From: Prevotella sp.
GTDB lineage: Bacteria > Bacteroidota > Bacteroidia > Bacteroidales > Bacteroidaceae
Direction: 5' to 3'
Length of the DNA: 56,385 nt
NCBI GenBank assembly: GCA_017476785.1
Contig: JAFUZD010000098.1
Coordinates: 1-56,385 of the forward strand
Each line of letters opens with the position of its first letter. Position 1 is the stretch's first letter. The notes below the pieces were generated by a model. It did not search any database. It was not told where the DNA came from and saw only the letters and a list, made by a program, of their open reading frames with translations. Below are positions 1 through 56,385 of the stretch, piece by piece. A program made the translations under genes and the position numbers.

Positions 1-676
1 CCTGATCGACCATTGACTCTTTTACGGCCTGCAGATAGTCCCAGTCCATCTCACCGCCGATGATTTCGATAAGGTCTTTGTTGCCCTCGAACTTCACATC
101 GTCAATCGTCACTTTGTTCACTTCCTCGATGATGCCTACATCGTGGGGAGCCAGCACCTGTGCGCCGTCTTCCCAGTAAGCCTTATAGCCGTTGTACTCT
201 TTCGGGTTGTGGCTGGCCGTCACGTTGACACCGGCCTGTGCACCCAGCTGGCGGATGGCAAACGAAATCTCGGGCGTGGGGCGCAGACTCTCAAACAGAT
301 AGACCTTAATGCCGTTGGCCGAGAAGATGTCGGCCACACTCTCGGCAAACATCCGGCCGTTGTTGCGGCAGTCGTGACCCACGACAACGCTGAGGTCGGT
401 GCGGCCGGGGAATGCTTTCAGTATGTAGTTGGCAAAACCCTGCGTAGCCATTCCTACGATGTACTTGTTCATACGGTTGGTGCCTGCTCCCATAATACCG
501 CGCAGACCGCCGGTTCCGAATTCCAGATTCTGATAGAAAGCATCGATGAGTGCAGTCTTGTCAGGATTGTCAAGCATTGCCTGTACTTCTTTGCGTGTCT
601 CCTCGTCGAAGGCCGGAGTAAGCCATTCTTTTGCCCGTGCCTCACACTGGGCAATAAGCTGAGCGTTATTTTCCAT
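1..676 (-). CDS. Phospho-sugar mutase (phosphoglucomutase/phosphomannomutase family), C-terminus beyond the window
   Basis: Interconverts sugar 1- and 6-phosphates in the cytoplasm (alpha-D-phosphohexomutase superfamily). The first 225 codons are visible, starting at the ATG at 674-676; the rest runs off the left edge. The catalytic motif TASHNPKEYNGYK is present, and the serine that carries the phosphate is about residue 155. Upstream of it is the motif EFGTGGLRG, typical of the long PGM2-like/PMM form. A Bacteroidetes-type -7 element lies at 715-722, so the gene probably has its own promoter downstream of the preceding gene's terminator. Glucose versus mannose preference cannot be told from this part. 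Confidence 0.93.
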   Translation of the reverse strand, partial: MENNAQLIAQCEARAKEWLTPAFDEETRKEVQAMLDNPDKTALIDAFYQNLEFGTGGLRGIMGAGTNRMNKYIVGMATQGFANYILKAFPGRTDLSVVVGHDCRNNGRMFAESVADIFSANGIKVYLFESLRPTPEISFAIRQLGAQAGVNVTASHNPKEYNGYKAYWEDGAQVLAPHDVGIIEEVNKVTIDDVKFEGNKDLIEIIGGEMDWDYLQAVKESMVDQ

Positions 677-714
677 AATGTTACAATTAGTTTTAGATTC
701 TCTTTAAGTTTCCA

Positions 715-742
715 CAAAGATAAGAAAAAAATCGAAAACAAA
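715..742 (-). promoter_or_regulatory. Probable promoter of the phospho-sugar mutase gene
   Basis: The minus strand reads TATCTTTG at 722-715, a match to the Bacteroidetes -7 consensus TAnnTTTG. A TTTG at 742-739 could be the -33 element, although the 16-bp spacing is short. The element lies inside the U-run and hairpin of the upstream terminator. Confidence 0.5.
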
Positions 743-772
743 CACATTGCGCGTGTTTATTTTCGATTTTTT
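722..772 (-). terminator. Intrinsic terminator after the TPR protein gene
   Basis: The arms at 753-772 and 725-745 pair over about 19 bp with one mismatch (A/U-rich part plus AAACAC/GTGTTT). On the minus strand a run of T residues follows. The hairpin lies directly downstream of the stop codon at 791. Confidence 0.8.
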
Positions 773-790
773 AGCATATAGGGCAGTGGC

Positions 791-1999
791 TCACTGCTTT
801 CGGTTCAGGATGCCGTCGATTTCTTCAAACTGTCTCCCCATATTCAGATTGAGGTAGATGCGATAAAGAGCGGGGGCCCATTTGTCTTTTTCGTCGGGTG
901 CCAACTGACGATAGTGCTCCATATATGGGCGGGCTTTCTGGTAGAGTTGGCGTATGGGGTTGCGGTATAAGCGTGGGTTCTGTTTCTGCTCCAGCGCAAG
1001 GGCTTGGTTGAGGCAAGCGGTTCCGGCATTGAAATAAGGCTCGGCCAGCGAGTCATTCCGCGCAATGAGCGTGTCGCTGACAGCGATACACTCATCATAT
1101 TGCTGGAGATGGAGCAGCGTGGTAGACTTGGCAAAGAGGAACAGTTCGCTGTGCGGATTGGTCTGCAACGCTTCTTCGGCAGTCTGTAAGGCACGCTCCA
1201 ACTGTCCGGCGGCGGTGTAATACTCAATCAGTCGCGGAAAGAAATAGACAAATTCCGGATTGGCTTGAAAGCCCTGCGTCAGTGTCTTCACATAGGCCGC
1301 CGTGTCGCCGGCAATGCGATAGGCTTCGGCCATATATTGCAGCGTGTAGGAAGTCTTGCTCGTATCGCGCAAAGCCTGTTCTGCATACTTCAGCGTCAGC
1401 GTCGGCTGAGCCAGCTTGTAGCCACAGAACGTAGCCCAATAGGCTGCCACGGGAATGAAGGCATCCGTCTGTCGGTAATTGTAGCCAGTAAAGAGTGGCA
1501 GGCTGTCGCAACCGATGTAGAGGTCGAAGAAACGAAATGCGGTCAGATAGTCGGCTTGCTTGATATTGTAGGTTCCGCCCAGATAGAGATTGGGACGCAG
1601 GGTGTTCAGCTCTTCCGCATTCCCTTTTCGGTATTCGGGACGAATGCGCCCTTTGCGGTCGGGCAATGCATCTACGGAGTCGAGCAAGGTAGCGACGGCG
1701 AAAAGACGACTCGTCAGGTTGCAGATGGCTGCCGTGTCGTTGCTCTGTTTCAGATACACTTTCTCGTTGGCTGCCTCGTATTGCAGGCGAACGCTCTCGA
1801 ACAGCAACTGATAGACGCGCTTGTTGTGTCGTCCGGCAGAGTCGTTTTGCAATACGCTGACCATCAGCTGTTCAGCCTTATCGAAGTCTTTACCGCTTTT
1901 GATGTAGGTGCGTGCCTGTGCAATCTCCTTTTTCTGCGCCATCGCGTCAGCGGAAAGGAGAGCCAACAGGAGTGCTGTTATCGTGATAATCTTTCTCAT
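791..1999 (-). CDS. Exported TPR-repeat protein
   Basis: 402 residues. A signal peptide (MRKIITITALLLALLSADAMAQ) predicts export to the periplasm or envelope. The mature part is helical, with degenerate tetratricopeptide repeats (for example around LERALQTAEEALQTNPHSELFLFAKSTTLL), and resembles the neighbouring protein at 2082-3266. Both share the motif [IL][RK]P[ER][YF][RH]KGN about 120 residues in, so they look like paralogues from an old duplication. Role unknown; TPR proteins usually scaffold protein complexes. It follows the gene at 2082-3266 across an 82-nt gap that contains a terminator, so expression may depend on read-through or an unseen promoter. Confidence 0.85.
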   Translation of the reverse strand: MRKIITITALLLALLSADAMAQKKEIAQARTYIKSGKDFDKAEQLMVSVLQNDSAGRHNKRVYQLLFESVRLQYEAANEKVYLKQSNDTAAICNLTSRLFAVATLLDSVDALPDRKGRIRPEYRKGNAEELNTLRPNLYLGGTYNIKQADYLTAFRFFDLYIGCDSLPLFTGYNYRQTDAFIPVAAYWATFCGYKLAQPTLTLKYAEQALRDTSKTSYTLQYMAEAYRIAGDTAAYVKTLTQGFQANPEFVYFFPRLIEYYTAAGQLERALQTAEEALQTNPHSELFLFAKSTTLLHLQQYDECIAVSDTLIARNDSLAEPYFNAGTACLNQALALEQKQNPRLYRNPIRQLYQKARPYMEHYRQLAPDEKDKWAPALYRIYLNLNMGRQFEEIDGILNRKQ

Positions 2000-2010
2000 A
2001 TACCTTAAAA

Positions 2011-2053
2011 ATAAAAAGGTAGTAACGGGCTGCGGTTGTATGCCCGTTACTAC
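2011..2053 (-). terminator. Intrinsic terminator between the two TPR genes
   Basis: Perfect 12-bp inverted repeat (GTAGTAACGGGC at 2019-2030, GCCCGTTACTAC at 2042-2053). On the minus strand it is followed by CCTTTTTATTTTT. It ends only 12-20 nt before the start codon of the downstream TPR gene. Confidence 0.88.
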
Positions 2054-2081
2054 TATTGACGTCCTACTGTCGTCACCGGGC

Positions 2082-3266
2082 TTACTTGTTCAGTTCGCCC
2101 AGAACGTCAGTCAGATTCTGGAGCAGATACTGCCAGCGGAAGCTCTCCTGATTCGGGTCGAGCTCCTTCACCTTCTCGAACTCGTTCTTGGCAGCAATCA
2201 CCAGTTCCTTGTACTTTGCTTCATTGGCCGGCGTCATACGACCCGTACGTGCATCGCTGTTCTGCTCGGCAAACTCGGCAACCAGTGCATAGCGGGCACG
2301 GGCGCGGTTGTAGGTAGCAATGGGATTGAATACCGACGAGCTGGGAATCTTGCTGAATTCGCTGATAGCCACATCGTTCTTCTTGTCAATGTCGAGTGCG
2401 ATAAGGCCATTGTAGAAGTAGCTCAGCTCGCTGGTAGGATGAGCAGCCGTGAGGGCACGCAGTTCGTCAATCTTGTTGGTCTGATAGAGAATGTCGCCCA
2501 ATGCACCATAGAACTGAGTGTTGTCGGGATTGGCGGTGAGCAGTCCCTTCAGGTCGTTGATGTAATTCACGGTGTCCTGCGGGGTCTTCAGCGTGCTGGC
2601 CATAGAGGGCAGCAGATAGCGCTGTGCCTGTGCCTTTACTTCCTGAGCAGTGTCGTTCAGTGCAATGGTCAGATAGTTCTTGGCCACGTCATACTTCTTC
2701 AGGTTGTAGGCCGAGATACCGGCATAGAGCGATGCCAGCTCTACATAAGAGGGCTTCTCTTCTGCGAACAGCGGCGACTTGGCACTGCTGACGAAGGCCT
2801 CGTAGAATGCCAAAGCCGTCTCGTTCTCCTGTGCATTAATCAGGTCGATACCCGTGTTGATGAGTGCTACGCGCGGCTGCTTCATACGGCTGACGTTGCC
2901 TTTGTGGAAGCGCGGCTTAATCTTTCCCTTCTCATTGGGTAGCTGGTCGAACTCGTCACATTTCACAGCGGCATTCAGTGCTGTGGTGAAAGCAGCTACC
3001 ATTCCTACCTGATCGAACTTGGCATTGGTCACCGACCCAGTCAGTCGTGCTTCGTCTTCCTTATTGTATTTGCGCATTGCAATGTCGGCCAGTGTGTTCC
3101 AAGCCTTCGCCTTATCCACGGTTGCGGCGTTGGTGAGGGCCGGCGTAATCATTTCGACGGCTTGTGCATAGTCATCCACGCGGGATGCCTGCTTTACGAG
3201 GTCGTCTTGTGCAAAGGCTGTTGTGGCAGCTGCTGCCATCAAAGCCATCATCATTACTTTTTTCAT
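2082..3266 (-). CDS. Exported TPR-repeat protein
   Basis: 394 residues with a clear signal peptide (cleavage near AFAQ, residue 20). The rest is alpha-helical with TPR-like units (for example LASLYAGISAYNLKKYDVAKNYL). It lies 36 nt downstream of gyrA on the same strand and is followed by a strong terminator, so gyrA and this gene may share a transcript. It is similar to the next gene, 791-1999. Molecular function is not recognisable. Conservation next to gyrA in related genomes would be a simple test of linkage. Confidence 0.85.
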   Translation of the reverse strand: MKKVMMMALMAAAATTAFAQDDLVKQASRVDDYAQAVEMITPALTNAATVDKAKAWNTLADIAMRKYNKEDEARLTGSVTNAKFDQVGMVAAFTTALNAAVKCDEFDQLPNEKGKIKPRFHKGNVSRMKQPRVALINTGIDLINAQENETALAFYEAFVSSAKSPLFAEEKPSYVELASLYAGISAYNLKKYDVAKNYLTIALNDTAQEVKAQAQRYLLPSMASTLKTPQDTVNYINDLKGLLTANPDNTQFYGALGDILYQTNKIDELRALTAAHPTSELSYFYNGLIALDIDKKNDVAISEFSKIPSSSVFNPIATYNRARARYALVAEFAEQNSDARTGRMTPANEAKYKELVIAAKNEFEKVKELDPNQESFRWQYLLQNLTDVLGELNK

Positions 3267-3302
3267 AAGTTCTTTGTATTATTGGTTAAACATTTATTTC
3301 TT

Positions 3303-5813
3303 TTACTCTTCACCCGTAACGGTCTCTGCGGTTTCTGCATCATTGACGTCTTCGTCGTCCTGTGAACTCATCACTTTGCAGACACTGGCAATGGTATCGT
3401 TCTTCTTTGTGAGGTTAATCAGGCGGACGCCCTGCGTTGCACGTCCCATTACGCGGACGTCTGCAACTTTTAGGCGAATCAAGATACCACTCTTGTTGAT
3501 GATCATCAGGTCGTTCTCATCAGTCACCACCTTAATGGCAACCAGCCGTCCCGTCTTCTCAGTAACCGAGAGTGTCTTCACGCCCTTAGCACCACGTGCC
3601 GTCTTGCGATAGTCCTCAATGTCAGAACGCTTGCCGTATCCGTTCTCGCTGACCACCATTATGGTCTCCGTCTCTGGGTCGTTCACGCAGACGAGGCCGA
3701 CCACCTCGTCGTCGCCACCGTCAAGTTTCATTCCGCGTACACCAGTGCTGACACGTCCCATCGTACGCACATCCTGCTCGTTGAAACGGATAGCACGGCC
3801 ATTGCGGTTGGCCAACAGCAATTCGTTATGGCCATTGGTCAGGCGTACACCCACTACTTGGTCGCCCTCGTTGATGTTGATGGCAATGACTCCGTTGGCA
3901 CGTGGACGGCTGTAGGCCTCAAGACACGTCTTCTTGATGATGCCCTGCTTGGTGGCGAATACGACATAATGAGAACGAAGGAACTCGGTGTCCTCAAAGT
4001 CCTTGATGCGCAATACGGCATTAATCTGATCGTCGGGCTCGATGTTGAGCATATTCTGGATGGCGCGTCCCTTTGAGTTCTTGTCGCCTTCGGGTATCTC
4101 ATAGCACTTCTGCCAATAGCAGCGTCCCTTCTGGGTGAAGAAGAGCAGCGTGTTGTGCATTGTAGCGGGATAGATGTATTCGGTGAAGTCGTTGTCGCGA
4201 TGGCGGGCAGCCTTTGCCCCTACTCCACCACGTCCCTGCTCGTGGAACTCGTCGAGCTTGGTACGCTTGATATAGCCCATATGCGAGATGGTGATGACCA
4301 CGGGGTCGTCGGGATAGAAGTCGAGCGCATTGAACTCGTGGTCGAATGGGATGATTTCCGTCTTACGGGCATCGCCATACTTCTCTTTCACTTCCTGCAG
4401 CTCCTCCTTCATCACTTGCTTGCAACGCTCGGGATTATCAAGAATCTCCTGCAAGTCGGCAATGAGCTTCATCAAGTCATCGTACTCTTGATGTAACTGA
4501 TCTACACGCAGACCAGTAAGCTGAGCGAGGCGCATATCCACGATAGCCTTCGACTGCAACTCGTCCAACTCGAAACGCTGCTCCAGATTACGCTGGGCAT
4601 CGCTGGGCGTCTTGGAGTTGCGGATGATGTGAACCACCTCGTCGATATTGTTCACGGCAATAATCAATCCTTCCAGTATATGGGCACGCTCCTGTGCTTT
4701 CTTCAAGTCGTACTGTGTGCGACGGATTGTGACGTCGTGACGATGCTCCACGAAATACTTCACGCATTCTTTCAGACTCAGCAGTCTCGGGCGGCCTTTG
4801 ACCAGTGCGATATTATTGACCGAGAACGAGCTCTGCAGGGCTGTCATCTTGAACAGCTTGTTGAGCAGCACATTGGCATTGGCATCGCGCTTCACGTCAA
4901 CCACGATGCGCATACCCTGTCGTCCCGACTCATCGTTTACATTGGCAACACCTTCAATCTTGTGTTCGTTGGCAAGATCGGCGATGTATTTCACCAAATC
5001 GGCCTTATTCACACCATAGGGAATCTCCGTCACCACAATCTTGTCGTGTGTATCGCCGCTTTCAATCTCAGCCTTAGCTCGCATCACAATGCGTCCACGA
5101 CCCGTTTCATAGGCATCACGCACGCCTTGCAGACCGTAGATATAGGCCCCCGTAGGGAAGTCGGGGCCGGGGATGTGGCGCATCAGTCCCTCTGTGTCGA
5201 TGTCGGGATTGTCGATATAGGCACAGCATCCGTCGATGACCTCGCCCAAATTGTGGGTCGGCATATTGGTGGCCATACCCACGGCAATACCATTGCCGCC
5301 GTTGACCAACAGGTTGGGCACCTTAGTCGGCATCACCGACGGCTCTTGCAGTGAGTCGTCGAAGTTGTTGACCATATCTACGGTGTCTTTCTCTAAGTCG
5401 TCCATAATGTGCTCGCCCATTTTCGAGAGACGGCACTCAGTGTATCGCATTGCTGCGGGCGAATCTCCGTCAACGCTTCCGAAGTTTCCCTGTCCGTCGA
5501 CCAGCGTGTAGCGCATATTCCAATCCTGTGCCATACGTACCAGTGCTCCGTATACAGAGGAGTCGCCGTGAGGGTGATACTTACCAAGCACCTCACCTAC
5601 GACGCGCGCACATTTCTTATAAGGCTGTGTAGACACGTTGTTGATACCCATCATTCCGTACAGAATACGGCGGTGGACGGGTTTGAAGCCATCGCGCACG
5701 TCAGGAAGTGCACGAGCCACGATAACCGACATCGAGTAGTCGATGTAGGAGGATTTCATTTCCTCCTCGATGTTGATTTTAATGATTCTGTCGTTGTCAA
5801 ATGTCTGATCCAT
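3303..5813 (-). CDS. gyrA: DNA gyrase subunit A
   Basis: 836 residues, the breakage-reunion subunit of the type IIA topoisomerase that introduces negative supercoils using ATP supplied through GyrB. The N-terminal winged-helix/tower domain has the catalytic tyrosine in AAMRYTE (Tyr124). The quinolone pocket [13 protein letters not shown] has Ser85 at the E. coli Ser83 position and Gly89 at the E. coli Asp87 position. The GyrA box is the variant QGRGGVG near residue 530. A C-terminal beta-pinwheel follows and the tail is acidic. The start is at 5811-5813. A -7 element at 5983-5990 suggests a 160-nt leader beginning with a stem-loop. Confidence 0.98.
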
Positions 5814-5945
5814 TTTCTATATGATATGATTCTTTTTACTTATGATTCCTCAAGTAGCCAATCGTTTAATGAGCCTCTCAGCTTTCTGACGCTCCGCTTT
5901 CAAGCTCCTGATTTTACGTCTCACAACGCGTTTAAGGCCATTTTT

Positions 5946-5975
5946 AGCCCCGCTGACGCGTTTTGGGGCTTTTTT
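5946..5975 (+). terminator. Terminator-like stem-loop in the gyrA leader
   Basis: AGCCCC (5946-5951) and GGGGCT (5965-5970) form a hairpin followed by T residues on the plus strand. No plus-strand gene ends here. On the minus strand the hairpin would be at the very 5' end of the gyrA message, so it may be a 5' stabilising or regulatory structure instead. Confidence 0.4.
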
Positions 5976-5982
5976 CAAGCCA

Positions 5983-5990
5983 CAAAATTA
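5983..5990 (-). promoter_or_regulatory. Probable gyrA promoter (-7 element)
   Basis: The minus strand reads TAATTTTG, matching TAnnTTTG. A weak -33 (CTTG) lies about 20 bp upstream. Confidence 0.5.
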
Positions 5991-6208
5991 CATATTTTCC
6001 GTGATACTGCCAAGCCTTTTAGAAGAATTTAAGGATTTGTCACGAACAAATTCTCGCAAGATTTTCTTCCCTGTGTCTTCCCTATGTGTGCTATGCCCCC
6101 TCACGCGAAGAGGGCTTCGGATTGTTTGGCACGATGTTTGCTTCATTAATGACGTGACATTACAAGAACGTTTCAACCAATCCAACTTTTCAATAATTCA
6201 GAAGAAAT

Positions 6209-8728
6209 ATGACGAGTCAATTTTCACCAAAAGTGTCTGAAATACTGGCTTATTCGCGTGAGGAAGCTGCGCGATTAGCATCCTCGACCGTTGGGCCGGA
6301 ACATCTGCTGCTGGGAATGATGCGGATGAAGGAAGGTCCCGTGGTCGATGTGTTTCGTCGGCTGGAAATCAACCTGCAGTCGGTCAAGACGGAGTTGGAA
6401 ATGCGCGTGCGAGAGGAAGACATCACCTCCCCTCTGCATACTAATGATTTAGTATTAAATGAAAAAGCGAGCAACATCTTAAAACTGGCTGTGCTTGAGG
6501 CGCGTATACAGCGGACCACTCGCGTGGACGAGCAACATCTGCTGTTGGCCATTCTGCACGATCGCGTGGACAACGGAGCAAAACAAATTCTGGAATTCAA
6601 CAATATGAACTACGAAGATACACTTACCCTGCTCTCTATTCGTGATGGTATCGGATTGCCCGAAGAGGATTACGAAGAAGAGCATCAGAATGCAGGCAAT
6701 GCCAACAATCGGCCGGCCGATGTGGCTCAACAGCCTGCCAGCAAGCAGAAATCAAAGACCCCTGTGCTCGACAACTTTGGCACCGACCTTACGCGAATGG
6801 CTGCTGAAGGCAAACTGGACCCCGTGGTGGGACGTGAGCGCGAAATTCAGCGCGTCATTGAGATATTGGGGCGACGCAAGAAGAACAACCCCATTCTTAT
6901 TGGTGAACCGGGAGTGGGAAAGAGTGCTATAGTCGAAGGACTTGCACAGATTATTGCTGACAGACATTGCAGTCCGATGCTTTTCGGAAAACGGCTGGTC
7001 ACGCTGGATATGACAGGCGTGGTGGCTGGTACCAAGTACCGTGGGCAGTTCGAAGAGCGTCTGCGTGCATTAACTAAGGAATTGGAGCAAAATCCAGATG
7101 TGATAATCTTCATCGACGAGATTCACACCATCATCGGTGCAGGCTCTGCACCGGGTACGATGGATGCTGCCAATATTCTTAAACCGGCACTGGCTCGTGG
7201 CACGATACAATGCATCGGTGCCACTACGCTCGATGAATACCGCAATTCCATCGAGAAGGACGGGGCGTTGGAACGGCGTTTCCAGAAGGTGCTCGTAGAG
7301 CCGACAAATGCGGAAGAAACGCTACAAATTCTGAAAAATATCCGTGACCGCTATGAATATCATCATCACGTCAGCTATACAGATGAAGCATTGGCTGCGT
7401 GTGTCAATTTGACAGAACGCTATGTGACAGACCGATTCCAGCCCGACAAAGCTATTGATGCGATGGACGAAGTGGGCTCGCGTGTACATCTCGGTGCAGC
7501 CAGCATCCCGCCGGAAATCACAGAGATAGAGCAACAAATCAATAGGATATTGGACAAGAAGCAGCAGGCCGTGAAAAACCAGAACTTCGAGTTGGCTGCT
7601 TCCTATCGCGACCGTCAGACAGAATTGGAACGCGAGCTGAAGGAACTGAACCGCAAGTGGAGCACTGGTGAGACCGACGACCGACAGACCATCACAGAAA
7701 AAGAGGTGCAGGACGTGGTTTCGATGATGACAGGCGTGCCCGTGCAACGAATGGCCGCCGAAGAAGGCGTCCGACTGAAGGGAATGGCGGAAGAACTGAA
7801 ACAGAACGTGATAGCACAAGATACGGCCATTGACAAAATGGTTCGTGCCATCCAACGCAACCGTGTGGGGCTGAAAGATCCCAACCATCCCATTGGTGCG
7901 TTTATGTTCCTCGGCCCGACTGGTGTGGGTAAGACTTATCTGGCCAAGAAGCTGGCCGAATTTATGTTTGGCTCGCCCGATGCACTCATCCGTGTGGATA
8001 TGAGCGAATATACAGAGTCGTTCAATGTCAGCAGACTGATTGGTGCCCCTCCGGGTTATGTGGGCTATGAAGAGGGAGGCCAGTTGACTGAGCGTGTACG
8101 TCGTCATCCCTACTCTATCGTTCTGCTCGACGAAATCGAGAAAGCCCACGGCAACGTGTTCAACCTGCTTCTGCAAGTGCTGGATGAGGGACGGCTGACC
8201 GATGGTAACGGTCGTCTCGTCGACTTCCGCAACACGGTAATTATAATGACTTCGAATGCAGGCACGCGTCAGCTGAAAGATTTCGGACGTGGTATTGGCT
8301 TCAATACCGGCGGCTCAGGCAGTCTGATGCTGAACGAACAGGATAAAGAACACGCCCGCAGTATCGTGCAGAAAGCGCTGTCGAAGCAGTTCTCGCCGGA
8401 GTTCCTGAACCGTCTGGATGAGATTATTACGTTCGACCAGCTGGACCTCGAAGCCATCAAGCGCATTATTGATGTCGAACTGAAAGGGTTGCGCAAACGT
8501 ATTGGCGACCTCGGCTATGAAATGGAACTTACCGAAACGGCCAAGACTTTTGTGGCAGAGAAAGGCTATGACGTACAGTTCGGTGCCCGCCCGTTGAAAC
8601 GTGCCATCCAGACTTACATCGAAGATGGCATCTCGGAACTCATCGTCAACGGCAATCTCGTCTCGGGAGCTGTCATACATATAGATAAGGAACCTGCGCG
8701 CGAGGAACTGACATTCAATATCCAATAG
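6209..8728 (+). CDS. clpC: ClpC-type AAA+ unfoldase, Clp protease ATP-binding subunit
   Basis: 839 residues, a hexameric double-ring AAA+ unfoldase that feeds substrates to ClpP or refolds proteins. Order: N-terminal Clp repeat domain (1-145), AAA-1 with Walker A GEPGVGKS at 232-239, a coiled middle domain with a UVR-like segment (about 434-480), and AAA-2 with Walker A GPTGVGKT starting at 569 and sensor motif [13 protein letters not shown]. The UVR-type short middle domain and total length fit ClpC, not ClpB. It is transcribed away from gyrA and ends before a pair of hairpins. The start gives an ordinary ClpC N-terminus ([13 protein letters not shown]). Confidence 0.95.
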
Positions 8729-8763
8729 TCACTTCCAGCCCTTGTCAGGCATCAAATGGCGAA

Positions 8764-8821
8764 CGGACATACTGAGTCTCAATAGTATGTCCGCTGTCTT
8801 TGTGCTGTTTGCGAGCACAAA
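8764..8821 (+). terminator. Two tandem hairpins after clpC
   Basis: The first has a 10-bp perfect stem (CGGACATACT 8764-8773, AGTATGTCCG 8784-8793). The second has an 8-bp stem (TTTGTGCT 8799-8806, AGCACAAA 8814-8821). The U-run after each is weak, so termination may be partial. Confidence 0.6.
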
Positions 8822-8908
8822 CAAAGCACTCGTTTCTGTCATTTTTCGATTGATTTACGTCAATAAGTGACAAAAAGAAAGTTTTTTATTAATTTTCTTG
8901 ATAAATTG

Positions 8909-8939
8909 TTTGGCATTTCAAAAATTAGCTATAACTTTG
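8909..8939 (+). promoter_or_regulatory. Promoter of glutamate dehydrogenase gene
   Basis: TTTG at 8909-8912, 19 bp, then TAACTTTG at 8932-8939: a full match to the Bacteroidetes housekeeping promoter. The predicted leader is about 50 nt. Confidence 0.8.
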
Positions 8940-8998
8940 CAAACGAAATCAAGCAAATAGAATTTTCAATAGTATAAACCAACAAAAGGAAAAAGATT

Positions 8999-10336
8999 AT
9001 GAATGCAGCACAAGTTGTTGAGAGCCTGAAGCAGAGATTCCCCAATGAGCCGGAATACATCCAGGCCGTCAGTCAGGTACTTCCCACGATTGAGGAAGAG
9101 TACAACAAACATCCAGAGTTCGAGAAGTCGAACCTCATTGAGCGTCTTTGCATTCCCGACCGTGTGATTGAGTTCCGGGTAACGTGGACCGACGACAAAG
9201 GTAATGTGCAAACCAATATGGGTTACCGCATTCAACATAACAACGCCATCGGCCCGTATAAGGGAGGATTGCGTTATCACAAGTCAGTGAACCTTGGTAT
9301 CCTGAAGTTCCTCGCTTTTGAGCAGACTTTCAAGAACTCGTTGACCACACTGCCAATGGGTGGCGCAAAAGGTGGTAGCGACTTCTCGCCGCGCGGCAAG
9401 AGCGATGCAGAAGTGATGCGTTTCTGTCAGGCATTTATGAACGAGCTCTATCGCCATATTGGTCCTGATGAGGACGTTCCTGCAGGCGACATCGGTGTTG
9501 GCGGACGCGAAGTTGGCTATCTGTTTGGCCAGTATAAGAAGCTGACCCACCAGTTCCAAGGCGTGCTTACGGGTAAAGGAATTCCCTTCGGCGGTTCGCT
9601 CATCCGTCCTGAGGCTACCGGTTATGGTACCGTTTACTTCCTCCTCTCTATGTTGGCTACGCGTAACATTGAGCTGAAAGGCAAGACCGTACTTATCTCA
9701 GGTGCTGGCAATGTGGCTCAGTATGCTACTGAGAAGTGCATCCAGTTGGGCGCAAAGGTGCTGACGCTGAGTGACTCTGATGGTTATATCTACGATCCGG
9801 ATGGTATCGACCGGGCAAAACTCGACTACGTGATGGAGCTGAAGAACGTAGAACGTGGACGTATTTCGGAATATGTAGAGGAATATCCCAATGCCGTCTA
9901 CCACGCTGGCGAGCGTCCGTGGCACGAGAAAGCCGATATCGCCCTGCCCTGCGCTACGCAGAATGAAATCAACGGCGAGCAGGCTCAGGCCCTGATTGAC
10001 AATGGAGTGATTGCTGTGGCTGAGGGTGCCAATATGCCTTCTACGCCTGAGGCCATCAAGATTTTCCAAGATGCTAAGATTCTCTATGCACCGGGTAAGG
10101 CCTCGAATGCCGGCGGTGTTTCGGTCAGCGGTCTGGAAATGAGCCAGAACTCAGAACGACTGAGCTGGACGGCTAAAGAAGTGGACGACTATCTGAAGCG
10201 TATAATGAACGACATTCACGAGAACTGCGTGAAGTATGGAACGCAGCCCGACGGCTACATCAACTACGTAAAGGGCGCTAATGTGGCTGGCTTTATGAAG
10301 GTAGCTAAGGCTATGATGGCTCAGGGTATCGTGTAA
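8999..10336 (+). CDS. gdhA: NAD(P)-dependent glutamate dehydrogenase
   Basis: 445 residues, the usual length of hexameric bacterial GdhA. It catalyses reductive amination of 2-oxoglutarate with ammonia to give glutamate, a main nitrogen entry point in Bacteroidales. The substrate-binding region PMGGAKGGSDFSPRGKS and the glutamate-site motif VPAGDIGVGGREVGYLFGQYKK are intact. The Rossmann domain has VLISGAGNVAQYATEK. The start at 8999 is preceded by AAAAGGAAAAAG. It is monocistronic, with its own promoter (8909-8939) and a strong terminator (10373-10411). NADP preference is likely from family but not proven here. Confidence 0.96.
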   Translation: MNAAQVVESLKQRFPNEPEYIQAVSQVLPTIEEEYNKHPEFEKSNLIERLCIPDRVIEFRVTWTDDKGNVQTNMGYRIQHNNAIGPYKGGLRYHKSVNLGILKFLAFEQTFKNSLTTLPMGGAKGGSDFSPRGKSDAEVMRFCQAFMNELYRHIGPDEDVPAGDIGVGGREVGYLFGQYKKLTHQFQGVLTGKGIPFGGSLIRPEATGYGTVYFLLSMLATRNIELKGKTVLISGAGNVAQYATEKCIQLGAKVLTLSDSDGYIYDPDGIDRAKLDYVMELKNVERGRISEYVEEYPNAVYHAGERPWHEKADIALPCATQNEINGEQAQALIDNGVIAVAEGANMPSTPEAIKIFQDAKILYAPGKASNAGGVSVSGLEMSQNSERLSWTAKEVDDYLKRIMNDIHENCVKYGTQPDGYINYVKGANVAGFMKVAKAMMAQGIV

Positions 10337-10372
10337 ACCGGATGGACAAATCCAATAATTATTAGATAATCG

Positions 10373-10411
10373 AAAGCCCCGACTGCAATCACAATAGCAG
10401 TCGGGGCTTTT
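10373..10411. terminator. Bidirectional intrinsic terminator between gdhA and the LysM gene
   Basis: Perfect 14-bp stem (AAAGCCCCGACTGC at 10373-10386 with GCAGTCGGGGCTTT at 10397-10410), flanked by A residues on one side and T residues on the other. It can serve both converging genes. Confidence 0.92.
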
Positions 10412-10440
10412 AAATGTTTTCACGGTTCCTCTCGGTCAGC

Positions 10441-11340
10441 TTATCGCAGCCGCAATGCATCGCCAACACGAATCTGGTAGTAAGGCGAGAGGTGATTCAG
10501 CTTGTAAAGACTCTTTAGGCGGATGCCATATTTCTGCGAAATGCTATACATCGACTCTCCTGCTTTTACATAGTGCAGATGGTCTTTATATGACTTGGGG
10601 GCCTTCGTGCGCTTCTTCTTGAGAAATACGATGTCACCCTCTTCCAGCACATCGCGCTTATCGCGTTCGTTATATTGTGCTAACTTGCGATACGAAATAC
10701 CCACCTCGTCGGCGATTGTCCGGAATGTGTCGCCCCGACGGGCAATGACGTAGTAGTTCTGGTTGAACTCGTGAATCTGGTAGCGTACGTCACCCTGTTG
10801 GATGCGCTCAGCATAGAAGTGGTCATAGCTTGTTGCCGTGTCGTACTGATACAGTTTGTACAACTGGATAATTTCTATCAACTTCTGGGCATATTGTGGA
10901 TTGGTGGCGTAGCCACATTCCTTCAGGCCACGAGCCCATCCTTTGTAGTCGGTCTGCTTCAACAGAAACAACGGACTGTAACGGCGACTACCTGTGAGGA
11001 ACTTGGAATGGTCCTCAAAGCTCTCATAGGCCGTGCCGTAGGCACGGAAGCACTCATTGCGCGCATCGTCGTCGTGGTACGTTGTGCGCCCTGTCCATCC
11101 GTGGCACTTGATACCAAAGTGGTTGTTGCCTCGGCGCGTCAGCTCGCTCTGCCCAGCCCCACTCTCAAATACGCCCTGTGCCAGTGTGATGCTGGCGGGA
11201 ATCTTGTAACGCAGCATCTGCTGGATTGCCACGTCTTTATATTGGTCGAAATACTCTTGATACCGTTGGTTCCATTTAATCTGCGCTCCTGCACAGAGCG
11301 AGACCAACAACAATGCCACGGCTACAAACGTTCTTTTCAT
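10441..11340 (-). CDS. Exported glucosaminidase (GH73-type) with LysM repeats
   Basis: 299 residues. The signal peptide ends near CAGA (residue 19). The glucosaminidase domain (about 25-165) has the GH73 pattern: an early Glu in ITLAQGVFESGAGQS, then NNHFGIKCHGW and RAYGTAYESFEDHSKFL. Two LysM modules follow (about 195-245 and 250-299) for peptidoglycan binding. Predicted to cleave glycan strands in the periplasm during wall turnover. It stands alone, converging on gdhA across a shared terminator; a -7 element (11367-11374) lies 27 bp upstream of the start. Confidence 0.9.
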   Translation of the reverse strand: MKRTFVAVALLLVSLCAGAQIKWNQRYQEYFDQYKDVAIQQMLRYKIPASITLAQGVFESGAGQSELTRRGNNHFGIKCHGWTGRTTYHDDDARNECFRAYGTAYESFEDHSKFLTGSRRYSPLFLLKQTDYKGWARGLKECGYATNPQYAQKLIEIIQLYKLYQYDTATSYDHFYAERIQQGDVRYQIHEFNQNYYVIARRGDTFRTIADEVGISYRKLAQYNERDKRDVLEEGDIVFLKKKRTKAPKSYKDHLHYVKAGESMYSISQKYGIRLKSLYKLNHLSPYYQIRVGDALRLR

Positions 11341-11653
11341 TCGCTTTCTGTCGTTTATTACGACTGCAAAGATACGAAATTAATTCTCTTTCTATGGACA
11401 GAGAGAAGAAATTTACGTGTAGATTTAGGGGAAATTTCGCCAATAGCTCTTTTCTTTCGTGATTTTTGCTGCTCTTGGACATACGTAATTGCGTACCACT
11501 TGTTCTTAGTTCTGCATACAGAGATTGCGGCAGCCTTGTGTGACGGCCATTGCAACGAGGCATTGAGTGATGCAAAATTTGGGGCGGTTGCTTGCAAATC
11601 TCGAATATTTAATGTAGATTTGCAAAGGAAATCAATAACTAAAACAAAACAGA
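11341..11653. other. Divergent intergenic region between LysM glucosaminidase and cytidine deaminase
   Basis: 313 bp. It contains a minus-strand -7 element TATCTTTG (11374-11367) for the glucosaminidase gene and a plus-strand promoter (11591-11622) for cdd. Nothing else was recognised between them. Confidence 0.6.
11591..11622 (+). promoter_or_regulatory. Promoter of the cytidine deaminase gene
   Basis: CTTG at 11591-11594, 20 bp, then TAGATTTG at 11615-11622, matching TAnnTTTG. Confidence 0.65.
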
Positions 11654-12127
11654 ATGAAAGAACTGGAACTTAAATCTACAATACAGGTGGCACAAATGGA
11701 GGAACTGACCGAAAGTGAACAAGCATTGATAGAACGGGCCATCGAGGCCACAAGCCGTTCCTATTCAGTCTATTCCAAATTCAGTGTGGGGGCCGCTTTG
11801 CTGCTCGAAAACGGCGAAACAGTCATCGGTTGTAATCAAGAGAACGCAGCCTTCCCCGTAACCATTTGTGCTGAGCGTTCTGCCATCTTCGCTGCTGGTG
11901 CAATGTATCCCGACCAACCAGTAAAGATGCTGGCCATTGCTGCGCGTACAGAGACGGGTGAACTACAAGACGAGCCAATCAGCCCGTGCGGTTCGTGCCG
12001 TCAGGTCATTATTGAGACTGAGACCCGCTTCCAGCGCCCTGTTCGCTTATTGCTTTATGGCAGGAAGTATGTTTACGTTGTTGACGGTATCAGGCCGCTG
12101 ATGCCTCTCACCTTCTCTGATTTTTGA
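11654..12127 (+). CDS. cdd: Cytidine deaminase
   Basis: 157 residues. Zinc-dependent deamination of (deoxy)cytidine to (deoxy)uridine in pyrimidine salvage. The catalytic CAE motif (TICAERSAIF) and the second zinc motif PCGSCRQ give the three-cysteine set of the small tetrameric form. YSKFSVGAAL is the substrate-side motif. The start gives a slightly long N-terminus (MKELELKSTIQVAQMEEL), with a clear promoter 30 nt upstream. It converges tail to tail with the lipoprotein gene, with only 3 nt between stops. Confidence 0.94.
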   Translation: MKELELKSTIQVAQMEELTESEQALIERAIEATSRSYSVYSKFSVGAALLLENGETVIGCNQENAAFPVTICAERSAIFAAGAMYPDQPVKMLAIAARTETGELQDEPISPCGSCRQVIIETETRFQRPVRLLLYGRKYVYVVDGIRPLMPLTFSDF

Positions 12128-12130
12128 GAT

Positions 12131-13492
12131 TCAATAGCAACCGACTCCTTTTCCGTAGACGGGTGAAATGGAATCCAAATGGAAGTCATAGCTGAGGTTA
12201 TCCTCGTCAATGCGTATGAAATGCTTCTTTCCGTTGATAGAGTCTTTCGGCGTTTCCCAGATGATATTGCGGAATAGTACCGTGGTATCTTCGGGTATCG
12301 GCGTACGCATCAGACAATCTTCAAAGTAATAAGCGTAGGCCACGGTGGAGTCACGGCTTTCGCCCAGTATTACGTCGTCTTCGTAGCCTGTGATGAGTGA
12401 TCGTTGGCAGACAAGATAGGCCAGCGGATAGCTATACCCTTCATAGTAGTTGGCAAATCGGAGTGCTACGCCGCGGTTGGCAGAGAAGGGATAGAACTGA
12501 GCCAGCGTACAGTTGAGCAGCTGGGCACCACCGCCATACACGGCAACGCAGTCTCCCAGCGTATTGCTGATTTGACATTTGTAGAGTCCGAGTAGCGTGT
12601 TGAACGCCTGTATGCCCGGTCCTTTGGCGTTGTGAACGACACATTCGCGCATCAGTAGACGGAGCGTTGTGGAATCCACCGCTGCCGAGTCGCATAGGAT
12701 GCCGTATTCAGCATTTCTGATTTCCGTGCGTTCAAGAACATTCTTACTTGATGAGGGATAGATATGGATGCCACGCCACTGGCCGCTGACGCGATCGTAA
12801 GGCAGATAGTCAAACATATGATCCAGCCTGTCGCCTCGCAGCAGTACACGCTCGCCCCCTGTTTGTAACTGACCATAGACATCGATTCCTGCATTCGCGT
12901 GAAAATAGAGTGAAGTGTTGTGTATGGTCAGTGTGGCAGCACTGTCGACCCGCATCATTCCATAGACTACAATGGGCTTGGTGCTCTCTATCACCGTGTC
13001 GCGACTGATGACAGGATTTGTCAGTTTGATGGCGTCCCACGAATAACAGCTAAGATTGACGCGTTGTTCTACCCCACTCTCCAGCGTAAAGATAAGATTG
13101 TCTTCCACAAGCAAAGGATCTTCTGCGTGATTTTCTACGGAGGTCAGTTCTACGAACACACGGAGGCTGTCACCTTTACGTACTTCGAGGTCATTTACCT
13201 GATAGCCTGTGGTCTGACCAAGAAAGGTTCCGTCCACATTCACTCGATAACCCGATTGATTTCCACGGTCTAAGCGTATCTGTTTCAAACGCAGGCCGTC
13301 TGTGCTGTGGTTGTAGACCCAGAAAGTGTAGGTAGACGAAGGAACTGTGCTGAACAGCGTGTCCAGTCGTACGGTGTCGGCAGAAAAGGTCAGTCGCTCG
13401 GAGCGACTTGTCGTGAACGACTCGTCGTCGGTGCAAGCTGCCAAGACAGCCACAACAAATATCAGAATCAAAAAGAATGGTCGCTTTATCAT
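12131..13492 (-). CDS. Surface or periplasmic lipoprotein, right-handed beta-helix type
   Basis: 453 residues. A lipoprotein signal with lipobox LAAC (Cys20), followed by acidic residues (TDDE), which in Bacteroidetes fits the lipoprotein export signal for surface display. The N-terminal half is beta-rich; the middle (about 170-400) has parallel beta-helix-like repeats (GIHIYPSSSKNVLERTEIRNAEYG, then further NxT/xIxNxxxxGI turns). No catalytic residues are recognisable; conserved hypothetical proteins of this kind are common in Prevotella and Bacteroides. The start codon at 13490-13492 lies at the loop of the rubrerythrin terminator hairpin. No other in-frame start would keep the signal peptide. 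Confidence 0.85.
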   Translation of the reverse strand: MIKRPFFLILIFVVAVLAACTDDESFTTSRSERLTFSADTVRLDTLFSTVPSSTYTFWVYNHSTDGLRLKQIRLDRGNQSGYRVNVDGTFLGQTTGYQVNDLEVRKGDSLRVFVELTSVENHAEDPLLVEDNLIFTLESGVEQRVNLSCYSWDAIKLTNPVISRDTVIESTKPIVVYGMMRVDSAATLTIHNTSLYFHANAGIDVYGQLQTGGERVLLRGDRLDHMFDYLPYDRVSGQWRGIHIYPSSSKNVLERTEIRNAEYGILCDSAAVDSTTLRLLMRECVVHNAKGPGIQAFNTLLGLYKCQISNTLGDCVAVYGGGAQLLNCTLAQFYPFSANRGVALRFANYYEGYSYPLAYLVCQRSLITGYEDDVILGESRDSTVAYAYYFEDCLMRTPIPEDTTVLFRNIIWETPKDSINGKKHFIRIDEDNLSYDFHLDSISPVYGKGVGCY

Positions 13493-13516
13493 ACGTAGAT
13501 AAAACGACCATTCTTT
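13472..13516 (-). terminator. Terminator hairpin overlapping the start codon of the lipoprotein gene
   Basis: The arms at 13498-13516 and 13472-13490 form a continuous 19-bp stem with a single G-U wobble and a 7-nt loop. On the minus strand it is followed by TTTTTGATT. The ATG of the downstream lipoprotein (13492-13490) begins in the loop and its third base opens the right arm. The hairpin lies 20 nt after the rubrerythrin stop codon. Confidence 0.85.
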
Positions 13517-13536
13517 CTTTTTATTGTGCTGTAGGC

Positions 13537-14100
13537 TTACTTCTTGTCACCAAAGTAGCGTTTCAGCAGACCAGCAAAGCCAGCCCCGTGGCGTGCTTCG
13601 TCTTTGGCCATCTCGTGCACGGTATCGTGGATGGCATCGAAACCGGCAGCCTTTGCATTCTTGGCAATACGGAACTTGTCTTCACAAGCCCCAGCCTCTG
13701 CAGCAGCTCGCTTCTCCAAATTGGTCTTCGTGTCCCATACGCACTCGCCCAGCAGCTCAGCAAAGCGGCTTGCGTGGTCAGCTTCTTCAAATGCGTAACG
13801 CTTGAATGCCTCGGCAATCTCGGGATAGCCTTCGCGATCTGCCTGACGAGCCATTGCTAAATACATACCAACCTCGCCACACTCACCGTTGAAATGGTTA
13901 CGGAGGTCATTAATCATCTCTTCGCTGACACCCTCGGGCTTGCCGTCGCCAATCTTATGAACCGTAGCGTAGGTGACATCACCATCGTCTTTCAGTTCAG
14001 AGAACTTTGAGGCAGGAGCCTTACAGATTGGACATTTCTCGGGAGCAGCATCGCCTTCGTAGATATATCCACATACGGCGCAAATAAATTTTTTCTTCAT
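13537..14100 (-). CDS. Reverse rubrerythrin (NADH peroxidase type)
   Basis: 187 residues. Domain order is reversed relative to classical rubrerythrin: an N-terminal rubredoxin-like Fe site (CAVCGY...CPICKAP, residues 8-30), then a ferritin-like diiron domain with E/ExxH residues ([50 protein letters not shown]). It is expected to reduce hydrogen peroxide in the cytoplasm of this anaerobe. The promoter at 14138-14169 is canonical and overlaps the terminator of the upstream gene. The next gene starts inside its own terminator hairpin. Confidence 0.93.
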
Positions 14101-14137
14101 AAGTGTATTTGCTTTTATTAAAACATTGATTGTTCAG

Positions 14138-14169
14138 CAAAGATAAGGATAAAAAATAAATCCCGCAAA
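14138..14169 (-). promoter_or_regulatory. Promoter of the reverse rubrerythrin gene
   Basis: The minus strand has TTTG at 14169-14166, a 20-bp spacer, then TATCTTTG at 14145-14138. The -33 TTTG is in the loop and stem edge of the upstream terminator hairpin. Confidence 0.75.
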
Positions 14170-14186
14170 TGTTTCGCGGGATTTAT
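14149..14186 (-). terminator. Intrinsic terminator of the hisS/esterase operon
   Basis: 11-bp perfect stem (ATAAATCCCGC at 14156-14166, GCGGGATTTAT at 14176-14186), followed on the minus strand by TTTTTATCC. It lies 31 nt after the esterase stop codon. Confidence 0.88.
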
Positions 14187-14217
14187 GCTTGTATTTATAC
14201 TTTGTCTAAAAGACTGT

Positions 14218-15207
14218 CTACTTCCAGTTGGCATTCCTTCGAAGAATGAATTGAATTTTGCTTTTACGAGGCAGCACGGGTTTGTCCCACGTTCCATCGA
14301 GAATCTGGATTGTTGCCGATTGACCTGCCGGTACCGCCCGGATGGCCTCGTCCAGACTCATATAGTCTCCTCGCCCTTCGCTGCTGACCGCGATGTCGTA
14401 GTTGAGCGTGTACTTCTGCAAAATAGGAACCTCTGCAACAATGGCGTCGCGAAGCAGGCGAGCCACAGTGTGGGCACCCTTTACATTGTAATGTGTATTG
14501 TCTTGACGGCCTGCAGGAATCGATGCAATCTCTCCGGGCTTGAGCCACATATGCAACTGTTTAGTAGATTCAGCCCCCAAACGCTGTTCCAAGTTGAACG
14601 TAATGCTGTCAGCATCAACAAATGCCACATTCATCTCACGGGCAATATCGCGCGGAGCAACGACATACATTCCGTGCGTCTCAACCAGCGAGTCGCCCTC
14701 TTCGGGTGCTTGCTGCTGATAAGTAGTGTTGCGCAGGGCTTCGTCATCATCGTTCTTGACTGCCACTTTCTGGAAATTGCGACGTACCACGGCATTCATC
14801 AATATGGGGATTCCTCCCTGCTCGCGTGTCTCCCGGATAAACCGACGCAAATTATAGTCGAAGGTCGAGCCGGGATCAGTATGGCGTTGTGGCTGTGGTT
14901 TCTCGTCATTATGGCCAAACTGGATAATGACATAGTCGCCGGGATGTATCTGACGGCGCACTTTCTCCCATAGCCCCTCGTCAATGAAACTCTTGGACGA
15001 ACGGCCATTACGGGCGTGATTGTCTATACGGATATTGTCATCGAAATAGCATTTCAACACCATTCCCCACCCTCGTTCCGGACTTCCCTTGCTGATGTCC
15101 TTATCGGCCATCGTGGAGTCGCCAATCATAAAAATGGTCGTTCTGCGTTCCTGCTGAAACGAAGAAAGAACGAACAATGCAAGTGCAGCGAATATTAGTT
15201 TCTTCAT
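14218..15207 (-). CDS. SGNH/GDSL esterase (CE12-like) with a truncated pectin-methylesterase-like tail
   Basis: 329 residues with a signal peptide ([19 protein letters not shown]). The SGNH hydrolase domain has block [11 protein letters not shown] (nucleophile Ser), block III FGHNDEK, and a late Asp/His pair ([13 protein letters not shown]) as in rhamnogalacturonan acetylesterases (CE12). After it, about residues 270-329 look like the first strands of a CE8 pectin methylesterase ([16 protein letters not shown], then PKSKIQFIL-like turns), but the protein stops there, far short of a CE8 domain. Its ATG overlaps the hisS stop (ATGA), so translation may be coupled. Confidence 0.85.
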
Positions 15208-16565
15208 AATATGGCCTCAATCAGTTCTTCGACATTAACAAGACGCTGTTCGCCTGTCTCCATATTCTTCAGTGTCAACTTCTTGGCATTGATTTCATTC
15301 TCACCGGCCAGTGCCACAAATGGAATATGTTTGGCATTAGCATACCCCATCTGCTTCTTCATTTTAACTGCATCGGGGTATATTTCGGCTCGGATTCCGC
15401 GCGCGCGTACCTTTTGAATAATAGGTAGGCAATAAGCAGACTCGTGCTCACCAAAATTAATAAAGAGTAATTGAGTGCCATAGACTGATTCTTTAGGATA
15501 TAAGTCTAACTGGTTGAGAACGTCGTAGATACGATCTGCGCCAAACGAGATTCCTACCCCACTCAACCCCGGCATTCCGAAAATGCCAGTCAGATTATCG
15601 TAGCGTCCTCCGCCTGTGATGCTACCTATTTGCACGTCGAGTGCTTTGACTTCAAAGATAGCCCCCGTGTAGTAATTCAGTCCACGTGCTAATGTAAGAT
15701 CAAGCTGAATCTCATTGTTCAATCCGATGAGATTCAATGTGTTGAGGATATACCGCGTCTCTTCGATGCCTTTCAGTCCTGTTTCAGAATTCTTCAATAC
15801 CTCAGCAATGACGCAAAGCTTCTCGTCATTAGTGCCTGACAGCAAGATGATAGGCTGTAGCTGTTCTATCTGTGCCTCACTCAGGCCATTTTCACGCAAT
15901 TCGGCATTGACGTTATCGATACCAATCTTATCCAACTTGTCAATAGCGACGGTGATGTCGATGATTTTATCAGCTGCACCGATTGCTTCGGCAATGCCGG
16001 TCAGAATCTTGCGGTTGTTAATCTTAATCTGTACCCGAATACCAAAACGACTAAAAACGGTGTCAACAATTTGCATCAATTCCACTTCGTTGAGCAGAGA
16101 ATCAGATCCGACGACATCAGCATCACACTGATAAAACTCACGATAACGCCCTTTCTGTGGGCGATCGGCACGCCATACAGGCTGAATCTGATACCGTTTA
16201 AAAGGCAGCTGTAATTCTTCACGGTGCATTACCACATAGCGGGCAAAAGGAACCGTGAGGTCGTAGCGCAGTCCTTTTTCGCAAAGTTTGGCAGCTAAAT
16301 GCAACGTGTTGCGCGCAGTCAGTTCGTCGTCGGAGATCTTATTGAGATAATCACCGCTGTTTAATACCTTAAACAGCAATTTGTCTCCTTCTTCACCATA
16401 CTTACCCATCAGTGTCTGCAGCGTTTCCATAGCAGGCGTCTCTATTTGCTCAAATCCGTAGAGCGCATATACCTCTCTGATGGTATTGAATATATAGTTA
16501 CGCTTAGCCATCTCTATGGGAGAGAAGTCTCGCGTACCTTTAGGGATGTTAGGTTTCTGTGCCAT
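15204..16565 (-). CDS. hisS: Histidyl-tRNA synthetase
   Basis: 453 residues, a class II aminoacyl-tRNA synthetase. Motif 2 region [32 protein letters not shown], histidine motif [15 protein letters not shown], motif 3 [16 protein letters not shown], and a C-terminal anticodon-binding domain (about 355-453). The start is the ATG at 16563-16565, immediately next to the purA stop codon with no spacer. It overlaps the following esterase gene by 4 nt. It belongs to the run fur-like/purA/hisS/esterase. Confidence 0.97.
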
Positions 16566-17837
16566 TTACTTTCTTACTATGGTTTGCGCACGGTCAGGAC
16601 CAATGCTGATAATCTTGATAGGAGTTTCTAATTCTGCTTCGAGGAAATGGATATAGTTGACAAACGCTTCAGGGAATTGTTCTTCGCTGGTCAGTTTTGT
16701 CATATCCGTCTTCCACCCGGGGAGCTCTTTGTAAACGGGTTCGATGCCTTCTTCGATGTTATAGGGGAAATAGTCAATCTCTACCCCGTTCTGCTTATAG
16801 GCCACGCAGGCTTTGATTGTGTCAAATCCGTCCAGCACATCACTCTTCATCATAATGAGCTGAGTAACTCCATTGACCATTATCGAATACTTTAGGGCTA
16901 CGAGGTCAATCCATCCACATCGGCGTTCGCGTCCTGTGACGGCACCATATTCGTGGCCGAGGTCTCGGATTCGGGTTCCAGTCTCGTCAAACAGCTCTGT
17001 GGGGAATGGGCCGGCACCAACACGAGTGCAATATGCTTTCATAATACCATAGACATCACCAATCCGATTGGGACCGATTCCCAGTCCGGTGCAAGCACCA
17101 GCACAGATAGTGTTTGAAGAGGTCACAAAAGGATAAGAGCCGAAATCAACATCAAGCATTGTGCCTTGTGCGCCCTCGCAGAGCACACTCCGACCGCTCT
17201 TCAGTATTTGGTTAATCTCGTGTTCTGAATCAACTATCGGGAACTGGCGCAGATACTCTATTCCTTCTAACCACTTCTTCTCAACTTCCGTAATATCGTA
17301 TTCATAATTTAATGAGCGTAGTATCTGCTCGTGACGTGCCTTCCGTTCGACATACTTCTGCTCGAAGTTTTCCAGTATATCACCTACACGCAATCCGTTT
17401 CGTGACACTTTGTCTGTATAAGTCGGGCCAATACCTTTTCCGGTAGTTCCCACTTTGTTCTTGCCTTTCGCCGCTTCATAGGCAGCATCCAGTACACGGT
17501 GGGTGGGCATAATCAGATGTGCTTTCTTTGAGATGTGTAAGCGGCTACGCAACTCGTGTCCACTGGCTTCTAAGGCTTTGGCTTCATCCATAAAAAGATC
17601 GGGAGCCAGCACTACGCCATTGCCAATAATATTCACTTTCCCGCCTTGGAAAATACCAGAAGGAATAGAACGCAATACGTATTTCTGACCTTCGAACTCC
17701 AGTGTATGGCCAGCATTTGGGCCTCCTTGAAAGCGAGCGATCACATCGTACTTGGGAGTCAACACGTCAACCACTTTTCCTTTACCCTCGTCGCCCCACT
17801 GCAAACCGAGCAGGACATCAACTTTACCTTTATTCAT
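16566..17837 (-). CDS. purA: Adenylosuccinate synthetase
   Basis: 423 residues. Converts IMP, Asp and GTP to adenylosuccinate, the first committed step to AMP. The N-terminal P-loop-like LGLQWGDEGKGKVVD, then RFQGGPNAGHT and the switch region KNKVGTTGKGIGPTYTDKVSRNG are intact, and the C-terminal IKIISIGPDRAQTI is complete. It overlaps the upstream Fur-family gene by 8 nt and abuts hisS, consistent with one operon. Confidence 0.97.
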   Translation of the reverse strand: MNKGKVDVLLGLQWGDEGKGKVVDVLTPKYDVIARFQGGPNAGHTLEFEGQKYVLRSIPSGIFQGGKVNIIGNGVVLAPDLFMDEAKALEASGHELRSRLHISKKAHLIMPTHRVLDAAYEAAKGKNKVGTTGKGIGPTYTDKVSRNGLRVGDILENFEQKYVERKARHEQILRSLNYEYDITEVEKKWLEGIEYLRQFPIVDSEHEINQILKSGRSVLCEGAQGTMLDVDFGSYPFVTSSNTICAGACTGLGIGPNRIGDVYGIMKAYCTRVGAGPFPTELFDETGTRIRDLGHEYGAVTGRERRCGWIDLVALKYSIMVNGVTQLIMMKSDVLDGFDTIKACVAYKQNGVEIDYFPYNIEEGIEPVYKELPGWKTDMTKLTSEEQFPEAFVNYIHFLEAELETPIKIISIGPDRAQTIVRK

Positions 17838-18333
17838 TTGTTCTGTTTTTGATAATTTTCTGTTTCTTTTCTTTTGTCTTTCTGCGAGTTATCTTGGCCT
17901 GACAGGAACTGCAAATGCCATAGATATAAAGCGAAAAGCCATCCTTACGGAAGCGTCTGAGGTGCAAATTCCCTATGGCCTCATTAATCTCAGGAGACTT
18001 GATTTCTGTTACGCTGCCGCATACCGTGCAAATCTGATGACTATGGCTGTTGTTGTCGTAGCAGGCTTCATATTTAGTAGAACCCTGAAAGCGATGGCGT
18101 ATGACCAGACGAAGCTCCATAAAAAGTTTCAGCGTATTATATAATGTAGCTCTGCTGACCGGGAAATTGTACTCATTGCAGAGCTTCTCGCCCAATTCCT
18201 CTAAAGTGAAATGTCCGCTTATGCTATATACTGCATTCAATATCGCAAAACGCTCTGGCGTTTTGCGGTGATTGTTCAGTTCCAGATAATTGGTCAGAAT
18301 CTGTTTAACGGATGCCTTTACACTTTCCTTCAT
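17830..18333 (-). CDS. Fur-family metalloregulator
   Basis: 167 residues. An N-terminal winged helix (about 20-95, FTLEELGEKLCNEYNFPVSRATLYNTLKLF), then a dimerisation domain with the Fur-type metal motif HSHQICTVCGS and a second CxxC (CSSC), which together would hold the structural zinc. The HHDxHHH-like sensory sites typical of Fur are incomplete, so Fur, Zur or PerR identity cannot be told. The tail is very basic (RRKTKEKKQKIIKN). It is first in the run with purA and hisS; the minus-strand -7 element TAATTTTG is at 18366-18359. Confidence 0.9.
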   Translation of the reverse strand: MKESVKASVKQILTNYLELNNHRKTPERFAILNAVYSISGHFTLEELGEKLCNEYNFPVSRATLYNTLKLFMELRLVIRHRFQGSTKYEACYDNNSHSHQICTVCGSVTEIKSPEINEAIGNLHLRRFRKDGFSLYIYGICSSCQAKITRRKTKEKKQKIIKNRTNE

Positions 18334-18358
18334 TTTGTCATCATCATCATAAGCCGTA

Positions 18359-18366
18359 CAAAATTA
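18359..18366 (-). promoter_or_regulatory. Probable promoter (-7) of the fur-like/purA/hisS operon
   Basis: The minus strand reads TAATTTTG, a TAnnTTTG match 25 bp upstream of the start codon. No clear -33 was seen. Confidence 0.45.
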
Positions 18367-18398
18367 CGGAATTTTATTGATATTATGGGCATATTAAT

Positions 18399-19022
18399 TT
18401 AAAAAAGTTCTAAATTGATTCTTTTCAATGCGCTTTTTGCCAGTCGTTCGTACACTAACCCCAATTCAGAAAAGCGAATAATGCTCTGCATTGCTGCTTT
18501 GCGTACAGAGGGGAACGGCCCCTCGAGAGCGGCTAAAGCCTGATCGAGATATTCGTTGATGCCGCGTTCGTTAGGTTCTTGTTGATTCATAAACAAACGG
18601 GTAATTACGCTAAAGCCACACAGCTGATGCAATTCTTTGTCAGAAGCCATCCACTGATAAGCCTTTTCCGGCGCATACGGCAAATACTGATAGAGGTTAA
18701 ATGCAGCTTGCTCCGCTATTTCTTGTTGCGTGGTCTGCTCCATCCAGATGTCTACTACTTCTGGCAGAATCTGATGCGCTGGCATTAGCATTGTTGCCAG
18801 AATCTTGCATTCACGGACATCTTCTTTCCAAAGTTCAATGGCCAAGTCATAGTTTTTCCCGATTTCCGCCGCTTTTTCTTTCAACAGTGGCAACGATGCT
18901 CCCCAGTTGAGCCTATAATCCACTCCTTTCTGGCGCATAGACTGGGCAATCTGCCCATCCATTATCAGACGGAATGATTGCTTAATCTCTTTTATTTGTT
19001 GCTGGATTTCCTCGTTTTTCAT
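18399..19022 (-). CDS. DNA alkylation repair (AlkD-like HEAT-repeat) family protein
   Basis: 207 residues from the ATG at 19020-19022, preceded by an AAAAGG ribosome site. A further in-frame TTG at 19034 is less likely. It is all alpha-helical, with pairs of helices of the AlkD type (for example DYDLAIELWKEDVRECKILATMLM and the segment near AFNLYQYLPYAPEKAYQWM). AlkD excises bulky alkylated bases, but bacteria also hold non-catalytic members. The Trp and Asp residues of AlkD could not be matched with certainty, so activity is not claimed. It lies 8 nt after the dipeptidyl peptidase III gene. Confidence 0.7.
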   Translation of the reverse strand: MKNEEIQQQIKEIKQSFRLIMDGQIAQSMRQKGVDYRLNWGASLPLLKEKAAEIGKNYDLAIELWKEDVRECKILATMLMPAHQILPEVVDIWMEQTTQQEIAEQAAFNLYQYLPYAPEKAYQWMASDKELHQLCGFSVITRLFMNQQEPNERGINEYLDQALAALEGPFPSVRKAAMQSIIRFSELGLVYERLAKSALKRINLELF

Positions 19023-19030
19023 CCTTTTGG

Positions 19031-20986
19031 TCAAATGAGCGTTCCGTATTCAGTGCTATAACGAAGCATCTGTTGTGCATATCCTTCTGTATAGTCTACC
19101 TTCACGTCTATGATATTTCCATTTTCATAGATGGGTGTCAAAACAGGATTGATAAATCCCTTATATGGAGCCAGATTCAATTTCGCATAGCGGCTTAGCA
19201 CTTCGTGATGCAAGCCTGTGTCTACGTGGACGGCATAGTTCTCCACTAAATTTCGGGCAGCCTCATAGTCTCCTTCACTTTTGATACGCTGTATTTCTGC
19301 CAAAAGGCGTGCCACCAGAGTGCGCAATTCTTGATAGTCAGAAATCTCAACATAGGTCTTCCCGTTATGCTTCACCAATTGGATAGCGTCCCCATTCTCA
19401 TAACACCAGCGGGCAATCAGTGCTCTGTTGCGCATATGAGCTTCTTCTATCTGATGGCCGGGCTGAATACGTATCAATTGCGTCATTAGCCCATTCATTA
19501 TATAGGTGTAATATTGCGACTTGTAGGCATCGGCATTGGGTAAAAGTCCCAATTCAATCAGTTTTCTGTCTGCAATATAATACAATGCAAACAGATCAGC
19601 TCGAGCCTCTTCTATGGTATTACCATAGGCTTTCAGTGCATCGGGATCGGTTCCCTGCAACAACTGACCGCTGCCGTGACCGAGGCATTCGTGCAAATCT
19701 GTATGTAAGTCGTCGCACAAATCACCATATTCCTCTATCAAGCGTATGGTATCTTGATCGTTGACGAACTCTTCTTTGAAACCACTGTCACGGCTTGCCT
19801 TATTATAAGCATCGGTGATATTGCTGATAGTAATACTCTTACTTCCATATTGTGCCCGAATCCAATCTGCATTCGGAAGATTGATACCAATGGCGGTCGA
19901 CGGGTATTCGTCGCCACCCAGCATTGCTGCACAGATGGCATTGGCTGTTACTCCTTTGACAGTGGGCTTACGGAAACGCGGGTCTACGGGCGAATGATCT
20001 TCAAACCATTGGGCGTTCTGGCTGATAGTCTGCGTACGTCGGGTGGCTTCTACATCCTTATATTCCACAATTCCCTCCCACGATCCTTTCAGACCAAGAG
20101 GATCGCCATACACTTCGATAAATCCATTGACAAAATCTATCTGTCCTTCATTCTCGCCCACCCACTCAATGCAATATTGATTAAAGATGTTCAAGTCGCC
20201 CGATTCATAATAGTCGATTAGTAATTGGATAACTCGTTGTTGGCGTTCATTCTCTGCCACTCCAGCGGCTTTCTTCAGCCAAAATGTGATTTTTTCGATG
20301 GCCTTGCCATAACGTCCATTGACGGTCCAAACTTCTTCTCGCAGTTGCCCGTCTCTTTTTACCAGCGTCGTGTTCAGACCGAACGACGGGGGCTGTGAAG
20401 AAAGTTCTGCAGCTGCTTTCTGAGCATTGTAGAAGTCTTCTGCTTCTTGCTGATTCACGTCTTGATAGAAATTACAGGCTGAAGTCAGCAACAGATCTTC
20501 TCCATCAGCTTTGTTGACGCGTTTGGGAAGTATCTGGGGGTCAAAAATCACAGGGAACAATTCTTTGCACCATTCATCCAGTGTTTCTCCTGAGCGTAAT
20601 GGTAACTGATGCGGTTCAACCTGCTTCAGCAGCTCAAGCAATCCGTCGGGCGAGAAACCCGGGACAAATTTTTCACAGCCATAATGGTGGTAGATGCCAT
20701 TGGAGAACCAGACACGTTTCAGATAGACCTCCAACTGCCGAAACGTTTCTGTCTGATGGGAAATCTGAGGAGCGGTATAAACGGCCTCAAGCATCTTGCG
20801 GATACGCAGATTGTATCGGCCGAACTGGTCGAATGTGATGTCGCGACCATAAAGTGTTGCCTGTGAGAGATAGTAAATGAGTGTTTTCTGGCGTAGGCTC
20901 AGCTGCTCGAACCCATTTAAACGGTATCTTAGCAACTGCAAATCTGCAAAACGCTCGTCTTGATAACTGAAAGTATCTGTCTGCAT
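19031..20986 (-). CDS. Dipeptidyl peptidase III (M49 family)
   Basis: 651 residues from the ATG at 20984-20986, preceded by AGGA. An in-frame GTG at 21076 would overlap the AraC-type gene with low-complexity sequence and is not favoured. Zinc metallopeptidase that removes dipeptides from the N-terminus of peptides. The M49 motif HECLGH is at 432-437 and the third zinc ligand lies in EEARAD at 459-464. The fold is two-lobed with the active site in the C-terminal half. Unlike some Bacteroides homologues there is no signal peptide, so it is cytoplasmic. It lies between a regulator and the AlkD-like gene. Confidence 0.93.
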   Translation of the reverse strand: MQTDTFSYQDERFADLQLLRYRLNGFEQLSLRQKTLIYYLSQATLYGRDITFDQFGRYNLRIRKMLEAVYTAPQISHQTETFRQLEVYLKRVWFSNGIYHHYGCEKFVPGFSPDGLLELLKQVEPHQLPLRSGETLDEWCKELFPVIFDPQILPKRVNKADGEDLLLTSACNFYQDVNQQEAEDFYNAQKAAAELSSQPPSFGLNTTLVKRDGQLREEVWTVNGRYGKAIEKITFWLKKAAGVAENERQQRVIQLLIDYYESGDLNIFNQYCIEWVGENEGQIDFVNGFIEVYGDPLGLKGSWEGIVEYKDVEATRRTQTISQNAQWFEDHSPVDPRFRKPTVKGVTANAICAAMLGGDEYPSTAIGINLPNADWIRAQYGSKSITISNITDAYNKASRDSGFKEEFVNDQDTIRLIEEYGDLCDDLHTDLHECLGHGSGQLLQGTDPDALKAYGNTIEEARADLFALYYIADRKLIELGLLPNADAYKSQYYTYIMNGLMTQLIRIQPGHQIEEAHMRNRALIARWCYENGDAIQLVKHNGKTYVEISDYQELRTLVARLLAEIQRIKSEGDYEAARNLVENYAVHVDTGLHHEVLSRYAKLNLAPYKGFINPVLTPIYENGNIIDVKVDYTEGYAQQMLRYSTEYGTLI

Positions 20987-21032
20987 AGTTCCTGTCAAAT
21001 TCTCTGTGCTATTTGTTCTTTGTTGGGTTTGT

Positions 21033-21461
21033 TTACTGGGGCGGTTGCTGTGGTGTGTGCTTGATGCGGTAGTCACGTGGTGTCATCCCCATCAGTTTAT
21101 AAAATGAAGCATAGAAAGACTGACGATTGGCAAAACCGACCATATCGCTGACCTCTTCCATCCGCAATCCTTGGTATCGGTGATCCACAAGAATGGATGT
21201 TGCTTCCTCAATACGGAATTTATTGACGAAAGAAGTGTAGTTCATACGAAATCGCACGTTTATCACAGCTGAGATATAACGGGTATTGGTGCCAAGATCT
21301 TCAGCCAGACGCTTGGCCGAGTATCTCTTGTCCTTATATTTCTTCTGCATCACGATGACGTTCAAAATCTTGTCTCTCAGTTCGTCCATCATCTTGGGAC
21401 TTATCAAACTCCGGTACACCGCTTCTCGCTCTCGTTTTTCCCTGATATTATACTTTGCCAT
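21033..21461 (-). CDS. AraC-family DNA-binding protein (HTH domain only)
   Basis: 142 residues from the ATG at 21459-21461 (MAKYNIREK); an in-frame TTG six bases upstream is unlikely. The C-terminal two thirds is an AraC/XylS double helix-turn-helix (SAKRLAEDLGTNTRYISAVINVRF, then MEEVSDMVGFANRQSFYASFYKLMGMTPRDYR). The N-terminal 45 residues are helical and basic, with no sugar-binding cupin, so no ligand is implied. It ends 46 nt before the dipeptidase start. A -7 element TACATTTG lies on the minus strand at 21514-21507. Confidence 0.9.
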   Translation of the reverse strand: MAKYNIREKREREAVYRSLISPKMMDELRDKILNVIVMQKKYKDKRYSAKRLAEDLGTNTRYISAVINVRFRMNYTSFVNKFRIEEATSILVDHRYQGLRMEEVSDMVGFANRQSFYASFYKLMGMTPRDYRIKHTPQQPPQ

Positions 21462-21506
21462 ACCCAATGATTAAATAAAATGGTTGATAAACGATCGATT
21501 GCGCAG

Positions 21507-21514
21507 CAAATGTA
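21507..21514 (-). promoter_or_regulatory. Probable promoter (-7) of the AraC-type gene
   Basis: The minus strand reads TACATTTG (TAnnTTTG). A TTTG 16 bp upstream is closer than usual. Confidence 0.4.
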
Positions 21515-21569
21515 ATAAAAAAAATTGATACAAAATGTCTGTTGGGTGCATTTTTTGGTAAAAAAGTAA

Positions 21570-21577
21570 TAACTTTG
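21570..21577 (+). promoter_or_regulatory. Probable promoter (-7) of recQ
   Basis: TAACTTTG matches TAnnTTTG, 17 bp upstream of the recQ start codon. A good -33 at the right distance was not found. Confidence 0.45.
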
Positions 21578-21594
21578 TGCAAAAATAAGATGTA

Positions 21595-23418
21595 ATGGAC
21601 ATTAAAAGTATTCTGAAGCAATATTATGGTTTCAATTCGTTCCGTGCCCAACAAGAAGAAATTATTCATTCTGTAATGGGTGGAAACGACACGCTGGTGT
21701 TAATGCCGACCGGCGGTGGGAAAAGTCTCTGCTATCAGATTCCCGCATTGGCTATGAATGGAATGGCTGTGGTCGTATCTCCGCTCATCTCACTGATGAA
21801 AGATCAGGTCGAGGCATTGAAAGCCAATGGCATTGAGGCAGAAGCGCTTAACAGTGGAAATGATCATATTGCAGAGACGATAATCCGCCGTAAATGCACG
21901 ACAGGACAACTCAAGTTGCTCTATGTCTCACCCGAACGTCTGCAATCTGAAATTCCGGCATTACTCCATCATTGCCAGATTTCACTGTTTGCCATAGATG
22001 AAGCACACTGCATCAGTCAGTGGGGACACGACTTCCGGCCAGAATACACCCAGTTGGACATCTTGCATCGTGAGTTTCCCGAGGTTCCTATCATTGCATT
22101 GACGGCAACGGCCGACAAGATTACGCGCAATGATATCGTACGTCAGTTGGCATTACGGTCGCCACGAGTCTTCGTTTCCAGTTTTGACCGTCCTAATTTA
22201 AGTTTGTCAGTCAAACGCGGGTATAGCGAGAAAGAAAAGCAAAGGTTTATCGCGAATTACGTGAAGGCACGTCCTCTTGATGCGGGAATCATCTATTGCC
22301 TGAGCCGGAAGAATGCAGAAAAGATGGCGCAGCTGTTGCGTGACCAACAGATTCAGGCAGATGTTTATCACGCCGGTCTTAATTCGGTTGAGCGCAACCG
22401 GACGCAAGAGGCTTTCAAGCAAGACGACTTGCAAGTAGTCTGTGCCACGATTGCGTTCGGAATGGGCATAGACAAAAGCAATGTACGCTGGATTATTCAT
22501 TACAATCTGCCTAAAAGCATTGAGAGCTTCTATCAAGAGATAGGACGTGCAGGTCGTGACGGTGCACCGGCCGAAACCATTTTGTTCTACTCTTTGGCCG
22601 ATGTCATTCAGCTGTCCCAGTTTGCAAAGGACAGTGGGCAACAGCAAATCAATATGGCCAAGTTAGACCGTATTCGCCAATATGCAGAGTCAAGTGTGTG
22701 CAGACGGCGTATCCTGCTGAATTACTTCGGTGAGGAGACCGACCACGACTGTGATAACTGCGACATTTGCGAAAATCCGCCACAGCGTTTCGATGGCACT
22801 CGCTATATACAGATGGCACTAAGTGCCATAAAGCGTACGGACGAACAAATAAGAATCAATACCATTATTGAGATTCTCCGAGGAATGCGCTCCAGTGTCG
22901 TCATTCGCCATCACTATGATGCATTGAAGACCTTTGGGGTGGGAAACGAATTGAGCACTGATGACTGGAAAGACTATCTGCTACAAATGCTACAAATGGG
23001 ATTCGTCGAAATTGCATACGACCAAAACGATATTGTAAGGATTACGCAGAGTGGCAATGAAGTGCTCTATGGACGCAAGACGGCCCTGCTGTGCCACATA
23101 GACAAAAGCCTAAAGGCTGAGCCGAAGAGGAGACGACGGATGCAACTGGAGATACCATCCATTACGATTCCCGGTTTGCCAACGACATCGGGAACGGAAG
23201 ACCCCAAGCTTTTTGAAGCCTTGCGTACCTTTCGTAAGCAGTGTGCCGACGAAGAAGGCTTCCCGCCTTATATCGTGTTCAGCGATAAAGTCCTCCACTC
23301 ATTGGCGACCATCAAGCCCACTACGCTTAATGCATTTGGTAATATTGCTGGCATAGGTGAACATAAGAAAGCGAAATACGGCGCCCGCTTCGTTGATTTG
23401 ATAAAACGGTATGTATAG
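21595..23418 (+). CDS. recQ: ATP-dependent DNA helicase RecQ
   Basis: 607 residues, the usual bacterial RecQ length. A 3'-5' helicase of recombinational repair. Motif I MPTGGGKS, motif II DEAHCISQWGHDFRPEY, and motif VI QEIGRAGRDG are intact. The RecQ-C zinc site (C-RRRILLNYFGE...CDNCDIC) and winged helix follow. The C-terminal HRDC domain covers about 530-607. The very short leader follows from the -7 element at 21570. It converges with the GH25 gene; the stop codons are 14 nt apart and no terminator is visible between them. Confidence 0.96.
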   Translation: MDIKSILKQYYGFNSFRAQQEEIIHSVMGGNDTLVLMPTGGGKSLCYQIPALAMNGMAVVVSPLISLMKDQVEALKANGIEAEALNSGNDHIAETIIRRKCTTGQLKLLYVSPERLQSEIPALLHHCQISLFAIDEAHCISQWGHDFRPEYTQLDILHREFPEVPIIALTATADKITRNDIVRQLALRSPRVFVSSFDRPNLSLSVKRGYSEKEKQRFIANYVKARPLDAGIIYCLSRKNAEKMAQLLRDQQIQADVYHAGLNSVERNRTQEAFKQDDLQVVCATIAFGMGIDKSNVRWIIHYNLPKSIESFYQEIGRAGRDGAPAETILFYSLADVIQLSQFAKDSGQQQINMAKLDRIRQYAESSVCRRRILLNYFGEETDHDCDNCDICENPPQRFDGTRYIQMALSAIKRTDEQIRINTIIEILRGMRSSVVIRHHYDALKTFGVGNELSTDDWKDYLLQMLQMGFVEIAYDQNDIVRITQSGNEVLYGRKTALLCHIDKSLKAEPKRRRRMQLEIPSITIPGLPTTSGTEDPKLFEALRTFRKQCADEEGFPPYIVFSDKVLHSLATIKPTTLNAFGNIAGIGEHKKAKYGARFVDLIKRYV

Positions 23419-23432
23419 CCCCTCGTCCGTGG

Positions 23433-24356
23433 CTACTGATAGGCATCTTCACCAATACTTTCGCGAGCCCCGATGGTCATCTTTCGTAAATCGTAGTAGG
23501 AACCATTATAAATATCAAGATCTACATAGCCACGGATGCCGGGAAGCCGACCCGCATCAGTGTGTTGCCAGAATTTCCAACGCCCTGTATACTCTACCTT
23601 ATCAACGTAATAATGGGCTATCCAGTAGGGATAGTCATCGAAATACGGGTCGCTGAGATAGCGCATCTTAAATTTATAATAGGTGTAGATGATGGGTTTC
23701 ACGCCATAATGCTCTTCTACGATGCGAAGCCATTCCTGTATGCTCTCTTTAAATGCTTCGTCGGTCTGCCCTCCCGGTTTATGCTCCACATCCAGCACTG
23801 GGGGGAGGTCTCCATCCTCGAGTTTCACATTTCGAATAAAGTGACGTGCCTGCTCTGCCGCGGTAGAATGAGTGCTGTAAAAGTGGTAGGCACCACGTGT
23901 GAATCCCCATTCACGGGCTTGATGGAAGTTCTCCTTAAAGAGTGGGTCTATTTGTGTAGCACCTTCAGTGGCTTTTATCATTATAAAGCGGATGGGACAT
24001 TTCTCAATCATACCGTTGTTGCGAAGCTTCTCCCATTCAATCTTACCTTGATGGTGAGAGATGTCAATACCGTGAATCTCGTAGCCATCAGGATAGCTGA
24101 TGTCACCATAAAGCGCGCGCCATCGGAATCCAAAAGGACCTACAAAAAAATAGTAGAACACCCACACATAGGCCAACACAATCAATGCGCCTCCCAACCA
24201 CCAAGCCCAACCGGGCAGTCGCTGAAGTAGGCGCACAAAAAAACTCGGCCGTTTGCGACGGACGGGTGACGTGTATTTGCGCTTGGTCGACGGCTTCCGC
24301 TGTGCCGTCTGGCGATTCTGGTGATTGGGTGTCGGCATTTGTTGCTTATTCGACAT
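23433..24356 (-). CDS. Membrane-anchored GH25 lysozyme
   Basis: 307 residues from the ATG at 24354-24356, preceded by GGGAGA; an in-frame TTG at 24431 would add 25 residues encoded by a hairpin and is not favoured. A basic, proline-rich N-terminus, one membrane helix (about 48-73), then the GH25 muramidase domain (from YEIHGIDISHHQG). Catalytic acids are in GIDISHHQG and VLDVEHK. It is expected to cut the N-acetylmuramic acid linkage in the periplasm while attached to the inner membrane. It follows pfp on the same strand. Confidence 0.88.
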   Translation of the reverse strand: MSNKQQMPTPNHQNRQTAQRKPSTKRKYTSPVRRKRPSFFVRLLQRLPGWAWWLGGALIVLAYVWVFYYFFVGPFGFRWRALYGDISYPDGYEIHGIDISHHQGKIEWEKLRNNGMIEKCPIRFIMIKATEGATQIDPLFKENFHQAREWGFTRGAYHFYSTHSTAAEQARHFIRNVKLEDGDLPPVLDVEHKPGGQTDEAFKESIQEWLRIVEEHYGVKPIIYTYYKFKMRYLSDPYFDDYPYWIAHYYVDKVEYTGRWKFWQHTDAGRLPGIRGYVDLDIYNGSYYDLRKMTIGARESIGEDAYQ

Positions 24357-24373
24357 TGGGTGGATGTTTCTCC

Positions 24374-24427
24374 CGACCACAGACTCCGTACGATTTCCTT
24401 GGGAGAATCTATAGAATCTGTGGTCGG
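24374..24427 (-). repeat. Long inverted repeat upstream of the GH25 gene
   Basis: CCGACCACAGA on the minus strand at 24427-24417 pairs with TCTGTGGTCGG at 24384-24374. The stem extends to about 15 bp with wobbles. It lies between the pfp stop and the GH25 ribosome-binding site. No U-run follows, so it is not a standard terminator. Confidence 0.6.
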
Positions 24428-24446
24428 TCAAACATCTTATAAAGTG

Positions 24447-26087
24447 TTATTTCTGCTCAAGAGCCAGCGTCTTGGTGGGCTGGTCGCATACCTCTGTGGG
24501 ACCCCAATACTGAATAGGGCCGGGATAGACGTAGCGCGTTTCCTTTGCCCACTCATCGCGCCGGGCAGCGAATGCTTTGAAAGGAGCACCATCGAGCTCT
24601 ACCAATGCCTTGCGAATCACAGGCTTCATCTCGCCGTTACGACGTTCCATATTCATCATCATCGTAATGGGCACACCGCCGGCAATCCATTCGGCAGCAG
24701 GGGCGGTCGTGTTCTTCACGATGGCCATATATCCCGTCTTGCCATTAGCGATAAGCTGGGCAGCGCTGGTTCCCAGTGCATAGCAATAGTCGGCATCGAA
24801 GTTTGAGGGAGCTGCGCAACGGCCTTCATAGCCGAAGAAATGGTGCTGGGCTGCAAACTTGCCCACATATTTACCCTCTTTCTTCCATTCTGCCAAGCGG
24901 GCTTCGCACATCTCTGACAGCAATTTCTCTGTTTCGATGAGTGATACCTGAACGTTTCCGTGGGGATCGCGATCGAGCGACAGCTGTCGGGCAACGCCTT
25001 CGGGCAGTGTCTCGAAGGTAGCTGCATTCTCTTTCGAAAGGTGAGCGAGAATATATTCGCGCTGTGCTTGCTTGTCCAGATCCTTATAGTCTGCGCCGTG
25101 GGCGGCCAGCAAGTCGTTCAGTTCCTGAATCAGACGGCCAATTGCAGGAATGAATTCAATAAGGCCTTCAGGAATGATTACCGTACCGAAGTTGTTACCC
25201 TGAGCTGCACGATAAGCGATGGCCTCGCACAGTTGGTCCACAATCTGGTTGAGTGTCATATCCTTAGCCTCCACTTCCTCGCTGACAAGACAGATGTTAG
25301 GCTGGCACTGCAGGGCGCACTCCAAGGCAATATGGCTGGCCGAACGGCCCATCACCTTGATGAAATGCCAATACTTGCGGGCAGAGTTGCAGTCGCGCTC
25401 AATGTTACCAATCAGCTCTGAATACGTCTTACAAGCCGTGTCAAAACCGAAAGAAGTCTCTATCTGGTCATTCTTCAAGTCGCCATCGATGGTTTTCGGA
25501 CAGCCGATAACCTGAACGCCATACTGTTTAGCTGCATAGTATTCTGCCAGCACACAGGCATTGGTGTTCGAGTCGTCGCCGCCAATGATGACGATAGCTT
25601 TGATATCCAGTTCGCGAATGATTTCAAGACCCTTTTCAAACTGGTCAATCTTCTCCAGTTTTGTGCGCCCCGAGCCAATCATATCAAATCCGCCGGTGTT
25701 GCGGTATTCGTCAATAATATCGGCTGTAAGTTCCATATAATTATGGTCTACCAATCCGCCGGGACCAAGAATGAAGCCAAAAAGGCGGTTTTCGGGATTC
25801 AGTTTCTTAATCTGGTCAAAAAGACCGGTGATGACGTTATGGCCACCGGGAGCCTGTCCGCCGCTTAGAATGATACCGACATTCATTTTCTTGTTGTTTG
25901 CCACATCGCTCGGTTCAAACTCGACAATAGGCATACCATAGGTATTGGGGAAGAGCTGTTTAATCTCTTCCTGATTGCCAACACTTTGTGTAGCGGCACC
26001 TTCCTTTACCTTAACAGCACCCTGAAGAGCTTTCGGCAACTTGGGCTGATAAGCAGCTCTTGCAATCTGCAATGCACTTTTTTCCAT
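24447..26087 (-). CDS. pfp: Diphosphate-fructose-6-phosphate 1-phosphotransferase (PPi-PFK)
   Basis: 546 residues, the long PPi-dependent phosphofructokinase type. It converts fructose-6-phosphate and PPi to fructose-1,6-bisphosphate and phosphate, reversibly. GGQAPGG at 76-82 is the phosphate-binding loop. GGDDSNT at 169-175 has Asp in place of the Gly seen in ATP-dependent enzymes, the hallmark of PPi use. PKTIDGD at 197-203 has the catalytic Asp pair, and [15 protein letters not shown] is the substrate motif. A -7 element TACTTTTG lies on the minus strand at 26176-26169. Confidence 0.96.
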
Positions 26088-26168
26088 AATCAGTTTCTGT
26101 TTTTATTATTGTTAATGAATATTGACCTTAGCTTAAAACAAATGGGATGCTTCCCTGTTTTCAGGATG

Positions 26169-26176
26169 CAAAAGTA
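26169..26176 (-). promoter_or_regulatory. Probable pfp promoter (-7 element)
   Basis: The minus strand reads TACTTTTG (TAnnTTTG), giving a leader of about 75 nt. No good -33 was seen. Confidence 0.4.
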
Positions 26177-26249
26177 CGAAATATCCCATAAAAATAAGAA
26201 TTATGCCCGTTCAAAATCGCCTTTTTAATATTTTTTTGTGATGAAAGTC

Positions 26250-26279
26250 ATTGTATCTCGAATATTTTGCTTATCTTTG
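26250..26279 (+). promoter_or_regulatory. Promoter of the 26320-33172 operon
   Basis: TATCTTTG at 26272-26279 with ATTG at 26250-26253 (18-bp spacer). An AGGAGG ribosome site lies before the first gene. Confidence 0.6.
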
Positions 26280-26319
26280 ACGATGCAAACAATTAAAAAA
26301 TATAGGAGGACAAACAATT

Positions 26320-26592
26320 ATGGCTAAAAGAAGATTTCTAAAACAAACCATCAACTTAATCTGTGAAGAGCTTTTTGCTGAATGTGTGGCAGCGTCGCTC
26401 TACAATGACAAGCCCAGCCGTGCGAATGCCGAAGCACTGATTTCGTCCATTCTCAAGATGGAGAAAGACTACGTCGGCCGCATCTCCCACGTCGAACCCG
26501 GAATGCCGGCCAAGAAATACTTTAAGAATCTCAGAGACTCATTCAGTGCACAAGTCAGCGAGATTGTCGACCAAATTAATAATTTAGAATAA
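26320..26592 (+). CDS. Small conserved-looking helical protein
   Basis: 90 residues, predicted all helical, charged and cytoplasmic (no signal peptide or membrane segment). The start is well set by the AGGAGG ribosome site about 13 nt upstream. It ends exactly where the acyltransferase gene begins (stop at 26590-26592, ATG at 26593), so the two are probably co-translated. I do not recognise a family. First gene of the plus-strand run reaching 33172. Confidence 0.8.
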   Translation: MAKRRFLKQTINLICEELFAECVAASLYNDKPSRANAEALISSILKMEKDYVGRISHVEPGMPAKKYFKNLRDSFSAQVSEIVDQINNLE

Positions 26593-27147
26593 ATGTGGAA
26601 GTCGCTTTGCCGCAGGATATTATATAAGAGAAACGGATGGACTGTGAATATAACGGAGCCGCATCCTGACAAGTATATTATCTGTTTGGCACCTCACACC
26701 AGCAATTGGGACTTTGTAATCGGGCAGTTATATGCCGGTGCTGAGTCAATCAAGAGTAATTTCTTAATGAAAAAAGAGTGGTTCTTTTGGCCGCTCGGGC
26801 CGGTATTTCGCTCATTGGGCGGAATACCGGTTTATCGTACGAAGCATACCAGTATGACCGACAATATGGCAGAAACGGCCAAAAGAGCCGACGTCTTCCA
26901 TCTCTGTATTACGCCAGAGGGTACTCGGTCTGCCACGGCAGAATGGAAAAAAGGCTTCTACTATATTGCTTTAAAAGCCCAGATACCTATTCTTTTGTAT
27001 GGGTTGGACTATGAGCGTAAACTCATTCAGTGCACCAAGACGATTGTCCCAAATGGGGATTTTGAGTCACAGATGCGCGAAATCAAGTTGTATTTTAAGG
27101 AATTTAAAGGCAAGAAGCCTGAGAATTTCACTGTTGGAGAGTTATGA
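26593..27147 (+). CDS. PlsC-type acyltransferase
   Basis: 184 residues. Lysophospholipid or glycerol-phosphate acyltransferase superfamily. The catalytic box is PHTSNWDF, the NHxxxxD-type motif with HTSNWD. The second motif is the glycine-rich FRSLGGIPVYR, and the third is ITPEGTRS, all in the correct order and spacing. There is no signal peptide and no long membrane helix; such enzymes attach to the inner leaflet. The acyl acceptor is unknown and could be a lysophospholipid or another lipid. It overlaps the next gene by 4 nt (ATGA), so coupled translation is likely. Confidence 0.85.
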   Translation: MWKSLCRRILYKRNGWTVNITEPHPDKYIICLAPHTSNWDFVIGQLYAGAESIKSNFLMKKEWFFWPLGPVFRSLGGIPVYRTKHTSMTDNMAETAKRADVFHLCITPEGTRSATAEWKKGFYYIALKAQIPILLYGLDYERKLIQCTKTIVPNGDFESQMREIKLYFKEFKGKKPENFTVGEL

Positions 27148-30059
27148 GAAAAGCGGTTGTCATCACTGTCGTATGTATCTTTGTCCCGTTGATGATGCTG
27201 GCTCAGACGGCAGAACACAGAGGAACGTTGGGAAAGGACATTGAGAAGTTCTTTGCCAAATACAAGCCCCGGAGCCAGACGTTGGTGCGTCAGTCACGGT
27301 TGATTGGCTTTCAGGTAAATGACACCACCCAGACATTGGTAGTGACAGCAGATGAATATTTTGCCGAACAGGAATTCTCTCAGGAAACCAACACCTATAT
27401 CTATAAACAACTTAGGAAAGAGATCTCCAAACCTTACAACAAGTACAAGCTGACCATCATAACGAATGGATTGGATATTGACGAGCTGATTCCCAATCGG
27501 TTGTCAAACCGCGCAGACCCATCGCGTCTGTGGGGGAGCATTGGCTACGATGGTGAGCCGTGGGTCACCAACGCTTCTGCGCCTGTCACATACTCGCACG
27601 GTCTGCAAGGCAGGCATATTGCATTGTGGGCCAGTCACGGCTGCTATTATGATCAGGCAAAAGGTATGTGGAAATGGCAGCGTCCGAAGCTCTTCGGAAC
27701 CACCGAGGACCTGTTCACCCAGACCATTGTCGTTCCCTATCTGATTCCGATGCTTGAGAATGCCGGTGCCAATGTGTTCACTCCCCGCGAGCGGGATTGG
27801 CAGAAGAACGAGGTCATCGTTGACAATGACAATGCTTCTGGTAGCAGCTATATTGAAGTAAGTGCACACGGGAAGTGGCAGGACACGGGACTTCCCGGCT
27901 TTGCTTTCCACGCTGGTCAGTATAATGATGGTGAAAATCCATTCACTATGGGAACGGCGCGACAGACGAAGACGACCAGCAGCAAATACCGGTACAGTAT
28001 GGTTTCATACCAGCCCAACATTCCTCAGGCAGGCCGTTACGCTGTCTATGTAAGCTATCAGACTGTGCCCAACAGCATCGACAATGCCAAATATACGGTT
28101 TGGCATAAGGGGGAGAAAACGGAGTTCCACGTCAATCAGCAGATGGGAGGCAGCACGTGGGTCTATCTTGGTACATTCGACTTTGATGCTGGTAGCAGTG
28201 AGTACAACCGGGTAACGGTGACTAACCAGAGCAACCATAGCGGCATTGTCACGACCGATGCCGTACGTTTCGGTGGCGGAATGGGTAATATCCAGCGCGG
28301 TGGTAGTGTCAGCGGCTTCCCGCGAAGTCTCGAAGGTGCCCGATATTATGCCCAGTGGGCAGGTATGCCCTACAACATATATAGCAGTAAGAGCGGTGCC
28401 GATGACTATGCCGATGATATCAACGTGCGTTCATTGATGACCAATTACATAGGTGGCGGCTCCTGTTATATGCCGACTATTGATGGCAGGAAAGTCCCCA
28501 TTGAGCTCTCGTTGGCTGTCCATAGTGATGCAGGCTTTGCAAAAGATGGTGCAGGGCTCATCGGTCCGCTGTCTATCTGCACCACGAATCACAACAACCG
28601 ACTTCTTGATGCCGGCATCTCGCGCTTAGCCTCCAGAGACTTTGCCGATGCGCTGTTGGCCAATGAAGTGATTGATTTGAAATACAAATATGGCCAATGG
28701 AATAGGCGGGCACTCTATGACCGCAACTACTCGGAGACGAGACTGCCCGCAGTACCGAGTGCCATCTTGGAAACAATGTCACACCAGAACTTCCCTGATA
28801 TGGTGTTCGGGCAGGACCCTAATTTCCGTTTCACGCTCGCACGCTCTATTTACAAAACGATTCTGCGCTATATCAACGACCAGCACGGCACTCCTTTCGT
28901 CGTAGCGCCATTGACTCCCAGCCACTTTAAGGTCGAGTTTACGGGAAAGAACGAGATTATGTTGAGCTGGAAACCGGTAGACGACCCTCAAGAGTCTACT
29001 TCCAAGCCTACGGGCTATGTCGTATATATGGCTAAGGGGAAAGGTGGCTATGACAATGGAACATATGTCCGTTCCCACCACAACTATAAGATGAAGCTGG
29101 AGCCTCAGACGCTTTATCGCTTCAGGGTCGCGGCAGTCAACCGCGGCGGACAGAGCTTCCCTTCGGAAGAGCTGACGGCACTGTACCATCCTGCAGCGCA
29201 GCAGACGGTGCTGGTCGTCAATGGCTTCCACCGCTTGGCGGCTCCGGCCATTCGCAACACCTCCACGGAGCAGGGATTTGATATGGACGAAGACCCCGGT
29301 ATCACCTACGGCCCGACTGCAGGATGGGTGGGTCGCCAGATTGACTTCGACCGCACTCGTATGGGTATAGAGGGCGAGGGCGGATTAGGTTACAGCAGCG
29401 ACGAGCTGGCCGGAACGTTTGTAGCAGGCAACGATTTCAACTATGTGGCCACTCATACCGAGGCCATTCAGACAGCCCAGCGCTATAACGTCGTAAGTTG
29501 TTCCAGCGAAGCCGTCGAAGCGCAAGACATAAAACTGTCACACTATGCAATGGTAGACCTCATACTGGGATTGGAGAAGAACGATGGCCATAGCCTTGTC
29601 GCCTATAAGACATTCACTCCTGCAATGCAGCAGGCGTTGCAGCACTACGTTTCCCGTGGCGGCTCGTTGCTGGTCAGCGGGGCCTATGTCGGCAGCGATA
29701 TGCGGACAACGACCGAACAGCAGTTCTTGGCTTCCGTCCTGAAATGCCGCCCCACGGGATGCTACCGGCAGCCTAATGACACGGTCTTCGGAATGGGCAC
29801 CACAATGTCTTTCTATCACCAGCTGAACGAACAGCACTATGCTGCCACATCCGTTGACGCACTGCAACCCGTCACCCCGGCCTATGCAGCCCTGCGCTAT
29901 GCCGACGGCCAAGACGCCTGCATTGCCTATAATGGCTCAGATTACCGGGCGTTTACCATTGGCTTCCCCTTTGAATGCATCAAGAGCGAGAAACGGCGGG
30001 CCTCCGTAATGCGGGGCATCCTCCAGTTCCTCCTCCCCAATGATACAAGAAAACAATAA
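27144..30059 (+). CDS. Exported amidase-like protein with golvesin-type insert and Fn3 domain
   Basis: 971 residues with a signal peptide (residues 1-20). Two blocks of an N-acetylmuramoyl-L-alanine amidase-like (Amidase_3) zinc site are separated by a beta-sandwich insert. Block 1 has His165 (WASHGCYYD) and Glu216 (PRERD); block 2 has His460 (AVHSDAG) and Glu543 (AILETMSHQNF). The insert (about 230-380, FAFHAGQYN to TTDAVRFGGG) resembles golvesin/xanthan-lyase-like domains. A fibronectin type III domain covers about 592-680. The C-terminal 290 residues resemble a gasdermin-free flavodoxin/GATase-like fold (LIxGAYVGSD) without known function. Database names such as xanthan lyase for this type are probably misleading. 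Confidence 0.8.
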   Translation: MRKAVVITVVCIFVPLMMLAQTAEHRGTLGKDIEKFFAKYKPRSQTLVRQSRLIGFQVNDTTQTLVVTADEYFAEQEFSQETNTYIYKQLRKEISKPYNKYKLTIITNGLDIDELIPNRLSNRADPSRLWGSIGYDGEPWVTNASAPVTYSHGLQGRHIALWASHGCYYDQAKGMWKWQRPKLFGTTEDLFTQTIVVPYLIPMLENAGANVFTPRERDWQKNEVIVDNDNASGSSYIEVSAHGKWQDTGLPGFAFHAGQYNDGENPFTMGTARQTKTTSSKYRYSMVSYQPNIPQAGRYAVYVSYQTVPNSIDNAKYTVWHKGEKTEFHVNQQMGGSTWVYLGTFDFDAGSSEYNRVTVTNQSNHSGIVTTDAVRFGGGMGNIQRGGSVSGFPRSLEGARYYAQWAGMPYNIYSSKSGADDYADDINVRSLMTNYIGGGSCYMPTIDGRKVPIELSLAVHSDAGFAKDGAGLIGPLSICTTNHNNRLLDAGISRLASRDFADALLANEVIDLKYKYGQWNRRALYDRNYSETRLPAVPSAILETMSHQNFPDMVFGQDPNFRFTLARSIYKTILRYINDQHGTPFVVAPLTPSHFKVEFTGKNEIMLSWKPVDDPQESTSKPTGYVVYMAKGKGGYDNGTYVRSHHNYKMKLEPQTLYRFRVAAVNRGGQSFPSEELTALYHPAAQQTVLVVNGFHRLAAPAIRNTSTEQGFDMDEDPGITYGPTAGWVGRQIDFDRTRMGIEGEGGLGYSSDELAGTFVAGNDFNYVATHTEAIQTAQRYNVVSCSSEAVEAQDIKLSHYAMVDLILGLEKNDGHSLVAYKTFTPAMQQALQHYVSRGGSLLVSGAYVGSDMRTTTEQQFLASVLKCRPTGCYRQPNDTVFGMGTTMSFYHQLNEQHYAATSVDALQPVTPAYAALRYADGQDACIAYNGSDYRAFTIGFPFECIKSEKRRASVMRGILQFLLPNDTRKQ

Positions 30060-30089
30060 ATAACTAACCTTTTAAAAAACAAAAAGACT

Positions 30090-30437
30090 ATGTACAAGAT
30101 TCAGGCAAACTCTTCGGGTACGCGAAACATTGAGATTAATGAAGAACATTTGCAGACCATTGAGCAGTACCAGCTCTTTCGCGACTTAATTGACAGCAAT
30201 GGCTATGTCGACGATCAGGTGCTGGCCAAGCTGAAGCTCAATGTCCGCTCGCTTCTTGAGTCAGAAGCAGGTAAGGACAAGAACTTGCTCGACCTCTGCC
30301 TCGACGTAATCTATCATCCCAATATGAAGGCTTATGGACTGCAACAGCTTGTCCTGCTGTTCATCAACTGGAAGAATCGGGGGAATGACAATCTGGGAAT
30401 GACGCGGCGCGCTTTTCAGGGCACTCCCTTTAATTAA
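30090..30437 (+). CDS. Small hypothetical protein
   Basis: 115 residues, predicted soluble and helical (NIEINEEHLQTIEQYQLFRDLI, LLESEAGKDKNLLDLCLDVIYH). There is no signal peptide. It lies 30 nt after the amidase-like gene and 19 nt before ygiQ on the same strand, so it is probably co-transcribed. No family recognised. Confidence 0.75.
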   Translation: MYKIQANSSGTRNIEINEEHLQTIEQYQLFRDLIDSNGYVDDQVLAKLKLNVRSLLESEAGKDKNLLDLCLDVIYHPNMKAYGLQQLVLLFINWKNRGNDNLGMTRRAFQGTPFN

Positions 30438-30456
30438 TCAGAAACGACTAACTTAA

Positions 30457-32439
30457 GTGAAGGGTGAGAAGCAAAAGACAGAGACCGGTCAGAGATTCCT
30501 TCTGACCGATTTCCTGCCGACAACCAAAAAGGAAGTCGAACTGCGTGGCTGGGAAGAGGTAGACGTTATCCTCTTCTCAGCCGACGCCTATGTTGATCAC
30601 CCATCGTTTGGGGCAGCGGTGATTGGGCGTACGCTCGAGGCAGCCGGTTACCGCGTGGCCATCGTCCCTCAGCCCGATTGGCACGGCGACTTCCGCGACT
30701 TCCGTAAGTTGGGGCGCCCGCGCCTCTTTTTCGGAGTCTCACCGGGGTGTATGGACTCGATGGTCAATAAGTACACGGCAGCCCGTCGGCTACGTTCCGA
30801 GGATGCTTACAGCCCGGATGGCCGTCACGACTTGCGCCCGGAGTATCCCACCATCGTCTATTCGCGCATCCTGCGCCAGCTCTATCCCGATGTCCCTATT
30901 GTCCTTGGCGGCATTGAAGCGTCGCTGCGCCGCCTGACCCACTATGACTATTGGCAGGATGCACTGCGGAAATGCCTGCTTTGCGATGCACCGGCCGACC
31001 TGATCAGTTACGGAATGGGCGAGAAGACCATCGTCCAGATTGCCCATCGGCTGGCCAATGGCGAGCCGATAGAAGCCCTTCACGACCTGCCTCAGATTGT
31101 GTATCTTTCAAGTCGTGCGTCCATTTGTGGCGGTTTGCAGCCCACCGATATCCTGCTCCACTCCCACGAAGAATGTCTGCGCGACAAGAAGGCACAGGCA
31201 GAAAATTTCCGCCATATAGAGGAAGAGTCGAACAAGATGTACGCCAGCCGGTTGATTCAAGAGGTTGAGGGCCAATATGCAGTCGTCAATCCTCCCTATC
31301 CTCCTATGACCACGGCCGAGCTCGATGCCTCGTTCGACTTGCCCTATACGCGCGTTCCTCACCCCAAGTACAAGAACAAGCGCATTCCTGCCTATGAGAT
31401 GATACGCCACTCGGTCAATATCCACCGTGGCTGCTTTGGCGGCTGTGCCTTCTGTACCATTTCTGCCCATCAGGGAAAGTTTATTGCCAGCCGTTCTAAG
31501 GAAAGCATCCTGCGCGAAGTGGAACAGGTTACGCAGATGGACGACTTCAAAGGCTACCTGAGCGATCTCGGCGGGCCGTCGGCTAATATGTATGGAATGG
31601 GAGGACGCGATCGGGAACGCTGCGCCAAGTGCAAGCGTCCCAGCTGCATCCATCCACAGGTCTGCCCCAACCTCAATACCGACCACGGCCCACTGCTCGA
31701 CATCTATCGTGCCGTGGATGCTGTGCCCGGCATCAAGAAAAGTTTCATTGGCAGCGGCGTGCGCTATGACCTGCTGCTCTACAAGAGTAAAGACGAGCGC
31801 GCCAATCGCTCCGCCGCAGCTTATACGCGTGAGCTAATCTGCCGCCACGTCAGCGGGCGGCTGAAGGTAGCTCCCGAGCACATCAGTGACAACGTGCTCC
31901 AGTTGATGCGCAAGCCTCCTTTCCAGCAGTTCTATGACTTCAAGCGGCTCTTCGACCGCATCAACCGCGAAGAGCACCTGCACCAGCAGATTATCCCCTA
32001 CTTCATTTCCAGCCATCCCGGTTGTACGGAGGCCGATATGGCTCAGCTGGCCGTTCTCACCAAGCGGCTTGACTTCCAGCTGGAACAGGTGCAGGACTTC
32101 ACTCCCACCCCGATGACGGTCAGCACGGAGACGTGGTACACAGGCTATCACCCTTATACCCTGCAGCCTGTCTTCAGTGCCAAGACACCGAAGGAGAAGC
32201 TGGCGCAGCGGCAGTTCTTTTTCTGGTACAAGTCCGAGGAGCGCCGTGCCATTGAGCAGTCGCTCCGTCGTATAGGCCGGCCAGACCTTATCCGTGAGCT
32301 CTGTCCCCCACTCTCTCCCATCCATCACGCTCCCTCCGCAAAAAGAGGCAATGCTCCTACCAATGCAGATACTCGAACAACTCGTCGTCCCAAAGAATCC
32401 CGCGAAGAAAAGCGAGGATCTCATCGTCATCACCGATGA
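30457..32439 (+). CDS. YgiQ-family radical SAM protein
   Basis: 660 residues from a GTG start (30457); no in-frame ATG lies near the expected N-terminus, and FLPTTKKEVELRGWEEVDVI aligns with the start of known members. A radical-SAM enzyme with the 4Fe-4S motif CFGGCAFC (CxxxCxxC). Before it is the YgiQ N-terminal domain (DAYVDHPSFGAAVIGRTLE), and after it a Cys-rich segment (CAKCKRPSC). The substrate is unknown in this family. The last 40 or so residues are low-complexity (Arg/His-rich) and are encoded over the start of the next gene, which overlaps by 89 nt. Confidence 0.9.
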   Translation: MKGEKQKTETGQRFLLTDFLPTTKKEVELRGWEEVDVILFSADAYVDHPSFGAAVIGRTLEAAGYRVAIVPQPDWHGDFRDFRKLGRPRLFFGVSPGCMDSMVNKYTAARRLRSEDAYSPDGRHDLRPEYPTIVYSRILRQLYPDVPIVLGGIEASLRRLTHYDYWQDALRKCLLCDAPADLISYGMGEKTIVQIAHRLANGEPIEALHDLPQIVYLSSRASICGGLQPTDILLHSHEECLRDKKAQAENFRHIEEESNKMYASRLIQEVEGQYAVVNPPYPPMTTAELDASFDLPYTRVPHPKYKNKRIPAYEMIRHSVNIHRGCFGGCAFCTISAHQGKFIASRSKESILREVEQVTQMDDFKGYLSDLGGPSANMYGMGGRDRERCAKCKRPSCIHPQVCPNLNTDHGPLLDIYRAVDAVPGIKKSFIGSGVRYDLLLYKSKDERANRSAAAYTRELICRHVSGRLKVAPEHISDNVLQLMRKPPFQQFYDFKRLFDRINREEHLHQQIIPYFISSHPGCTEADMAQLAVLTKRLDFQLEQVQDFTPTPMTVSTETWYTGYHPYTLQPVFSAKTPKEKLAQRQFFFWYKSEERRAIEQSLRRIGRPDLIRELCPPLSPIHHAPSAKRGNAPTNADTRTTRRPKESREEKRGSHRHHR

Positions 32440-33172
32440 CTTCATCGCCGTCGTCGATGGAAGCACCAGCAAGTCCAACCGCCGTCACAGCCTGTTCTGC
32501 TCCAACGGCCGCTATGCCGCACGGCTTGTCGGGAAGTACATCCGGCGTATGTCGTCCGCTATTACTTGCCAGCAGTTCTGCCGAGGGGTAACCGCTTACA
32601 TCCGCGCCCACTACCGCCATTCCCAGCTGCCCCAGCTCGCCAGTCATCCCGAAGACCGTTTGACGGCCAGTGCCGTCGTGTTCAGTCGCTTGCAGCGCGA
32701 GGTGTGGCTCATCGGCGACTGCCAGTGCCTCATTGGCGGCCAGCTCTACGACAATCCCAAGCCCTATGAAGAGGAGCTGGCTCGGATGCGGTCGGCGGAG
32801 ATACATCGGCTCATTGCCGAAGGCATTGCCACCGAAGAGCAGCTCTTAGCCGACGACACAGCCCGTCCCACCATTATTCCACGAATGATTGAGACGATGC
32901 ATCGTCAAAACGTAGACTACGCCGTCATCGACGGGTTCCCAATCCCCTTTGCCCACGTCCGCACCGTCACCCTCGACTTCCAGCCGTGGGAAATCGTGCT
33001 GGCCAGCGACGGCTATCCCCGCCTCTGTCCTACGTTGGCTGAGAGCGAGGCTTACATCGACCATCTTCGTCTCAGCGACCCGCTCTGCTATCAAGAATTT
33101 CTGGCTACTAAAGGCTTTTACACCGGTAACAGCTCCTTCGACGACCGCTCCTACATTCGCTTTCAAGTGTGA
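32351..33172 (+). CDS. PP2C-like (PPM) phosphatase-fold protein
   Basis: 273 residues from the ATG at 32351, which follows AGAGG. A second ATG at 32363 is possible, and a GTG at 32294 is unlikely. PPM-type motifs appear in the right order: VVDGSTSK (Asp36-Gly37), IGDCQCLI (Gly122-Asp123), VLASDGYPRL (Ser219-Asp220-Gly221), and SSFDDRSYIRF (Asp264-Asp265). The first motif lacks the usual GHGG. It may dephosphorylate Ser/Thr on proteins, and a Hanks-type kinase is encoded 1.3 kb away on the other strand. The start overlaps the end of ygiQ by 89 nt in another frame. Confidence 0.72.
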   Translation: MLLPMQILEQLVVPKNPAKKSEDLIVITDDFIAVVDGSTSKSNRRHSLFCSNGRYAARLVGKYIRRMSSAITCQQFCRGVTAYIRAHYRHSQLPQLASHPEDRLTASAVVFSRLQREVWLIGDCQCLIGGQLYDNPKPYEEELARMRSAEIHRLIAEGIATEEQLLADDTARPTIIPRMIETMHRQNVDYAVIDGFPIPFAHVRTVTLDFQPWEIVLASDGYPRLCPTLAESEAYIDHLRLSDPLCYQEFLATKGFYTGNSSFDDRSYIRFQV

Positions 33173-33189
33173 GGAATGCAAAGAGAGAG
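33172..33189 (+). repeat. Left copy of an 18-bp direct repeat flanking hicAB
   Basis: AGGAATGCAAAGAGAGAG, identical to 34070-34087. It begins at the last base of the PP2C-like stop codon. The sequence at 33179-33195 is also the inverse of the far arm of the tRNA terminator (34090-34106). Confidence 0.85.
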
Positions 33190-33208
33190 GCGGTGCCATA
33201 AACAAGCA

Positions 33209-33241
33209 AAATCCCCGACTTTCACAAGTTGGGGATTTTTT
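33209..33241 (+). terminator. Intrinsic terminator of the 26320-33172 operon
   Basis: 13-bp stem with one G-U wobble (33209-33221 with 33226-33238), 4-nt loop, followed by a run of T residues. It lies 37 nt after the stop codon. Confidence 0.9.
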
Positions 33242-33307
33242 CGAGCTCTTAAAATTATGAATTACCGCATTGTCATATACGGAATGACGCGGCTTGTAGT
33301 TTCTTCA

Positions 33308-33718
33308 TTACACTACGGAAATCAGCTCGTGGCCGATTTTGTGCAGCCCATCTACAATACGCTGCCGTTGCCCGGAACGCGGCTTCTTGATGCCATTGGC
33401 ATAGTGACTGAGCAGATGCGGATTGATGCCAGAGGCTCGGCTGATGGCAGCAATGGTAGCATAAGGCGAACACATCTGCAACAATGCGGCCACATCGAGA
33501 TGGTACTCGAATTCATAGTCGCCATTGAGTAGCCACTGTGGCACGTCGTCGCCGTCCTCGACCATTCCCTCGATATGGAATTTTAGCGTTTCCCGCACTT
33601 CGTCCACCAGCTCGTCGTATGACTTGGCTGTAAGGACGACGGCTCCGGGCACGTTGTCTCCTAATGAAGCAGCGAAGTTCTTGTCACACCACGACACATT
33701 TACTTTGATAGTTTCCAT
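33308..33718 (-). CDS. hicB: HicB-type antitoxin with C-terminal helix-turn-helix
   Basis: 136 residues. The N-terminal 75 or so residues have the HicB partial RNase H fold (NFAASLGDNVPGAVVLTAKSYDELVDEVRETLKFHIEG). The C-terminal part is a Cro/C1-type helix-turn-helix (IAAISRASGINPHLLSHYANGIKKP), so the protein should both neutralise HicA and repress its operon. It follows hicA by 36 nt on the same strand. It lies in an 880-bp segment bounded by 18-bp direct repeats. Confidence 0.88.
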   Translation of the reverse strand: METIKVNVSWCDKNFAASLGDNVPGAVVLTAKSYDELVDEVRETLKFHIEGMVEDGDDVPQWLLNGDYEFEYHLDVAALLQMCSPYATIAAISRASGINPHLLSHYANGIKKPRSGQRQRIVDGLHKIGHELISVV

Positions 33719-33754
33719 AATTGTAGCTTTTAGATTTATATAAAGGAGATGAGG

Positions 33755-33952
33755 CTATTTCCATCCTGCTTGCTTCCAAATGCTGTTTAGCAAGAATTGG
33801 CTCAGAACCTCGCTCTTGTGCCCCCGTATCGTCACTTTCCCTTTCTTGGTGGGATGTTTGAATTGGCGGTGGTCTGTTCCTTTCTGCTTCAGTTCAAACC
33901 ATCCGTCTGCCTCAAGCATTCTTATCACCTCTATTACCTTATACGACTTCAT
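33755..33952 (-). CDS. hicA: HicA-type mRNA interferase toxin
   Basis: 65 residues with a double-stranded RNA-binding-like fold. The catalytic His is His28 in KGTDHRQFKHP, followed by the basic KVTIRGHKSEV, the usual HicA order. It is predicted to cut translated mRNA when HicB is depleted. The gene order toxin then antitoxin is typical for HicAB. Its promoter (33973-34003) is nearly perfect and gives only about 14 nt of leader. Confidence 0.9.
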   Translation of the reverse strand: MKSYKVIEVIRMLEADGWFELKQKGTDHRQFKHPTKKGKVTIRGHKSEVLSQFLLNSIWKQAGWK

Positions 33953-33972
33953 TAATATTCGTTTTGTGGGTA

Positions 33973-34003
33973 CAAAGGTAATAAAAAGAATACTATTCGC
34001 AAA
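33973..34003 (-). promoter_or_regulatory. hicAB promoter
   Basis: The minus strand has TTTG at 34003-34000, 19 bp, then TACCTTTG at 33980-33973. A short inverted repeat AAGTAT (34018-34023) / ATACTT (34032-34037) just upstream could be a HicB operator (inference). Confidence 0.7.
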
Positions 34004-34069
34004 GAAAATTCAAGAAAAAGTATCCGAATTAATACTTTTGCATTGATTGTTGCAAAAATCAGCAGCTGC

Positions 34070-34087
34070 AGGAATGCAAAGAGAGAG
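34070..34087 (+). repeat. Right copy of the 18-bp direct repeat flanking hicAB
   Basis: AGGAATGCAAAGAGAGAG, identical to 33172-33189 and forming one arm of the tRNA-Arg terminator hairpin. The two copies are 898 bp apart (start to start). Confidence 0.85.
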
Positions 34088-34106
34088 ACCACCGCCTCTC
34101 TCTTTG
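34077..34106 (-). terminator. Hairpin at the tRNA-Arg 3' end
   Basis: 11-bp perfect stem CAAAGAGAGAG (34077-34087) / CTCTCTCTTTG (34096-34106), directly after the tRNA discriminator base. No long U-run follows, but position and strength fit a terminator or processing signal. Confidence 0.7.
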
Positions 34107-34181
34107 TGATTCCGTTGGGGTTCGAACCCAAGACCTACTGCTTAGAAGGCAGTTGCTCTAATCCAACTGAGCTACGGAACC
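34107..34181 (-). tRNA. tRNA-Arg (anticodon UCU)
   Basis: 75 nt on the minus strand. The acceptor stem GGTTCCG / CGGAATC has one G-U pair, and the discriminator is A. The D arm is GCTCAGTTGGATTAGAGC. The anticodon arm is ACTGC-CTTCTAA-GCAGT, giving UCU for AGA/AGG codons. The T arm has GGTTCGAACCC. CCA is not encoded. A promoter at 34208-34239 fits. Confidence 0.96.
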
Positions 34182-34207
34182 AGTGAATCGCATCTTAAAA
34201 TCGGCTG

Positions 34208-34239
34208 CAAAGTTACGAAAAAAAAGCTGAATGCCCAAA
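34208..34239 (-). promoter_or_regulatory. tRNA-Arg promoter
   Basis: The minus strand has TTTG at 34239-34236, a 20-bp spacer, then TAACTTTG at 34215-34208. Confidence 0.75.
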
Positions 34240-34303
34240 TATTTCAATCAAATATCCTAAAAAATGCTAATGCTGCCGGTGAAGGAGCCTGTTGCCTCTT
34301 CAT

Positions 34304-34420
34304 CCGGAGGCTGCGAAGCCTTTCCCCAGAGGCCGCGCAGCGAGGCAACGGAGGCCGGGAAGCAACGCTACGGAGGCTGCGAAACAAAGCTCCGAAGGCC
34401 ACGAAACAACGGCGGAAGCC
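34304..34420. repeat. Degenerate tandem repeat of about 22 bp
   Basis: Five units sharing a core like GGAGGCTGCGAAGC start at 34304, 34326, 34349, 34371 and 34393 (lengths 22, 23, 22, 22 and 22 bp), with a partial sixth. They are GC-rich and lie between the tRNA promoter and the kinase-FGE terminator. This explains most of the 320-bp gap 34182-34501; no gene is convincing in it. Confidence 0.7.
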
Positions 34421-34469
34421 AAAAACGCCCCTCCCCTTCGGCCGATAGGGCTTGATGGGGAGGGGCGTT
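34420..34469 (-). terminator. Intrinsic terminator of the kinase-FGE gene
   Basis: 13-bp perfect GC-rich stem (AACGCCCCTCCCC at 34424-34436, GGGGAGGGGCGTT at 34457-34469), followed on the minus strand by TTTTT. It lies 32 nt after the stop codon. Confidence 0.9.
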
Positions 34470-34501
34470 CTATTTGTCTTTATTGTGAAAAAGGGCAGGA
34501 A

Positions 34502-34612
34502 CTAAAGGGCGAGGCGCAGTCCGAGGTTGCCGCCGCCGCGGTGGTCGGGCGCCCAGTAGCCCCGAACCGAAACGCGGCAGATCTGCGCGTTGAAGTAGCA
34601 ACTGCCACCTCG
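34502..34612 (-). other. Candidate diversity-generating variable repeat at the 3' end of the kinase-FGE gene
   Basis: Codons 556-591 encode the terminal C-type-lectin/FGE segment starting RGGS. At the positions that vary between family members most codons end in C (TGC, TAC, TTC, AAC, ATC, GGC, TAC, CAC, GGC, GGC, GGC, AAC). That is what an AAC-rich template copied with adenine mutagenesis would leave. Template and reverse transcriptase are not in this window, so this is an inference. Confidence 0.4.
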
Positions 34613-36277
34613 GCTCACGCGGTTAGAGCCCGATGATGGACCGGTTGGATTCGTCTGAGAGCTACTGCTATACTCGCAAAACCAGTCGCTGCACCACTCC
34701 GATACATTGCCCGTCATATCATACAGCCCTAATTCATTCGGCTGCTTCGTACCCACCTCGTGTGTCTGATTGCCACTGTTGTCCCTATACCAAGCCACTG
34801 CGTCTATTGAAGACGAGCCTGCATACTTGCTGCCGCTGCTCCGGTTGCCACCACGGGCTGCATATTCCCACTCAGCCTCCGTGGGCAGGCGGAAATGACG
34901 ACCCGTCAGACGGTTCAGCTCGCGGATGAAATCCTGACAATCGTTCCAGCCCACCTGTTCCACGGGACGCTTCGCGCCCTTAAAGCTCGACGGATTCGTA
35001 CCCATCACAGCCTGCCACAGCTCCTGTGTCACCTCCGTCTGGCCGATGCGGAACGACGACACCGTCACCTGATGGACGGGCTTCTCATCGCCGTCAGCCT
35101 CACTGTCGTCGGAGCCCATCTGGAACGTACCGCCCTGCACGCCTTTCATTACAAAAGTGACGCCATTGACGGTTATCGTCGAGTCAGGAATTGCAGATGT
35201 GTCAGCATCGCCAATAACAACCGTCATTATCGCTTCACCGTCATTGTGACGAGGCAGCAGTCCAAAAATCAAGTATCCAATAAGTGCCGCTCCAACGACC
35301 ACCAAAGGTATCAGCCAACTGTGCCGTTTCCCCGAGGATGCCGATACTGAAGGCTTTTGCGGTTTTGCAATAATGGTTGCTTCGTCGTCGTCCTCCACGA
35401 CCGAACAGAGGAACTGTCGAACCTCGGCCACGGACTGCGGCCGCCGCTTGCGCTGAGGTGTCATCATCCAGCGAACGATCTGCTGCATCTGCTCGCTGAC
35501 ACCAGACGGGAAGGTAAAGGCTGCGTTAAGCTCGTCCTCATCGAGGACATCCACCATCGGCGGGCGTTGCATCTTCAGCAGATTGTAGAGCGTGGCACCG
35601 AGGGCATAGAGGTCGGTCCACGGGCCGATGCGCTGCAAGTCTTGATTCCTCTGCTCTATGGGCGCATAGTGGTTGGTGTAGGCTACCGGGGCGGTGGTCA
35701 GCCGGCTGTCAGCCTCCAGCTGCTTGCTGGCACCGAAGTCGATGAGCTTTACGGTGCCGTCGGCCTGCTGCATTATGTTGGCTGGTTTGATGTCCAGATG
35801 GTAGATGCCCTGTGCGTGGACTGTCTCAAGCGCATTGAGCACCTGATTCAGTATGCTGCGCACCTCCTGCTCGCCCAGCGGCTGCCCAGTACGCTTGATT
35901 CGTTCCGAGAGCGACTCGCCGTCGATGAAATCCATCACGTAGTATGAAGTACCGTTCTCGTCGAAGAGGTCGTGCACGCGGACGATGTGCTCGTTCCGTA
36001 ACTTGTACAGCCGCTGTGCCTCCTTCTCGAACTTGCGCAGCTGCTGCGTGAACGTGTCGGCGTTCACTTTGGGATTATAAGTGATGACGGTGGTGCCGTC
36101 GTCACCGCGCTCGTTGATGTCGGCCATAAAGAACTCTTTCAATGCCAGCCGGTCGTCGAACTTGATGTTGACTACCACATACGTATTGCCGAATCCGCCT
36201 GAGGCCAGCTGTCGCTCAACGCGGTATTTGCCGCCCTGCAGCAGGGTGCCGACGGGCAGCATCGCATTTGTGTTCAT
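34502..36277 (-). CDS. Ser/Thr protein kinase fused to an FGE/sulfatase-modifying-factor-like domain
   Basis: 591 residues from the ATG at 36275-36277; a TTG ten codons upstream would lie before the predicted transcription start and is rejected. The Hanks-type kinase (about 15-290) has the Gly-rich loop ASGGFGN (25-31), Lys47 in LALKEFF, HLDIKPAN (160-167) in place of HRD, and DFG (180-182). One membrane helix spans about 321-342. The extracytoplasmic FGE-like domain (about 371-591) has GGTFQMGSD, RLPTEAEWEYAARGG and MTGNVSEW, and ends with a RGGS...RVS.R....P..R....GLRLAL pattern. The last 36 codons resemble a retroelement variable repeat. The gene stands alone, with its own -7 element at 36305-36312. 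Confidence 0.9.
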   Translation of the reverse strand: MNTNAMLPVGTLLQGGKYRVERQLASGGFGNTYVVVNIKFDDRLALKEFFMADINERGDDGTTVITYNPKVNADTFTQQLRKFEKEAQRLYKLRNEHIVRVHDLFDENGTSYYVMDFIDGESLSERIKRTGQPLGEQEVRSILNQVLNALETVHAQGIYHLDIKPANIMQQADGTVKLIDFGASKQLEADSRLTTAPVAYTNHYAPIEQRNQDLQRIGPWTDLYALGATLYNLLKMQRPPMVDVLDEDELNAAFTFPSGVSEQMQQIVRWMMTPQRKRRPQSVAEVRQFLCSVVEDDDEATIIAKPQKPSVSASSGKRHSWLIPLVVVGAALIGYLIFGLLPRHNDGEAIMTVVIGDADTSAIPDSTITVNGVTFVMKGVQGGTFQMGSDDSEADGDEKPVHQVTVSSFRIGQTEVTQELWQAVMGTNPSSFKGAKRPVEQVGWNDCQDFIRELNRLTGRHFRLPTEAEWEYAARGGNRSSGSKYAGSSSIDAVAWYRDNSGNQTHEVGTKQPNELGLYDMTGNVSEWCSDWFCEYSSSSQTNPTGPSSGSNRVSRGGSCYFNAQICRVSVRGYWAPDHRGGGNLGLRLAL

Positions 36278-36304
36278 TTTTCTATGCTTTTTGTTTCCAC
36301 GCTG

Positions 36305-36312
36305 CAAATATA
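36305..36312 (-). promoter_or_regulatory. Probable promoter (-7) of the kinase-FGE gene
   Basis: The minus strand reads TATATTTG (TAnnTTTG). It lies between the btuC stop and the kinase start, showing a separate transcription unit. The -33 is not clear. Confidence 0.45.
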
Positions 36313-36369
36313 ATCATTTTATCTGACAATAGCGTATGAATTCGGCTTTTGGAAGGTAAAAAGTAGGGA

Positions 36370-37380
36370 TTAGCGTCTTGCCACAATCACATAGACAATG
36401 ACGGGAGCCCCGATGAGCGGCGTGACGGCATTGAGCGGAATGACACCCCGCTCGCCGGGCAGCGTGCAGAGCAACGTGCAGAGCAGTGCCACGGCTGAGC
36501 CGCAAAGCATCGTGGCCGGCAACAGACGGCGATGGTCGGAGGTGGAAGTGAGCAGGCGGGCAATATGGGGAACGGCCAGACCGATGAATGCCACGGGGCC
36601 GCAGAAAGCGGTAACGACGGCGGTGAGCAGTCCGGTGATGAGCAGCAGCTGCCGGCGCAGCACATTGATACGGATGCCCAGATTCTCAGCATAGGCCTCG
36701 CCCAGCAGCAGGGCATTGAGCGGTTTGATGAGCATCAGTGCAGCAGCCAGTCCGACGAGCGTCACCGAGGCAAAGAGCGGCATCAGCCGCATCGGCACAC
36801 CGCCGAAAGAGCCCATTCCCCAGACGACATACGACTTAACCCCCTCGTCGGTGGCGAAGAAATTGAGCAACGTGACGGCCGACGTGCTGACGTAACCCAC
36901 CATAATGCCTACGATGAGCAGCATCACATTGCTACGGACCACACGGGCAAAGAGCAGGATGACGGCCATCACACTCATTGCCCCGGCAAAGGCGGCAGCC
37001 AGCAGGGCGGCAAAGCCAGACAGCTGCAGGCTGCCAACGGAGAGGCTGCCCCCTAAGGCAAGCATTACCAAGGCCACGCCTAAGCCCGCACCCGACGAGA
37101 TGCCAAACACCGAGGGACCGGCCAACGGATTGCGGAAAGCCGTCTGCAAGAGCAAGCCGCTGACGGCCAGCGCCGCTCCGCCCAACAGTGCCGTGAGGGC
37201 CTGCGGCAGACGCGACGCAAGGACGATGTACTGCCACGACGGCTTGATGCCCTCTGCCTGTCCCAGCAGGATGTGCACCACATCGGTGGCCGGTATCGCT
37301 ATGGAGCCCTCGAACAGGCAGAGCGAGAACAGGACGAGGGTAAGGACGGCGAGGAATATCGGTTTGCTGTACTTCATCAT
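36370..37380 (-). CDS. btuC: Cobalamin/iron-siderophore ABC transporter permease (BtuC/FecCD family)
   Basis: 336 residues, about ten membrane helices, of the FecCD/BtuC family. The GxLLQ-type motif (SGLLLQTAFRNPLAGPSVFGISSGAGLG) and the C-terminal FCGPVAFIGLAVPHIAR, which contacts the ATPase, are intact. It is the last gene of the riboswitch-controlled run, 14 nt after btuF. Context makes vitamin B12 the likely substrate. The partner ATPase (btuD) is not encoded in the operon here. Confidence 0.9.
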   Translation of the reverse strand: MMKYSKPIFLAVLTLVLFSLCLFEGSIAIPATDVVHILLGQAEGIKPSWQYIVLASRLPQALTALLGGAALAVSGLLLQTAFRNPLAGPSVFGISSGAGLGVALVMLALGGSLSVGSLQLSGFAALLAAAFAGAMSVMAVILLFARVVRSNVMLLIVGIMVGYVSTSAVTLLNFFATDEGVKSYVVWGMGSFGGVPMRLMPLFASVTLVGLAAALMLIKPLNALLLGEAYAENLGIRINVLRRQLLLITGLLTAVVTAFCGPVAFIGLAVPHIARLLTSTSDHRRLLPATMLCGSAVALLCTLLCTLPGERGVIPLNAVTPLIGAPVIVYVIVARR

Positions 37381-37394
37381 CAGCCTTCGTTTGC

Positions 37395-38528
37395 TTAGTC
37401 TTCTATTTTCTTATAATAACGCGGCTCGGGCAGATTTCGTATGTCAGGCCGCAGGATTCTGATGAAGTCGGCGAGCAACCAGTCGGGACGGAAAGGCGAC
37501 TGCTCGTAGAATTGCGAGGTGCGCACGTTGCAGCCGTAGACACGCCGATGGCTGAAGGGCTGCAACTGGGCATAGCCTGCGTGCTCGGCGAGCAGCTGTG
37601 CATAGGTGATGGGACGGTCGCTGTCGTAGCGGAAGAGCCACACGTCGGCATCGCCGGCCCGCTCTAATACTGTCTCGAACGACAGGGCAATGCTGCCACT
37701 ACGCTCGTCGTCGGCCCACGCATAGCGGCAACCGGCATCGCGGAGCATCTGTCCGATGGTGCTCTGTCCGCCGGGGACGTACCACACGCTGCCCGCCATC
37801 TTGTCGACCAGAACCGAGGGAGCAGCAGCCTGACTGGCCTTCGCTTGCCGGCAGAGCAACTGGTAGCTGTCTTCTACCACAGCAAACAGGCTGTCAGCCT
37901 GTGCCTGCTCTCCGAAGAGCAACCCGTAGAAGCGCATCCACTCGGCGCGCCCCAATGGCGAAGTCTCCATATACTCGGCACATTCCACCAGCGGGATGCC
38001 GATTTCCTCCAGCCGTCCGTAGCCGCCGCTATTCTCAAAAGGTGACAGGAAAATGGCATCGGGATGCAAGTCGATAATCTTCTCGATGACAGGATTCATT
38101 CCGTCGCCGCAGTCGGTAATCCGTCCGCTGCGCACCCCTTCTTGCACATAGGGCAGCTTGATGTACTTCAGGTCGGCCACGCCGGCAATGCACTCTTCGC
38201 GGTGGAGCATCTGGAGCAATGCACAGTGGACGGTGGTGAAGATGACGGAGCGGCGGAGCGGCGTGCGGATGACCGTCCCCTCGGGCAGGTCGGCCGGCAG
38301 TTCGCGCCCGCTCGGCACCAGCACATAGGTGTGCAGCGTCTGCCCCGGTTTCCACGGATTGGCGATGGTGGCCACCGTATAGTCGCCGCAGTCTACGATG
38401 GACAGCCGCTCAGCATAGCGTAAACGCAGTGTGTCACCACCCTCGCCCGCCAGCCGGCCTGTACGGCCGCTGCACGAAGCAAGAATGGTGACACACGCTG
38501 TGAATAGAAAAAAGGAGAGCCGGCGCAT
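37395..38528 (-). CDS. btuF: Cobalamin ABC transporter substrate-binding lipoprotein (BtuF-like)
   Basis: 377 residues. Lipobox LASC (Cys19). Class III periplasmic binding-protein fold with two lobes joined by a long helix; typical segments are PEGTVIRTPLRRSVIFTTVH, IEKIIDLHPDAIFLSPFEN and a C-terminal SPFRPDWLLADFIRILRP. It delivers its ligand to the BtuC-type permease. The start codon overlaps the btuG stop by one base (TGATG), so translation is coupled. B12 as ligand is inferred from the riboswitch and the BtuB and BtuG neighbours; alone it could also be a haem or siderophore binder. Confidence 0.87.
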   Translation of the reverse strand: MRRLSFFLFTACVTILASCSGRTGRLAGEGGDTLRLRYAERLSIVDCGDYTVATIANPWKPGQTLHTYVLVPSGRELPADLPEGTVIRTPLRRSVIFTTVHCALLQMLHREECIAGVADLKYIKLPYVQEGVRSGRITDCGDGMNPVIEKIIDLHPDAIFLSPFENSGGYGRLEEIGIPLVECAEYMETSPLGRAEWMRFYGLLFGEQAQADSLFAVVEDSYQLLCRQAKASQAAAPSVLVDKMAGSVWYVPGGQSTIGQMLRDAGCRYAWADDERSGSIALSFETVLERAGDADVWLFRYDSDRPITYAQLLAEHAGYAQLQPFSHRRVYGCNVRTSQFYEQSPFRPDWLLADFIRILRPDIRNLPEPRYYKKIED

Positions 38529-39649
38529 CAGTTCAGGAAAACAATCTTGCGCGGACTGACGCCCGTGGAAGTGAATTTGCCTACATAGCTACCGTCGCTC
38601 TTGAAGTGGTAGACACCGCCGTTGGTGCTGAAGTCGGAAGTCAGGATGTAGATGTCGCCGTTGTACTGGTTGACGCTGATGCCATAGACCGACATTGACG
38701 ACAGCTCAGCCGGGGCATCTTTCAGGAACGATTCCGTGTTGAGCGTATGCGTGGCCGTGTTGTACGACGTGAAAGTCGTGGTCGTTTCATACGTTGTCCA
38801 GTCGGTTTCGCCGTAAGCCAGATAGATGACGTCGCCAAAGGCAGTCCACTTGCTGGCAGTGCCAATCTGCACGAATTTGCCATTATCCAGCACGCCCCAC
38901 GGATAGTCGTAGTAGGCACCATATCCCTGTACATAAATTTCACCGTTGACGGCGAGGATGCCATCGGGATTCTGCATCACTTCAATGAAAGAGGCTTGGC
39001 TGAACGACTTGATGTCGATGACGGCCACGCGGTTGTCCTCACCCCAGCCCGAGTTGGTGCAATAGAGTTTGCCGCCGTCTTTCACGATGTACTCGGGATT
39101 GGCTCCCACCTTTACGCTGCCCACCAGCGAGAGGTCTGCCGTGCTGTACTTGGCCACGTAGCCACCATAGCAGGTGACATACAGATAGCCGGCGTCCTCC
39201 ACTGCATAGCGGGGCTGGCCCAACTCGGCACTCACCTCTACGCGCTGCTTCTCCACGCCAAAGCTGTCGAGCTTGGCAATGTAGTTAGAACCGTAGACTA
39301 CGAGGTAGAGGTTGTTGTCCTCGTCAACGACGAGGTCCTGACCGGTATCGCCAGCGGCCTGCTCGTTCTGTGCGGCATAGAAGTCGGACGAATAGAGCTT
39401 GTCATTGGTCCAGTCGAAGTAGCTGATGCCGGCATTGTTGCTGTTGTACGCGCCTTCGTTCAGGATATAGGCACGTGCTTGCGTCATCTCTACCTTACCG
39501 TTGCCTATTGCATCCCACTTAGCCTCGTCCGTAGGCACCACGGGTGCGGGGCTTTCAGGGTCGTCGTCTCCACACGATGCGAAACCCACCGTGACTGCCA
39601 ATGCGCAAAGTGCGCCATAGAATAAACTTCTGATTTTCATTGTCTTCAT
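38528..39649 (-). CDS. btuG: Surface beta-propeller lipoprotein, BtuG-like cobalamin-binding protein
   Basis: 373 residues. Lipobox FASC (Cys26), followed by GDDD, the acidic signal that sends Bacteroidetes lipoproteins to the cell surface. The mature part is a beta-propeller with repeated blades (GQDLVVDEDNNLYLVVYGSNYIAKLD; YAVEDAGYLYVTCYGGYVAKYS; EYIVKDGGKLYCTNSGWG). This matches BtuG of Bacteroides, which captures B12 with extreme affinity and sits on BtuB. It lies 26 nt downstream of btuB and is translationally coupled to btuF. Confidence 0.88.
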   Translation of the reverse strand: MKTMKIRSLFYGALCALAVTVGFASCGDDDPESPAPVVPTDEAKWDAIGNGKVEMTQARAYILNEGAYNSNNAGISYFDWTNDKLYSSDFYAAQNEQAAGDTGQDLVVDEDNNLYLVVYGSNYIAKLDSFGVEKQRVEVSAELGQPRYAVEDAGYLYVTCYGGYVAKYSTADLSLVGSVKVGANPEYIVKDGGKLYCTNSGWGEDNRVAVIDIKSFSQASFIEVMQNPDGILAVNGEIYVQGYGAYYDYPWGVLDNGKFVQIGTASKWTAFGDVIYLAYGETDWTTYETTTTFTSYNTATHTLNTESFLKDAPAELSSMSVYGISVNQYNGDIYILTSDFSTNGGVYHFKSDGSYVGKFTSTGVSPRKIVFLN

Positions 39650-39675
39650 TGTTTTTGATAATGTGAATTAGATAT

Positions 39676-41703
39676 TTATAAGTGTAATGTTCCTGTCAAT
39701 GACCACGAGCGTTCGGGCATCGGGTAATACTTGATAATCTCATAGCGGCGGGCCGTCAGGTTGTAGACAGACGCCCGAATGTCCAATAGGCGGTGCCGAC
39801 CAATGGCAAACTGACGTGAGAGCGTCAGCGTATGTTCGGCATAGCCGTCCAGCTCGTATTCGCTGGTGTTCTGGGTGGAGCTCCATCGGCGGCCTTGTGC
39901 CGTAAGGCTATACCCGATGTTGACGTAGGGATTGCGCAGTGTCAGTGAGGCGCTGCCGCTCTGCTCGGGGGTATAAGGAAGCTGCTTGCCGTATGACGAC
40001 GAGCGTTCCAGCTTGTCGACGGCCCGCTGCCACGTATAAGCTGCCGTGGCAGCAATGCTCATACGGTCGCCCCACAACGGTGCCTCCATCGCTATCGTGG
40101 CATCGATGCCATTGATTTTCACCTTCCCGAAATTGGCCATCCGCCATACATACGTGGTGGGAAAGGCGACGATTTTGTCGGTGACGTCATTATGATAGGC
40201 GTCGAGCGTCAGCGACAGATACTTGATGTGACGGAAGGGACGGCCGCTCCACGTAATGCCGACGTTATATTCAGAAGCTCGCTCCGGTCGCAGTCCGGTG
40301 TTGCCCATTCGCCGGTAGTACAGGTCGTTGAAGGTAGGCAGGCGGAAAGTGTTCTTCAGCATAGCGCGCAGATACAGTGCCTCACTGCCCAACAGCCGAT
40401 ACGAGAAAGCAACAGCTGGCGACCACCGATGCCGGTCAGCCGGCCGATGGTCGGTGTTCACACGCTCGGTAGCATAGGTAGCCACGAGGTCGGCACTGAT
40501 GTCCAGCCGGCTTGTGGGCTTATAGCGAATGGCCAATGCGGTGAGCGAAGTGAGGCGGCGAGGCTGTGCAGGCTGAAGGTCTGAACCCGTGACGACATTG
40601 TTGCGAAGTGTGTTGTATGCAATGTCTTCGGCCAACGAGAGGGTCAGTGCTGCCAGCGGAGTCCACCCGACCGTGCCCGAGGCATAGAACTCGTCTTGGC
40701 GGTCTACGTCGGTCTGCTTGCCTCCTTGGTATTTCACGTCGGTATCTTCATAGCGATTCCACGTATGGGAATACTTCAGACGGGCTTGCATTCGCCACTG
40801 GCTGCTGAATCGCTTGGCATACGAGGCTTGCGCAAAGAAGTCTTCGTCCCACAGGCGTTCACGGCTCCTGTTGTTATACAGGATGACCGACCCCGGCAAG
40901 CCACGCTCGGAATAGAACCAATAGGCCTTCAGCGCCAGTTGGCTGGAGTCGGCAAAGTGGTGGAAGAGGTTGGCCTCGCCCTGCCACGAGTACACATCGC
41001 TGTTGATACGACGCTCGCGCGTCTTATTCTTCCCGTTGACCAACGTAAAGGGATAGATGCCATCGGCACGCATATAGCCGCCATTAACCGCCAGCGATGT
41101 GCGCTGTCCCAGCCGTTGCCAATAGCGCAACGAAGGGGCAATGAGCCCAAACGAGCCCCCACGCAAGCGCAGGAACAGCCGCTGATTCTGCCCATCGGCA
41201 AAGTGAGGACGCTCGGTCTCGATACTCAGCACACCGGCCGACGCATAGTGGCGCGCCGTTTGCAGTTGGTTCTGGGCATCGCCCAGCGAGAGTGACAGCG
41301 TCTGCACATTGTCAAGCGAATAGCGCCCGATGTCTATCTGGCCAGCCTGCGTGTTACTGACAGTGATACCGTCATAGCTGACAGCCGTATGGTGAGCGCC
41401 GAGGTTGCGCACCGAGACCGTCTTCATTCCACCTATTCCTCCATAGTCGCGCACGCTTGCTCCGGCAAAGTGCTTCACGGCATCGGCCAATGTCTGCAAC
41501 CCCAGATGTTCCAGTTCGTCGCGGTCCATCTGTTGGATAGGCTTGCTGGCCAGCACTGAGTTGGCTGGGCGACGGCCACTGACCGTCAGCTCACGGATAT
41601 GCTGCACCTCACCCGCCACAGAGTCTGTGGGGAGCGTTTGCCCGACAGCCATTGCGGTACAGGCAAGCAATAGCGATGTCAATATTGCCTTCATATCCAT
41701 CAT
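39676..41703 (-). CDS. btuB: TonB-dependent outer-membrane cobalamin receptor
   Basis: 675 residues. Signal peptide (cleaved near AVGQ, residue 22). The TonB-box/plug region has ELTVSGRRP, then a plug domain (about 50-160, VRNLGAHHTAVSYDGITVSNTQAG), and then a 22-strand barrel ending in aromatic residues with TGTLHL. It carries cobalamin across the outer membrane with TonB energy. The start is ATG-ATG at 41703; AGGAGG lies at 41718-41723. It is the first gene after the cobalamin riboswitch, which ends about 58 nt upstream of the start. Confidence 0.93.
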   Translation of the reverse strand: MMDMKAILTSLLLACTAMAVGQTLPTDSVAGEVQHIRELTVSGRRPANSVLASKPIQQMDRDELEHLGLQTLADAVKHFAGASVRDYGGIGGMKTVSVRNLGAHHTAVSYDGITVSNTQAGQIDIGRYSLDNVQTLSLSLGDAQNQLQTARHYASAGVLSIETERPHFADGQNQRLFLRLRGGSFGLIAPSLRYWQRLGQRTSLAVNGGYMRADGIYPFTLVNGKNKTRERRINSDVYSWQGEANLFHHFADSSQLALKAYWFYSERGLPGSVILYNNRSRERLWDEDFFAQASYAKRFSSQWRMQARLKYSHTWNRYEDTDVKYQGGKQTDVDRQDEFYASGTVGWTPLAALTLSLAEDIAYNTLRNNVVTGSDLQPAQPRRLTSLTALAIRYKPTSRLDISADLVATYATERVNTDHRPADRHRWSPAVAFSYRLLGSEALYLRAMLKNTFRLPTFNDLYYRRMGNTGLRPERASEYNVGITWSGRPFRHIKYLSLTLDAYHNDVTDKIVAFPTTYVWRMANFGKVKINGIDATIAMEAPLWGDRMSIAATAAYTWQRAVDKLERSSSYGKQLPYTPEQSGSASLTLRNPYVNIGYSLTAQGRRWSSTQNTSEYELDGYAEHTLTLSRQFAIGRHRLLDIRASVYNLTARRYEIIKYYPMPERSWSLTGTLHL

Positions 41704-41760
41704 TGCTTTTGCATAAGCCTCCTATGATGCCTTTCCTCGAAGACACAAGGAGAATAACGA

Positions 41761-41920
41761 CAAAGAGGCAGGTCTTCTGACTTTGTTGCCCGACACAAAC
41801 GTCTTCCCGATAAGCTCAGTGACGCATTGTTTGTGCCGTGTAAGGACAACTTACAGCAGCGGGACTGTTCTGGACTTTCACCAGATTCCCTTTTATCGCC
41901 CGACTGGGGCGAACCTCTAT
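41761..41920 (-). promoter_or_regulatory. Cobalamin riboswitch
   Basis: On the minus strand the full consensus core is present: GGGAATCTGGTGAAAGTCC, then ACAGTCCCGCTGCTGTAA, CACTG, GGGAAGACG and the B12 box GTCAGAAGACCTGCC. P1 closes between AGAGG (41918-41914) and CCTCT (41768-41764). It should reduce btuBGFC expression when adenosylcobalamin or another cobalamin is bound, probably by hiding the AGGAGG near 41718-41723. Confidence 0.95.
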
Positions 41921-41928
41921 TGCGGGTG

Positions 41929-41960
41929 CAAATTTACAAAAGATTTGCAAAACGAGCAAA
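41929..41960 (-). promoter_or_regulatory. Promoter of the btu operon
   Basis: The minus strand has TTTG at 41960-41957, 20 bp, then TAAATTTG at 41936-41929. Transcription would begin near 41922, right at the start of the riboswitch. Confidence 0.75.
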
Positions 41961-41975
41961 AAACCTTTTATCTTT

Positions 41976-43058
41976 TTACGCATCGAGCAGTGTCTGCACG
42001 ATGCGCTCAGCAGTACGGCCATCCCATCTGTCGGGCAGCGAGCTGTGCTTCCACACTCCTTGTCTCATTTGCTCCAATGCTTCAGCCAATCGGCCCGCAT
42101 CTTCGCCAACCAGCACATTGGTCCCCGTCTTGACGGTTTCAATATGCTCGGTATAACTGTTGAGCGTGATGCAGGGGACGTTGTTGAACGTGGCCTCTTC
42201 TGCCACATTGCCCGAATCGGTAATGATGCCACGGGCATTGGCCGTCAGCCAGCCGAATTCAAGATAGGGCAATGAAGGGATGATTTGGACGGAATGACTG
42301 TCGCCCAACAATGCGCCGACGACAGCGGCTGCCTCGGGACGCAACGGAGCTATGACAGGAAGCCCGCAGGCCATAAGGGCATCAATCATTGGTGCCAAAC
42401 GGGAACGGTCGGCCAGCAGTGCCTTACGATTGAGCGTAAAGACGAGGTATTGGCCTGCGCAGATTGTCGTACCGTCTACGATGTCCGGCCGGTGCAGCCG
42501 GCTGTGGTTGTTGCGCAGCGTGTCCATCAGGATGTTGCCCACCATATAGATCTTGTGCATCTCTGCCCCTTCGCGGGTAGCGGTGCTGCTGGAGCCGACA
42601 CCGGCCGTGAACAAGAGGTCGGAAAGGCCGTCAATGACAAGACGGTTGATTTCCTTAGGCATCTGAATGTCGAAAGAGCGCGTGCCAGCCACGAGATGTG
42701 CCAGCCGGATACCTCGCTTCTTGGCCACGATGGCGGCGGCCATCGTAGAGGCAAGGTCGTCGACCACAATGACGGTATCTGTGGGATGCTGGTCAAGATA
42801 GCGTTCGAACTGCGACATCACTTGTCCCGTCAGCTCGTTCAGATTCTCGCAGTCGACACCGAGATACACGTCAGGGCGCGGCATCTGCAAGTCGTCAAAC
42901 AGGCTGGATTCAAGCGTAGGGTCGTCGGCCTTGCCGGCATAGACCAGCTGCTCGCTGATGGCACAGCCAGCATCGCTGGCCTGACGAATGGCCCGAATAA
43001 TGGGGGCTACCTTTATGAAATTGGGGCGTGCACCCGTGAATATACAAATGTGTTGCAT
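41976..43058 (-). CDS. UDP-GlcNAc 2-epimerase-like protein (WecB family) with altered active site
   Basis: 360 residues, GT-B-like fold of the non-hydrolysing UDP-GlcNAc 2-epimerases (FTGARPNFIKVAPIIRAI, then HLVAGTRSFD, NRLVIDGLSDLLF, YLEFGWLTANARGIITDSGNVAEE). Against E. coli WecB (Asp95, Glu117, Glu131, His213), the aligned residues are Asp101, Val123, Lys135 and Asn210. HVEAG becomes HLVAG and GHRRE becomes TLNRK. So three of four acid-base residues seem lost, and classical epimerase activity is doubtful. It is a single-gene unit with a -7 at 43082-43089. Confidence 0.8.
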   Translation of the reverse strand: MQHICIFTGARPNFIKVAPIIRAIRQASDAGCAISEQLVYAGKADDPTLESSLFDDLQMPRPDVYLGVDCENLNELTGQVMSQFERYLDQHPTDTVIVVDDLASTMAAAIVAKKRGIRLAHLVAGTRSFDIQMPKEINRLVIDGLSDLLFTAGVGSSSTATREGAEMHKIYMVGNILMDTLRNNHSRLHRPDIVDGTTICAGQYLVFTLNRKALLADRSRLAPMIDALMACGLPVIAPLRPEAAAVVGALLGDSHSVQIIPSLPYLEFGWLTANARGIITDSGNVAEEATFNNVPCITLNSYTEHIETVKTGTNVLVGEDAGRLAEALEQMRQGVWKHSSLPDRWDGRTAERIVQTLLDA

Positions 43059-43081
43059 AGTCTACTTCAATTTATCGGCGG

Positions 43082-43089
43082 CAAAGATA
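43082..43089 (-). promoter_or_regulatory. Probable promoter (-7) of the WecB-like gene
   Basis: The minus strand reads TATCTTTG, just after the terminator of the candidate small RNA. Confidence 0.45.
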
Positions 43090-43112
43090 CGAAGATTTTC
43101 TTGAATAAAGAA

Positions 43113-43142
43113 ACAAAAAATGGCCAACTTCACAGCCGGCCA
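43113..43142 (-). terminator. Terminator of the candidate small RNA
   Basis: 6-bp GC-rich stem ATGGCC/GGCCAT with a 12-nt loop, then TTTTTTG on the minus strand. Confidence 0.75.
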
Positions 43143-43236
43143 TCCTGTCCTAAACTAAACAAATACCTTTATGAATCTCAATTTGAGAGAGTGTTACTTG
43201 ATTTTTGGTCAATCAATTCAGTCGTTTATCTTTTCG
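43113..43236 (-). ncRNA. Candidate small RNA of about 125 nt
   Basis: A promoter (43243-43274) and a terminator (ATGGCC 43142-43137, GGCCAT 43124-43119, then TTTTTTG) enclose 125 nt without a convincing gene on the minus strand. The gene behind the promoter (43277-43879) ends before it, and the next gene has its own -7 element after the terminator. No known family recognised. Confidence 0.5.
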
Positions 43237-43242
43237 ACGTTG

Positions 43243-43274
43243 CAAAGGTAAGGCTATTCTGCTGAATACACAAT
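43243..43274 (-). promoter_or_regulatory. Orphan promoter upstream of the candidate small RNA
   Basis: The minus strand has ATTG at 43274-43271, 20 bp, then TACCTTTG at 43250-43243. Confidence 0.55.
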
Positions 43275-43276
43275 AC

Positions 43277-43879
43277 CTAAAAATGAGGTTTTAGTCCGAC
43301 GACAAAGAGCAAAGACTCATAAAATTGGGCTAATAACACATAAAAAAGAAACAACGGCGCAGCACTGCGGATACCGCATAATAATGATTCATAGACGTGA
43401 CGTAACGACTGATAGCGTCCGGAGATGATGCCATAGGTCAGGCTGGTAGCCACAATGGCAAAGGACAATGCCGGAACCAGACTGGCACTAAATGGCGACG
43501 GGAACAACCGGCCACTGGCGCTGAGCAGGATGGCCCGTGGGGCGACGGCTAAGGCAGACAGCACGACCAAGAATAGCAATAGTAATGTGGCGGAGAGCCC
43601 TAAAGCAATGCGCTGACGATAGGCGAACGGACGGCGCAGGCCGAGCAGACCGCAATCGCGCAGGCAGCCTACGGCTATTGCCGCCAACAGCAGCCACACC
43701 AACAATGGGGATGCCAGTACATCGGAAAAGCGGCCGCAGAACCAGCGAATGCCCTCGGAGCTGAGCAACGAGCGCACACCGACGGTCTGCGTGGCAGAGA
43801 GGAGCCACGACACCAGCACCAGCAACAGCTGAGCCACTATTAGCAGTGCGGCGAGCAGGGCAGCACGTTTACTCGTCAT
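43277..43879 (-). CDS. Integral membrane protein, possibly a shortened AbgT-like transporter
   Basis: 200 residues from the ATG at 43877-43879; the in-frame TTG at 43897 is less likely. About five membrane helices. The segment VGVRSLLSSEGIRWFCGRFSDVLASPLL resembles the start of AbgT (p-aminobenzoyl-glutamate) transporters, and ILLSASGRLFPSPFSASLVP a later AbgT loop, but the protein is less than half the family length. The assignment is weak. It overlaps the response-regulator gene by 11 nt, so it belongs to the two-component operon. Confidence 0.7.
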   Translation of the reverse strand: MTSKRAALLAALLIVAQLLLVLVSWLLSATQTVGVRSLLSSEGIRWFCGRFSDVLASPLLVWLLLAAIAVGCLRDCGLLGLRRPFAYRQRIALGLSATLLLLFLVVLSALAVAPRAILLSASGRLFPSPFSASLVPALSFAIVATSLTYGIISGRYQSLRHVYESLLCGIRSAAPLFLFYVLLAQFYESLLFVVGLKPHF

Positions 43880-44588
43880 CGGCTTCAAGATTGTCAATGT
43901 CTAATATCCGCAGTTCGAGGGCACGTACCACAAGACGCGTGGCATTGACACCGCCTCCTGCGTCAGGGAACAGTTTCTGCACCAATTCGTTCTGACGCTT
44001 CTCCAGACTTTTCACTCCGAAAGGCATTCCACGCAGATTGGTGATTTGTTCCTTGGTATAGCCGAGTGCCAGATGGCGCAGGAAACGTTCGTCATACTCG
44101 TCAATCTCGTAATTGATGAGTGCCTCCTGCCGTGCCAACTGACTGCCGACGGCATACTTGAAACGCTCGACAATCTTTTGCAGGATAGGCTCGTTGAAGA
44201 CCAGCTGCTTGCCTTCCATAACGCTGCGCACATCGGCGCGGGTCAGTAACTCTCCGCTCTTGAGGATGATGCCGTCAGTACCAGCATCAAGCGCATCGAC
44301 CCACAGTTTCTCGTTCAGTATCTCACCCGTGAAGATAAGCACTTTCACCTCTGGGTGCTGCTCCTTAGTATGCCGGCAGATTTCAATGCCTACCGTGGTA
44401 GAGCCGCCTAAGCCGAGGTCGAGCAGCACGAGGTCGGGGACCTGCTGCTTCATCAGTCGCCAATAGGCTGACTCGCTGTCGGCCGTTCCTATAATCTGCG
44501 CTTCAGGAATGTCGTTGCGGATGATGCCTTCGGTGCCCTTCAACTCAAGGGGCACGTCTTCTACGATAATCAGTTTAAAGTTTTCCAT
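43869..44588 (-). CDS. Response regulator with LuxR-like output domain
   Basis: 239 residues. Receiver domain (1-125): acidic pair Glu10-Asp11, phospho-acceptor Asp57 in LVLLDLGLGG, Thr in LIFTGE and Lys in GIILKSGE. The C-terminal region (about 165-210) has an HTH of LuxR/GerE shape (DERFLRHLALGYTKEQITNLRGMPFGVKSLEKRQNELVQKLF), although the second helix carries an unusual MPFG. It overlaps the kinase gene by 14 nt and is the evident cognate regulator. Target genes are unknown. Confidence 0.9.
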   Translation of the reverse strand: MENFKLIIVEDVPLELKGTEGIIRNDIPEAQIIGTADSESAYWRLMKQQVPDLVLLDLGLGGSTTVGIEICRHTKEQHPEVKVLIFTGEILNEKLWVDALDAGTDGIILKSGELLTRADVRSVMEGKQLVFNEPILQKIVERFKYAVGSQLARQEALINYEIDEYDERFLRHLALGYTKEQITNLRGMPFGVKSLEKRQNELVQKLFPDAGGGVNATRLVVRALELRILDIDNLEADDE

Positions 44589-47500
44589 ATCGAGGTAATG
44601 TTATTTTTATGATTGTCTGATGGGTGTCGTTAACTTCAGCCTCAATGCCACACCCGTGGCGATTGGTTGCTTCGCCGTGGTCGCGCACTATCTGGCGGCA
44701 CAGCAGGAAGGGTATGTGGTCCGTGTGGGGAGTGAACAGCTGGCTGGCTTGCTCGGCAGAGAGCTGTAACTGCGGCATTGGGACTGAGTAGACAAGATAC
44801 TGCTCATCGCGCACTTCAACAGAGATTTGGTCGGGCTGCTTGGTGAGCAGTTCGAAGAGATAATGGAGCAGATTGGCATCCCCCAGCACCGTATGGTTAC
44901 ATAGCGTGACGGGTGCCAATCGCAGTGCAACCCGCTCTGTCTGCCGCATTGCCTGCTGGCTGAGGATGGAATAGATGTCGCGATAATAATCCACGACCTC
45001 AGTCAGAGCCTGACGCTGGTCGGATGGCTCGTCGAGCAACTGACGGATGCGGCTGGGATAGTACATCGTTTCGTGCTTCAATGTCGACAAGCAGTTGTCG
45101 AGGATGGCATTGCTGACGTGCAGGTTGCTGTCTTCCAACTCGGCACGTTTCAGCTCGTCTTCGGCCAGCTCCAGATGGGTTGCTTGCTGACTGTGCAGGA
45201 CGGCAGCATCAGAAAGTGCCTGACGGATGCGGAGCACGATATGCTGAAGCTCTGCGGGATATTGTCCACTGGGCATCTGGTCGATTTGCTGCAATTTGTC
45301 TGTGGCCGTAGCATCGCTCAGCAATACCTCGTTAATCTTCCCGATGCGCTCCACACAAAAGCGATAATACAGACGATGGCGATAGTAGAGCAGGTAATAG
45401 GCGGGCAGAATCATCACCAAGAGCAATACCAATAGGCTGACGGCAATGGTCTTGTTGGTCTGCGACTGCTGCATCACACGGCAATAGTCGGCCAGTGTAT
45501 TGTCTGCCGACATTTCCTTAAACAGCTGGGTATACACCTTATTATTATATTGGTAGAGCTCCCACTGATGTAATGCCAACGCCGCAACGGCACTCTCGTT
45601 GCGTATATCAAGAATGGTCTGATAGTTGGTCTCAATGCTGTCGTGATACCACTCTATCTCTGGAGCCGGAAGTGACGGGTCGCCCTGACGCTGCATCAAC
45701 AACCGGCCTTTCGGAACGTGCTGCAGATAATGCTGGTTGAGGTAATATCGGCAAGAGTCAGCAAACTGCAACGTGCGCTCATAAGTGCCGTTGATGTTAG
45801 AGAAATAGGCACTGTCGGCATAGATATAGGCTTGGCTGAGATGATCGGCACGACTGCTCAGCGGTATCATCAATAAGAGCAGAAGCAGACGAACAATGCC
45901 TTTCGGAAGGCGGAAATAGAAACGGCTTCCCCTACCCTGCTCGCTCTCTGCCTGCAACAGGCAGACATTGAATATCTGGCTAATCTTGCGGTACTTCTCG
46001 ATAATGCCCCTGCAGTTCAACAGCCCGAAGCCACTCGACTTGTCATTGAGCATCTTGCGCTTAAAGACATTCGCCAATTCATCGCTGCTCATTCCTCGCC
46101 CCGTATCGGCCACGGATATCTCAACATATTCGGGCGTATCGGCAGCACTGATACTGACCTCGCCGCCTGCGGCAGTAAATTTCCGGGCATTGTCGGCCAA
46201 TGTGTTCAGCATAAAAAGGGTCAGCACGCGGTCGGCTTTCACTACGGCGTCTGTCGGTTGGATATCAAAGTGGATACCCTTCATCCTGAACCCGGCCTTA
46301 CTCTTGCCGACGATATCAAATAGCGGTTGAAGCCGGAAACTTTCTATGTGCAGACTCAGCTCGCCCTGACGCAACTGAATCCAATGGGTCAGCACGTCGT
46401 TGTATTCGTTGATCTTGTCTGTCAGCTCACGGATATACTCATAGCGTTCTGCCCGCTGCTCCGGTCTGTCCAGCCGTTTCACCTCGTGGATGATACGGTC
46501 GATGAAAGGAGTGATGCTGTTGACCAGCGACAACTTGGCCCGCTGCTCCAGATGGCGACGCTCATTATTGCGGATATGCATTTGATTCAAAGCGGTCGCT
46601 TCGCTGATTTCTTCCATCCGCTCTCTCATCTCGTCAGCTTCGCGCTCGTTGGTCTCCTGCCACTTCCGCAATGGCAGAAGCAGTTGCTCCAGCGATGTGT
46701 CAGACTTGCGCTTCTGATGCCAGTGGTTAAATAACCACAACATAAACGACAGTAGCAGAATGGCTGCCACTACTGCCAATATCATCCAGTTAAGCTGTTT
46801 TGAGGTCTTCTCATACATCGCAGCCCGAGCTTCCAGTTCACGGTCTTGTCGGGTCTGCTCCTGCAAATCAAGATAGAGATTACGGTTGTAGTCGCTGGAT
46901 GGCTTGTCGTTGATAGCCGCATAGGCCACACTCAGCTGCTCGCGGATGCTGGCAACCAAATCGGGTGCCAAATTAATCTTTGGGTTTTCAAGAGCCTGCT
47001 CCAGATAGGCCAATGCTCCCTCGTCGTCGCCATTAGCGTGGCAACAGGATGCCAACGTACGGTAGGCGCCGGCTATCTGGTAAATGTCTCCATATTCAGT
47101 AAAAATGGTCAAAGCATTATAGGCCAGCCACGTCGGTAAAAGTTCTGGCTCCACATTCTCCGGGTTCAGAAACTTCATTGCCGGCAGGTTATCGGCAATC
47201 AGTTGTTCCCGAAACGAGGCGACCAGCAGATGCTCAGAAATAGCTTCGAGCGAGTTGGCGGCAAAATAGGGATAGTTGTACTGGCGTGCCATTAAATAGC
47301 AACGCATCAGATGGTCAAACTCCGCTTGGTTCACTTCTTCCTGTGTACCTCCTGCAATGATGCCGCCAGCACCTACATTGTAAAGGTAATTGAGGTATTG
47401 CGGAATGTCGTGCTGAATATCACCATCGGGGTCGACCGATTGCAGGGCTGCCGCCGACTGGCGCTCCAGTCCCACATAATAATAATAGGTACTGGTGACA

Positions 47501-47973
47501 ATGGCCAACTCTGACTCAGCATAAATCATTCGCCGCTGCAAACGCTCTGTCAGGTAGTCTCGCTCTTCATTGATACGCCGAAGAGCTGAATGGGCACGTT
47601 CCAAATACTCATAGAACTCACGGTTGCGCGACATACGCTGACACAAACGCATCTGCTGAATGTAAGCAACGAGCAGCTCTATCTGATTGTCCGTGTGACT
47701 GATGGCATCGTCCAGATAGCGGCCTGCCCCGTCGTAGTCCATCCGCATCGTGGCCACGAATGCCATATTGTTGCAAGCCTCGGCATAACCATCGTCCGAT
47801 GGCTTGCATTGCTTCAATGCCCGTTGGGCATATACACTCACAGAGTCTAATTGACGGTAGTGAAAGGCGTATGAGAGGTCGTTCAGCTCGTCTACATTCT
47901 GATGGGGAGCTGAGGAACACGCCAATGCCAAAGTGGCAATAAGAAAAAAATACAGATTACGGATTACAGACAT
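44575..47973 (-). CDS. Large TPR/sensor histidine kinase with a second degenerate kinase-like module
   Basis: 1132 residues from the ATG at 47971-47973; an ATG at 48033 would overlap kdgA and put 20 residues before the signal peptide. Lipoprotein-like signal (LALACSS) or uncleaved anchor, a TPR-rich periplasmic part (about 25-390), a membrane helix (about 395-420), a coiled coil and H-box-like segment (IIHEVKRLDR), then an HATPase with LADNARKF (N box), ADTGRGMS (G1) and GFGLLNCRGI (G2). A second membrane helix, a short periplasmic helical part, a third helix (VSLLVLLLVMILPAYYLLYY) and a degenerate HATPase-like C-terminus follow. The last part has GDANLLHYLFELL but lacks clear G boxes. I believe the type corresponds to DUF5112/DUF5113 proteins of Bacteroides. 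Operon: kinase, regulator, membrane protein. Confidence 0.85.
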   Translation of the reverse strand: MSVIRNLYFFLIATLALACSSAPHQNVDELNDLSYAFHYRQLDSVSVYAQRALKQCKPSDDGYAEACNNMAFVATMRMDYDGAGRYLDDAISHTDNQIELLVAYIQQMRLCQRMSRNREFYEYLERAHSALRRINEERDYLTERLQRRMIYAESELAIVTSTYYYYVGLERQSAAALQSVDPDGDIQHDIPQYLNYLYNVGAGGIIAGGTQEEVNQAEFDHLMRCYLMARQYNYPYFAANSLEAISEHLLVASFREQLIADNLPAMKFLNPENVEPELLPTWLAYNALTIFTEYGDIYQIAGAYRTLASCCHANGDDEGALAYLEQALENPKINLAPDLVASIREQLSVAYAAINDKPSSDYNRNLYLDLQEQTRQDRELEARAAMYEKTSKQLNWMILAVVAAILLLSFMLWLFNHWHQKRKSDTSLEQLLLPLRKWQETNEREADEMRERMEEISEATALNQMHIRNNERRHLEQRAKLSLVNSITPFIDRIIHEVKRLDRPEQRAERYEYIRELTDKINEYNDVLTHWIQLRQGELSLHIESFRLQPLFDIVGKSKAGFRMKGIHFDIQPTDAVVKADRVLTLFMLNTLADNARKFTAAGGEVSISAADTPEYVEISVADTGRGMSSDELANVFKRKMLNDKSSGFGLLNCRGIIEKYRKISQIFNVCLLQAESEQGRGSRFYFRLPKGIVRLLLLLLMIPLSSRADHLSQAYIYADSAYFSNINGTYERTLQFADSCRYYLNQHYLQHVPKGRLLMQRQGDPSLPAPEIEWYHDSIETNYQTILDIRNESAVAALALHQWELYQYNNKVYTQLFKEMSADNTLADYCRVMQQSQTNKTIAVSLLVLLLVMILPAYYLLYYRHRLYYRFCVERIGKINEVLLSDATATDKLQQIDQMPSGQYPAELQHIVLRIRQALSDAAVLHSQQATHLELAEDELKRAELEDSNLHVSNAILDNCLSTLKHETMYYPSRIRQLLDEPSDQRQALTEVVDYYRDIYSILSQQAMRQTERVALRLAPVTLCNHTVLGDANLLHYLFELLTKQPDQISVEVRDEQYLVYSVPMPQLQLSAEQASQLFTPHTDHIPFLLCRQIVRDHGEATNRHGCGIEAEVNDTHQTIIKITLPRYGKL

Positions 47974-47997
47974 CCATCCGTAATCCGCAATCTGTAT
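47943..47997 (-). terminator. Terminator hairpin of kdgA containing the start codon of the kinase gene
   Basis: 18-bp continuous stem with one G-U wobble (47980-47997 with 47950-47967) and a 12-nt loop GGATGGATGTCT in minus orientation. The ATG of the kinase (47973-47971) is in the loop. A TTTTTTTCTT run follows and encodes Phe-Phe-Leu of the signal peptide. It starts 14 nt after the kdgA stop. Confidence 0.88.
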
Positions 47998-48010
47998 ACA
48001 ACTGCAATGC

Positions 48011-48679
48011 TTATGCACGAGCCTTGGCAACATAACCCAGTGCCTCCTTGCACTTGTCGGTTACGTACTGCCAGTCTCCTGCCTGCACCTTATCCTTCGG
48101 GAACAGCTTCGAGCCCATTCCTACGCAGAACACACCGGCTTTGAACCATCCTTTGAGGTTCTCTTCTTCGGGTGCCACGCCACCGGTGACCATAATCTTT
48201 GACCACGGCATCGGAGCCTTCAAACCCTTTACCATATTCGGGCCGACCACATCGCCGGGGAACACCTTCGTCAGGTCGCAGCCTAACTCCTGTGCCTTAC
48301 CGATTTCGCTGACGGTCATACAACCCGGGCAATAGGGAACGAGGCGGCGGTTGCACACGGGAGCTATCTCAGGATTGAACAGCGGTCCAACCACGAAGTT
48401 GGCACCCAGTTGCAGATAGAGTGCTGCCGTGGGAGCGTCGACTACGGAACCGATACCCAGTGCCAGCTCAGGACACTCCTTATCAGCCCACTTCACCAGC
48501 TCACCGAAGATTTCGTGAGCGAAGTCACCGCGGTTAGTAAACTCGAATGCACGAACACCACCTTCATAGCAGGCCTTCACCACATTCTTACAAGTCTCGA
48601 GGTCTTTGTGATAGAACACGGGCACCATTCCCGTGTCGCCGATCTTCTTCAGTACGGCTATCTTGTCAAACTTTGCCAT
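48011..48679 (-). CDS. kdgA: KDPG/KHG aldolase (2-dehydro-3-deoxy-phosphogluconate aldolase)
   Basis: 222 residues, TIM-barrel class I aldolase. Splits KDPG into pyruvate and glyceraldehyde-3-phosphate. The Schiff-base Lys is in [14 protein letters not shown]; the Glu of FEFTNRGD and phosphate loop [13 protein letters not shown] are present. It is 5 nt downstream of the KDG kinase gene, so the pair forms the end of hexuronate (pectin or alginate sugar) breakdown. A terminator follows at once, over the start of the kinase gene. Confidence 0.94.
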
Positions 48680-48684
48680 TGTTC

Positions 48685-49707
48685 TTATCGTTGTACGCGG
48701 CCGTTGGCATTACCGCCGGCCAGTGATTCTACTTCATCAACACCTACTAAGTTGAAGTCACCATTGATGGTATGCTTCAGCGCCGAAGCGGCCACGGCAA
48801 ACTCCAGAGCCTCGCCCTGCGTCGGCTTGGTCAGCAGACCGTGAATCAGGCCACCCGAGAACGAGTCACCGCCACCGACGCGGTCGATAATCGGGTTGAT
48901 CTCGTAACGCTTCGACTGATAGAACTCTTTGCCATCGTAAATCAATGCTTTCCAGCCATTGAACGTAGCAGAGAACGACTCACGCAGGGTGGATACGACA
49001 TACTTGAAACCGAACTCTTCCTTCATCTGCTTGAAAATCTTCTCATAGCCGCTGGCATCCGTTACGCCACCCTCGACATCAGCATCGGGCTTAAAGCCGA
49101 GGCAAAGCTCTGCGTCTTCCTCATTGCCAATGCATACGTCTACATACTTCATCAACGGGCGCATAATAGAAATGGCCTTCTCGCTGGTCCAAAGTTTCTT
49201 GCGGAAGTTCAAGTCCACGCTGACGGTAACGCCGTGACGCTTGGCAGCCTCACTAGCCAGACGGGTCAGTTCGGCAGATTTGTCTCTGATGGCGGGGGTA
49301 ATGCCGCTCCAGTGGAACCACTGGGCACCTTCCATAATCTTGTCGAAATCAAAATCAGCAGCATCAGCCTCTGCTATCGACGAATGAGCACGGTCGTAAA
49401 TCACCTTCGACGGACGCATTGACGCACCGGTCTCAGCGTAATACAGGCCTACACGCTCACCACCACGGGCAATAAACTCGGTATTCACACCATAGCGACG
49501 CAGTGCGTTGACGGCAATCTGGCCGATTTCGTGCTTCGGCAGTTTGCTTACGAAATAGGCTTCGTGACCATAGTTTGCCACGCTGACAGCCACGTTGGCC
49601 TCACCGCCACCGGGGATGATACGGAATGATTCACTCTGGATGAAACGGTCGTTGCCTGTCGGCGAAAGGCGAAGCATAATTTCGCCTAAAGTTACAATTT
49701 TAGCCAT
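48685..49707 (-). CDS. kdgK: 2-Keto-3-deoxygluconate kinase (PfkB family)
   Basis: 340 residues, ribokinase fold. Phosphorylates 2-keto-3-deoxygluconate at C6 with ATP. The N-terminal [15 protein letters not shown] is the sugar-binding lid motif, and [16 protein letters not shown] contains the catalytic Asp and anion hole (PfkB signature 2). The gene order with kdgA supports KDG over other sugars. The start at 49707 has a canonical promoter 40 nt upstream (49747-49777). Confidence 0.92.
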
Positions 49708-49746
49708 TTGTTTTAGTATTATGAATTAATGTTTGTATTTCAAATG

Positions 49747-49777
49747 CAAAAATAAGACAATTTTTCCGAACGGCAAA
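49747..49777 (-). promoter_or_regulatory. Promoter of kdgK-kdgA
   Basis: The minus strand has TTTG at 49777-49774, 19 bp, then TATTTTTG at 49754-49747. Confidence 0.75.
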
Positions 49778-49889
49778 ATAAACGGCGAAAATCTTCCCGA
49801 TTTCTGTCGTAAACGTTTCCGAACCACTCTACCCCATCCTTCTGACAATAAAAATCAAAGAAAAAGGGCGGGATGTCGGACAAAAATAC

Positions 49890-49897
49890 TAACTTTG
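49890..49897 (+). promoter_or_regulatory. Probable promoter (-7) of the AI-2E family gene
   Basis: TAACTTTG, a TAnnTTTG match 28 bp upstream of the start codon. No -33 of good quality. Confidence 0.45.
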
Positions 49898-49925
49898 CAG
49901 CATTACTGATTAAAGCTAAACGATA

Positions 49926-50996
49926 ATGATGCGCAAAGAGATAACATTCGACACGTTCGTCCGCGGCTTTCTTGCCGTGGTAGTCATAGTGGGAATCGTG
50001 ATGTTGCTGGGACGGCTCAGCAGTGTGTTGCTGCCATTCTTTCTGGCGTGGCTTATTGCCTACCTCATCTTTCCGTTGGTCAAGTTTTTTCAGTACCGTT
50101 GTCGGCTGAAGTTCCGCATTCTCGGCATCCTATGCTCTTTCATCGTAGTAGGAGCATTGCTGACGCTGGCCTTTTGGCTCATAGTGCCTCCCATCATCAA
50201 TGAGGGAGCGCGTGTGATAAACCTTTTGGTCAACTATATAGAGAACGATGCCACGATGAGCAATATTCCCGGGCAGATTCAGCAATTTGTACGCGACCAC
50301 CTCAGTGGCGAACAGATTAAGGCATTGCTGACGCACGAGGGATTCGTCAACGGAATGCGTGAAGCCGTTCCCAAGATATGGGCCATCATCACCCAGTCAT
50401 TCAACGCGCTGTCCAGCCTGCTGTCTATCACGATGGTACTTCTCTATACATTATTCATTCTGCTCGACTATGAAGAGATTACGAAGGGTTGGCCCCAACT
50501 ACTGCCCCGCCGCTATCGCAGATTTGCCCTGCAATTGGTTTCCGACGTGGAAGAGGGAATGAACAAATATTTTCGGGGGCAGGCCTGTGTAGCTTTTTGT
50601 GTCGGCATCCTGTTTAGCATTGGCTTCTTGATTATCGACTTCCCAATGGCCGTCGGTCTCGGGATGCTCATCGGCCTGCTCAATATGGTGCCTTATCTGC
50701 AGATTGTTGGTTTCGTCCCCACCATTCTGCTGGCCATCGTAAAGGCCGCAGACACAGGCCAGAACTTCTGGGTTATCCTGCTGATGGCACTCGCTGTCTT
50801 TGCCATCGTACAGACGATACAAGACACCTTCCTTACTCCCAAGATTATGGGTAAGGTGACGGGGCTCAATTCGGCCATCATTCTGTTGTCGCTCAGCATC
50901 TGGGGCTCTCTGCTCGGAATGCTCGGAATGATTATAGCCCTACCGATGACCACCCTCCTACTCACCTATTATCAGAAGTATTTCATAAAGAACTAA
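49926..50996 (+). CDS. AI-2E family (PerM/TqsA-like) membrane protein
   Basis: 356 residues, about eight membrane helices with a soluble helical loop (about 95-150). Typical motifs: FFLAWLIAYLIFPLVKFFQ near the start, FRGQACVAFCVGILFSIGFLIIDFPMAVGLGMLIGLLNMVPYLQ in the middle, and IWGSLLGMLGMIIALPMTTLL at the end. Members export AI-2 or exchange ions, and the substrate cannot be read from the sequence. A second ATG follows the first immediately (49929). It is a single-gene unit followed by the long leader at 51020-51348. Confidence 0.9.
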   Translation: MMRKEITFDTFVRGFLAVVVIVGIVMLLGRLSSVLLPFFLAWLIAYLIFPLVKFFQYRCRLKFRILGILCSFIVVGALLTLAFWLIVPPIINEGARVINLLVNYIENDATMSNIPGQIQQFVRDHLSGEQIKALLTHEGFVNGMREAVPKIWAIITQSFNALSSLLSITMVLLYTLFILLDYEEITKGWPQLLPRRYRRFALQLVSDVEEGMNKYFRGQACVAFCVGILFSIGFLIIDFPMAVGLGMLIGLLNMVPYLQIVGFVPTILLAIVKAADTGQNFWVILLMALAVFAIVQTIQDTFLTPKIMGKVTGLNSAIILLSLSIWGSLLGMLGMIIALPMTTLLLTYYQKYFIKN

Positions 50997-51019
50997 GAAA
51001 TAAAAAAACGACCCTAAGG

Positions 51020-51051
51020 TTTGGTTGGATAAAATAATATCACTACATTTG
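51020..51051 (+). promoter_or_regulatory. Promoter of the 51349-56278 gene cluster and its leader
   Basis: TTTG at 51020-51023, 20 bp, then TACATTTG at 51044-51051: a full consensus match. Confidence 0.75.
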
Positions 51052-51057
51052 CACACG

Positions 51058-51320
51058 AGTTCCAAGTATTTTCTCGCGTGAAGGTGCGTTATAACGGGGC
51101 TCACATTCGTCGTTGGACGTTAAGTATATTTATCCTAATCTGAAATCTGGAAAATTTCAATCACTGTGGATATGTATGCAATAGCGTTCACGTCTTTAGG
51201 CGTATTATACCCTTTTGACAGGGATAATTATACCTTGAGGCGTGGATCATTGTATCATTAACAGTGATAGGTATTCCAGAACCTCAGATTAATAATGTGC
51301 AAGAAGTCCACGCACTTTTA
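51058..51320 (+). ncRNA. Candidate structured leader or independent RNA (about 260 nt)
   Basis: Local hairpins: CGTC/GACG with a GTTG loop, GAAAT/ATTTC, CCCT/AGGG, and TATCA/TGATA. A long-range stem GCGTGGA (51240-51246) / TCCACGC (51307-51313) is followed by ACTTTTATT, like a terminator. The 3' arm can instead pair locally (GTGC 51297-51300 with GCAC 51312-51315), so two folds compete. It is not tmRNA, RNase P RNA, or a riboswitch class I know. Function unknown. Confidence 0.4.
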
Positions 51321-51348
51321 TTAAACGTATAATTATTCTAATAGTATA

Positions 51349-52425
51349 GTGAATATATTAAGGGCACATAGACCTCTGCTGACAGCAATGATTTCATTAT
51401 TGCTACTGGCAGCCGGCAAGACTGCAGCACAGTCTCGATTTCGCACGGCCGAGCTGCAACGGCTGGCTGCAGCCATACCGTTGTCACCTGTTCTCCCCTC
51501 CGATGGAAATCATCAGGTGGAGCAAAACGGGCTACGCCTCAGTCTGACCGTCAACCAACAGACCATTTCGCATATTGGCATACAGCTCTTTGCCGACGAA
51601 GTACGTACGAAGGGAAATGCCTGCATCACCCGCTTTCTGGAGCGCTACTTCCTATCGCTGAAATTTCCACCCGACGGAAAATCGGCTGCCAAACTGATGC
51701 GCGAAGACGACTTCCGCATCCTCTGTGGCACTTTTGAGTGTATTGACGAATTGCGACCTACCGACGACTTTGGCTATACCTTCGCCAATCGACGCTATAC
51801 AGCTACTTGGAGCCGCGGCAGAAAGACACTGCTGTCGGTGGCGTTTCCTGCCAGATATGAATTGTTGAGTGGTGAAAACAAGATAGAAGCCGAAGAGAAT
51901 CTGCCTGCCGATGTGCAGGCCGCCATAGTAGATACGCTCCAAGCTGACGAACTTCGAAACGATAGCTACCTTAGCCCAGACTTGACCAACCGACTCTATT
52001 TAAAGGACAGCGCACTCATTGCAGACCGTCAGTATCCCATAGAGTCAGCAGCCAATATGATGCTGAGCCAGCGACTGGCAGACCCTTATATGCTTAATGT
52101 GACTCATCTGCGCTACGGTAACCAAAAAGTGCAAATTGAGCTTCCACTCCGCCAATGGATTGCCTATTGCAGAAACAATGGGTGCAAGCTATACTTTGGA
52201 GTCAAAGACACCGATAGATTGGGCACCATCAATGCCACTCTGTTGGCCGTCAACGAGCCACTGGGCTATCACCATCTGCTGACCGTCAGTATTCCTGTCG
52301 ATGCCATCGGCCAACAACAGGGTGTACTCACTGCCACGCTCCATTCGTTTATTCCCATTCACAACGTGCGTTCTCTTTTTGGTACCAACCCAAAGAGGAC
52401 GTCCCAAAAACACATCAGCCAATGA
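51349..52425 (+). CDS. Exported protein of unknown function
   Basis: 358 residues from a GTG start; a later in-frame ATG (51388) would shorten the signal region. The signal peptide runs to about KTAAQ (residue 28). The mature part is mixed alpha/beta without recognised domains (for example FILCGTFECIDELRPT, VLTATLHSFIPIHNVRSLFG). It overlaps the next gene by 4 nt (ATGA). First gene of the four-gene cluster controlled by the 51020 promoter. Confidence 0.75.
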   Translation: MNILRAHRPLLTAMISLLLLAAGKTAAQSRFRTAELQRLAAAIPLSPVLPSDGNHQVEQNGLRLSLTVNQQTISHIGIQLFADEVRTKGNACITRFLERYFLSLKFPPDGKSAAKLMREDDFRILCGTFECIDELRPTDDFGYTFANRRYTATWSRGRKTLLSVAFPARYELLSGENKIEAEENLPADVQAAIVDTLQADELRNDSYLSPDLTNRLYLKDSALIADRQYPIESAANMMLSQRLADPYMLNVTHLRYGNQKVQIELPLRQWIAYCRNNGCKLYFGVKDTDRLGTINATLLAVNEPLGYHHLLTVSIPVDAIGQQQGVLTATLHSFIPIHNVRSLFGTNPKRTSQKHISQ

Positions 52426-53099
52426 AAAGAACACTTACCATCCTCGCATTCTTCGGTGCCGCCCTCTGCGCCACTGCTACCGACAACCCGACGGAACAAA
52501 TCAACGCCATCAAGAAGAGCCCACAGTATCTCTATGCCGAAGTCACGATGGCACAACAACAGGAAGCTGCCTCGTTGGCTTACAAGATGCTGATTGTAGG
52601 TGTCAACGAGTGGGCTGCTGGACTGTCCAATAGGAAGATGGCCCCCGAAAAGATGGAGCACATCAACCAGTACATTGACACTATCACAGCCCGACGAGCC
52701 AATCTATACCGCGTATTTGTATACGTAGAAAAAGCTCGGCTATTAGCTGACGCCACGACGGAGGAGACAATCGTACAGGCCGACACAATCCACAACATTG
52801 TCATTGCTCCCATCACCCATTACGACGTGCTGGAGCAGATTAAGCAAGCACGTTATTTCTTTGAGTTGCAATCTATTATGGAACCTCTTAAGGCGAATGG
52901 TTCCATCATAGACTATGGCAAGTTTTCAACAGCCCCAAATGTCACCGAATGCTATCTCATTGTATATGACCCAGCAGGCAACATCAAAGCGTTACTCGGC
53001 AAAGGAACTTCTGTCCGTCCCAACTTGAAAACGGGAAAGAACGATCAGCTCAACAACTACCGAGGATGCGGGGCAATTTGGTTTACACTGAAAAATTAA
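52422..53099 (+). CDS. Exported protein of unknown function
   Basis: 225 residues, signal peptide (cleavage near ATAT, residue 19). Helical first half (AEVTMAQQQEAASLAYKMLIVGVNEWAAG), beta-rich end (CYLIVYDPAGNIKALLGKGTSV). The start is coupled to the preceding stop (ATGA). Family not recognised; conserved clustering with the neighbours would show whether the set acts together. Confidence 0.78.
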   Translation: MKRTLTILAFFGAALCATATDNPTEQINAIKKSPQYLYAEVTMAQQQEAASLAYKMLIVGVNEWAAGLSNRKMAPEKMEHINQYIDTITARRANLYRVFVYVEKARLLADATTEETIVQADTIHNIVIAPITHYDVLEQIKQARYFFELQSIMEPLKANGSIIDYGKFSTAPNVTECYLIVYDPAGNIKALLGKGTSVRPNLKTGKNDQLNNYRGCGAIWFTLKN

Positions 53100-53113
53100 A
53101 AATAACATAGGAA

Positions 53114-54106
53114 ATGAAAAAAATGATTATTGCCTTTGTGGCATTGTTAATGATGAGCACACCGGCTTCGGCCTATCAGTCCGTTCGACTGACTATCAAC
53201 GACGGAATCGCAGATGGTCCACTGAAGAAGCAGATTGAGGTGGCCGCCTCTACATTGATTACCGAGCTGAACCGTGCACAAGAGCGGGATACCGCCAGTC
53301 TCAACCTCTCGCCTGCATATGTGTCGCCCGAAGCACAAGACGGTATCAACAAGTTGTGGCGCAACGAGCATTTCCAGTGCGTGGAAAGCGAAATTGTAGA
53401 GCGACTACTGACCACACGAGACGGCTATCAAGTGCGTGGCATTCCGCTCATTGTCAATGCGGCCAGCAGCAACAGCGAACTGGGCTACCAAGAGGCAGTC
53501 ATCAACTTCGACCGACAGGGCATTATCACCAGCTTCTACTATACCATTGCCCCCGAGCTCTATTCTCGTCTGCGCATCGGACAGATGAGCGACAGTCGGC
53601 ACTCTGTGCAGGATACGCAGGACCGACTGATGATTCTCGACTACGTAGAGCACTTTCGAACGGCCTACAACCAGAAAGACCTCAAGTTTCTGCGTCAAGT
53701 ATTCTCCGACGATGCGCTGATTATCACGGGCAAAGTGGTACAGGTGCGCCGCTCAGAAGTGGTGCCCACTGGCAACCGCATCGTCTATACTACCCAGACC
53801 AAGCAACAATATTTGGAGAATCTTGCACGGGCATTCCGCGCGGCCAGCTATATCAACGTAGCTTTCGACGACATCCTCATTGTCAACCACCCTACCATTA
53901 AAGATGTATACGGCGTAACCGTTCACCAGAAGTGGCACACCAACCGTTACAGCGACGAAGGCTATGTCTTTATGGTGTGGGACTTCCGCAATCCTGATGC
54001 CCCACAGATTCACGTCCGTACGTGGCAGCCAGAATACATTGACCGTGCCAACGGCCAGCGTCTGAATCCCAACGATGTCTTTACACTGGGAGATTTTGAT
54101 TTGTAA
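53114..54106 (+). CDS. Exported protein with a C-terminal NTF2-like domain
   Basis: 330 residues, signal peptide to ASAY (residue 21). The C-terminal part (about 165-320) has an NTF2/SnoaL-like shape: DYVEHFRTAYNQKDLKFLRQVFSDDALIITG, then YVFMVWDFRNPDAPQIHVRTWQPE. The domain is probably a ligand- or partner-binding cone without catalytic residues. AGGAAA precedes the start. Second-to-last gene of the cluster; 12 nt separate it from the next start. Confidence 0.8.
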   Translation: MKKMIIAFVALLMMSTPASAYQSVRLTINDGIADGPLKKQIEVAASTLITELNRAQERDTASLNLSPAYVSPEAQDGINKLWRNEHFQCVESEIVERLLTTRDGYQVRGIPLIVNAASSNSELGYQEAVINFDRQGIITSFYYTIAPELYSRLRIGQMSDSRHSVQDTQDRLMILDYVEHFRTAYNQKDLKFLRQVFSDDALIITGKVVQVRRSEVVPTGNRIVYTTQTKQQYLENLARAFRAASYINVAFDDILIVNHPTIKDVYGVTVHQKWHTNRYSDEGYVFMVWDFRNPDAPQIHVRTWQPEYIDRANGQRLNPNDVFTLGDFDL

Positions 54107-54118
54107 TTAAATATAATA

Positions 54119-56278
54119 ATGTATATGAAACTCAGAAGATATTTTATCATCTTGTTCCTGATGCTTACAATTTGTTTGGGTGACATAATGGCCCAGACAT
54201 TCACCGCCAAGACTGTAGAAGGAGTGAATATGAACTTCGCTATCACAAGTACAGAGAAAATGACGTGCGAAGTGGCAATGACTTCTGACGGATCCGCTAT
54301 TTCGCAAGATTATAACGGCCCAGTAACGATACCTTCTGTTGCTAATGGATATACAGTCACCTCCATTGGCCGTGCGGCTTTTGCCTTGTGTAAAATAACA
54401 TCAGCATCTATACCAAATACAGTCACAGCAATAGAGGGGCAAGCATTTTCCGCTTGCAACTCATTAACCTCTTTGGTTCTTCCAGAAAGTCTCATATCCA
54501 TTGGTGATAATGCTTTCGAATTTTGTGAGAATCTAAAAAGCATTACCATTCCTAACAGCATTACTGCTCTTGGTAATGGGGTGTTCTGCAGGTGTTCCGA
54601 ATTAGAAGAGGTCAATCTGCCAAGCTCTATCACCTTCATTCCGTATGATTGCTTTGAATCTTGCAAATCACTTCGTTCGATTCAAATACCAGAAAAAGTG
54701 ACGAGTATAGCAAAATGGGCTTTTGCTGGATGTGAAAAACTTTCAGGCATTTCATTGCCGTCCAACCTAACGGAAATAGGAGAACAAGCATTTGCAGAAT
54801 GTGCATTCACCTCATTTATCCTGCCCCAAAACGTATCAACATTGGGAAAAGGATTCATCGAGAAAAATCCAGACTTAGCATCCATAAAAGTCTTGTTTGA
54901 AAATCCCATCAGCATTACGGACGACGTGTTTACCAAAGAGGATGTCTTTGATAAAGTGACGCTGTATGTACCCAAAGGGAGTGCCGCGAAGTTTACAGCA
55001 GCGACGGGATGGAACAAGTTTAACCAGATTCAAGAAATGGATGCCGTCGGTGATATATTTACTGCCAAGACCGTCGAGGGAGTTGATATGCTATTCCGCA
55101 TTACAGACATCGCCAATATGACGTGTGAGGTTGGAACAGGAAGTAGCGAGACACCTGCCATCTCCAAAGAATGCAATGGAATAGTAACAATCCCCGAATC
55201 TGCCAATGGGTATAAAGTCACTGGTATCAGCTTCTGTGCGTTTGTTAATCGCAATTTAGTTGGTATTAGCATCCCGGAAGGAGTTACAACTATCGGAAGA
55301 ATTGCATTTGGAGCCTGTGAAAATTTAGCCTCTGTGTCTATACCCAACACTGTCACATCAATAGAACCACAAGCATTTAGCCAATGTAAATCATTAACCT
55401 CTTTGGAACTTCCAGAAGGTCTTCAATCTATCGGTTTTTCTGCTTTCGAAGATTGTGAGAATCTAAAAAGCATTACGATTCCTAATAGCGTCACAGATTT
55501 ACAAGGTTTTGCATTTCTAGATTGCGAAAAGTTGGAATCTGTCATCTTGTCAAATGCCATCACCTCTATTTCTAATGTCTGTTTTTGTGGTTGCAAATCA
55601 CTTCGTTCGATTCAAATTCCAGAAAGCGTAATGACAATCGAAAGTACCGCTTTTGGCGGATGCGAAATGCTTTCAGAGATTACATTGCCATCCCATCTTA
55701 CCTCAATAGGCAGTGAAGCTTTTGGAGAATGTGCATTTACCACTATTGTGTTGCCAGAAAGCATCACCTCATTAGGAGATGCTTTCCTTGAAAGCTGTCC
55801 CAATCTACATTCCATCAAAGTGCTTTTCGAAAATCCTATCTCCATTACGGACGACGTTTTCAACAAGAACTTTTTGCACGACAACTATGATAATATATAC
55901 CAAAACGTGACCCTTTTTGTTCCGACAGGAAGCAAAGCTAAGTTTATGGCAGCAGAATATTGGAACAAGTTTAGCCATATTGCGGAGGTGGGCGAAATCG
56001 ACAAATTCTTTACGGCTCAAACAGAAGAAGGTGTTGATATGACCTTCGAGATTGTCAGCGAAACCAACAAGACGTGTCAAGTAGCACGTTGGCTTGGAAA
56101 TCTGCCTACTATCTCGCAGGACTATGAAGGTACAGTGACCATTCCTGCAGTGGCCAATGGATACAATGTCATTGCCATTGGCGACAATGCTTTTGCGGGC
56201 TGCCAGAAGTTGACGGGTGTTGTAGTTCCGAACAGCGTCACATCCATTGCCCCCTCAATATTCATCGGCTGTATTTAG
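54119..56278 (+). CDS. BspA-type leucine-rich-repeat surface protein, last module cut short
   Basis: 719 residues. Signal peptide (cleaved near IMAQ, residue 25). Three modules, each opening with FTAKTVEGV-like sequence and then carrying BspA/LRR_5 repeats of about 23 residues (xxIPxSVTxIGxxAFxxCxxLxxI). Modules 1 and 2 are near copies in DNA, with blocks exactly 930 bp apart, and module 2 has one repeat more near its start. Module 3 has only about 90 residues and ends at SIFIGCI in the middle of a repeat, with no membrane anchor or secretion tail. Such proteins bind host proteins or other bacteria. Confidence 0.9.
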   Translation: MYMKLRRYFIILFLMLTICLGDIMAQTFTAKTVEGVNMNFAITSTEKMTCEVAMTSDGSAISQDYNGPVTIPSVANGYTVTSIGRAAFALCKITSASIPNTVTAIEGQAFSACNSLTSLVLPESLISIGDNAFEFCENLKSITIPNSITALGNGVFCRCSELEEVNLPSSITFIPYDCFESCKSLRSIQIPEKVTSIAKWAFAGCEKLSGISLPSNLTEIGEQAFAECAFTSFILPQNVSTLGKGFIEKNPDLASIKVLFENPISITDDVFTKEDVFDKVTLYVPKGSAAKFTAATGWNKFNQIQEMDAVGDIFTAKTVEGVDMLFRITDIANMTCEVGTGSSETPAISKECNGIVTIPESANGYKVTGISFCAFVNRNLVGISIPEGVTTIGRIAFGACENLASVSIPNTVTSIEPQAFSQCKSLTSLELPEGLQSIGFSAFEDCENLKSITIPNSVTDLQGFAFLDCEKLESVILSNAITSISNVCFCGCKSLRSIQIPESVMTIESTAFGGCEMLSEITLPSHLTSIGSEAFGECAFTTIVLPESITSLGDAFLESCPNLHSIKVLFENPISITDDVFNKNFLHDNYDNIYQNVTLFVPTGSKAKFMAAEYWNKFSHIAEVGEIDKFFTAQTEEGVDMTFEIVSETNKTCQVARWLGNLPTISQDYEGTVTIPAVANGYNVIAIGDNAFAGCQKLTGVVVPNSVTSIAPSIFIGCI

Positions 56279-56385
56279 ATAGGCCATAATAACTATGAAA
56301 GACCAATAACAACTATTTGTATCTTTCTCATTTTCAGTTACTTTTGATTTTTAACACTTGGTAGTTGGAATTTGGTAGTTACCGA

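Follow-up and report, generated by a model that had tools for sequence, protein, structure and literature searches.

The window analysed here, a stretch of 56,385 nt, carries on its minus strand a presumed operon that opens with kdgK (48685-49707), encoding a pfkB-family 2-keto-3-deoxygluconate kinase, followed by kdgA (48011-48679; stop codon 48013-48011), encoding the KDPG/KHG aldolase. Downstream on the same strand lie an ORF for a sensor histidine kinase (44575-48033; DUF5112, HATPase_c and DUF5113) and a response regulator gene (43869-44588; Response_reg and DUF5932). By comparison of kdgA, the closest named matches of the stretch were from Prevotella (best 80 of 580 confirmed). Forty nucleotides before kdgK we noted TATTTTTG (49747-49754, minus strand), a match to TAnnTTTG, which we take to be the Bacteroidota -7 consensus. 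A literature search on DUF5112, which is found here in a kinase paired with a DUF5932 regulator, returned no paper. A role as a defence-system kinase was considered and rejected, no defence system having been found.

The kdgA stop codon is followed by a 13-nt spacer (47998-48010) and then by a hairpin (47997-47950, minus strand). The original prediction had described an 18-bp stem with one G-U pair and a 12-nt loop, GGATGGATGTCT; this structure is present, and its loop can close further, such that the predicted minimum-energy form has a 22-bp stem (5′ arm 47976-47997, 3′ arm 47950-47971) and the 4-nt loop GGAT (47972-47975). With flanks, the RNA folds at -34.8 kcal/mol for 81 nt, as compared with a mean of -13.8 for 200 dinucleotide shuffles, none of which was as good (z -8.1). 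Seven T residues follow at 47950-47944; the first is paired in the stem, leaving a tract of six (47944-47949) directly after it. The site thus combines the stable hairpin and the U tract of an intrinsic terminator, and the claim that this combination is not due to chance held. In a separate consensus terminator scan it ranked first of 15 sites in 43000-50500, where shuffles expect 6.9.

The same bases are also protein-coding. The 3′ arm doubles as signal-peptide codons, and the frame reads M-S-V-I-R-N-L-Y-F-F-L, with the T tract supplying the Tyr-Phe-Phe codons of the Tyr-Phe-Phe-Leu stretch, as had been predicted. An ATG (47973-47971), with A and T in the 4-nt loop and G in the 3′ arm, is in frame with the lipoprotein-like signal peptide MSVIRNLYFFLIATLALAC and with a presumed lipobox Cys codon in LALAC (47917-47919), both motifs being judged by eye. 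DNA comparison with 73 bases revealed no second copy in the genome (89% complete), and an arm-pattern search allowing up to three mismatches on both strands of that genome matched the hairpin alone; an interspersed (REP-like) repeat was accordingly rejected. A known Rfam family was rejected as well, the window's only matches at the gathering score being tRNA and a cobalamin riboswitch (41750-41933, minus strand; 104.5 bits).

We then compared this junction with those of relatives. Of 200 genomes from the genus, 161 gave a kdgA match (30 loci retrieved), and further matches came from named records (the best 80 of 580 confirmed). Together they yielded 108 readable junctions, of which 96 were distinct; 40 more from less similar kdgA genes brought the set to 136 distinct junctions. 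The record titles were mostly Prevotella or Prevotellaceae, many of them from rumen, and the sample is tilted to close relatives because the named-record search kept the nearest sequences. A simple stem scanner with a score threshold of 18.6 (the 99.9% quantile of shuffles) detected a strong, terminator-like hairpin within 150 nt after the kdgA stop in 119 of the 136 junctions, a count that, like all junction counts below, is inflated by relatedness. The control stretches scored 1/136 (+170 to +330) and 0/136 (last 120 nt of kdgA). At a threshold of 22, the figures were 90/136 for the junctions versus 0/136 in both controls. Among the 17 junctions below threshold, six were class A hairpins (see below) with a weak tail. 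A hairpin at this site is common across the sampled species, and the junction as a whole matters more than the single hairpin of the window.

The junction hairpins fell into four kinds that are unrelated in sequence: A (47), B (39), C (20) and D (12), with 18 junctions classed as other or none, including loci without a recognized kinase-like ORF; in these counts five labels were changed by hand (L093 and L038 to C, L092 and L026 to other, L082 to A), the kinds '?' and B2 were merged into B, and L010 stands under A although a type B hairpin is also present. Class A junctions mostly lack an insert, their kinase ORF mostly begins inside kdgA, and the hairpin, TTCAGCTTGTTCACC..GGTGGACAAGCTGAA, sits in the lipobox codons for SACSP..VDKLN. 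In class B, where the window was filed, the hairpin occupies codons before the lipobox, often near GGCTCAATATGGC. Class C shows a terminator, often G+C-rich (CCCTCTCGC..GCGGGAGGG), and then a new ATG. In class D the first ATG lies within the hairpin, and the kdgA frame is closed in eight of the twelve. Cultivable strains represented in the set include Prevotella communis E15-14 (L086, class A), Xylanibacter ruminicola Ga6B6 (L080, class C) and Prevotella sp. P5-50 (L073, class D). Three loci (L010, L051 and L113) carry both a lipobox hairpin and another one. On a rough kdgA tree of the 136 junctions, weakly supported with 27 of 133 inner branches starred, kinds A to D change 34 times; if only starred branches are trusted, 8 changes are needed for A, 7 for B, 4 for C and 6 for D. 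Hairpin arms, some of them built of tandem repeats (see below), may grow by slippage. Collectively, the comparison suggests that evolution preserves a built-in brake at the kdgA/kinase junction and not a particular sequence.

Class A allowed RNA pairing to be weighed against coding constraint. In the 38 loci without an insert, the lipobox hairpin had a mean energy of -27.5 kcal/mol versus -10.1 for 1000 synonymous shuffles each, and all 38 reached P ≤ 0.01 (mean z -5.08). The corresponding figures for 52 loci with an insert or another upstream hairpin were 7/52 and a mean z of -1.49. The either-or between the lipobox hairpin and another hairpin is not clean, because 24 of these 52 still beat 95% of their shuffles (P ≤ 0.05). 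In an alignment of 39 of the 40 class A stretches (L178 was left out for an insertion), 11 cells had changed on both sides of a pair versus 2.1 in shuffles (reached by 0/500), and four pairs covaried versus 1.7 (reached by 14/500). One compensatory change, in L035, swaps a Lys codon for Met. From the synonymous shuffles and the covariation together, RNA pairing seems to be kept besides the protein, with the clearest signal in class A loci that have no second hairpin upstream.

The T tracts of class A are short and weak, and a T-tract codon test failed to single out this class, T excess at the class A tail site being seen also in loci with other hairpins (z 9.1 and z 6.1). Resolved by position, T excess over synonymous expectation peaked within 8 nt of the stem's end and then faded, although there is some circularity in this result, T being among the features for which the hairpin scan selects. 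That selection also bears on the T tracts that directly follow the stem in kinds B, C and D, including the one in the window.

The original prediction placed the kinase start at the loop ATG (47973). Comparison pointed elsewhere, namely to an ATG within kdgA (48031-48033, minus strand) whose homologue in class A relatives begins the kinase. Of the 47 class A loci, 43 have an ATG at -23 with an open frame. A start at the site homologous to 48033/48030 was present in all 44 open-frame class A loci (three more were closed). In class B, 31 of the 35 loci with an open frame had it (four more were closed), as that ATG in 15 and as a TTG or GTG one codon on in 16; the other 4 had neither. The kdgA Tyr codon that overlaps this ATG is TAT in 46/47 class A loci and TAC in 19/20 class C loci; other Tyr codons near the kdgA end are TAT in 117 cases and TAC in 46. 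The window keeps both ATG 48033 and TTG 48030, with the frame open through the hairpin. Three relatives (L040, L060 and L067) have hairpins that resemble the window's (GGATTATGG..TAATCCC); that of L060 has ATG TCT, and those of L040 and L067 are without an in-frame ATG. By these homologies, 48033 is quite probably the kinase start, and the loop ATG is probably optional and not the main start. Translation from 48033 is an outcome that the original prediction had itself named as refuting it; here that start is favoured on comparative grounds.

A second nested hairpin, which had been offered as the first example of a start codon within a terminator, proved to be real. It lies between the genes for rubrerythrin and a beta-helix lipoprotein (13470-13518, minus strand; ATG 13490-13492), and the inverted repeat folds at -35.7 kcal/mol (z -8.8). 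Its core pattern occurred in 54 of the 200 genus genomes, a backward control pattern in one, and of 20 core-pattern loci fetched, 19 had rubrerythrin directly upstream. We examined 70 rubrerythrin junctions (30 + 40); the 30 distinct rows caught by a fixed pattern formed the alignment, the remainder either had variant forms outside the pattern or were followed by a different gene. Covariation was found in 9 of 17 pairs versus 4.1 in shuffles, and in 35 cells changed on both sides versus 8.6, neither value being reached in 500 shuffles. Throughout this phylogenetically conserved element, the ATG keeps its position where the loop meets the 3′ arm; that arm encodes the n-region, and Phe codons make up the T tract. 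On comparative grounds it is the stronger case, and the best support for the idea of a start codon set in a putative terminator. In many relatives, CAATAAA precedes this hairpin.

How common is the arrangement? A scan of 728,716 bases (27%) of the window's genome, as the original prediction had proposed, gave 256 hairpins with a score of at least 18, of which 23 rows passed an automatic filter for nesting. Nineteen of these were set aside as weak or antisense-looking ORFs, as having likelier downstream starts or as lacking an in-frame ATG in the hairpin; the remaining four, two of them in the window, were accepted by eye and are a judgement, not a computed count. All four genes encode exported or outer-membrane proteins. 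The two outside the window, a DUF2807 lipoprotein (L275:14603-14675, minus strand) and a TonB receptor (L277:47-98, plus strand), each carry their in-frame ATG within a terminator-like hairpin, with Phe/Leu codons as the T tract; in the TonB receptor gene, another in-frame ATG lies 60 nt upstream of the first. In 7 and 9 other relatives, at most 63% identical, the start-covering hairpin was absent, and in one of the nine (L305) a terminator-like hairpin ends 56 nt before the start. An early pattern search had returned 29 matches, one of which (G000:C16:17773) was the TonB-receptor case; it was otherwise uninformative. A stricter caller, applied to 404,585 bases, gave one 'start in hairpin' and four hairpins located no more than 120 nt into an ORF. 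The ATG-in-hairpin form is rare, and the window is unusually rich in it. We also observed terminator-like hairpins early in ORFs, without an in-frame ATG, at L124:6493-6532, L130:416-458, L272:6878-6915 and L281:9488-9531.

Taken together, these observations lead us to favour, with a probability of roughly 0.6, a model in which a nested intrinsic terminator, antagonized by ribosomes and placed in the first codons of the next gene, would throttle read-through into the sensor. The hairpin and T tract would end the kdgK-kdgA messenger from within the 5′ coding region of the kinase, and polymerases reading through would make the message for the kinase, which is without a visible promoter of its own, and the response regulator. 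A ribosome that finishes kdgA or enters the kinase would cover or melt the hairpin, since this lies 13 nt from the kdgA stop and inside the kinase frame; read-through should therefore rise when translation keeps pace with the polymerase. The model presupposes that transcription and translation are tightly coupled in Prevotella. The T-rich codons of a signal peptide would make such a terminator cheap to build. The sequence comparison itself shows the hairpin, its conserved position and its turnover, synonymous and compensatory selection on one kind, and the homologous start in kdgA, from which we infer termination, ribosome antagonism and the setting of the kinase level; within this model, selection probably keeps a terminator-like hairpin at the kdgA/kinase site but not its sequence. 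The prediction's observation is in this sense confirmed and its interpretation partly supported.

The kdgA/kinase hairpin may work like a translation-coupled attenuator. In pyrBI-type attenuators of E. coli, the terminator lies by or overlaps a reading frame, and a close ribosome prevents the hairpin from forming. The putative terminator here likewise overlaps or closely trails reading frames, with the kdgA stop 13 nt upstream and the ORF from 48033 open through the hairpin. In contrast to pyrBI with its short leader peptide, there is no dedicated leader; the frames are those of kdgA and of the regulated kinase themselves. The median distance from the kdgA stop to the hairpin is 13 nt in class B, 9 in class C and 24 in class A; among 78 terminators located behind genes on the same strand (404,585 bases of the window's genome), the median is 28.5, and 19 begin within 16 nt. 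Work with synthetic terminators in E. coli found that ribosomes repress a terminator placed a few bp behind a stop codon, whereas most of the efficiency is retained when it lies 30 bp inside an ORF (Li et al., 2015; PMC4824070). In the Streptococcus gallolyticus pil1 leader, read-through depends on the distance from stop to terminator or on translation through it (PMC3894217). With these cases, the distances measured here would fit a translation-sensitive terminator. There are also differences. The E. coli constructs share the geometry, repressed near a stop and efficient early in an ORF, but used an engineered lambda tR2 (PMC4824070), as opposed to a natural conserved junction. The pil1 leader, in one isolate of which a different stem-loop occupies the same position, encodes a repeat-bearing peptide and undergoes phase variation (PMC3894217), whereas the kdgA/kinase site uses signal-peptide codons and showed no sign of a switch. 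Among the RNA ends described for 5′ UTRs and ORF interiors of E. coli are premature 3′ ends inside ORFs, although the available text describes no conserved terminator in signal-peptide codons (PMC7815308). Within the portions of the literature accessible to our search, no conserved natural terminator nested in such codons was found.

Other explanations would account for part of the data. Mere genome compaction, in which a plain terminator ends kdgA, the kinase depends on its own promoter or on a fixed leak, and the overlap has no regulatory meaning, would suit the simple terminator-then-ATG order of class C (20/136) and the 19 of 78 terminators that start within 16 nt of a stop. Compaction does not, however, call for a class A hairpin kept in conserved protein codons with compensatory changes. 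The junction also lacks a promoter-like element, which is a weak objection: TAnnTTTG occurred in 0/136 junctions (-110 to +20), but its absence says little because the kinase control stretch likewise gave 0/136. We regard compaction as rather unlikely. Translation of the kinase could instead begin at 47973, with the hairpin serving mainly to hide or show that start codon. This ATG is in frame and the signal peptide follows at once, the rubrerythrin element retains its ATG at the loop edge, and in class D (12/136, kdgA frame closed in 8) the first ATG lies in the hairpin. The window nevertheless keeps, in an open frame, the start codon inside kdgA that is homologous to that of relatives; L040 and L067 have homologous hairpins without the ATG; and the GGATGG sequence is doubtful as a ribosome site, because Shine-Dalgarno sequences appear to be of little importance in Bacteroidota. 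This makes start-codon masking an unlikely main function.

A role in RNA stability, the hairpin protecting the 3′ end of the kdgK-kdgA RNA from exonucleases or marking a processing site so that stability sets the kinase level, is a further alternative; strong non-terminating hairpins of this type would give much of the same conservation. Such a role, too, would favour a hairpin at a fixed place whatever its sequence, and the U tracts of class A are weak. What speaks for termination instead are the T tracts immediately after the stem in kinds B, C and D, the window among them, and the T excess that peaks within 8 nt of the stem and then declines, the former in hairpins that the scan selected for T and the latter partly circular. 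We consider RNA protection improbable.

The proposed ribosome-antagonized terminator may extend beyond kdgA. As a tentative generalization, which we think somewhat doubtful, selection in Prevotella could commonly shape a terminator out of the codons for the signal peptide or lipobox wherever an exported or membrane regulator follows a metabolic gene, such that ribosome traffic on the metabolic gene sets the amount of sensor, the terminator being reinvented while its place is kept. If ribosomes do act against the terminator, the level of a sensor would be tuned by translation of the enzyme next to it, with no regulator protein involved. The junction would be a case of a regulatory function conserved in position but not in sequence, a situation to which RNA searches based on alignment are blind. 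The T-rich codons of hydrophobic signal peptides and transcription termination can share the same bases, and gene callers may misplace both starts and terminators at such nested junctions. The arms of the window hairpin resemble a 7-nt tandem repeat (GATTACG), and tandem-repeat arms (TGAAGAATGAAGAA / TTCTTCATTCTTCA) were seen at four kdgA junctions (L058, L070, L110 and L021) and at one rubrerythrin junction (L228).
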